Shown piece by piece: positions 1 through 32,249 of a stretch of DNA of 32,249 nucleotides. Made by a program: the position numbers and the translations under genes. The stretch is from Synergistaceae bacterium (GTDB taxonomy: Bacteria; Synergistota; Synergistia; Synergistales; Aminobacteriaceae). Every line of letters starts with the position of its first letter. Position 1 is the stretch's first letter. The notes below the pieces were generated by a model. That model made no database searches. It saw nothing but the letters and a program-made list of their open reading frames with translations, and had not been told where the DNA came from. The stretch is from positions 1 to 32,249 of the forward strand of contig JAFSKY010000047.1 in the NCBI GenBank assembly GCA_017448685.1, written 5' to 3'.

Positions 1-20
1 AATCTATCACGGGCTGTCAT
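1..20 (-). CDS. Start of a leftward gene, cut by the window edge
   Basis: On the minus strand an ATG at 20-18 opens a frame reading Met-Thr-Ala-Arg-Asp-Arg before the window ends. A near-perfect ribosome binding site, AAAGGAGG on the minus strand, lies at 35-28 with seven bases of spacing. A perfect TATAAT hexamer (minus strand, 47-42) sits just upstream, though no clear -35 box accompanies it and the implied leader would be very short. The gene points the same way as the 431-7412 operon, with the repeat region between them. Six codons do not allow a function to be proposed. Confidence 0.55.
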
Positions 21-80
21 GCTTGTGCCTCCTTTGGGGACATTATAGCCTCATACCGTAATCCTCCCCTGCGCTTGGTG

Positions 81-362
81 TTTACGACACTTTAACGACA
101 CTTTTACGACGGATTTTTTTTAAAGCGTCGCAAGATAAATAGTGTCAATGTCTTGTATTATACGTTTAACGACACTTACGACACTTATTTTTGCTCTGAA
201 ATGATTTTTGAAAATTCTCGGCGAGAAAATATATTTTGAGATTTTTATGCGTATAAAAGCGTCGTACTGTCGTTGATGGGGATAAAGGATTGTCGTTACT
301 GGGTTAGATGCAACGACACATGAAAAAAAAAGCGTCGTTAATCCGTCGTTAATCCGTCGTTG
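81..362. repeat. Bipartite iteron-like array with ACGAC core
   Basis: About a dozen copies of a short motif near TTAACGACAC occur here. Forward copies have cores starting near 84, 95, 106, 169 and 178; the first three are spaced exactly 11 bp. Reverse copies (GTCGTT form) lie near 261, 269, 291, 333, 344 and 355; the last three are again spaced 11 bp. One further reverse core is at 125-130 and one forward core at 312-317. The centre (about 187-258) is AT-rich and holds a perfect TTCTCG-G-CGAGAA palindrome at 215-227. The layout resembles an iteron origin with an unwinding element, next to the primase-helicase operon. Operator or integrase arm sites are alternatives. The repeats are seen directly; the role is inferred. 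Confidence 0.7.
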
Positions 363-430
363 TGTTTCTGAGGGGGAATTTCTTTTTGAGAGGAGGTGCC
401 TCCCACATAGGGGTAGGAGGCGTATACCAG

Positions 431-742
431 CTAAACGTATTCGGGGTGGTCTTCAAGCCAATGTATCAATTTGAATATCTTATCATAACGCTTAGGCAAT
501 GGAGCAACGGTAACATACTTCACGGCATTAGTCAGAGCGTAGGGGAAGCCGAATTGCTTTAACTCCCAAATGAGAGTCTCCCAATAGCAGCACTCTTCAC
601 GGTCATTATACTCTTCATATTCCTCATAGTGCCACCAGAATTTTGGACGGTCATCGGGATTGCCGATGTTGTATTCACATGCCCATGCGTAAAGCAACGT
701 GCATTCAAATACCTCAATGGGCGACAATTTGTATTTGCTCAT
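431..742 (-). CDS. Hypothetical acidic, aromatic-rich protein
   Basis: A 103-residue protein that I do not recognise. It is rich in Trp, Tyr and Glu, with a centre of the type WWHYEEYEEYNDREECCYW, and has no signal peptide or membrane segment. The start is ATG at 742, which shares one base with the TAA stop of the primase-helicase gene (TAATG). GGGAGG lies at a good distance inside the end of that gene, so an upstream in-frame ATG at 757 is less likely. It is the last gene of the leftward replication operon and is probably translationally coupled to the helicase gene, which suggests an accessory role in replication. That role is inferred from position only. Confidence 0.75.
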   Translation of the reverse strand: MSKYKLSPIEVFECTLLYAWACEYNIGNPDDRPKFWWHYEEYEEYNDREECCYWETLIWELKQFGFPYALTNAVKYVTVAPLPKRYDKIFKLIHWLEDHPEYV

Positions 743-3372
743 TACAACGCCTCCCAATCAATCTCATCAGCAGACGGTCTAGCGTTAGGGTTATTCGTCT
801 GAGGCTTTTGCGACATGGCCGGAGCAGGTGTTACAGTGGCATCAGGAAAAACGATAACGGTATGAGCATTATTGCCACGCTTGAACGTAACACCCGGCAT
901 CTTCTGCCTCAATAGCATTTTGAGCTGCCTCCCAAAGTTGAACACGTTCACGGGCATGCAGTTTACTTCCTTGCACCATGGAACGTAGTACTCCGTGAAA
1001 AGCTCGGAGGTAGAAATCTCCATTGAGTTCCAGCCGGATAACTTCATGTCGATAAATCCCGCCAGAGGGTTCGCGATCGTCATAAACTCACTGAGAGTAG
1101 CTTCATGTTCAGGGAAGGTAACGAATTGCCGCGACTCTCTGAGTTCCCTGTAGTATCTCAGCAACCAGTTGAATATGCCGGGAATTTCCTTGCAGAGTTT
1201 CTCCGTCAACATGGTATCAGCATTAGCGCCCGTGAAAATCTTGTTGAACGGAATGAAGATGAAACGCCTCATGAAGCCGAATGTAATATCCTTGCTGTTG
1301 ATGAAGTTATTGATAGCGCAGAAGAATTTAGCACGCGGTCTAAACTCTACAGCATCAACGCCCTTATGAGCCGCCCTGATATATTCGCCGGAGATGATTT
1401 TCTTGATGGCCGCTTCGGAGCTGTGAATGTCAACGCGGGACTCTGTGGCGAAATTGACGAGTGCATGACGTAGTGCGAGGGGGTCAAACTCATGCGACAT
1501 TCTGGACGGTTCAACGCTGGAACAATACTTTTGCCCGAACACAGCCCGCAATGTATTCAGGAACACAGATTTACCGTTACTGCCGTCGCCGATGAGGAAA
1601 AATCCCTTTTCGAGTGAGCAATCTGGGAATAAGATATATCCAGCAGCTTGACCGAGCAAACGTATCTTCAGAGGGTCATTCTCCATGATAGCGGCAATGA
1701 AACGCTCCCATGTTGGGCATGTCGCCATGGGGTCAAAGAGGAATGAGAGCTGTATGCTTGACATGTAGGAAGGGGAATGCGGTTTAAGCTCCAGCGTGTC
1801 AAGGTCAAGGATGCCATTCGGGAAATTCATTATCCGCTTGGTGTTAAATTCCTCGTCGCAAAACTTAACCGCCCTCAGATGACCCGCCGCCGATTTCATG
1901 CGAGCAAAGGTAGCGAGTTCGCCAAGACACTGCTTAGCGTAATACTGTATGACAGGTTCAGCCCGTTCAACCCACAGCCCGCGTACATACTCGTAAAAGG
2001 CATCATTCTTCATGTACAGGAGAGTATGTTCCTTTGCGATTTCGTCGACGATGACATTTTCCGCCGGAGGCTTCCTCGCCTCTTCAACACACGCCTTAAC
2101 GAACGCCGCATCAAGATGACCTGACTCCTGAATGAGAGCCTGCCGTGAAGCATCATCTTTAAGCATGGCCAGCTTGACGGGGTCAGGAGCAGAAGCCCTT
2201 TGAGCGATGATAGCGAGTTCGGGACGATCAGCAAACCGTCCCGCCCCCATGATGAATTTCTTGAACGCCTGCTCCGAGCCTGCTGGGAATGCCCTCGCCA
2301 AATCTGTAATGCCGTCTGTAGCGTTCGCGACAATCTCTGAGAGGTCTCCGCCCGCCGCGTAGAAGTCTGACACGTCTTTAATCTTTTGGCCGTTGAACAT
2401 GGCCGGGAGATGTCCACATACGAAAGGAATTTTGTGGGAGAAGAGGAATTTGGCCATGTCCATTTGGAACTGCTGTCCGGGTGCATCGGAGTCAAAGCAG
2501 ATAAATACCTTTTCGAATTTGCGGGCAATGTCTGCAATCATGGGTAGAGATTTTTTGCTGAAGTAGCCGCCAATTGAGGAGAGGACATGCCAGCGTTCTT
2601 GAAGGAAGCTCATAATGTCAAACATACCTTCCCCGATTATGAGGTACTTGTTGCGGTCAAGGCCGTTATCGGTGATGGACTCAGATTGAGGGAAGGGGGC
2701 GAGGGAGTCCATCCCCCACGGAATATTTTGCGAGAATAAGCTCCCCCCTGTGTATTTCTTCTTGTATTTGCCGCATGACTTATCCGATTTCCACCGCCCC
2801 GACATATCACGCCCCGCATAGTAGACGGCCTGCCCATTCTGGAAATACGGCACAATGAGACGGTAGAACATGGCCGAGCGTTGTTCAGCGCAAAAGCCTA
2901 GTTTGAGCTTTAAGATTGTCTCATCGGTGATGCGCCTGCTGTACAGGTAATCGAGAATACGTTGCTTATGCCCGGCAGTGTCCATGATTTCGGGATTGTC
3001 GATGAGCGTCTCATGCCAGCGTTCAACGGTAGCATTGAGGGACTCAGTGTACTGTTGCCAAGAGTGTGAGTCATAGCCCGAATAGAAATCAGCGCCTAAA
3101 TCCCTAAAAGCCTCCGACTTGTTGCCATTGTGGCGAGTGAGAGCGCACAGATCGATAACGTCTCCCCCTTTGCCGCCTTCCTCCCAATCAATCCAGTGAT
3201 CGTCAAACACCCAGAAGGCATCATCCCTGTTAGCGCGAGAGGGGTGGAGGGGGGATAAGCACCTATCCCCTGACCTGTAAATCGGCAAGCCCAAAACGTT
3301 GCGGCAATAATCAACGCACGTCCATTTAGCTTTGATGAGCTGGACGATTTCGGAGAAATTAACTTTGCTCAT
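742..3372 (-). CDS. D5-like phage primase-helicase (Toprim plus SF3 helicase)
   Basis: An 876-residue replication protein. The N-terminus looks like a degenerate CHC2 primase zinc region: Cys38 and His43 are present and the WEEGGKGGDVIDL segment is conserved, but the later CxxC is missing. A Toprim domain follows, with GEG at 247-249 and DSD at 294-296. The C-terminal half is a D5/P4-type superfamily 3 helicase with Walker A GDGSNGKS at 595-602. Proteins of this kind make primers and unwind DNA at phage or plasmid origins. The start used is ATG 3372, inside the last codons of the upstream gene (14-base overlap), with only a weak ribosome site. An in-frame ATG at 3390 is possible. Identification of the family is firm; the primase activity is less certain because of the altered zinc region. 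Confidence 0.93.
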   Translation of the reverse strand: MSKVNFSEIVQLIKAKWTCVDYCRNVLGLPIYRSGDRCLSPLHPSRANRDDAFWVFDDHWIDWEEGGKGGDVIDLCALTRHNGNKSEAFRDLGADFYSGYDSHSWQQYTESLNATVERWHETLIDNPEIMDTAGHKQRILDYLYSRRITDETILKLKLGFCAEQRSAMFYRLIVPYFQNGQAVYYAGRDMSGRWKSDKSCGKYKKKYTGGSLFSQNIPWGMDSLAPFPQSESITDNGLDRNKYLIIGEGMFDIMSFLQERWHVLSSIGGYFSKKSLPMIADIARKFEKVFICFDSDAPGQQFQMDMAKFLFSHKIPFVCGHLPAMFNGQKIKDVSDFYAAGGDLSEIVANATDGITDLARAFPAGSEQAFKKFIMGAGRFADRPELAIIAQRASAPDPVKLAMLKDDASRQALIQESGHLDAAFVKACVEEARKPPAENVIVDEIAKEHTLLYMKNDAFYEYVRGLWVERAEPVIQYYAKQCLGELATFARMKSAAGHLRAVKFCDEEFNTKRIMNFPNGILDLDTLELKPHSPSYMSSIQLSFLFDPMATCPTWERFIAAIMENDPLKIRLLGQAAGYILFPDCSLEKGFFLIGDGSNGKSVFLNTLRAVFGQKYCSSVEPSRMSHEFDPLALRHALVNFATESRVDIHSSEAAIKKIISGEYIRAAHKGVDAVEFRPRAKFFCAINNFINSKDITFGFMRRFIFIPFNKIFTGANADTMLTEKLCKEIPGIFNWLLRYYRELRESRQFVTFPEHEATLSEFMTIANPLAGFIDMKLSGWNSMEISTSELFTEYYVPWCKEVNCMPVNVFNFGRQLKMLLRQKMPGVTFKRGNNAHTVIVFPDATVTPAPAMSQKPQTNNPNARPSADEIDWEAL

Positions 3373-3685
3373 GGCCGTGTACCTGCGCATAATGCCAGCA
3401 CGCGAAGTATATATACCTTGCCAGCGGTATCACATTAGCTTTAGCGCGTTCCTTGAGTGCTTTCAGAGTTGCGGGGGGAATGCACAGATTGAGCGGAAAA
3501 AATCTTTTTCCCTGCTGAACGCTCTGCCTGCACTGCACTGGGATGTTTATATTGCGCATGGAGATATGGAGAATTTCCTTGCATGCTTCTATAGCTATAT
3601 CCTCCATAGGCAAGCAGTGAGCTTCTGCGATGTTCTGAATGATGTAGTCAGTTTTGCCATCAAGGAAGATTTTTATTGCGGGCAT
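3359..3685 (-). CDS. Ribbon-helix-helix-like protein, copy 2 of a tandem pair
   Basis: A 108-residue protein. Residues about 2-38 follow the ribbon-helix-helix pattern: a short strand (IKIFLDG), then two helices ending MEDIAIEACKEIL. A second, similar strand-helix-helix stretch occupies the C-terminal third and ends YFACWHYAQVHGHE. It is clearly a paralog of the gene just upstream (3688-4017). The ATG at 3685 follows AAAGGAGG, which is encoded in the last codons of that gene, so the two are coupled. Its own end contains the start codon of the primase-helicase. DNA binding, perhaps as an autoregulator or origin binder for this module, is inferred from fold resemblance alone. Confidence 0.72.
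   Translation of the reverse strand: MPAIKIFLDGKTDYIIQNIAEAHCLPMEDIAIEACKEILHISMRNINIPVQCRQSVQQGKRFFPLNLCIPPATLKALKERAKANVIPLARYIYFACWHYAQVHGHEQS
3370..3410. repeat. 41-bp near-identical direct repeat (copy a)
   Basis: This segment matches 3705-3745 at 40 of 41 positions. Both encode the C-terminal YFACWHYAQVHGHE stretch of the two ribbon-helix-helix-like paralogs. Copy a also contains the start region of the primase-helicase gene. The high identity, against much more divergent flanks, suggests recent duplication or gene conversion. Confidence 0.85.
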
Positions 3686-3687
3686 GA

Positions 3688-4017
3688 TTACACCTCCTTT
3701 ACTTCATGGCCGTGTACCTGCGCATAATGCCAGCAAGCGAAGTATGCGAATCTCCCGAGCATCATAGCGGTATCACTTGTAGCCTCTCTGAGAGCGTCAT
3801 AGAGTGGATGCCCTATATAGATTGAGAGCGGGTAAATTCTGTTGGCGAAGCGAGTTCCCTTCCTGCATGCCTCCGGAATGGTTATGTTGTACAGGTCAAC
3901 CGTGAGAATCTCTTCGAGAGCCTCGATAGCTATATCCTCCATAGGAACGCCCCTGTCCTGTGCGATTTCCTGAATGATGGTATAGGTATTGCCATCGAGG
4001 AAGATGTTTATGTTCAT
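3688..4017 (-). CDS. Ribbon-helix-helix-like protein, copy 1 of a tandem pair
   Basis: A 109-residue paralog of the 3359-3685 gene. The N-terminus (INIFLDGNTYTIIQEIA, then GVPMEDIAIEALEEIL) has the strand-helix-helix layout of MetJ/Arc-type DNA-binding proteins. A second such unit appears near residues 65-100 and ends YFACWHYAQVHGHE. MEDIAIEA and the C-terminal stretch are conserved between the copies even at DNA level. The start is ATG 4017, with GGGAGGAGG upstream; the upstream nuclease gene stops at 4020, two bases away. Two such domains in one chain would allow a monomer to form an intramolecular pair, which is inference. Confidence 0.72.
   Translation of the reverse strand: MNINIFLDGNTYTIIQEIAQDRGVPMEDIAIEALEEILTVDLYNITIPEACRKGTRFANRIYPLSIYIGHPLYDALREATSDTAMMLGRFAYFACWHYAQVHGHEVKEV
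3705..3745. repeat. 41-bp near-identical direct repeat (copy b)
   Basis: Partner of 3370-3410, with one mismatch in 41 bases. It encodes the conserved C-terminus of the first ribbon-helix-helix-like paralog. Confidence 0.85.
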
Positions 4018-4019
4018 GA

Positions 4020-4658
4020 TTACGCCTCCTCCCATGAGTCAATAGTGCCGTCAGGGTTGACGTGGTGTTTCGGGAACATGTCGAAAGTGAGATTGACCCA
4101 CACCCAGCGGCGAATGTGTTTATCCCATTGAGGAGCGCGCCTTACGTAATCAATATCCGGGCATTTTTCGAGTATGTCCATAAAGTGCCACGCCACCCCG
4201 TCAGATGGTCTCAAAGCCTTAACGCCCCTCCTCGCGGCCTCAATGACAGCATCAGCCTCAAAGCGAACAAGCGGGTATTGTGTCGGTGAAGGTGAAATAG
4301 CCTTAAACCAGACGGCAAAATAGCACTGTGCAGTCTTGCCTAACAGCTTTGACACTCTGAGCATGTTGCTAGCCTGACGGTGAATAGCATAGCCCTTATC
4401 CCCGTCAAGGATGCCAGTGATGGGCCATGCGTCAGACTGAGTCACCTTAGCGTCGAAGCAGTGAATCTCATCCGGCACAATGATGATGTAGTCGAACGGC
4501 TCGCCTCTGATGACCTTCAGAGCCTGACCGACTCCGACCTTTTCGGGCTGTAACTTATGAGCGAATCCCCCGGCCATGTTGACTATGTCGCACATAGCGT
4601 TGATTTCGACCTCGAAATCTTTGCCCTTGCCAGCGTGTGAATTAGGGTAAACCTTCAT
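4020..4658 (-). CDS. RecU-like Holliday junction resolvase (PD-(D/E)XK fold)
   Basis: A 212-residue protein resembling RecU and phage homologs. The N-terminal AGKGKDFEVEIN (residues 9-20) matches the family's 'NRG..FE..IN' opening. Asp56 in GEPFDYIII and the D69-x-K71 pair in CFDAKVTQ fit the catalytic PD-(D/E)XK core, followed by HRQASNM where RecU has its glutamine-bearing helix. Resolvases of this type cut recombination junctions before packaging. The start is ATG 4658 behind AAAGGAGG; a longer in-frame extension to 4865 would overlap the upstream gene and lacks a ribosome site. The core lysine motif is DxK rather than the usual ExK. Another PD-(D/E)XK nuclease with the same fold cannot be excluded. 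Confidence 0.72.
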   Translation of the reverse strand: MKVYPNSHAGKGKDFEVEINAMCDIVNMAGGFAHKLQPEKVGVGQALKVIRGEPFDYIIIVPDEIHCFDAKVTQSDAWPITGILDGDKGYAIHRQASNMLRVSKLLGKTAQCYFAVWFKAISPSPTQYPLVRFEADAVIEAARRGVKALRPSDGVAWHFMDILEKCPDIDYVRRAPQWDKHIRRWVWVNLTFDMFPKHHVNPDGTIDSWEEA

Positions 4659-4671
4659 GATTGAGCCTCCT

Positions 4672-5175
4672 TTATTGTGCCTCATCCATGAGGGAAAAAA
4701 TCTCTTGGAAGAATTTATGTTCATCGAGAGCGGCCTCCGCGAGAATGTCATTGATGAACCACGGAGTGCCATCATCCTTAGTGAGTCTGCCAAAGACGGG
4801 GGCATATATCTCATCAACCGCGAGCCTGAAAGCGTCATAGGTGAAGGCGTAATAGCCTTTGACATGGCCGAATTGAACGACGCAGATATTCATCACGTCT
4901 AAGGAGCTGAGTACGGTTGGAGGATTTCTGAGAGCGTTCATGATTGTGTAGGGGATGAGGTGAAGCCCGCGGATCTGGTAAGCGATATTCCACTCTTCGC
5001 CATCGAGCTGCACGGGGATGATGAAATGCACTTTTGACTCTGTCATGACGCAGTACTGAGTGAGTCCGTTGATGGAGCGCGTGAAGCATGGAACGCCCCA
5101 CTGTTCAAGTGTCTTCATGAGGATGTGCATATCCTCATTGATGTTGCTGCTTGCGACGGTGATATTGTTTCCCAT
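4672..5175 (-). CDS. Tandem paralog family A, member 1 (unknown function)
   Basis: A 167-residue protein of no recognised family. It shares a layout with the three genes upstream (5178, 5624, 6066): an N-terminal N-I-x-x-D helix with ILMKTLEQWG, a HFIIPV strand, a CVVQF strand followed by YYAF, and a C-terminal G-x-x-W...NDIL. It is closest to the 5178 gene: both have GLTQYC or GLTEYC, then MT(E/D)SK, then QLDGEEW or KLDGEEW. It has about 20 extra residues at the C-terminus (LDEHKFFQEIFSLMDEAQ). The start is ATG 5175 with AGAGGAGG upstream, near the stop of the preceding gene at 5178. No membrane segment or signal peptide is seen. Confidence 0.75.
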   Translation of the reverse strand: MGNNITVASSNINEDMHILMKTLEQWGVPCFTRSINGLTQYCVMTESKVHFIIPVQLDGEEWNIAYQIRGLHLIPYTIMNALRNPPTVLSSLDVMNICVVQFGHVKGYYAFTYDAFRLAVDEIYAPVFGRLTKDDGTPWFINDILAEAALDEHKFFQEIFSLMDEAQ

Positions 5176-5177
5176 GA

Positions 5178-5612
5178 TTACATAACCTCCTCTAATATGT
5201 CGCCTGGGTACCACGGAGCGCCCTCATTAGCCGAGAGGACTCCATAAGCGTGTGAATTGTCATCGAGAGCGTTAGCGAAATCCTGAATGTTGAATGCCTT
5301 GTAGGGATATATGTTTTCGAACTGAACGACGCAGACGGCTTCATATTCGTCAGCGTTAAGGCTGTCGGGAATGTCGCTGAGGGTCTCAATGATGGTATGA
5401 GCCTTGAGAGAGAGTCCGCTGATGGTGGATGCGATTCTCCATTCCTCGCCATCGAGCTTAACGGGGAGGATGAAGTGTATCTTTGAGTCGGTCATGAAGC
5501 AGTACTCAGTGAGTCCCTGAGCGGAGCGAGCGAAAGCCATAGCGCCCTTTTTATCGAGCGTCTTTGAGAGGATGTGCAAATCTTCGTGAATGTTGCGAGT
5601 TGCGATTGTCAT
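5178..5612 (-). CDS. Tandem paralog family A, member 2 (unknown function)
   Basis: A 144-residue protein, the closest relative of the 4672 gene. Shared blocks are NIHEDLHILSKTL, GLTEYCFMTDSKIHFILPV, LDGEEWRIA and AVCVVQFEN, followed by YKAFNIQDF and APWYPGDIL. A mixed alpha/beta fold is likely. The start is ATG 5612, behind the leader AGAAAGGTAAGGTTACTC on the minus strand. This leader recurs in front of the next paralog. The family seems confined to this operon in the window. A replication-linked or host-interaction role would be a guess. Confidence 0.75.
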   Translation of the reverse strand: MTIATRNIHEDLHILSKTLDKKGAMAFARSAQGLTEYCFMTDSKIHFILPVKLDGEEWRIASTISGLSLKAHTIIETLSDIPDSLNADEYEAVCVVQFENIYPYKAFNIQDFANALDDNSHAYGVLSANEGAPWYPGDILEEVM

Positions 5613-5623
5613 AACGAGTAACC

Positions 5624-6055
5624 TTACCTTTCTGAGAGTGCCTCAAAGTGAGGGCATTGGTTGATGATTTCCATGTAGTTCCAGTCCGAGCCGTCAAAGG
5701 GGGTAACGACATGTCCGCGCGCCATAAGCTCGTCCCAATCGAACGCTCTATAGACATGTTCCGGCTGTGTGAAGTGAACGACGAGGAGAGAGTGAGATTT
5801 TTTCTTGTGGTAAGTATCGTGGATGATGTTTTTGTCGTCATTTGAGACGTTGTAGACGGGGTCAGAGGATTGCACTGGGAGTATGTAGTGAGTCATGGCC
5901 GGAGTCTTGAACATGAAGACGTGAGAGCAAATGCGCCAGACGAGTTGAGCTTCCCCGCCAGACTGATTGACAGCGTTCTTGACAGTGAGGATGTCGCGGA
6001 AAATGTTATTGCCGACGAGGTTGATTTTTGGAAGGTTGATGATATTGACGGTCAT
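5624..6055 (-). CDS. Tandem paralog family A, member 3 (unknown function)
   Basis: A 143-residue member of the same tandem family, closest to the 6066 gene. Shared blocks are NNIFRDILTVKNAVNQSG, AQLVWRI, THYILPV, LLVVHF and YRAFDW, then a C-terminal SDWNYMEIIN. The start is ATG 6055, just after the conserved leader AGAAAGGTAGGTTACTCGTT. An upstream in-frame TTG at 6262 would bury the start in the previous gene and is rejected. Its last three residues, Ser-Glu-Arg, are encoded by the ribosome binding sequence of the next gene, as also seen at the end of the 6066 gene. Confidence 0.75.
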   Translation of the reverse strand: MTVNIINLPKINLVGNNIFRDILTVKNAVNQSGGEAQLVWRICSHVFMFKTPAMTHYILPVQSSDPVYNVSNDDKNIIHDTYHKKKSHSLLVVHFTQPEHVYRAFDWDELMARGHVVTPFDGSDWNYMEIINQCPHFEALSER

Positions 6056-6065
6056 AACGAGTAAC

Positions 6066-6473
6066 CTACCTTTCTGAATTGCTGTTGCTGAAGAGAGTCT
6101 TGTAATCCCATTCCACGCCTTCAAGGTAAGAGACGGTTTCGCGGGTTCTTCTGACGTTGCGCCAAAAGAATGCCTTATAGGGCATGTGAGTGTTCTTGAA
6201 GTGGACGAGGATATAAGCGTTGAATTTGTTGCGTCTGTAATGGAACTCGCGAAGCACCTCAATGTACTGATGGGGAATGAGGTACGAGAAGTTGTATGTT
6301 ATTGCAGGGAGGATGATATGAGTCTGCTGTGAAGTCTGGAACGAGTAAGCGTTAGTGTGAAGGATCCAGACGAGTTCAGCGCGTTTTCCCTGCTGATTGA
6401 GGGCTTCTTTGACTGTGAGTAAGTCGCGTATGAGGTTATTGTTTGTGAGTTTGATGTTGATGGAGTTATTCAC
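6066..6473 (-). CDS. Tandem paralog family A, member 4 (unknown function)
   Basis: A 135-residue protein starting with GTG at 6473, behind AAAGGCAGG. It aligns with the 5624 gene throughout: NNLIRDLLTVKEALNQQG, AELVWIL, THIILPA, AYILVHF, YKAFFW, WDYKTLF and a C-terminal SER. It is the first of the four tandem paralogs to be transcribed after the DUF669-like gene. The common core (helix, HxILPV strand, VxF strand, YxAF, W near the end) is kept while the rest has diverged, so the duplications are old and selection probably acts on the fold. The function is unknown. Confidence 0.75.
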   Translation of the reverse strand: MNNSINIKLTNNNLIRDLLTVKEALNQQGKRAELVWILHTNAYSFQTSQQTHIILPAITYNFSYLIPHQYIEVLREFHYRRNKFNAYILVHFKNTHMPYKAFFWRNVRRTRETVSYLEGVEWDYKTLFSNSNSER

Positions 6474-6517
6474 GAGAGAATACCTGCCTTTCTGAGAAAT
6501 GAATTGCTGAGTGAGAT

Positions 6518-6991
6518 TTAGAAGAGTGGGTGATCTGGATTCCAGGTATCTAAATCAGCATTTTGTTGGGCGAATTTCTGAGCGGCTAATTCCTGAGCAT
6601 GTTTGAGGTAAGCTGCCTGACCTTTATCAGGGGCTGGGAAGGAGATAACGAGGTCAATTTGCTCGGGGTTATCTTTGCGAGGCTTGTGGGAGATTTTGAT
6701 GAAGCCTTTTCTGTTGATGAAGTCGTCTGGGTCAATCGAGCCTTCAGGGACGCTGAAGCATTTAGCGATGTTAGCGATGTCGCGTTTGATGGCGGCGGCT
6801 GTGTAATTGCCGATGGGTTCGGTGAGTTGGAATTTTGTGGGAGTGTAGGAAGACCCCTCGACCTTGAATTTGAGTACTAACATTTCGTTGCCTTTGCGGG
6901 TGTTAGTGAGTGTGCAATCTTGGATGATGGCTTTGTAGTAGCCGTCTTGAATGTCAGTATCAGTAGCGTCGGAGTAAGACCAATTAATCAA
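6518..6991 (-). CDS. DUF669-like phage protein, probable ssDNA-binding
   Basis: A 157-residue protein resembling the phage DUF669 family, which is usually found beside replication and recombination genes and is thought to bind single-stranded DNA. The matching core is DGYYKAIIQDC, then TRKGNEMLVLKFKVEG (a GGEML-type turn), a central helix AAAIKRDIANIAKCF, and a strand INRKGFIKISHKP. The tail is rich in Ala and Gln and ends in acidic, aromatic LDTWNPDHPLF, reminiscent of SSB-type C-terminal tails. The start is TTG 6991: AAAGGAGG lies eight bases upstream and no better ATG fits. It overlaps the preceding gene by eight bases. The family assignment is from pattern resemblance only. Confidence 0.7.
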   Translation of the reverse strand: MINWSYSDATDTDIQDGYYKAIIQDCTLTNTRKGNEMLVLKFKVEGSSYTPTKFQLTEPIGNYTAAAIKRDIANIAKCFSVPEGSIDPDDFINRKGFIKISHKPRKDNPEQIDLVISFPAPDKGQAAYLKHAQELAAQKFAQQNADLDTWNPDHPLF

Positions 6992-7412
6992 GAGAATAGC
7001 CTCCTTTATCGAGAAGAGTGAAGGTGTCATCTAAGATGAGTTGAATGTAAGGTGAGTTGTAGTTCATAGCGATGAAACGTAGAGCGTTCCAGAAGAGTCT
7101 GAGATTATGAGGTAAATCATCAGGAATGATGTTAGGGGTATATTTAATGTCCAGCTCCTGAATGGAAGCGGAATTGCATAATAAGTCATGGATGGCGAGG
7201 GATAAAGTAGGGAAGGAGGTATGTAAATGAGGGTAATGGTAGAGAGTGAGTAACATGTGCCAAAGAGACGGGGCATGAGCAATGAGAGCGGCATTAGCGG
7301 AAGATTCGTGATCGGGTAATCCCCACGAGGGGAGGATGGCGATGGTGTTGGAGTTTGCGGTGATGGTGTCATTGTTGAGTGTCCAAGTGTCTTGAGTGAA
7401 TGGAGGTAACAT
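6984..7412 (-). CDS. W/ANAxLI/AP family protein, first gene of the leftward operon
   Basis: A 142-residue protein beginning FTQDTWTLNNDTI, with the signature SSANAALIAHAPSLWHML at about residues 38-55. The same layout (FT.GTW near the start, then ANARLI..APEM) occurs in four rightward genes of this window (11518, 13936, 14457, 14923). Such small proteins are common in phages but have no assigned role that I know of. The start is ATG 7412, with AGAAAGG about twelve bases upstream, part of a leader shared with the 5624, 5178 and 6066 starts. It heads the operon running left to 431. Confidence 0.7.
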   Translation of the reverse strand: MLPPFTQDTWTLNNDTITANSNTIAILPSWGLPDHESSANAALIAHAPSLWHMLLTLYHYPHLHTSFPTLSLAIHDLLCNSASIQELDIKYTPNIIPDDLPHNLRLFWNALRFIAMNYNSPYIQLILDDTFTLLDKGGYSLD

Positions 7413-7499
7413 GTAGAGAGCCAGCCTTTCTGTTAGGATGAATGCCTAGGGAGTTTTTTCCTTGTCCCCTCAGCCATGACAGGCTTTATCGCTCAAATC

Positions 7500-7520
7500 A
7501 AAAAAACCCTTGCGCAAAGG
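7500..7520 (-). terminator. Candidate Rho-independent terminator (leftward)
   Basis: On the minus strand CCTT-TGCGC-AAGG is followed by GTTTTTTT. The four-pair stem is short but the T-run is clear. It lies beyond the 7641-7665 terminator, so it may back that one up. Confidence 0.45.
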
Positions 7521-7640
7521 AGTATTCTTGAGTTACATGATTGTTATGTTGTCATGGGATTGCATTATGACATTGCGGCGAGAATAGGAAGCTAACTGCA
7601 GGATATTGCACGGTATGAAAGTGTTTTCAGGAAGGCAGGC

Positions 7641-7665
7641 AAAAAAAAAACCGCCTTGTGAGCGG
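7641..7665 (-). terminator. Rho-independent terminator of the membrane-zinc gene pair
   Basis: On the minus strand CCGCT-CACAA-GGCGG is followed directly by ten Ts. The stem has four GC pairs plus one wobble. It lies about 230 bases after the stop of the 7897 frame and would end transcription of the 9295-7897 genes. Confidence 0.65.
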
Positions 7666-7896
7666 GATTATATTTTCTTCTGTCATATATCGTAATATTA
7701 TTTAGTGGAAAGGTATACCAAACTGAACACACAAAGCCTTGCTGTTTAGCTACTTTGCCGAATTATTCCGCATCATGTTGATACGGTTTCTTGTACGGCC
7801 ACATAGCACAGGGATTTTCATGTATTACAACGTGTTGTCGTCTGTTACGAGTTGCAACTCATGGGGCGTTCGAGAGCGTCCCATTCCTTTCTACCC

Positions 7897-8418
7897 TCAA
7901 TCAACATCAAGTACCTGCTTCCCCCTGCTGTAGACGTTATCGCCCCAATAGAGTCCGCCACTATTCTCAAGCGTTACAGTCTGTGCTGGCGGGTCGCAAA
8001 CCTTGCACGGCACATAGCCCTTCCTGCGAGCTTGCGCTATCGTCATTTCACGATACGAGCCTTTCAACGTCTGGCACGTGTCATAATGATATTTCTTGCC
8101 CCTAGGGGTTACTACAACAGTATTTGCCTGTTTGAGATATTCTTGCTCAGCACGTTTTCTTTCGGCTTGCTGTTGACGTTCATATTCTGCTGATTCTTTG
8201 CGTTGTTCCTCAGCCTTTTTTGCCCGCAATGCTGAAATTTCCGCGTCAGTCGAAACTTTCGGGGCAGGCACTGAAGTTAAACTCGCAGGCACGACATCAT
8301 GAGACACAGGCACAGTTGCGATAACTTCCGAGGGGGGTAGATTCTTTTGGCGTGTCAGGAAGCACAAATCCTCCAAGTACAGCCACAAAACTAAGTAGGC
8401 CAAACGCAGAAAAAGCAA
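7897..8418 (-). CDS. Ada-like zinc tail of a frameshifted membrane protein
   Basis: This frame encodes a proline-rich linker, a charged coiled coil (about EISALRAKKAEEQ through ERKRAEQEYL) and a C-terminal metal-binding module with HYDTC...VPCKVC, followed by Pro. That module matches the Ada-type zinc domain often attached to bacterial nucleases and surface proteins. Only the part downstream of about 8337 looks like real coding sequence. Upstream of that it overlaps the membrane domain of the 8297-8713 frame, and its TTG start at 8418 has no ribosome site. The two frames meet at a six-G run (8332-8337), so they probably form one gene of about 272 codons broken by a one-base slip. Confidence 0.6.
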   Translation of the reverse strand: MLFLRLAYLVLWLYLEDLCFLTRQKNLPPSEVIATVPVSHDVVPASLTSVPAPKVSTDAEISALRAKKAEEQRKESAEYERQQQAERKRAEQEYLKQANTVVVTPRGKKYHYDTCQTLKGSYREMTIAQARRKGYVPCKVCDPPAQTVTLENSGGLYWGDNVYSRGKQVLDVD

Positions 8419-8713
8419 GTCCCTTCATGAAGGCTTTTGATTTGCTCTCAGCACCAAGCATGGCAACGTCAATCCACGAAACAACAGGGACTAACGCCCC
8501 ATAAAGCAACCACATGAAGCCTGAACCCTTGAGGGATTTACGCCCAGCAACAGCACATGTGATAATCCCCGCAAGCCCCATCATCACGGGTAACGCAAGA
8601 AATCGGAGATTTGTCCCGGCATCCTTAGCACAAGCTATAGCCACTCCAAACGCCGCAACGAACATCACTAAGGAGCAGGCATACTTGAATATCTTGGCTA
8701 ATATTCTCAGCAT
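8297..8713 (-). CDS. Membrane domain protein, paralog of 8729-9295 (frameshifted)
   Basis: The N-terminal 90 residues match the next gene upstream: IFKYAC, two hydrophobic segments at about 15-28 and 36-55, then GRKSLKGSGF, WLLYG and VPVVSWIDV. A third hydrophobic stretch (LLSFVAVLGGFVL) follows. After VLPDTPKEST the frame crosses a six-C run and ends in GSYRNCACVS, which looks like out-of-frame translation. One base less or more would join it to the linker and Ada-like tail in the 7897 frame. The start is ATG 8713, with only a weak ribosome site. The protein probably sits in the inner membrane with its zinc tail in the cytoplasm; orientation is inferred. Confidence 0.7.
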   Translation of the reverse strand: MLRILAKIFKYACSLVMFVAAFGVAIACAKDAGTNLRFLALPVMMGLAGIITCAVAGRKSLKGSGFMWLLYGALVPVVSWIDVAMLGAESKSKAFMKGLAFSAFGLLSFVAVLGGFVLPDTPKESTPLGSYRNCACVS

Positions 8714-8728
8714 CGCTATTCATCTGCC

Positions 8729-9295
8729 TCATATATTGCTATACGGGTCAAACACACCAAGATAATGCGCAAGATAATACATATGCTTACAGGGTTTGCG
8801 TCTTTTTGCGAAATCAGGACAGGAACATATCGCCAATGAGGTTGTGTATTCTCCTCCCCTGTTGCCACGTATCAACGCAACTCCCTGCGATTCATCCAGC
8901 ATCTTCACTAACTCGCAATCCTTTTCGGCTGATTGCCACCGTTTACGCTGTTCGGGCTTGTCGTGTTCCATATCCCACAAATCCCACATCCGGCCATGAG
9001 ACATAAGCGGGGATTGTGCTGTTACATTCCGTGCTGGCTGGTTGTGTACGTCAATCCATGACACCACTGGGACAAACGTACCATAAAGCCACCATGTGAA
9101 CCCTGAACCTTCAAGGGATTTTCTTTTTGCGGCTCGGTAAGTCAGAAATCCAGCCAAAAGCATCAACAGCGGAATGATGAGTAACGCAGGATTTTGCTTT
9201 GCGTCATTCGTTGAACCTGCTATTAGAATCAGCGCAAAGAATGCCATCGCACAACCGCAGGCATATTTGAAGAGTTTTAGTAGGATTTTCATCAT
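8729..9295 (-). CDS. Membrane protein with C-terminal SWIM zinc finger
   Basis: A 188-residue protein. The N-terminus carries two membrane segments (about 13-28 and 36-53), then KRKSLEGSGFTWWLYG and VPVVSWIDV, all shared with the 8297 frame. The C-terminus is an exact SWIM zinc motif: Cys157-x-Cys159, then Cys169-x-His171, in CSCPDFAKRRKPCKH. SWIM fingers bind DNA or proteins. The start is ATG 9295, with GAGGTGAG upstream. It lies just behind the repressor gene, where temperate phages often keep genes expressed in the lysogen, such as superinfection exclusion. That role is inferred from position. Confidence 0.78.
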   Translation of the reverse strand: MMKILLKLFKYACGCAMAFFALILIAGSTNDAKQNPALLIIPLLMLLAGFLTYRAAKRKSLEGSGFTWWLYGTFVPVVSWIDVHNQPARNVTAQSPLMSHGRMWDLWDMEHDKPEQRKRWQSAEKDCELVKMLDESQGVALIRGNRGGEYTTSLAICSCPDFAKRRKPCKHMYYLAHYLGVFDPYSNI

Positions 9296-9303
9296 ATCTC
9301 ACC

Positions 9304-9696
9304 TCACGCTATAACAGCCGCTTGATGCACAGCCTGTTTGCCATTTACCATTTCGAGGAACAGCCTCATTATCTCGAAACCTTCAGGCGAATCAGGAAGG
9401 CTAGCGTACATATCTCTGTTGCTTACGATTAAACGCTTGTCGTCATTAACTCCCGGAGCTGCAAGAATACTTAGCGGGTGAATTTCTCCAAGTGATTCGG
9501 GATCATTCCCTTCGTCAAGTAAATGTGTAGTCGTTGTATTAAGCACATTTGCTAGTTTGATGACTCTTGCCATATTAGGAATTGTTCCGTTCTCCCAGCT
9601 TGAAATCGTGTTTGCGTGTACACCTACAAGATGAGCTAATTCCTCCTGCGTTAAATTCAGTCGCTCTCTAAGTTGTCTTACTTTTTCTCCGAACAT
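9304..9696 (-). CDS. C1/Cro-type repressor (XRE helix-turn-helix)
   Basis: A 130-residue regulator. The N-terminal 60 residues form a classic XRE domain: FGEKVRQLRERLNLTQEELA, then VGVHANTISSWENGTIPN. The C-terminus is short and carries no LexA-like Ser/Lys peptidase signature, so induction would not be by self-cleavage. The start is taken as ATG 9696, with GAAGGA upstream; an in-frame start at 9774 would extend into the operator region. It is divergent to the regulator at 9788, the usual arrangement of a lysogeny switch. It probably leads the leftward unit with the membrane-zinc genes. Its partner domain is clearly paralogous (LGVH/VGVH...TIS.WENG). Confidence 0.85.
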   Translation of the reverse strand: MFGEKVRQLRERLNLTQEELAHLVGVHANTISSWENGTIPNMARVIKLANVLNTTTTHLLDEGNDPESLGEIHPLSILAAPGVNDDKRLIVSNRDMYASLPDSPEGFEIMRLFLEMVNGKQAVHQAAVIA

Positions 9697-9787
9697 TACG
9701 TAATCACTTCCTTCACGTAATTTTAAGGTTTTCTGTGAATTTAGCCACAAAGATAACCATGAAGATTTACACATTTAACTGTGAATT
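9697..9787. promoter_or_regulatory. Divergent promoter-operator region of the genetic switch
   Basis: The heptamer TGTGAAT occurs at 9734-9740, 9780-9786 and 9787-9793; the last two are in direct tandem. A perfect palindrome ATTACGTAAT (9695-9704) overlaps the repressor start, and ACGTAAT recurs near 9715. A minus-strand TAAAAT near 9720 could be a -10 box. These repeats between two divergent regulators are candidate operators. Confidence 0.5.
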
Positions 9788-10258
9788 GTGAATAAGAAAG
9801 GAGGACAGACGTTAGAGAAAGCGGAATTTGGCGAAAATCTTTTCAGGCTCAGGAAAAAAGCCGGATTAAGCCAAGAGGAATTAGCAGAGCGGGTTGGCGT
9901 TCATCTTAATACCATTTCGCAATGGGAAAACGGATTTTATGTTCCCAAGACGCTCAAAGTAAAACGACTCGCCGAAGCCCTTAACGTAACAGAAGCAGAG
10001 CTGCTTAACGGCCCGGCAAAACAGGAACTCGAAGTGAAAATCATGATGGGGGTGAAATCGTTGACAGGTTTAGCAGGAGTAGAAATCGCGAGCAATAGCT
10101 TCATTTATGGAGTACAGGACGATGAGCCGCAAATAGTGCTTGCGGGAAAAGTCAGAATCGATACCCCCGAACAACGCGAACAAGCCCTCGCCGAAATCAT
10201 CAGGAAGTTCAAAGCAGCTTGCTGGATGTTCGACCACAAAGACGAAGCCGAGTCATAA
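9788..10258 (+). CDS. Rightward XRE-family regulator (Cro/antirepressor-like)
   Basis: A protein of up to 156 residues with an N-terminal XRE domain: FGENLFRLRKKAGLSQEELA, then VGVHLNTISQWENGFYVP. The rest (about residues 75-156) includes a predicted beta-rich segment and a C-terminal helix EQREQALAEIIRKFKAACWMF. The start is unclear. GTG 9788 has no ribosome site, whereas a perfect AAAGGAGG at about 9797-9804 is followed seven bases later by TTA, not a normal start codon, just ahead of GAGAAAGCG. Either GTG is used or a TTG start has mutated to TTA. The gene leads the rightward early operon and probably acts as Cro or an early activator. Confidence 0.8.
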   Translation: MNKKGGQTLEKAEFGENLFRLRKKAGLSQEELAERVGVHLNTISQWENGFYVPKTLKVKRLAEALNVTEAELLNGPAKQELEVKIMMGVKSLTGLAGVEIASNSFIYGVQDDEPQIVLAGKVRIDTPEQREQALAEIIRKFKAACWMFDHKDEAES

Positions 10259-10270
10259 AAGGAGGTGAGA

Positions 10271-10423
10271 ATGATGCTACCAAGCTCAATGAAGGTCAAG
10301 GAAGTCAAAGAGGTCAGGAATATAGAAGCAGCAAACCAGCTTCTCCGCGAAAACTGGAAGCTGCTCGAAATCTACCAGCGCGACAACATAATCTGGTACG
10401 TACTGGCACAGCTTGAGGATTAA
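10271..10423 (+). CDS. Small protein, 'NxWKLLE' type
   Basis: A 50-residue protein too short for most gene finders. ATG 10271 (or 10274) follows GGAGGTGAGA closely. The core VRNIEAANQLLRENWKLLEI, then IIWYVLAQLE, matches a pattern common in small phage and archaeal proteins in which a helix is followed by GW.LL and a strand ending in YxLG. A related but longer protein is encoded on the opposite strand at 10420-10680 (YANKYIAKGWLLLNQF, IVYILGRPK). The stop codons of the two overlap. The function is unknown. Confidence 0.68.
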   Translation: MMLPSSMKVKEVKEVRNIEAANQLLRENWKLLEIYQRDNIIWYVLAQLED

Positions 10424-10680
10424 CCCCTCCTGCGCATTTCTTCCTTGATACGCGCCAAATCTTCAAGTGTGTATTGAGGTTCTGAGCATTCGGGCGCGGG
10501 GTCAGGAGGTACAGACTTGGGACGGCCAAGAATGTACACAATCCCATAGCTGTACAAAGCTCCGCGCTCTTCCGTGAACTGATTCAGGAGAAGCCAGCCC
10601 TTTGCGATGTATTTATTCGCATATTCCTCATTGGCACAACGCCTCAGTTCTACGATGTCAAGCAAGTAGTTTTCAGTCAT
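10420..10680 (-). CDS. 'KGWxLL' family protein on the opposite strand
   Basis: An 86-residue protein starting at ATG 10680 behind AAAGGAGG. It has the layout NKYIAKGWLLLNQF, a short insertion, IVYILGRPK, then a proline-rich linker and a basic helix LEDLARIKEEMRRRG. It is the only leftward gene within the rightward early region, and it converges with the 10271 gene, the two stops sharing 10420-10422. It must have its own promoter within or after the 10739 gene, or be read only from elsewhere. Convergent transcription could let the pair affect each other. Confidence 0.75.
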   Translation of the reverse strand: MTENYLLDIVELRRCANEEYANKYIAKGWLLLNQFTEERGALYSYGIVYILGRPKSVPPDPAPECSEPQYTLEDLARIKEEMRRRG

Positions 10681-10738
10681 AGCAATTCACCTCCTTTACA
10701 CGCTAAAGGTGGCAAAAGTTTATCAGGAGGGTATCAGA

Positions 10739-10927
10739 ATGTCAGCAAGGCAAGAACGCAAACGCCGACTCTTAGGTCTCGAATATGACATCCGCGACAG
10801 CCTAATGAGAAGCGATGATTGCAGGAATTGCGGCTATTTCAGCGATGATGAAACAACTGACCTCGCGGAAATATACACCCTCCTGAAACAGATTGACGCG
10901 AAATTGAAACGCCTCAAAGGAGATTAA
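10739..10927 (+). CDS. Small charged hypothetical protein
   Basis: A 62-residue protein, rich in Arg and Lys at both ends, with a central CRNCGYFSDDETTD segment containing a single CxxC. It ends in an amphipathic helix (LLKQIDAKLKRLKGD). The start is ATG 10739 with CAGGAGGG upstream; a GTG at 10709 has no ribosome site. The gene is followed at once by the HTH protein at 10932, for which its last codons provide AAAGGAG. I recognise no family. Confidence 0.68.
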   Translation: MSARQERKRRLLGLEYDIRDSLMRSDDCRNCGYFSDDETTDLAEIYTLLKQIDAKLKRLKGD

Positions 10928-10931
10928 GACC

Positions 10932-11342
10932 ATGACCGACCGCACAACTATTCTTGACAGCATACAGTCATTACGTGCAATACGTCAGGAATTTACAGCC
11001 CGCCTTGACCGCATAGAAGGCGAATTATTGAGGCTATTGGACACGATGCCGGAGTCAACACCCCTCCCGCAAGGCAATAAGCCGGAGGAATGGCTCACAG
11101 TCAGGGAAGTGTGCAAGGCTCTCAAGATTTCGACTTCAACACTCTATGAGCGCATAAAGGATGGGACATTGCCGGAAGGTTTTGCATTCAGCAAAAGGTC
11201 TAGGCGTTGGAGGATGTCAGATATTCTAGCGTGGCAGGAAGCAAAGACTCATGATGAGCCGAAACCGCCAGAACACACAATGAAGAAGAGACGGGGCAGA
11301 GTTTCACGCATCATGAAGCTGGAAGACTTACTCCGAGCATGA
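10932..11342 (+). CDS. Excisionase/MerR-like helix-turn-helix protein
   Basis: A 136-residue protein. Residues 1-40 form a coiled-coil-like helix. Residues about 55-100 are an HTH_17/AlpA-type winged helix: EWLTVREVCKALKISTSTLY, then RIKDGTLP and RRWRMSDILAW. Such domains occur in excisionases and in small phage regulators. The C-terminal tail is basic (KKRRGRVSR). AAAGGAG precedes ATG 10932. Its place early in the rightward operon fits either an excisionase or a transcription factor, and the sequence does not separate these. Confidence 0.8.
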   Translation: MTDRTTILDSIQSLRAIRQEFTARLDRIEGELLRLLDTMPESTPLPQGNKPEEWLTVREVCKALKISTSTLYERIKDGTLPEGFAFSKRSRRWRMSDILAWQEAKTHDEPKPPEHTMKKRRGRVSRIMKLEDLLRA

Positions 11343-11365
11343 TGTCAGAATAGGAGGTTATACAG

Positions 11366-11518
11366 GTGAAAGATATGGGCAAAATAATAACCCCCCTGAC
11401 AACACAGGGAGGCAAAAAGGTTCACAGGCGGCACATTCCTAACGAGAAAACCGCTTGCGGACATGAATATTTTACCAGAAAGACAACAGGGTACGCAAAG
11501 TCCCGGGTGATTCGCTAA
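11366..11518 (+). CDS. Small basic protein
   Basis: A 50-residue protein that starts with GTG 11366, eight bases after AGGAGG. A later in-frame ATG lies at 11375. It is rich in Lys, Arg, Thr and Gly (TTQGGKKVHRRHIPNEK). Its TAA stop shares a base with the ATG of the next gene (TAATG at 11516-11520), which supports real translation. I recognise no family. Confidence 0.6.
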   Translation: MKDMGKIITPLTTQGGKKVHRRHIPNEKTACGHEYFTRKTTGYAKSRVIR

Positions 11519-11850
11519 TGAACGCACACACCCCCGGCACATGGTCGTATTACCAGAATACGGAATCTACATACCTGATTGTCCCAACAAAAGCACTTGA
11601 ACGTCTTGAACTTGAAGGCGTAGAAATCGGCGAGGTGTTCATCAGGAAGAACATCAAATCCCCTGAAGCCAACGCAAGACTCATATCAGCCGCACCAGAA
11701 ATGTATAGCGCGTTGGTGTTCGCGGTTGAAATCATGAGCGCATCAGCACAGTTCCTAGCTGAAAGAGGCTTTGACATGAAGGACGCTGAAACCGTTATTG
11801 ACACGATGAACAGCCTCATTGATTACGTTGACGGTCTGAACGAGGGTTAA
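11518..11850 (+). CDS. W/ANARLI/APEM family protein
   Basis: A 110-residue protein of the repeated family in this window: HTPGTWSYYQ near the start, SPEANARLISAAPEMYSAL at about 50-68, then a C-terminal helix with MNSLIDYVDGLNEG. The start overlaps the preceding stop by one base (TAATG), so translation is probably coupled. The family also appears at 6984, 13936, 14457 and 14923. The function is unknown. Confidence 0.78.
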   Translation: MNAHTPGTWSYYQNTESTYLIVPTKALERLELEGVEIGEVFIRKNIKSPEANARLISAAPEMYSALVFAVEIMSASAQFLAERGFDMKDAETVIDTMNSLIDYVDGLNEG

Positions 11851-11852
11851 AG

Positions 11853-12173
11853 ATGGATATGCGGAGGAAATCACTACCCACAGCATCAAGGCCAGAACGG
11901 CGACAAAAACCCTCCGCAACCTTCATCACACGTGGCAATACTGGCACAACACGTTTCAATCGCAGATTCAACACTCGGCGTAAAAGTCTGGAACGCTGGC
12001 ATGAAATTTTAGCCCGCCTGAATAGCTTTGAGGGCGTAATCAATTCTTATGACGGCGCAACACCTGATGAAGTGAAAACGCTCAAGGCTATTCACAGAAA
12101 GTTATATGAGTGCAGAAAATTGGCGGAAAAAGGCTTGAAGGAGGCTGAGAACCTTGCACAGATTTTACGGTAA
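11853..12173 (+). CDS. Arg/Lys-rich hypothetical protein
   Basis: A 106-residue protein. The first 50 residues are strongly basic and low in complexity (many Arg, Thr and Asn), and the second half is helical (TLKAIHRKLYECRKLAEKGL). It starts two bases after the preceding stop with GAGGG upstream, and its last 20 bases overlap the next gene. The basic N-terminus suggests nucleic acid binding, which is only an inference. Confidence 0.62.
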   Translation: MDMRRKSLPTASRPERRQKPSATFITRGNTGTTRFNRRFNTRRKSLERWHEILARLNSFEGVINSYDGATPDEVKTLKAIHRKLYECRKLAEKGLKEAENLAQILR

Positions 12174-12381
12174 GGCATACAGCTATAAGGGAAAAATAAT
12201 CGGGGTATGCAGTCTTTTCGGGGCAAAGAATCTCTATGTCATCGGGACGCTTGACCCTAAAACAGACGCAATGACACTCTGCAAGCCAATGTTTACGAAG
12301 CCGGAACAAGGGCAAAATATCCTTGATGAATGGGCTGAAAGTGAAGGATTGCCACAAGCGCAAAAAGGAGATGAAGAATGA
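12154..12381 (+). CDS. Small hypothetical protein with TTG start
   Basis: A 75-residue protein. TTG 12154 follows AAGGAGG at nine bases, and no in-frame ATG would keep the clear N-terminal strand segment YGKAYSYKGKIIGVCSLFGA. The rest is mixed, ending in an acidic tail. It overlaps its upstream neighbour by 20 bases and its downstream neighbour by an ATGA. It is likely a small beta-sheet protein; no family is recognised. Confidence 0.62.
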   Translation: MHRFYGKAYSYKGKIIGVCSLFGAKNLYVIGTLDPKTDAMTLCKPMFTKPEQGQNILDEWAESEGLPQAQKGDEE

Positions 12382-12497
12382 TGCCCAACACTGAAGAAAT
12401 ACGCAATGAGCTTCTTGCGGAAATACATAATCGGCTTGCTGAAATCAGCAAATTCATGGAAGTAGGAATCTCGATTTTCGCAGACAAAGGACTGTAG
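12378..12497 (+). CDS. Very small helical protein (39 aa)
   Basis: ATG 12378 overlaps the preceding TGA stop (ATGA) and has AAAGGAG upstream. The product is one predicted amphipathic helix (TEEIRNELLAEIHNRLAEIS) followed by a hydrophobic end (MEVGISIFADKGL). The coupled start and good ribosome site support it despite its length. The function is unknown. Confidence 0.55.
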   Translation: MMPNTEEIRNELLAEIHNRLAEISKFMEVGISIFADKGL

Positions 12498-12501
12498 GTT
12501 C

Positions 12502-12624
12502 GTGTTTGACGCTAGAGATGTGTACGCTGGCCCCCTTGGGAATTGGTATAAGAAACGCCCTGTCAATGATGATGGTCGTTTTCTCACTGATGGCGAGATT
12601 GAAGCCATAGAGCAAACTGAATGA
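12502..12624 (+). CDS. Very small hypothetical protein (40 aa)
   Basis: GTG 12502 opens a frame four bases after the preceding stop. The product, FDARDVYAGPLGNWYKK, followed by an acidic half ending in EAIEQTE, looks like real protein in composition. Only a weak AAAGGA lies upstream, and this is the least certain of the small genes here. Confidence 0.42.
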   Translation: MFDARDVYAGPLGNWYKKRPVNDDGRFLTDGEIEAIEQTE

Positions 12625-12635
12625 GGCTATGAGTC

Positions 12636-13031
12636 TTGATAGTTTTTTGCGGAGATAAAAAAGACGTAACGATAACTAAAGACTTGTTGCCGTGTCCGTT
12701 TTGCGGAACAGTAACACTCAAGACAACGTATGAAGACTACCCCGTAGCTTGGGCTGATGGCGGCACTGTAGCAAGGCACTTCAAGATTGAGTGCGCTGAA
12801 TGTGGCTGTCATATGTCGGATTACGGTTATGCCGAAAGACTGATTGACCGCTGGAATGGCCTTACACGCCTTGACCAGTGTCCAATATGCCACGACTACG
12901 TAAGAAGGTACTACGAGAGTCATAAGAGCGGAGGGTATTACATTCGTTGCGACAAATGCGGACTAACATCACCAGTATTTGAGTCAGAGTTTGAGGCTCA
13001 TGATTTCTTGAACACGAGGACAGGACGATAA
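12636..13031 (+). CDS. Double zinc-ribbon protein related to Lar
   Basis: A 131-residue protein with two zinc-ribbon units. The first has LLPCPFCG, then CAECG, then AERLIDRWNGL, the layout of Lar-family restriction-alleviation proteins (CPFCG ... CxxC ... WN.R). The second is QCPICHDYV with CDKCG. Lar itself protects phage DNA from type I restriction by altering host modification; many relatives have no proven role. TTG 12636 follows GAGG at nine bases. A related ribbon is fused to another domain in the 13936 gene. Confidence 0.7.
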   Translation: MIVFCGDKKDVTITKDLLPCPFCGTVTLKTTYEDYPVAWADGGTVARHFKIECAECGCHMSDYGYAERLIDRWNGLTRLDQCPICHDYVRRYYESHKSGGYYIRCDKCGLTSPVFESEFEAHDFLNTRTGR

Positions 13032-13328
13032 AACAGGCTGCCATATGTAATTGGGAACAGCACAGGTGAACGGGATTGCGGTTCTCAGTGGACACAGTAA
13101 ATAAGGCTGGATAATTACGGCCTGCAAGGTTTCTCCCGCTGACAAAAAATATACACGAAAGGTAGGACATGCCTCTTGATCTGAGTGGGATGTGGGCGGG
13201 AGATTTAAAGATTTCCCCTGTTGGCTGATAAATACTAAAACGAACGAAGGAAGCGCACCTGTTCTGTATTCTTGAATGTTGGTAATAGCGGGCAGGGGAT
13301 TTTTCCAAAAAACATGAAAGGACGGATC
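13032..13328. other. 297-bp intergenic region before thyX
   Basis: No convincing gene is found. A 19-codon ATG frame at 13169-13228 has GGTAGG upstream but no protein-like features. The stretch may carry a promoter for the thyX segment, but no clear -35/-10 pair or hairpin with a T-run was seen. Confidence 0.5.
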
Positions 13329-13943
13329 ATGAACGTAATACTTTTGACATCGTACGCAACACTCTCAGACATGGAGAGATTCGCCGCACTGGCAGCACTG
13401 ACCTGCCACGCTCACACGGATAAAGATTACGTACCCCATGAAGTATTAGGGCGCATCATCAAGGCCGGGCATGAATCCATCCTTGAACACATCACACTCA
13501 CCTACAGCATCAAAGGATTATCGCGGGCTTGCCTTCAAGAATTGGCACGACACAGGCATATATCACTCAGCGTTGAAAGCACACGCCACACCCTGAAGAA
13601 ACAGATACGTGAAGCGGAAGATTCAAGCCTTTATCCCGTACCTGATGTGCTTGCTGATGTCTGGAAGTCAACAAGAGTCTTCACCGACTTAATGATTACA
13701 CGACTGCGCAAAAATCCCGACATATCCAATGACGAGCTGAAGTATTACCTGCCGGAGTTTTGGCCGACAAATCTCATCATGACCGCAAACATTCGCGAGC
13801 TTCGCCACATCATCAGACTGCGTACAGCTCCAGCAGCTTTGAGGGAATTTCGCGTACTGGCATATTCACTGTATGAGGCCGTGCCGGATGAGTTCAAGTA
13901 TTTGCTCGCTGATTGCGTCTACAAGGAGACTGACAATGAGTGA
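13329..13943 (+). CDS. thyX: Flavin-dependent thymidylate synthase ThyX
   Basis: A 204-residue enzyme that makes dTMP from dUMP using FAD, NADPH and methylene-tetrahydrofolate. The signature RHRx7S is intact (RHRHISLSVES, residues 74-84, followed by TR). GHESILEH near residue 48 fits the conserved folate/FAD-binding stretch, and a C-terminal RLRTAPAALREFR matches the usual RL...AQ.EIR block. Length is typical of short ThyX. The start is ATG 13329 behind AAAGGACGG; an in-frame ATG at 13272 is too far from any ribosome site. Phages use ThyX to raise thymidylate supply for replication. It overlaps the next gene by eight bases. Confidence 0.95.
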   Translation: MNVILLTSYATLSDMERFAALAALTCHAHTDKDYVPHEVLGRIIKAGHESILEHITLTYSIKGLSRACLQELARHRHISLSVESTRHTLKKQIREAEDSSLYPVPDVLADVWKSTRVFTDLMITRLRKNPDISNDELKYYLPEFWPTNLIMTANIRELRHIIRLRTAPAALREFRVLAYSLYEAVPDEFKYLLADCVYKETDNE

Positions 13944-14457
13944 GTTCACCAAAGGCGAATGGACACTCACTCCGCAACACCACGACAATAAGCCCATGTA
14001 CGGGATAATAGCTGTTGACGGTTCAGACATGACAACAGTTGCCCTTGTCGAACATGAAGATGACGCAAAACTTCTAGTCCAAGCTCCCGAAATGCATCGG
14101 CTACTAAACGAGATTTGCAGAATCTACAACATGAAGGCTCAGACCAAAATGGAGGATAACCCTCCAGCCTTTATGATGGCTTTAATGGCTGAGGAAAAAG
14201 CCGTGAACATGATTAAACAGCTTTTAGTCCGCATTGACAGCAAGGAGCTAACACCACCCTTCACCTACGAAAAGGAACTCAAACCCTGCCCGTTTTGTGG
14301 CGGTGTGGCTCAATTACTCCCGGCTTATCACGGCTCGTCTAAAGTATGGCGCGTTACTTGCTCCCGGTGCTTATCTTCAAGCCCAAGCAATGAGCTTCCA
14401 GTAATAGCCATCAACCATTGGAACAAGAGAACAGCACACTTAAAGGAGGACTCATAA
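13936..14457 (+). CDS. Fusion of an APEM-family domain with a Lar-like zinc ribbon
   Basis: A 173-residue, two-part protein. Residues 1-60 follow the repeated family (FTKGEWTLTPQHHDNK, then DDAKLLVQAPEMHRLL). Residues about 115-173 are a Lar-like ribbon: LKPCPFCGGVAQLL, CSRC, then INHWNKR, the WN.R ending of the family. The ATG at 13936 lies in the end of thyX behind AAGGAG. The fusion links two families that are separate genes elsewhere in the window, hinting that they act together, possibly against host restriction. That is inference. Confidence 0.78.
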   Translation: MSEFTKGEWTLTPQHHDNKPMYGIIAVDGSDMTTVALVEHEDDAKLLVQAPEMHRLLNEICRIYNMKAQTKMEDNPPAFMMALMAEEKAVNMIKQLLVRIDSKELTPPFTYEKELKPCPFCGGVAQLLPAYHGSSKVWRVTCSRCLSSSPSNELPVIAINHWNKRTAHLKEDS

Positions 14458-14729
14458 TGCCAGACTTCACGCCCGGGAATTGGCTCGTTGAAGTTCCATG
14501 CCTTGAACACCCATACACAGCCATCTCTGATGGAAATAGCCCCATCTGCATGATGTGCCGCCGTAACTCAATGACGGAGAAAAACGCCAACGCAATGCTT
14601 ATATCGCAAGCCCCTGAAATGTTCGAGATATTAGAGCAAATCAACGCGGGCAATCTGTGCAAAGACAAGGCCATGAAGAAGAAAATCCGCACCGTTTTGG
14701 AGCGCATAGAAAGCCTAAAGGAGGATTAA
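14457..14729 (+). CDS. W/ANAxLI/APEM family protein
   Basis: A 90-residue family member: DFTPGNWLVEV at the start, KNANAMLISQAPEMFEILEQ at about 41-60, then a basic helix KAMKKKIRTVLERIESLKED. The ATG shares one base with the preceding TAA (TAATG). AAAGGAGG inside the upstream gene gives the ribosome site. The function is unknown. Confidence 0.78.
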   Translation: MPDFTPGNWLVEVPCLEHPYTAISDGNSPICMMCRRNSMTEKNANAMLISQAPEMFEILEQINAGNLCKDKAMKKKIRTVLERIESLKED

Positions 14730-14731
14730 CG

Positions 14732-14923
14732 ATGACGCAGAGCAACACCCCCAGCAATATCGCTAAACTACGCGAACTCCTCACGGAACACAGCAAAGCC
14801 CTCTACAGATTCGCGGAAGAAGAACGCTCTGAAGGACGCTCACGCAATGCCGTCAACCTGAGAGCTATGGCCATGCAACAGGAACAAGCCTTGATTGAAT
14901 ATCTCGGTGAGGACACAGAATAA
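14732..14923 (+). CDS. Small helical hypothetical protein
   Basis: A 63-residue protein, almost entirely helical and charged (KLRELLTEHSKALYRFAEEE, then NLRAMAMQQEQALIEYL). ATG 14732 follows AAAGGAGG. Its TAA stop overlaps the next ATG (TAATG). It lies between two members of the APEM family and is probably translated with them. No family is recognised. Confidence 0.7.
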   Translation: MTQSNTPSNIAKLRELLTEHSKALYRFAEEERSEGRSRNAVNLRAMAMQQEQALIEYLGEDTE

Positions 14924-15231
14924 TGTCCGCATTCACGCAGGGAACATGGCAATATAACGGCTATGACATATTAGCTACAGGCGAGAATAGCACAAACACT
15001 CACTATATCGCTTGCATGTATTGGAACGGCTCACATGCTGAAATGGACGCAAACGCCCGGCTCATCGCATCAGCCCCCGAAATGTTCGAGGTTCTCATTG
15101 TCGCTCAAGAGGAAATTCAACAGGCATTACAGCAAGGTGCAAACACGCCGGGACTGTATAAAGCATTACGCAGAATCACAGCCGTAATAGAAGGCATTAA
15201 TCCGAGTAAGAACGCTTTACTTTGGCAATAA
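14923..15231 (+). CDS. W/ANARLI/APEM family protein
   Basis: A 102-residue member of the repeated family: AFTQGTWQYNGYDILA, then MDANARLIASAPEMFEVL at about 45-62, followed by a helical tail with a conserved-looking LYKALRRITAVIEGI. It has the clearest form of the signature in this window. The start is coupled to the preceding gene (TAATG). Four relatives lie at 6984, 11518, 13936 and 14457. Confidence 0.78.
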   Translation: MSAFTQGTWQYNGYDILATGENSTNTHYIACMYWNGSHAEMDANARLIASAPEMFEVLIVAQEEIQQALQQGANTPGLYKALRRITAVIEGINPSKNALLWQ

Positions 15232-15253
15232 CAGAAAAGGAGGAATATCCCTA

Positions 15254-15550
15254 ATGGACACACAAGTCGAAATCACCCGCGATTCCAATGATTTCTGGTT
15301 TGCCTGCGTCGATATTGACGTTCTCCGCAACAAAGATTTATCCCCGATGGCAAAATACATCTTCGCGGTAGCCTGCACATTTGCCAGCGTAATGGTGGGA
15401 AGATATTGGCCGAGCATTGATACAGTTGCGAATACGGCTAATGTCTCACCGAGAGAAGTCATGCTCGCATACAAGGAGCTTGCCGACAAAGGAATCCTCA
15501 CACAGCTTCAGGATAGGTGCGAATATTGCGAGGAGGAAATCGAATCATGA
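15254..15550 (+). CDS. Winged-helix protein, short copy
   Basis: A 98-residue protein: DFWFACVDIDVLRNKDLSP, a first helix MAKYIFAVACTF, then WPSIDTVANTANVSPREVML with YKELADKGIL, a replication-initiator-type winged helix. It is a paralog of the N-terminal third of the next gene (EYWFAPVDITVLTDKTLSP). It lacks the long C-terminal part and ends in CEYCEEEIES. ATG 15254 follows AAGGAGG, and its TGA overlaps the next ATG. It may modulate its larger partner. Confidence 0.75.
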   Translation: MDTQVEITRDSNDFWFACVDIDVLRNKDLSPMAKYIFAVACTFASVMVGRYWPSIDTVANTANVSPREVMLAYKELADKGILTQLQDRCEYCEEEIES

Positions 15551-16449
15551 CCCCTCAGAATGAATACTGGTTTGCCCCCGTTGACATTACAGTGCTTACG
15601 GATAAAACGTTATCCCCAATCGACAAGGCCGTATACGGGGTATTATGCGTACACGCCGACAAGAAGACCCGCGAATGCTGGCCGAAAGTCTCAACCATTG
15701 CCGAAGAAGCTGGATGCTCACCTCGCGCCGTCCATAACTCATTGAAAGTCCTTGAGGAACGCGGCATCATTCAGCACACTCAGAGATTCGCACAACACAG
15801 GCAAATTTCCTCACGCTATCAGCTAATCGGGTACAAGGCTGAATGCTATAGAGATATACCCTGCACCACATGCAAGGGGAGTGTGCATGACGTGCAGACC
15901 GAGAACGAGAGTCACTTGAACGAGAATCATAAAGACTCCCTTACGGGGGGAAGCGATTCCCCAGTATACGCCGAATTACCGAATGAGCCTCAGAATGACA
16001 CCCAGGGCGATATACCCTCACAGCCTGAACAGGAAAAGACTCCAATTAAGCCGGAAGATATATACACCCCCAAAGATGCACCAGAAGCTATGAGATCCAC
16101 AGCGGAATACTTCACACTCAAGACCGGGCGCAAGACTCTCACCGAGGCAGAGATATTCGCATTACGGGAAATGAACGCAACCCAATACCCTACACGCGTC
16201 CAGAAAGAAATTGACCGGGCATGTGAACTCTTCACACGCAGAGGGCAATTCCTCGACACGTTGACGCTCGAATACATAGCCGCCTCACTACGCAATCAGC
16301 CGACAAGAGGCCACAACGCTAAATCCAAGCAGGCCAAGCGCAAGCATGACCCCAACGCCCTCACACAAGCCGAAATTGACGCGGGGCAGATAACATATAC
16401 CCGTGAAGACCTTGAACGCGCTAAAGCGTTGATGCGTGAGAGGGGGTAA
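15547..16449 (+). CDS. Winged-helix replication-initiation-type protein
   Basis: A 300-residue protein. Residues 1-90 are a winged helix (LSPIDKAVYGVL, WPKVSTIAEEAGCSPRAVHN, LKVLEERGII) of the kind found in phage replication initiators. A long polar, low-complexity linker follows (about 120-180), then a C-terminal domain (AEYFTLKTGRKTLTEAEI to YIAASLRNQPT) and a basic tail. The order initiator, DnaC-like loader, DnaB (15547, 16456, 17405) is a common phage replication cassette, so origin recognition and helicase recruitment are likely. Its own gene could contain the origin, though no clear iterons were noticed in it. Confidence 0.75.
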   Translation: MTPQNEYWFAPVDITVLTDKTLSPIDKAVYGVLCVHADKKTRECWPKVSTIAEEAGCSPRAVHNSLKVLEERGIIQHTQRFAQHRQISSRYQLIGYKAECYRDIPCTTCKGSVHDVQTENESHLNENHKDSLTGGSDSPVYAELPNEPQNDTQGDIPSQPEQEKTPIKPEDIYTPKDAPEAMRSTAEYFTLKTGRKTLTEAEIFALREMNATQYPTRVQKEIDRACELFTRRGQFLDTLTLEYIAASLRNQPTRGHNAKSKQAKRKHDPNALTQAEIDAGQITYTREDLERAKALMRERG

Positions 16450-16455
16450 TCAGCA

Positions 16456-17418
16456 ATGGCAACGAGACTCGCCGAGAAACTACCAGCCTTCACCGCCTCG
16501 CCTGATTGGAAATCACAGCTTGAAGCCCTCCGTGCCAAAGAAGACGCTGAAGCCCTCGATTACCTTCACGCAAAATTTCCCGGCATTGAAGACTCCGTGT
16601 TCTTCACTGACTACACCGGGTATACACATGCCCACGTGATAGACGCTCGCGAAATCTGCCAAGCCGCAATCAGGGAACATGCCTGCGCATCATGCAAAGG
16701 ACACTGCACACTCACTGACAGAGAATCCGCCCCCGTTCCCTGCGTTGAAAAAAGCTCAAACGGCTTCATGTATCTCTATGTCCGCTGGGCTTGCAATGTT
16801 GATTGCAGGTTTGACCCCTTAAGCGGGCAATTCGGCAGATTGTTCACTCATAGCGGGCTAATACAGAGGCATTTGCGCCAGACGTTCGAGAATTACGCGG
16901 CATTGAATGATGAGCTGACCAATGCGCAGACACAAGCGATATTTGCGGCCATGAATGGAACGGGACTCGTTCTTGCAGGCAAGCGCGGAACTGGCAAAAC
17001 TCACCTCGCTGTAGCAATCGCGCTTTACGCCATGAGGCATGGCAAGCAGGCATTATTCCGCCTCGTCAATGATTTGCTCAATGAGATTCGCAAAGCAGTA
17101 GCAGACCATAGCGATTATTTCAGCGTGATACAGAAATTCAAGGAAGTTCCCTGCCTAGTGCTTGACGATTTCGGCAAAGAGAAAACTACAGACGCTGGCC
17201 TCGATTACCTTTACAGTATAGTTGATTACCGTTACCAGCACGAACTGCAAACGATAATCACGACCAATGCCCCCGACATAGAGACATTAGCGAGCTGGGG
17301 AAAGTCTGAGTACACGACTCCAATCGTCTCGCGTGTAATGGAGTCAGGAGCATGGGTAACGCTGGCCAAATCAGACGATTACCGCGTGAAAGGAGCGAAG
17401 CATAATGCGCACAGATAA
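16456..17418 (+). CDS. DnaC-like helicase loader ATPase
   Basis: A 320-residue AAA+ protein. A cysteine-rich region at about 77-117 (CASCKGHC, later CNVDC) suggests a zinc-binding N-terminus. Walker A is GKRGTGKT at 175-182 and Walker B is CLVLDDFGKE near 233-242. The C-terminal TNAPDIETL and ESGAWVTL fit the sensor region of DnaC/IstB ATPases. Such proteins load DnaB onto DNA. ATG 16456 follows GAGGGGG. The next gene, dnaB, begins inside its last 14 bases, so the partners are coupled. Confidence 0.88.
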   Translation: MATRLAEKLPAFTASPDWKSQLEALRAKEDAEALDYLHAKFPGIEDSVFFTDYTGYTHAHVIDAREICQAAIREHACASCKGHCTLTDRESAPVPCVEKSSNGFMYLYVRWACNVDCRFDPLSGQFGRLFTHSGLIQRHLRQTFENYAALNDELTNAQTQAIFAAMNGTGLVLAGKRGTGKTHLAVAIALYAMRHGKQALFRLVNDLLNEIRKAVADHSDYFSVIQKFKEVPCLVLDDFGKEKTTDAGLDYLYSIVDYRYQHELQTIITTNAPDIETLASWGKSEYTTPIVSRVMESGAWVTLAKSDDYRVKGAKHNAHR

Positions 17419-17590
17419 CATGACCCCTCCCCACAACCCTGAAGCAGAACAGTCCGTGTTAGGAGCGTGCTTGATTTCGTCTGAGGCACTTGACACAGTA
17501 ACAGAGCTTCTCAGGCCGGGAGATTTACACCGCCATAACGGAGCTTCACCACAACGGCAAACCTTCAGACCTCGTAACCGTAAGCGATGA
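17405..17590 (+). CDS. dnaB: DnaB N-terminal fragment, ends by frameshift
   Basis: The first 40 residues are a normal DnaB opening: PPHNPEAEQSVLGACLISSE, then LDTVTELLRPGD. At about 17516-17527 the frame is lost. DnaB continues in another frame as EIYTAITELHHNGKP and PSDLVTVSDELKSRG, while this frame reads Arg-rich nonsense to a stop at 17590. Compared with DnaB, which has FY...HR between the GD and the (E/H)I(Y/F) positions, seven residues are missing, equal to a net loss of 26 bases. ATG 17405 has AAAGGAG upstream. The fragment alone cannot act as a helicase. Confidence 0.8.
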   Translation: MRTDNMTPPHNPEAEQSVLGACLISSEALDTVTELLRPGDLHRHNGASPQRQTFRPRNRKR

Positions 17591-17627
17591 GCTGAAATCA
17601 CGCGGAAGCCTTGAACGCATTGGCGGA

Positions 17628-18731
17628 ATGTCCTACCTTGCACAGCTCATGTCATCCCCTCTGACGACAGCCAACACGCTTTATCATGCGCAAATAGTGC
17701 TGAATCAGTCATTGAGGCGGAGAATGATAGAGGCTAGCGACAAAATAGCCGGATTCGCATTAAAGCCTGAACTCGATACATCCGCGATAATCGGCGAATC
17801 AGAACGCGCATTACTAGAAGCCTCACGCGGTAATGAAGCCTCACAGCCCCTCCCTGTTCATGACCTGACCCCTATCACGATGAAGGCAATTGAGGATTTA
17901 TACCGTTCCGGCGGTCGCAAACTCACAGGCTACTCAACAGGATTTGCTGATGTGGATAGAATCCTCGCAGGATTACAGCCCGGTAGCCTGAACATAATCG
18001 CCGCTCGTCCCTCAATGGGCAAAACAGCCCTCGCAATGAATATAGCTCAATTCGGCGGGGGGGCAGGCAATAACCCTCATGTTCTAGTGTTCAGCCTCGA
18101 AATGTCATCAAGCCAACTCATTCACCGAATGCTAGTAGCTCAATCAGGCATCAAGCTGTCAGATATATCATCTGGACGACTGAATGACTACGATTATCTG
18201 AGATTGTGCGAGGCATCAGAAACCTTAACCGCCCGCAACATTTTCATTCATGACACACCCCGCCTAAGCGCAACAGACTTCACGACAACATGCAGACGCT
18301 TCAAGACTCATCATCCCGATTTAGCGTTAATCGTAGTGGACTACTTGCAGTTAATGCACGTTGATGGCCGCAAAGGAGATAATCGCCAGCAGGAAACAGC
18401 CGACATATCACGCGCCCTGAAGGGAGTAGCTGTAGAATTGGGATGCCCCGTATTAGCGTTGTCGCAATTATCCCGTGAGGTTGAACGCCGTACAGAACGC
18501 AAGCCACAACTCTCAGACTTGCGCGACTCAGGTGCTATTGAACAGGACGCTGATACAGTCATGTTGCTTTACCGTGAGGACTATTACGACATGGAGAAGC
18601 AAAATGCCAGCGAGAATAGCCGTGCCGAATTGAGAGTCGCCAAGAATCGCACAGGCAGAACTGGAATATGTCATCTCACATTCCGCCGCGAATATACACG
18701 TTTCACAGGTTCAACGGAGGCCGGGCAATGA
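17628..18731 (+). CDS. dnaB: DnaB replicative helicase, C-terminal part
   Basis: A 367-residue frame holding most of DnaB. It includes the linker region, Walker A ARPSMGKT at 126-133, Walker B LIVVDYLQLM and the C-terminal ALSQLSREVERR...LRDSGAIEQDAD block. Coding sequence in this frame is recognisable from about 17520, but the first usable ATG is 17628, with only a weak GGCGGA upstream. The N-terminal collar is thus split by the lesion at 17516-17527. If internal initiation occurs, the product would lack most of the N-terminal domain needed for stable hexamers and loader or primase contact. It overlaps the next gene by an ATGA. Confidence 0.85.
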   Translation: MSYLAQLMSSPLTTANTLYHAQIVLNQSLRRRMIEASDKIAGFALKPELDTSAIIGESERALLEASRGNEASQPLPVHDLTPITMKAIEDLYRSGGRKLTGYSTGFADVDRILAGLQPGSLNIIAARPSMGKTALAMNIAQFGGGAGNNPHVLVFSLEMSSSQLIHRMLVAQSGIKLSDISSGRLNDYDYLRLCEASETLTARNIFIHDTPRLSATDFTTTCRRFKTHHPDLALIVVDYLQLMHVDGRKGDNRQQETADISRALKGVAVELGCPVLALSQLSREVERRTERKPQLSDLRDSGAIEQDADTVMLLYREDYYDMEKQNASENSRAELRVAKNRTGRTGICHLTFRREYTRFTGSTEAGQ

Positions 18732-19681
18732 AACGTATTGACATGGGCGCAAGGCACATAGCTCTTGACAGCATAACGCGTGAATTTCTCAGCTCATTAC
18801 GTGAATTGCGGTTAATGTACGGATTAACGCGGGAGTATGTAGCTCAAACTTTGGGATTTTGTTCCGATTCCCTTCTGTTTTACGAGATTATGAAGTGGCC
18901 TCCCTCACTGAAGCCCCTTAACTTGCTTGCGGAATATTACGGAGCTGACATATCCAGAAGCGTAAACTGGCAGTACTTTCACAGGCAGATAGATTTTGCC
19001 GGGCTTCGTCATGAGATGAAAAAGCGCAATCTGACATGCCAGCGTCTTGGCTTCTTGATCGGGTACTCAGGTGATACCGTAGGTGCTGCGGTCAATAATA
19101 CCCCCAAAGGAAGCCTGATATGCCTTTCCAAAGTGATAGAAGAACTGAGACACCCCCGCGAGAAACACCTTGCAATGAAGTGGGAAGCACCCCATAGCAC
19201 AAGCCATGCCGGAAAATTTGCCTGCCTCGATGAAACTACAGCCGAGTTCCTGCACACGTTAAAAGCACGGCGCATAAGCATGGGACTTTCACAACGGAAA
19301 TTAGGTGAAATTTTAGGAGTGTCGCAATCCTCTATTTATAGCTACGAATTGGGGGAAAATCATCCATCACTACCCGTCCTGATGAAAATGGCAGAATTTT
19401 TCGGCGTTGACCTCTCAAAGAGCATAAATTTCAAGTATCATCACAGGAAAATCAACTTTAAGGGGCTGAACTCCCAGCTTTTGCGCAATGGCTTGACACG
19501 CAATGAGGCAGTGAGGCTTGCAGGCTATACAGGTATAACAGGAACACTAAGCTATAACCTGACCAATTCGCTTGAATGTCTCTCAGCAGTTATAGAAGTC
19601 TCAGCCCATGAGGATGAAGCCTACCGAAAAGCTCATGAAGTCGTCCCCGTAAAACGCAAAAGGAGAACAGCTAATGCCTGA
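18728..19681 (+). CDS. Internally duplicated multi-HTH regulator
   Basis: A 317-residue protein made of two copies of a unit of about 145 residues. Each has an XRE-like domain (first: LRELRLMYGLTREYVAQTLG; second: LKARRISMGLSQRKLGEILG), then a bridge with SRSVNWQYFHRQIDFAGL or SKSINFKYHHRKINFKGL, then a second HTH-like unit (RNLTCQRLGFLIGYSGDT or NGLTRNEAVRLAGYTGIT). That gives four HTH-like modules in one chain. The second XRE unit is the more canonical; the first looks degenerate at its recognition helix. ATG 18728 overlaps the dnaB stop and follows GGAGG. It is a likely middle or late regulator of the rightward operon. Confidence 0.8.
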   Translation: MKRIDMGARHIALDSITREFLSSLRELRLMYGLTREYVAQTLGFCSDSLLFYEIMKWPPSLKPLNLLAEYYGADISRSVNWQYFHRQIDFAGLRHEMKKRNLTCQRLGFLIGYSGDTVGAAVNNTPKGSLICLSKVIEELRHPREKHLAMKWEAPHSTSHAGKFACLDETTAEFLHTLKARRISMGLSQRKLGEILGVSQSSIYSYELGENHPSLPVLMKMAEFFGVDLSKSINFKYHHRKINFKGLNSQLLRNGLTRNEAVRLAGYTGITGTLSYNLTNSLECLSAVIEVSAHEDEAYRKAHEVVPVKRKRRTANA

Positions 19682-20117
19682 CATAACACGTATAACAGCT
19701 TGCGGCGAATTAGTGATGAAACTAGTATTGTCAGTGCGTGAAGGAAGCTCCGCCGTTCAAGAGTTCTTTGATGCCCCCAAAACAGCCAAAGACCTCGACA
19801 GCGTAATCACCCTCACGGATAAAGCTCTGGATAAAGCCCTGAAGGTTCTCGCACGTGTAATGTATGGCAAAGACGCGTACAACTACACAGAAGATGACGT
19901 ATTCGGCACTTACCTGAATAATTACCGCACGGAGCAAGAATCGATTGATGCCGTGAATGAGAGCGCAATGGACATGTACAATTTTCTGTTTGATGTGGTG
20001 AATGAGCTTGACGGCTCAGAACAGCATACGGAGCTTTTACAGTCAGCGCAGAGTCTGATAGCTGAGATTAAGTCCCGTCAGTCTCGGCGCGGATTGAAGG
20101 CAGGAAGGAGCGTTTAA
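19674..20117 (+). CDS. Hypothetical helical protein
   Basis: A 147-residue, mostly helical, acidic protein (DLDSVITLTDKALDKALKVL, then YRTEQESIDAVNESAMDMYN) with a basic tail (RQSRRGLKAGRS). It starts eight bases inside the end of the HTH regulator with AAAGGAG upstream. I do not recognise a family. The charge split suggests a small adaptor, which is speculative. Confidence 0.72.
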   Translation: MPDITRITACGELVMKLVLSVREGSSAVQEFFDAPKTAKDLDSVITLTDKALDKALKVLARVMYGKDAYNYTEDDVFGTYLNNYRTEQESIDAVNESAMDMYNFLFDVVNELDGSEQHTELLQSAQSLIAEIKSRQSRRGLKAGRSV

Positions 20118-20126
20118 GCCCAAGAA

Positions 20127-20642
20127 ATGCGGTATTCATACTATGTAACACTGAACAAAGTAGCCGGATTGATAGAGATTCTCATAACATGCCACCCACA
20201 AGGTTTCGGGATATTGCTAGGCATAAATGAGCCGCCTACCTCGCGTGAAGTGCATGAAATATTCGGGACGTTACGCGACAAAATGCCCGATGACTACAAG
20301 CCGTCAATGATGAATCTCACAACGGAAGCTGAACGCATCGTGTATGACCGTGAATATTTCGACAGACTGGTTGACCTTGGCGGAGGCTGGCCACATATAA
20401 ATTTTGTCTCGAAAGAATACCGCGATTCCGATTCCCGAATGTGGTCGGTCGTAATGGATCACGTTAGGTTTGTCGGAAATTCAGTATCACGCCACGCGTC
20501 AAAATTAGGCTACGTTGCGGCGCGCTATGGATTATCCCCGAATACGGTCATGAAATACCGCCGTGAATTTCCCACTAACTTGGCTAAAATGCTGCTAATG
20601 CCTCCGAGTGATAGCGATGATTTTTACCTTTTACCCGGCTAA
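20127..20642 (+). CDS. Hypothetical protein with C-terminal HTH-like helix pair
   Basis: A 171-residue protein. The N-terminal half is mixed (YSYYVTLNKVAGLIEIL...), and the C-terminal segment VAARYGLSPNTVMKYRREF looks like a simple helix-turn-helix. AAGGAG lies about 18 bases upstream of ATG 20127, farther than usual, so the start is not certain. It overlaps nothing, and the next gene begins just after it. No family is recognised. Confidence 0.65.
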   Translation: MRYSYYVTLNKVAGLIEILITCHPQGFGILLGINEPPTSREVHEIFGTLRDKMPDDYKPSMMNLTTEAERIVYDREYFDRLVDLGGGWPHINFVSKEYRDSDSRMWSVVMDHVRFVGNSVSRHASKLGYVAARYGLSPNTVMKYRREFPTNLAKMLLMPPSDSDDFYLLPG

Positions 20643-20655
20643 AGGAGATGGAACA

Positions 20656-21450
20656 ATGTACAGCGTAACCGACAGAATCAAGCAGGTGAAACGCCCCTCA
20701 CGCTTAATCCGAGTGTCAGACTTCACGCGCATACAGTATCATGATGGGAAGGAATTAGCTCCAAATGAGAGCATAGACGGCTCATTGATGGGGCGTGTAG
20801 TGGATTACATGACGCGGGCAGCCGTAAGCGGTGATGTGCGCAGAGCGTTCCATTACTGCCTTGAAGGTGCGAAATATGCCGATGTGATAAAGTCGCGCAA
20901 CGGAGTAAAGCCCCATAACTTGAAAGCAGCTGAACTCCTTTTGAACCAGATTCGCGGCGGTGATGACCGCTCACAGTTATGTGTTGCACGTCTTGCGGCT
21001 TATGATTTGTGGTACAGGAATCCCCAAGCAGCAATGCGTTACGACATACAGGATGTATACGCCGATACGCCAACAATCTGGAACATTCGCCGAATGGTAT
21101 GGCGTTCAATGAACTTCCTGAAAGTTTGCGGGGGCGCAATCAGATTTGATTTCACGTTTGAGCCTCATGGCTACACTGATACAATATCCAGCGGGGACGG
21201 AGATTTTTTGACAGCCGACACGCTTTGGGACATGAAGGTGTTACGCTCAAAGCCCACAACGTTGAATGCCTTGCAGGTTTTGACGTATTATGTGATGGGT
21301 CAGCATTCAGGGCAGGAAATCTACAAGGGTATAACGAAAATCGGCATATATAACCCTCGTCAGAATGTGGCATATATTCTTGACGTGCAAAAAGTGAAGC
21401 CTGAAGTGATTTACGCAGTCGAGAATGATATAGTCTGTTACAGCGCGTGA
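20656..21450 (+). CDS. PD-(D/E)XK nuclease-like phage protein
   Basis: A 264-residue protein. The C-terminal half has SGDGDFLTADTLWDMKVLRS (about residues 186-206), where an Asp before the strand and the D-x-K pair fit a PD-(D/E)XK active site. It is followed by a helix with LNALQVLTYYVMG, as in RecB/Cas4-type nucleases, and then YNPR with a strand. The N-terminal half is helical. ATG 20656 follows AAAGGAGATGG. It is the last gene before the 21546 terminator. A role in DNA processing or recombination is likely; the substrate is unknown. Confidence 0.65.
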   Translation: MYSVTDRIKQVKRPSRLIRVSDFTRIQYHDGKELAPNESIDGSLMGRVVDYMTRAAVSGDVRRAFHYCLEGAKYADVIKSRNGVKPHNLKAAELLLNQIRGGDDRSQLCVARLAAYDLWYRNPQAAMRYDIQDVYADTPTIWNIRRMVWRSMNFLKVCGGAIRFDFTFEPHGYTDTISSGDGDFLTADTLWDMKVLRSKPTTLNALQVLTYYVMGQHSGQEIYKGITKIGIYNPRQNVAYILDVQKVKPEVIYAVENDIVCYSA

Positions 21451-21545
21451 AAAATCGCATTGTGATTTTAACGTTGATTATAACGTTCATCGTAAATCCG
21501 AAAATGCGGTAAAATAATACCATTCCGCAAATCAGCGCGATAAAG
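21451..21545. promoter_or_regulatory. Repeat-rich spacer before the terminator
   Basis: ACGTTGAT and ACGTTCAT lie 12 bp apart (21471-21491), each overlapping an AACGTT palindrome. A near-inverted repeat follows: GCGG...CCGC arms enclosing GGTA/TACC at about 21507-21538, around a TAAAAT. It may be an operator or promoter for the following genes, but no -35 box is clear. Confidence 0.4.
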
Positions 21546-21575
21546 AGCATCTGCCTCACAAGCAGGTGCTTTTTT
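21546..21575 (+). terminator. Rho-independent terminator of the early region
   Basis: AGCATCTGC-CTCACAA-GCAGGTGCT forms a nine-pair stem with one wobble, followed by six Ts. It ends the long rightward early operon just ahead of the cystatin-like gene. Confidence 0.85.
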
Positions 21576-21607
21576 CATGCGGAAAAATCCACATGGAGGA
21601 ATGACAC

Positions 21608-21892
21608 ATGAAATTAGGCGGATGGAATTTAGACGAAGTGAAAGGTTGCAATCTCCCCCAGAAAGTACAGAGTGCATTCACAGCAGTAACAGGCGACATG
21701 ACAGGAGCAGAGTATGAGCCAATCGCCTACATGGGAAGCCAGCAAGTGAACGGCTTGAATTACATGGTGATAGCACTTCAGAAGCTCATGATCCCTTCAG
21801 GCGAAAAACGCCCGGTCAAGATGATAATCCATGAAGAAATAGACGGTTCAGTAAGGCTAGTATCAGTAAGCGGATTAGCCCTTTATGCGTGA
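21608..21892 (+). CDS. Cystatin-like small protein
   Basis: A 94-residue protein without a signal peptide. It has a GGW near the N-terminus, a helix LPQKVQSAFTAVTGDM, then a strand with SQQVNGLNYMVIA, matching the Q-x-V-x-G loop (residues 45-49) of cystatins, and further strands ending LVSVSGLALYA. Cystatins block papain-type proteases by placing this loop in the active site. Bacterial and phage proteins of this form exist but are little studied. GGAGGAATG lies upstream of ATG 21608. It is the first gene after the terminator, and the next gene starts within its last eight bases. The fold is inferred from the pattern; inhibition is untested. Confidence 0.62.
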   Translation: MKLGGWNLDEVKGCNLPQKVQSAFTAVTGDMTGAEYEPIAYMGSQQVNGLNYMVIALQKLMIPSGEKRPVKMIIHEEIDGSVRLVSVSGLALYA

Positions 21893-23246
21893 ACATATCA
21901 GTGTAGAATACATAGCTCCTTCCAGCCTCAAGCCCTATAGCAACAACCCCCGAATACACAGCGAGCAACAAATATCCAAGCTCCAAGCCAGCATTCAAGA
22001 ATACGGAGTAGTATTGCCCGTGTTAGTGAGTGAGGACAATGTGATAATCGCCGGACATGCAGTAGTGCAGGCATGTATGAGCTTAGGACTTACGGAGATA
22101 CCTTGCGTCCGGGCATTGAATCTGACGGAGGCACAACGATTAGCCTACATAATCGCGGATAACAGACTTTCGGAGGATTCCACATGGGATAAATCCTTGT
22201 TGAAGTCGGAAATGCTGAAGTTACGCGATGAATACGGAGTAACACTAGAACATACAGGATTTGAAACGCGAGAAATATTGCGATTGCGACTAGATGTAGC
22301 TCCGACTCCCAAAGATGAGGATTTCACTCCCCCGCCCGCCGAAAATCCCGTAACGCTTCCCGGCGATATATGGCGATTAGGTGAACACAGGCTGATATGC
22401 GGAAGTAGTACAGACCGTGAAATTGTCGGCAAGCTGTTATGCGGTTCACGGCCTCATATCATGGTAACTGATCCGCCTTACGGAGTGCAATACAATCCCG
22501 AATGGCGAAGCGTTGTGCAAACCTCCGGGGCATTGCGAACAGGTCGAGTGCTGAATGATGATATAGCAGACTGGCGCGAGTCATGGGAGCTATTTCCCGG
22601 CGATGTAGCTTACGTATGGCACGCCGCGCTTCATTCCGAAACGGTCGCCAACAGCCTCAGACAATCCGGCTTCAACATCCGCGCCCAAATCATCTGGGCA
22701 AAACCTAAATTCGCATTATCTCGTGGCGACTATCACTGGCAGCACGAATGCTGTTTTTACGCGCTTAAGGATGACGACTCACCGGGATATTATGATGGTT
22801 ACGGAGGTTGCTGGTATGCAGTACGTGAGGGTGAAAAATCTCACTGGCAGGGAAGCCGGAGCGAGTCAACGTTATGGGAGATAGGCTTCAATGAGGACGT
22901 AACCACGAATCACGGGACGCAAAAGCCCGTTGAATGTATGCGCCGCCCAATGTTGAACAATTCCGCGCCGGGTGAACTAATCTATGAACCTTTTTGCGGA
23001 AGTGGCACAACGATAATCGCGGCGGAGTCATGTCGTAGGATATGTTATGCCGTTGAGCTTGACCCTGTTTATGTCGACATGGCAGTGAAACGCTTTCAGG
23101 AATATGCCGGAATGAATGCCACACTAGACGGCACAGAACAGACATTTGATGACATAGCGCGGATTAGGGGTGAGGAAAATGGAAGATACGCGGACTCAGG
23201 GATTGTACCCAAAAGAGACAGTAGCGGCGGTGCTGAATATTTCTGA
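21885..23246 (+). CDS. ParB-domain DNA methyltransferase (beta class)
   Basis: A 453-residue protein. Residues 1-135 are a ParB/Srx-type domain (SSLKPYSNNPRIHSEQQI, VIIAGHAVVQA, YIIADNRLSE). Residues about 155-430 are an N6-adenine or N4-cytosine methyltransferase, with DPPYG at 196-200 (motif IV) preceding EPFCGSGTT (motif I), so the motif order is that of the beta class. GTQKP is the usual block before motif I. Phages use such orphan enzymes to protect their DNA from host restriction or to mark packaging. It sits next to the packaging genes. ATG 21885 overlaps the previous gene by eight bases. Confidence 0.92.
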   Translation: MREHISVEYIAPSSLKPYSNNPRIHSEQQISKLQASIQEYGVVLPVLVSEDNVIIAGHAVVQACMSLGLTEIPCVRALNLTEAQRLAYIIADNRLSEDSTWDKSLLKSEMLKLRDEYGVTLEHTGFETREILRLRLDVAPTPKDEDFTPPPAENPVTLPGDIWRLGEHRLICGSSTDREIVGKLLCGSRPHIMVTDPPYGVQYNPEWRSVVQTSGALRTGRVLNDDIADWRESWELFPGDVAYVWHAALHSETVANSLRQSGFNIRAQIIWAKPKFALSRGDYHWQHECCFYALKDDDSPGYYDGYGGCWYAVREGEKSHWQGSRSESTLWEIGFNEDVTTNHGTQKPVECMRRPMLNNSAPGELIYEPFCGSGTTIIAAESCRRICYAVELDPVYVDMAVKRFQEYAGMNATLDGTEQTFDDIARIRGEENGRYADSGIVPKRDSSGGAEYF

Positions 23247-23628
23247 ACGCCGACTTGAACAATTAGCGCAGAAAAAAATAGTCCCTAAAGCCGGACGCGG
23301 AGTATTTGATTTAGGACCTACAGTGAGTGCATATGTGCGTTACTTGCAGGGATTAAGGAGCGGGGCAATCAGTGAGGGCAGAGAATCGGAATTAGACCGC
23401 CGATTTCAGGAAGCACGAGTATTAGAACGCGAGTCAAAAGCACGTCAAGCGAAATGCCGAGCTGACCTGATGGAGCAAAGTCTAGAAGAATCGAAAATGC
23501 GCCGTGCTTTGAAGTCATTGCCCTCCCGTGTGAAAAACGCATTGAGGCACTATGACTCCCGGCTAGTAGAACTAGTTGCACTTGAGCTTGAAGATGCCAT
23601 AGCTGAAATGCTTGGTGATGGTGATTGA
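23179..23628 (+). CDS. Nu1-like small terminase-type protein, first copy
   Basis: A 149-residue protein. The N-terminal helix-turn-helix (YPKETVAAVLNISERRLEQL, then GVFDLGPTVSAYVRYL) and the following long charged helix (about 70-110, LDRRFQEARVLERESKARQA) match the layout of lambda Nu1-type small terminase subunits, as does the better copy at 24561. ATG 23179 follows GGGGTGAGG; the in-frame GTG at 23170 is too close to that site. It overlaps the recombinase gene by TTGA. It may be the true small terminase, a paralog with another DNA target, or a relic. Confidence 0.72.
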   Translation: MEDTRTQGLYPKETVAAVLNISERRLEQLAQKKIVPKAGRGVFDLGPTVSAYVRYLQGLRSGAISEGRESELDRRFQEARVLERESKARQAKCRADLMEQSLEESKMRRALKSLPSRVKNALRHYDSRLVELVALELEDAIAEMLGDGD

Positions 23629-24251
23629 GGCAGAAAGCGACCAAAACAGTACAGCCCATACGCTCGCAATCTGACCGCAACGCGCTATCAAGTTATTTCT
23701 GGAATCACAGTTTGAGGGATTACGCATTCTTCAAGTTTGGCATAGCAACAGGTCGCCGAATCTCCGACTTAATCCGCTTGAATGTTCGGGACGTTGCATA
23801 TATCGACAGGCGCGGGCGACTCTGTATATCGGAGCGATTTGTGATACAGGAGCGCAAGACGGGTAAATACGCGGACATAACGCTACACAGTACAGCGCGA
23901 CATGCATTGAGCAAATACCTTCGACAAAGGCGGCGTTATTGTGAGTCGTTAGGAGCGTTGTTGAATGAGCCGTTATTCAAGTCTCGTAAGCGTGGTAGAG
24001 ATGGTGAATATCGAGTGCGAGAGAGGCAGGCTTATCGTGTGTTATCGAACGCGGCGAGGTTTTGCGGAATCCCGTACAAAATCGGGACGCATTCATTGCG
24101 AAAAACATTTGGCTACATACTTTACCAGAACGGTCAGAGCATAGAGTTAATCCAGAAATTTCTGAACCATGCCAGCCCCGCCATTACACTGGCATATATT
24201 GGTATAACGCGAGATGATATGGACGAGGCAATATGGAGCATGGAAATCTAG
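23625..24251 (+). CDS. Tyrosine recombinase, catalytic domain only
   Basis: A 208-residue integrase-family protein. The catalytic set is complete: Arg44 (ATGRRISDL), Lys78 (QERKTGK), His156-x-x-Arg159 (THSLRKTF), His182 (LNHASPAIT) and Tyr191 (LAYIG). It lacks the arm-binding and core-binding N-terminal domains of lambda integrase, which normally bring the length to about 350-400. TTG 23625 overlaps the previous stop (TTGA), so it is translated with the Nu1-like gene. It may act as the integrase, as a resolver of genome multimers, or in DNA inversion. No other integrase gene is in the window. Confidence 0.85.
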   Translation: MRQKATKTVQPIRSQSDRNALSSYFWNHSLRDYAFFKFGIATGRRISDLIRLNVRDVAYIDRRGRLCISERFVIQERKTGKYADITLHSTARHALSKYLRQRRRYCESLGALLNEPLFKSRKRGRDGEYRVRERQAYRVLSNAARFCGIPYKIGTHSLRKTFGYILYQNGQSIELIQKFLNHASPAITLAYIGITRDDMDEAIWSMEI

Positions 24252-24560
24252 ACTGCGTTCAAGAATCGGCGAATGTGGAATGAGCGCGGATTTGTGAGAG
24301 TGCATGATAGCTTTGATTGTGATTGAAAATGAATGTCTGAGTTTGTTGTTTTCGGACATTGGGGAATTTGAGCGTGATTTTTTCGTGAATGCGCATGACA
24401 GCTCATAACAAAAGGTACTGGGACGCGGATTTGCTTTGCGCTCGGCGCGCTGAGCCCGAAATTTTGCTAGGCACAGAAATTTTCAGTTGGGAATGGTTCA
24501 CTGCGCACCACAACCGTATTTATTCTCAACTATTCCCAAAACGCTCAAGGAGGTGGATTA
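24252..24560. other. 309-bp spacer before the terminase genes, with a hairpin
   Basis: No well-supported gene lies here. A nine-pair inverted repeat with one wobble, AATGTCTGA (24332-24340) and TCGGACATT (24352-24360), encloses an 11-base loop and lacks a T-run. GCATGATAGCT (24302-24312) and GCATGACAGCT (24393-24403) form a near-identical direct repeat. A 75-codon frame at 24389-24616 has no ribosome site. The position ahead of the small terminase is where a cos or pac site is often found, but none is proven. Confidence 0.5.
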
Positions 24561-25064
24561 GTGGCCAATCCCAAGAAGGAAATACGCGATTTTCGGAAAA
24601 TGACTGTGAATTTTGAGGAAGTTGCAAAGTTTCTCAACCTCTCAAAGAGTAGCTTTTATCGGCTCATAGAAACAGGAGTAATCCCTAAATCCGAAAACGG
24701 CGAGTATATTCTCGGTGAAGTAGTCGACTCATATTGGCGTAATCAGTTCGACTCAGAAGGTCTCAAAGCCGCACAAACCCGCCTAACGACAGCGCAAGCC
24801 GAATTGAAAGAGCTTGAACTTGCCGAACAACGCGGTGAAATTCACCGAGCCTCAGCAATCGCTAAAGTGTGGACAGACAGCGTAATCAATGCCAAAACGC
24901 GCCTTCTAGCGATTCCAACCAAGACCGGCCCGCAATTAGTTGGTCAAGACCTGCAAACCATAGTAACCAAGCTGAAAGATGCAATATATGAGGCATTAAG
25001 GGAGTTAGCAGACTATGACGGCGGAAAAATCACCAGAGCGGCAACTATTCAGGAGCATCAGTAA
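24561..25064 (+). CDS. Small terminase subunit (Nu1-type)
   Basis: A 167-residue protein. The HTH is in residues about 15-55 (NFEEVAKFLNLSKSSFYRLI, then GEYILGEVVDSYW). A long helix follows (AQTRLTTAQAELKELELAEQ), then RGEIHRASAIAKVW, typical of Nu1 and its relatives. The subunit recognises the packaging site and recruits the large subunit. The start is GTG 24561, with AAGGAGG upstream. The gene overlaps the large terminase gene by 50 bases, a strong sign of coupling. Confidence 0.88.
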   Translation: MANPKKEIRDFRKMTVNFEEVAKFLNLSKSSFYRLIETGVIPKSENGEYILGEVVDSYWRNQFDSEGLKAAQTRLTTAQAELKELELAEQRGEIHRASAIAKVWTDSVINAKTRLLAIPTKTGPQLVGQDLQTIVTKLKDAIYEALRELADYDGGKITRAATIQEHQ

Positions 25065-26928
25065 CGCATGGCTTCCCCCGCCCGATTTAACGGTCTCACA
25101 ATGGGCAGATCAGTTCCGGCGCATTCCCCCAGAAGCGAGTGCCGAGCCGGGCATTTGGCAAACTTCACGGGCAGAATATCAGCGTGAAGTCATGAATGCC
25201 ATATCAGACCCACACACAGAACGTGTAATCATGATGACAGCGGCGCAAGTCGGGAAGTCTGAAATCCTGCTTAACGTGATAGGCTACTTCATTGATCAAG
25301 AACCCGGGCCGATATTGCTAATTCAGCCAACGATAGAGATGGGCGAGTCATTCAGTAAAGACCGAGTCGCCCCTATGGTTAGAGATACAGCTTGCCTACG
25401 CGACAAGATTCAGGACACAAAGACACGCTTTAGCGGGAACATAATCAAGGAGAAGAAATTTCCCGGTGGCCAAATCACAATAGCCGGTGCAAATTCCCCT
25501 GCAAGCCTCGCAAGCCGTCCCATTAGAGTATTGTTGTGCGATGAGGTAGACCGTTATCCCATATCAGCAGGCAGTGAAGGCGACCCGTTAAGCCTCGCGA
25601 TGAAACGTACACAAAACTTTTGGAATCGCCGAATAGTTTGGGTATCAACGCCGACACTTTTGGGAATATCGCGAATTGAGAAGGCATATGAGGCAAGCTC
25701 GCGCGAAGAATGGTGCGTACCCTGCCCGACATGCGGAGAATATCAGCCGTTTTCATGGGAGCGCATAACCTATAAGGACGTTCCCGAACCTGTCATGACA
25801 TGCCTCAAATGTGGCACGAAACACAACGAGGTTGAATGGAAAGCAGGCCAAGAGCGCGGGAAATGGACAGCTGGCAACCCTAACGAGCGAAAAACACGAG
25901 GATTTCACGTTAATGCGTTTGCATCAGCGTGGGTATCATGGAAGAATCTCACTGAGCAATACGAAGAGGCGTTCAGGAATGGCGAGGAAGAACTCAAAGT
26001 ATGGTGGAACACAGTACTCGGACTGCCCTATGAGAATACGAGCGGGGCAATTGAGGCTGAAGCGTTAGAGTCTCACCGCTGTGAATATCCTGCTGAACTT
26101 CCTGAAGGCGTGTTAGTGTTGACCTGTGGAATTGACACGCAAGATGACCGCTTAGAGTGTGAAGTAGTAGGCTGGGGCATCGGCCATGAGTCATGGGGCA
26201 TTGAATACCGCGTATTCTATGGTGATCCCGGTCAAAATGAAGTGTGGCAGGCGTTAGATGATTTCTTGCTCAAGACATGGAGCTATGCAGATGGCACAAA
26301 GCTGGGTCTTTCATGCGTATGTATAGACAGTGCCGGACATTTCACGGATGAGGTGTACAAATTCTGCAAGCCCCGCGCCCGGCGTAATGTGTTTGCAATA
26401 GTAGGACGAGGCCGTGAAGGAATGCCCTCAGTAAGCAAGCCAAGCCGTAATAATCGCCGTAAAGTAGTGCTGTTTACGCTGGGAGTAACCACGATAAAAG
26501 GCACATTGTTTTCCCGTCTGAAGGTAGAGAATCCCGGCGCGGGTTATTGTCATTTTCCGTTGGACGCAAAGCACAATCACAGAGGCTATGATGCGCCATA
26601 CTTCAAGGGGCTGTTGTCTGAGAGGATGGTCGTAAAGCGAGTTCGAGGTCGGGACACAATCACATGGGAGCCACGCGCAAAAGGGATTCGCAATGAGCCA
26701 TTAGACACGCGAGTATATGCGACAGCGGCGGTTGAGTTGTTCAATCCAAATTTTGAGGCACACAGGAAACGTCGCAACAAGTCATGCAGAACGCTTCCCA
26801 TGCCGAAGCTGAAACAGCCTGAATTGCCCCCGCCAAAGCCTGAAGAGACAAAGCCCCCAGAACCGCAAAAGCCCGTGATGAAGCGTAAAGTAACAGGAGG
26901 ATTCTTTAAGCGTGGGATCAGGATATGA
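25015..26928 (+). CDS. Large terminase subunit (GpA family)
   Basis: A 637-residue packaging motor, about the length of lambda GpA (641). The Walker A-like motif is TAAQVGKS at 75-82, with Walker B VLLCDEVDR at 172-180. A zinc-ribbon pair (CPTCG, then CLKCG) interrupts the ATPase region, as usual in this family. The C-terminal nuclease shows the RNase H-like acidic strand GIDTQDDRLECEVVGWG, CIDSAGHF and the family's HNHRGYDAPYFKGLL. It cuts concatemers and pumps DNA into the procapsid with the small subunit. ATG 25015 is preceded by GGGAG. The C-terminus is rich in Pro and Lys. Confidence 0.96.
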   Translation: MTAEKSPERQLFRSISNAWLPPPDLTVSQWADQFRRIPPEASAEPGIWQTSRAEYQREVMNAISDPHTERVIMMTAAQVGKSEILLNVIGYFIDQEPGPILLIQPTIEMGESFSKDRVAPMVRDTACLRDKIQDTKTRFSGNIIKEKKFPGGQITIAGANSPASLASRPIRVLLCDEVDRYPISAGSEGDPLSLAMKRTQNFWNRRIVWVSTPTLLGISRIEKAYEASSREEWCVPCPTCGEYQPFSWERITYKDVPEPVMTCLKCGTKHNEVEWKAGQERGKWTAGNPNERKTRGFHVNAFASAWVSWKNLTEQYEEAFRNGEEELKVWWNTVLGLPYENTSGAIEAEALESHRCEYPAELPEGVLVLTCGIDTQDDRLECEVVGWGIGHESWGIEYRVFYGDPGQNEVWQALDDFLLKTWSYADGTKLGLSCVCIDSAGHFTDEVYKFCKPRARRNVFAIVGRGREGMPSVSKPSRNNRRKVVLFTLGVTTIKGTLFSRLKVENPGAGYCHFPLDAKHNHRGYDAPYFKGLLSERMVVKRVRGRDTITWEPRAKGIRNEPLDTRVYATAAVELFNPNFEAHRKRRNKSCRTLPMPKLKQPELPPPKPEETKPPEPQKPVMKRKVTGGFFKRGIRI

Positions 26929-26954
26929 ACAACATGTAACAATGAGGTGCAAAT

Positions 26955-27251
26955 ATGGGAATGACGGATGATTTTATCCGCATAGGAATTGTTTTGCTTT
27001 TCGAGGCCGTAATCTTGGCATTAATGCTGTTTATAGTCGCGAAGAAATATCTTGACAGGCTCGAAGAATGGCACAAGGAACAAATAATCCGTTTTCATAG
27101 CGAGGTGTACAGGCATAAGCATGACCAAAAGCGAAATAAGAGAGCAAATCGACACAGCACAAGCCCGCCTGACCCAATACTACAAGGCGGAAAAAGCGAT
27201 ATTGACGGGGCAAAGTTACGAAATCGAGGGCTTGAAGCTAACTCGCGCTAA
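26955..27251 (+). CDS. Small protein with one membrane segment
   Basis: A 98-residue frame. Residues 8-29 (IGIVLLFEAVILALMLFIVA) form a clear transmembrane helix, followed by KKYLDRLEEWHKEQIIRF, a basic amphipathic helix, and then a basic, low-complexity tail. The tail overlaps the next gene by 131 bases in a different frame, so the functional part may be only residues 1-55. ATG 26955 follows GAGGTG. It lies between the terminase and the gpW-position gene, an unusual place for a membrane protein. It might anchor packaging or act in host lysis; this is not shown. Confidence 0.6.
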   Translation: MGMTDDFIRIGIVLLFEAVILALMLFIVAKKYLDRLEEWHKEQIIRFHSEVYRHKHDQKRNKRANRHSTSPPDPILQGGKSDIDGAKLRNRGLEANSR

Positions 27252-27360
27252 CCTGAAAGACGTTCAGGATATGATAGCGAGCCTTGAAGGGAAAATATCA
27301 TCTCTGAAAGCACGTTTGCGAGGGCGTTCAAGGTTCAGAGTAGTGCGTCCGGGGTGGTGA
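27121..27360 (+). CDS. gpW-position / DUF6148-like head-completion protein
   Basis: A 79-residue protein. A first helix (EIREQIDTAQARLTQYYKAE) is followed by LTGQSYEIEGLKLTRANLKD, then a second helix (VQDMIASLEGKISSLKARL) and a basic end. This helix, GQSY..., L.RA.L, helix pattern is that of small phage proteins annotated as DUF6148 or gpW-like. The place after the large terminase and before the portal matches lambda gpW, which seals the head after packaging. ATG 27121 lies inside the membrane gene; AGG is only weakly placed upstream. Confidence 0.68.
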   Translation: MTKSEIREQIDTAQARLTQYYKAEKAILTGQSYEIEGLKLTRANLKDVQDMIASLEGKISSLKARLRGRSRFRVVRPGW

Positions 27361-27363
27361 AGA

Positions 27364-27618
27364 ATGATAAAGCCATACACAGACATGGACGGCAAGTATC
27401 TTGGGAAATGGCGAGGCAAGCTGAAAGCCCCCCCAAAAGGAGAATATCCCAGTAGGCGCGGCAAAGGAATCTGCCATAACTGCAAGGAAAAAGCCTCACG
27501 GACTCCGTATTTTTTGGAGACAAACCTGCCCGGATATAAATTGCGATTCTGCTGGTGTAGATGCGGTGAAAAATGGACAGAAATCCGCAAACTTCATGTT
27601 GAGGGGGGCAGTGTATGA
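27364..27618 (+). CDS. Small zinc-binding hypothetical protein
   Basis: An 84-residue, basic protein. CHNC (about 37-40) and the later CWCRCG (about 63-68) could bind one zinc. It begins MIKPYTDMDGKYLGKW, followed by a Lys/Pro-rich stretch. The ATG at 27364 follows GGTGGTGAAG, and its stop overlaps the portal start (ATGA). It is probably co-translated with the portal gene. No family is recognised. Confidence 0.65.
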   Translation: MIKPYTDMDGKYLGKWRGKLKAPPKGEYPSRRGKGICHNCKEKASRTPYFLETNLPGYKLRFCWCRCGEKWTEIRKLHVEGGSV

Positions 27619-29183
27619 AAAAGATTAACGGTGTCAAAAATTCGGGCTATTCCCATTACGGAGCAAGCCGGACAAAACCAAGCGTCTCAGCATGGCATAC
27701 CCTCTCAAAATCCCCCCATGAAGACATAACCGACAACCTAGAGCTTTTGCGAGAACGTTCGCGAGATTTATATTCCGGCGGCGGTCCTTTAGGTCGTGGC
27801 GCAATTGACCGAATCGCGCTCAATTCAGTAGGTCCGGGCTTAACGCTAAATTGCCGGATAAGTGCAGAGGCTCTTGGACTGTCAGAATCGCAAGCTGCTG
27901 AATGGGAAGACATAACCGAGCGTGAATTTTCATTCTGGGCAGAGTCAAAAGACTGCGACATAACCCGCTCCATGAATTTCTATGAGCTTCAAAATTTGTG
28001 TTTCAAGTCCGTGTTATTGAACGGTGATGCGCTAGTCATGCTTCCGATGAGACAAACTCAAGATTTCCCCTATGACCTGAGAATAGCCCTGATTGAAGGC
28101 GACAGGTTAGAGACCCCGCCAATGCGAGAATATAGCCGAATGATAGACGGAGGCGTTGAGTTTGACACAGACGGCAAGCCAATAGCCTATCACATAGCCA
28201 ACCGCCACCCATTGAGCGAAATCACCGGGCAACCTAGCCTCGAATATGTGAGAGTTCCAGCATTCGGAGCGCGTTCAGGAAGGCGCAATGTCCTTCACCT
28301 AATGCCTATGGAGCGAATCGGCCAGCACAGAGGAGTCCCATTCCTAGCACCCGTGATTGAGACGTTAAAGCAGTTAGGGCGATATTCAGACGCTGAGTTA
28401 ATGGCAGCCGTAATCGGAGGGATATTCGCAGTATTCTTTGAACACGGAGCGGATGAGGATGACAGCTCCGACTATGTTGGCGAGGAATCAATGGCCAGCG
28501 ATTTGGGACTTCATGAACGCAGACAAGAAGAGCTTGATGAATGGCGTGAAGGTGTGAAGCAAATCGGTGTCAATGACATGTACGGAATGATTGCGGACTT
28601 GCCAGAGCGAACCAGCGCAAAATCAATTACCCCCGCCCGCCCCAATACAGCATTTGACGCGTTCGTTACGTCATTGGTGAGGCAAATCGGAAGCGCATTA
28701 GGCATTCCGGCAGAAGTGTTGTTCCTGAACTTTGAAAGCTCATATTCAGCCTCACGCGGGGCATTATTGGAGGCATGGAAACTCTTTAATTATTGGCGAA
28801 AATGGTGGGTAATAAACTTTTGCCAGCCAATATATGAAGAATGGCTGAATGAAGCAGTGTTGAAAGGCCGCGTGAAAGCTCCCGGCTTCTTTGATGACCC
28901 TATGACGCGTTATGCATACACATGGGCAGATTGGACAGGACCGAGTCAGGGACAATTAGACCCCGTGAAGGAAGTCAATGCGGCAATATTGCGAGTGGAG
29001 AACGGATTCAGCACTCGCCAGCGTGAGACGGCTGAATTAACCGGGGGAGATTGGGAGCTTAACCACCGACAGCGCGTAAAGGAAGAAAATTTGCGCCGTG
29101 AAGCAGGATTTACGACAACAGTAACGGCAAATTCGGTAAAGGAAGGTGATTATTCAAGTGTGGAAGGTAACAGCGAAAACTGA
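27615..29183 (+). CDS. Portal protein (lambda gpB family)
   Basis: A 522-residue portal protein (lambda gpB has 533). Conserved blocks are LRERSRDLYSGGGPLGRGAI, NSVGPGLTLNCR, the ELQNLCFKSVLLNGDALVML strand-helix, RNVLHLMPMERIGQHRGVPF, and near the C-terminus SYSASRGALLEAWKLF followed by a CQPIYEEWL. It forms the dodecameric ring through which DNA enters and leaves the head. The start overlaps the upstream stop (ATGA), and the protease gene starts within its last bases. Frame and motifs are intact. Confidence 0.95.
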   Translation: MKKINGVKNSGYSHYGASRTKPSVSAWHTLSKSPHEDITDNLELLRERSRDLYSGGGPLGRGAIDRIALNSVGPGLTLNCRISAEALGLSESQAAEWEDITEREFSFWAESKDCDITRSMNFYELQNLCFKSVLLNGDALVMLPMRQTQDFPYDLRIALIEGDRLETPPMREYSRMIDGGVEFDTDGKPIAYHIANRHPLSEITGQPSLEYVRVPAFGARSGRRNVLHLMPMERIGQHRGVPFLAPVIETLKQLGRYSDAELMAAVIGGIFAVFFEHGADEDDSSDYVGEESMASDLGLHERRQEELDEWREGVKQIGVNDMYGMIADLPERTSAKSITPARPNTAFDAFVTSLVRQIGSALGIPAEVLFLNFESSYSASRGALLEAWKLFNYWRKWWVINFCQPIYEEWLNEAVLKGRVKAPGFFDDPMTRYAYTWADWTGPSQGQLDPVKEVNAAILRVENGFSTRQRETAELTGGDWELNHRQRVKEENLRREAGFTTTVTANSVKEGDYSSVEGNSEN

Positions 29184-30195
29184 ATCGGAGGCAGAAATCC
29201 TGTTATACGATGAAATTTCCGACATAGACAGCGGGGATTGGGGGCTAATCAGCGCAAAAGGACTCATTAACCGCGTGAAGTCTCTCGGCAATGTCCAGAA
29301 TATAACGCTCCGAATCAACAGTATTGGCGGCGACATATTTCAGGCGCAAGCGATATACAGCTATTTGAAGTCTCACCCTGCGCAAATCACAGTGAGGGTA
29401 GACGGATTAGCGGCCTCAGCAGCGAGTGTTATAGCGATGGCGGGGGACAAAATCATAATGCCACGGAACACGCTCATGATGATACATAATCCTGCTGGCG
29501 GTGTTTATGGCGAGGCTGAAGATATGCGCGACACGGCGGAGATTCTCGACAAGGTACGCGACACGATAGCGAATGTGTATGTGTCAAGGACGGGGCTTGA
29601 GCGTGAGAAAGTGATTGCGATGATGGATTCAGAGACGTGGATGGATGCCAACGAAGCGCACGAGCTGAAATTCTGCGATGAAGTGGAAGAAGCTGTTACG
29701 GTTGCGGCAATGGCTGTAAAAGGCGGAACAATTTTTAGGAGTGGTTTCGGTTTCTCACGAGTTGACGAATATTTAGCCTCGAAAATGCCCGCCGACACAC
29801 TGAAAATCACGCCAGCAAAGGAGGATAAAAGCGAAATGGAGATAAAGAACGCATCAGAATTGGAAGCTACGTACCCTGAAATAGTTGGAGAGATTCGAGC
29901 CTCAGCGGTAAAGGCAGAGCGTGAAAGGTTAAGGACGCTGGATAGTCTGACAGCTCCGGGTCGTGAGGCAATAATAGCCCGCGCAAAGTATGACGACCCA
30001 AAAGACCCCCGCGATATTGCAATAGAACTGTTGAATGCAGATACAGCAAATGCCCGTTTAAGGGATATGGAGAGCGACTCACAGGTCGTAAATAGCGCAC
30101 TTACCCCGCAGAAAACTCCCTCAAATGATGAGGAAGATACACGAATAATCGACATGATAGCCCAAAATGTAAACGCAATAAGAGGTGGTAAATAA
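29158..30195 (+). CDS. ClpP-like head maturation protease with scaffold-like tail
   Basis: A 345-residue protein. Residues 10-190 form a ClpP-type protease: RINSIGGDIFQAQAIY, then VDGLAASAASVIAMAGD with the likely nucleophile Ser87, and MMIHNPAGG with His110. The rest (about 215-345) is charged and helical, as in proteases fused to a scaffold. It occupies the place of lambda gpC/Nu3. GTG 29158 is preferred because AAGGAAGG lies at a workable distance; the in-frame GTG at 29146 abuts that site. It overlaps the portal gene by 26 bases, and the next start is coupled (TAATG). It cleaves capsid components during head maturation. Confidence 0.93.
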   Translation: MWKVTAKTESEAEILLYDEISDIDSGDWGLISAKGLINRVKSLGNVQNITLRINSIGGDIFQAQAIYSYLKSHPAQITVRVDGLAASAASVIAMAGDKIIMPRNTLMMIHNPAGGVYGEAEDMRDTAEILDKVRDTIANVYVSRTGLEREKVIAMMDSETWMDANEAHELKFCDEVEEAVTVAAMAVKGGTIFRSGFGFSRVDEYLASKMPADTLKITPAKEDKSEMEIKNASELEATYPEIVGEIRASAVKAERERLRTLDSLTAPGREAIIARAKYDDPKDPRDIAIELLNADTANARLRDMESDSQVVNSALTPQKTPSNDEEDTRIIDMIAQNVNAIRGGK

Positions 30196-30605
30196 TGGCA
30201 GACCCTACAGCAGTAACACTTGAATTAGTGAAGAACGAATGCACAGTGCCTCCGCCAGATGATTTAATTGCAGGCAGTCTAGGAGCAACCTATACGGACA
30301 TAGTGAAAGTCTCAGCGCAAGGTGAATATAAGCGCGGAACTCTGTTAATGCCCGGCACAGGAGGCTATGTTTCAGCAACACAGGCAGGACTCACTTCAGC
30401 AACTTCATTCTGCATTCTTTGTGATGACGTTACTATAGGCGCAAACGAATACGCCGAAATAGCCGCCTACTTCGGGGGCGAGTTCAACGAGGAACGCGTG
30501 ATCTTCCCATTCGAGACCGAGTCAGATGACCACGCAACAATCATTGAATCCGCCCGCGAACCTCTCAGGAAATGCGGAATTTTCCTCCGCGCATCCCACA
30601 TCTAA
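30195..30605 (+). CDS. Head decoration protein (gpD-like)
   Basis: A 136-residue protein in the position of lambda gpD. It shows KVSAQGEYKRGTLLMPGTGG, then FCILCDDVTIGANEYAEIAAYFGGEF, the pattern of the HDPD family that stabilises the mature capsid at its three-fold sites. It is longer than gpD (110). AGAGGTGG lies upstream, and the ATG shares a base with the protease stop. It is followed directly by the capsid gene. Confidence 0.85.
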   Translation: MADPTAVTLELVKNECTVPPPDDLIAGSLGATYTDIVKVSAQGEYKRGTLLMPGTGGYVSATQAGLTSATSFCILCDDVTIGANEYAEIAAYFGGEFNEERVIFPFETESDDHATIIESAREPLRKCGIFLRASHI

Positions 30606-30617
30606 GGAGGCCAACAC

Positions 30618-31682
30618 ATGAAAGATTATTACGAGCCAAAATTATTATTAGGCGTGATAAAGAAAACGCTCCCCTTGCGGACATTCTTCAAGACACGCTT
30701 CTTCAATAGCTCCGTAACATTCCCAACGGAAAAAGTTAGCTTTGAATATCAGGAAGGCAAGCGCAGACTCGCCCCCTATACAAGCCCCCGCATAGGTTCA
30801 GAGATGATAGAACGCGATGAATACGATGTGAGGAACTACACAACGCCATTCATCTCACCCAGCCGAGTAATCACGAATGACACACTTGCACAAAAACTTC
30901 TCGGCGAGGCAACATGGAACTCTGGCATGTCCCCTGAAGACAGAGCCGCAAGAATCGCCGCGCAAGATATACTTGACCTCCAAGACACAATATATCGCCG
31001 TGAAGAATACATGTGCGCCCGCGTCAAACAAGACGGCAAACTCACAATCAAGGGACGCGGTGTAAATGAAACAGTAGATTACGGCTTCGAGAACATAGCA
31101 GTGCTAGATGCGGCAGATAGATGGACACCCACATTTGATGTGATAGGCCAGCTCAAGACCATAGCCAGCGAAATGCGCAAGGACGGCATTAACCCTGATA
31201 TGCTCATACTTGGCTCAAGCGCGGCTGATATGCTGTTGAAGAATGAACGTTTCTTGAAGTTGCTGGATAATAGGCGCGTTGAAATCGGCGAAATTCGTCC
31301 CTCAGAGCTTGAAAGCGGAGTCGCTTATCTCGGACGCATGGCCGTACCGGGTACAGTGTTCGACCTTTACACCTATGAGGAATGGGTGCCAGATGAAACA
31401 ACACTTGATGCGAACGGTCAGCCAACATTGAAGCCCATAGTTGACCCCGAAACCGTCATAATCCAGTCAAGCCGCGAGCGTAATACTATGCTTTATGGGG
31501 CAATTACATACGTTGACAGGAACGGGAATTACGTTACGCAGATGGAAGAATACGTGCCACGTAGATGGTGGACGGAAAACCCCTCGCAAAAATTCGTGTC
31601 AATCTCATCACGACCGCTCCCAATGCCGCATGACCTCAAAAGCTGGTATGTGTTGAAGGGCGTAATCACAGGTGCAGCATGA
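30618..31682 (+). CDS. Major capsid protein (gpE family)
   Basis: A 354-residue capsid protein (lambda gpE has 341). Family marks are TFFKTRFF near the start, TEKVSFEYQEGKRRLAPY, then RNYTTPFISPSRVITNDTLA, and the C-terminal WTENPSQKFVSISSRPLPMP. It belongs to the HK97-fold. AAGGAGG precedes ATG 30618. It is expected to be the most abundant virion protein. The frame is intact. Its stop overlaps the next gene (ATGA). Confidence 0.96.
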   Translation: MKDYYEPKLLLGVIKKTLPLRTFFKTRFFNSSVTFPTEKVSFEYQEGKRRLAPYTSPRIGSEMIERDEYDVRNYTTPFISPSRVITNDTLAQKLLGEATWNSGMSPEDRAARIAAQDILDLQDTIYRREEYMCARVKQDGKLTIKGRGVNETVDYGFENIAVLDAADRWTPTFDVIGQLKTIASEMRKDGINPDMLILGSSAADMLLKNERFLKLLDNRRVEIGEIRPSELESGVAYLGRMAVPGTVFDLYTYEEWVPDETTLDANGQPTLKPIVDPETVIIQSSRERNTMLYGAITYVDRNGNYVTQMEEYVPRRWWTENPSQKFVSISSRPLPMPHDLKSWYVLKGVITGAA

Positions 31683-31873
31683 TAATCTTGAAACGAGCGC
31701 GGTTCATATCAGGTGGGAGAATCTTCAAGACGGGGGAAATATTGCCCGAAACAGCCTCAGCACGTGAGCTTGCTGGACGTGGATTTGCCGAAATTCTGAC
31801 AGACCCAAAGCCCACGAAGAAGCAAAAAGCTGAACCAGCTACAGCCCCAGCCAATGACACAAACAGCGCGTGA
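31679..31873 (+). CDS. Small gpFI-position protein
   Basis: A 64-residue protein. The N-terminal half (ILKRARFISGGRIFKTGEIL) looks like a short beta unit, followed by RELAGRGFAEIL and a Lys/Ala/Pro-rich tail. Short proteins of this form often follow the phage capsid gene, and the position matches lambda gpFI, which helps DNA packaging. It is linked to the capsid gene by ATGA and overlaps the next gene by 20 bases. Confidence 0.65.
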   Translation: MIILKRARFISGGRIFKTGEILPETASARELAGRGFAEILTDPKPTKKQKAEPATAPANDTNSA

Positions 31874-32222
31874 GATATACGAGTCTGAGCGGACATTTCT
31901 TGACGAATTAGCCTCAGACCTTGAAGACAATGCGGTATGGTTCAACAATTCAGAGTTTGCACGATTTCATGACATAAACGGCGTAAAATTGCTGTCAGTA
32001 TTCACGGCGAACAAATACACACGCAGACTCACAATCAACACAGGCGAAGAGAATCCCGAAGGAGTGAGACGATCCGGCGGGGTTCTTTTTTGTCGAGCGC
32101 AGGAAATTGACCATGTGAGTGCCGAGCAATCTTTGAGGCTTGACGGGAAATTGTACACAGTCTCGGAAGCAAGGTTGATACAAGACCAAATCTGGCGCAT
32201 CGAATTGGAGGGGAATAACTGA
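31854..32222 (+). CDS. Head-tail joining protein (gpFII-position)
   Basis: A 122-residue protein in the place of lambda gpFII (117 residues), which caps the head and joins the tail. The second half, SGGVLFCRAQEIDHVSAEQS, LDGKLYTVSEARLIQDQIWR, matches the usual pattern for these connectors: a strand, a helix, 'l.idG..Y.V.....D..w.i.L'. The N-terminal helix is longer than in gpFII. There is no clear ribosome site at ATG 31854; it lies in the end of the previous gene and is probably coupled to it. Confidence 0.72.
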   Translation: MTQTAREIYESERTFLDELASDLEDNAVWFNNSEFARFHDINGVKLLSVFTANKYTRRLTINTGEENPEGVRRSGGVLFCRAQEIDHVSAEQSLRLDGKLYTVSEARLIQDQIWRIELEGNN

Positions 32223-32224
32223 AC

Positions 32225-32249
32225 ATGCCAAGTGAGTATTATGCTCCGC
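32225..32249 (+). CDS. Start of a tail-assembly gene, cut by the window edge
   Basis: ATG 32225 lies three bases after the preceding stop, with GGAGGGG upstream. Eight codons are visible (Met-Pro-Ser-Glu-Tyr-Tyr-Ala-Pro). By lambda order a tail-connector or minor tail gene (Z or U position) is expected next, but the visible part cannot confirm this. Confidence 0.65.

Follow-up and report, generated by a model that had tools for sequence, protein, structure and literature searches.

A probable SaPI/PICI-type replication origin 3′ of a phage primase-helicase gene in Synergistaceae

Introduction

What is the function of a dense array of short repeats that lies beside a primase-helicase operon in a Synergistaceae contig? 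The window, i.e. the whole stretch of DNA analyzed here, is one complete contig of 32,249 bp from an assembly fragmented into 249 contigs. An initial annotation described the repeats as iteron-like and proposed a phage origin. We compared the array with the corresponding region of related elements and with known replication systems. Our results indicate that the array is very probably the replication origin of a Synergistaceae phage, that it belongs to the SaPI/PICI type, and that it would be bound by the C-terminus of the primase-helicase.

Results

Organization of the repeat array

The pentanucleotide ACGAC occurs in forward orientation at positions 84, 95, 106, 169, 178 and 313 of the window, and in reverse orientation (GTCGT) at 261, 269, 292, 334, 345 and 356. 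Within positions 61–380 these 12 copies compare with a mean of 1.16 and a maximum of 6 in 5,000 dinucleotide shuffles. None of the 5,000 shuffles equalled the observed best 5-mer/6-mer count of this segment, and none contained two 11-bp triplets together. The array described initially is thus present and far above chance, and both outer triplets are exact, at 84/95/106 and, when counted as CGTCG, at 333/344/355. Written in the direction of the right-hand copies, the iteron sequence is AAGTGTCGTTAA, and a variant, AATCCGTCGTTAA, also occurs. The features of the locus are listed in Table 1.

The array was also said to be symmetric, with forward copies on the left and reverse copies on the right. 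This holds overall, but a forward copy is found on the right and the degenerate reverse copy AAAGCGTCG on the left. Two opposing iteron sets are present, though imperfectly, and they are separated by a tract of 75% AT, compared with 51.7% for the whole window. The palindrome reported in this tract is real, but it is absent from those AT cores of relatives that were read by eye. The initial annotation had not singled out the inner doublets 169/178 and 261/269, which are inverted about the AT core and flank approximately 78 bp; they form the part of the layout that recurs most often in relatives.

Table 1. Features of the array and its surroundings (window coordinates)
Feature	Position	Strand	Remarks
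Next gene, same direction as the primase operon	1–20	-	ATG at 20; ribosome-binding site AGGAGG; cut by contig end
Whole iteron array, proposed replication origin	81–362	.	Repeats and comparative position
Outer left set, three forward iterons (84/95/106)	84–117	+	11-bp steps; consensus TTAACGACACTT
Degenerate reverse copy	122–130	-	AAAGCGTCG
Second shared element, weak match	136–153	-	AGACATTGACACTATTTA; sub-threshold when taken alone
Inner left doublet, forward iterons (169 and 178)	169–186	+	9 bp apart
AT-rich core, proposed unwinding region	187–258	.	75% AT
Palindrome TTCTCG-G-CGAGAA	215–227	.	Inside the AT-rich tract
Inner right doublet, reverse iterons (261 and 269)	256–273	-	8 bp apart
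Second shared element, moderate match	285–302	+	AAGGATTGTCGTTACTGG (consensus AACCCTTGMTATTACTGA); overlaps the reverse iteron at 292
Lone forward iteron, right side	313–324	+	
Outer right set, three reverse iterons (334/345/356)	329–361	-	11-bp steps
Small ORF between primase and array	431–757	-	Weak relatives in two other contigs
Primase-helicase, proposed initiator	742–3390	-	Toprim_2 primase, D5_N and DUF5906 (SF3-type) helicase, predicted C-terminal winged helix (Pfam, PHROG, structures)

Genetic context

On the contig, genes for the primase-helicase and for SSB-like and resolvase-like proteins point leftward, while the rightward genes comprise a replication set (O-like protein, DnaC-like loader and DnaB-like helicase), an integrase gene, and genes for terminase, portal, head protease and capsid proteins. 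The array is located 3′ of the leftward primase operon and 5′ of the gene starting at position 20. It lies about 380 bp beyond the primase stop, immediately 3′ of the proposed initiator gene with one small ORF in between. PICIs are helper-dependent elements that lack a full set of structural and packaging genes. Since the contig carries genes for a large terminase, portal, head protease and major capsid protein, we read the element as a phage and did not file it as a PICI. We sought a composition break that would indicate a chimeric contig and saw none. The GC skew displayed no clear switch at the array, though with its coarse step this profile is uninformative, and no Rfam families were found in the window.

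Several other features of the contig were recorded. A second replication module (15254–18731) exists alongside the D5 primase-helicase; DnaB/DnaC homologues were found on 0 of 23 related D5 contigs. The dnaB-like gene is frameshifted near 17,525, its N-terminal part lying in one frame and the rest in another, which reflects either decay or an assembly error. At 4672–6473, a run of three or four leftward ORFs resembles diverged copies of one small family, and those that were searched matched nothing. Finally, a 171-aa gene without database match (20127–20642) lies far from the origin in the window, and its homologues directly follow the origin in two related elements, L056 and L064.

The primase-helicase matched the PHROG family DNA primase (4e-68). 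A profile of 16 primases retrieved the PDB entries 7ola/7om0, titled Primase-Helicase in SaPI5 (6e-40), and a fold search with a model of the C-terminal 400 residues (mean pLDDT 84.5) gave the same entries as top matches. At the C-terminus of this model, helices are followed by a two-strand wing, i.e. a winged-helix shape. The protein thus has a D5/SF3-type helicase and is related to SaPI Rep.

Position of the array in related elements

Related primases were collected by protein search from 27 of the 43 genomes of the genus, and others from genome and viral collections and from named phages; among the elements compared are phages, viral contigs from metagenomes and a Streptococcus satellite. 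Named records matched by alignment of the window and the same-genus primases were mostly Synergistaceae, and many were contigs identical to those relatives. For each element, every 300-bp window was scored by its most over-represented 6-mer on both strands. In 31 of the 54 elements, where 4.0 were expected, the top-scoring repeat window of the locus had its start no more than 650 bp 3′ of the primase; as some elements are mutually related, 54 is an upper count of independent cases. Simulated 3′ placement never exceeded 14 in 200,000 runs (p < 5e-6), a value that is descriptive because the scoring window and distance limits were chosen after the pattern had been noticed by eye. The same test on the 5′ side is the fairer guide, and this control returned 5 of 51 elements with 4.2 expected. 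Similarly, repeat scores of at least 7 were reached in 28/54 elements on the 3′ side and in 1/51 on the 5′ side.

Among own-genus relatives with sequence past the primase, the top-ranked array was at this place in 13 of 26; some of the others have contigs that end early or coding sequence at that position. At the DNA level, a search of phage records with the first 4,100 bp of the window gave no match, scans for close relatives with the window primase alone gave none either, and searches for the array in 60 relatives returned just short, weak matches. In one relative (L108), a strong cluster of 12 AACTGT copies approximately 6.7 kb upstream of the primase stop outscored the cluster at the origin position. 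The initial annotation had suggested looking for the same array beside homologous primase-helicase operons. The outcome was positive: dozens of relatives have an array at this position and of this architecture, although their iterons differ in sequence.

Conserved layout and divergent iterons

Where relatives have an array, it commonly follows one plan, in which outer repeats are accompanied by inner copies or doublets that face each other across an AT-rich core of roughly 60–90 bp in most measured cases. Adjacent iterons on the same strand are mostly 7–13 bp apart, with 8, 9 and 11 as the commonest steps. Inner inverted doublets (7–13 bp) around the AT core were seen in many Synergistaceae, Clostridia and viral contigs, in the phages T25, phi31 and phiSP15-1, and in the satellite Javan9. 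The repeats themselves differ and include TGTGTAAG, AATGACAG, CATCTGCACA, TTAGGTGCAC, GGGGCACTT, TGGCGCAAA and TGAAACAGAT, among others. The layout is therefore conserved across related elements and the repeat sequence is not. Separately, the AT cores of L042, L054, L055, L065, L069, L156 and L159 display, by eye, a recurring ATATAGG(A/G)AA-like stretch.

Two closely related elements, L054 and L069, can be aligned across the region. Their spacers match, whereas all iteron copies have changed together from TTAGGTGCAC to GAAAGTGATT. Because the iterons changed in concert while the spacers stayed alike, the alignment points to one protein reading all copies. The primase C-termini of this pair have the predicted recognition helix in common and differ in the wing.

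We infer that the C-terminal winged helix of the primase-helicase binds the iterons. Across the elements, iteron similarity correlated weakly with similarity of the primase C-terminus (Spearman 0.13, Mantel p 0.02), and no covariation was detected beyond that with the helicase domain (partial -0.06). Given this weak correlation and the lack of excess over the helicase domain, covariation does not support iteron recognition by the C-terminus; as the iterons change too fast, this is not a strong test.

A second shared element

After the iterons had been masked, a shared motif, AACCCTTGMTATTACTGA, was found in the origins. The unbiased motif search first converged on poly-T tracts and was rerun with a G+C condition. 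The motif scored 414 when seeded and 406 de novo, compared with 277–312 and 342–373 respectively in shuffles, the null comprising five shuffle sets with fewer starting seeds than the real search. At a threshold of at least 12 bits it was present in 20 of 35 elements compared with 1.1 in shuffles, using a matrix trained on these same sequences. In several elements (3′ of the primase, L041–L069 and L156–L163) it lies between the outer and inner iterons. A published description of the motif was not found in the searchable literature, which is not proof of novelty.

We tentatively propose, with slightly more doubt than confidence, that D5 primase-helicase origins share two components: fast-changing iterons and a slow-changing AACCCTTGMTATTACTGA, located in several elements between outer and inner iterons. 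In phages and satellites of both Firmicutes and Synergistota, the latter would then mark a second conserved binding event, in which either a host factor or a further region of the initiator takes part.

Discussion

The recurrent position and architecture in relatives support the initial proposal of a phage origin in which iterons flank an AT-rich tract that would be unwound. Other functions of the array were weighed against this reading. An operator for a repressor of the gene starting at 20, and possibly of genes past the contig end, would fit the distance of about 65 bp from the array to an ATG with a good ribosome-binding site, and also the promoter-like hexamers in the AT core, which occur near chance level. 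We regard this as improbable, since the following gene varies among relatives (for example, T25 has a VRR-NUC gene there, L056 and L064 a homologue of ORF 20127) while the array stays with the primase, and since 12 sites plus an AT core are more than an ordinary operator. The array may nevertheless act as an operator for the gene at 20 in an added role.

Direct and inverted repeat arrays at helical spacing are typical targets of ribbon-helix-helix proteins, and two such-like proteins are encoded at 3359–3685 and 3688–4035. A partition (centromere-like) site or operator bound by them is, however, very unlikely: family searches at the thresholds used gave no match for either protein, and no partition ATPase was found among the proteins searched. 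Moreover, 23 related contigs were searched for homologues of the two proteins and none was detected, several of these contigs carrying the array; binding of the two proteins to it, as raised by the initial annotation, is therefore unlikely as a general rule. Least probable of all is that the DnaB/DnaC/O-like module (15–18.7 kb) uses the array as its origin and that the D5 primase-helicase is not the initiator. All three components of the module are encoded on the contig (the O-like protein at 15517–16449), but the array accompanies the D5 primase even in elements that yielded no DnaB/DnaC homologue, and the dnaB reading frame of the window is itself split. The presence of this module on the same contig still counts against an origin served by the primase-helicase, which remains our preferred reading.

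The closest known systems are the origins of SaPIs and PICIs. In SaPIs, the origin iterons lie directly downstream of the gene for Rep, which recognizes them with the C-terminal domain (PMC7581432). PICI origins always contain two iteron sets on either side of an AT-rich region, and the PICI pri-ori supports plasmid maintenance in E. coli (PMC6092414). The window shares with SaPI/PICI origins that use Rep or Pri-Rep (SaPIbov1, SaPI5, EcCICFT073; PMC6092414, PMC7581432) the two iteron sets and the AT-rich core 3′ of a D5-type helicase gene, and the SaPI5 protein is the nearest solved structure to its primase-helicase. It differs in that the element is a phage and not a satellite, in its iteron sequence, in the small ORF between gene and array, and in its Synergistaceae host. 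Cch2 of SCCmec is related to SaPI Rep and requires AAGTG iterons (PMC7581432). This D5-type helicase likewise has its site directly downstream of the gene, and the AAGTG core is also present in the window iteron AAGTGTCGTTAA, but Cch2 has three iterons and a separate primase.

The Firmicutes phages T25, phiSP15-1, phiEG37K, Listeria B025 and Lactococcus phi31 also carry short repeats around an AT-rich core after a D5 primase, which in such phages is mostly preceded by an SSB-like gene. Their repeat sequences differ from those of the window, where the module is leftward and no VRR-NUC gene follows as far as visible. Origins near the primase are known from lactococcal and S. thermophilus phages. 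As proposed for the window, P4 has a fused primase-helicase, alpha, that initiates at short iterons present in both orientations. P4 requires both ori and crr, which are separate sites, whereas one iteron site was found in the window and no second comparable cluster ranked highly in this incomplete contig. A comparison of the PICI system with P4 alpha has been made previously (PMC6092414). As in lambda, iterons adjoin an AT-rich region; the lambda-type origin lies inside gene O, whereas the array is intergenic and 3′ of the D5 primase, and no direct repeat families were found in 14,900–17,600, which holds the O-like gene.

If the array is the origin served by the primase-helicase, the protein would bind the iterons via its C-terminal winged helix and might assemble as two hexamers facing each other. 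It would then melt the AT core, load onto the strands and prime synthesis, and replication would leave the array in both directions. The repeats may also allow the primase-helicase to limit expression of the gene starting at 20.

The array is a real, well-supported and largely ordinary feature, an origin of a known kind. Most worthy of specialist attention are how widely the pattern extends among phages and the second element AACCCTTGMTATTACTGA. Both are new here: the motif, and the finding that phages commonly have an organization that was at one time described as unique to PICIs. For phages of a phylum that has received little study, the locus offers a specific origin that can be tested. Furthermore, the related elements supply many natural pairs of initiator and iteron, L054 and L069 above all, and these are well suited to studying changes in initiator specificity.
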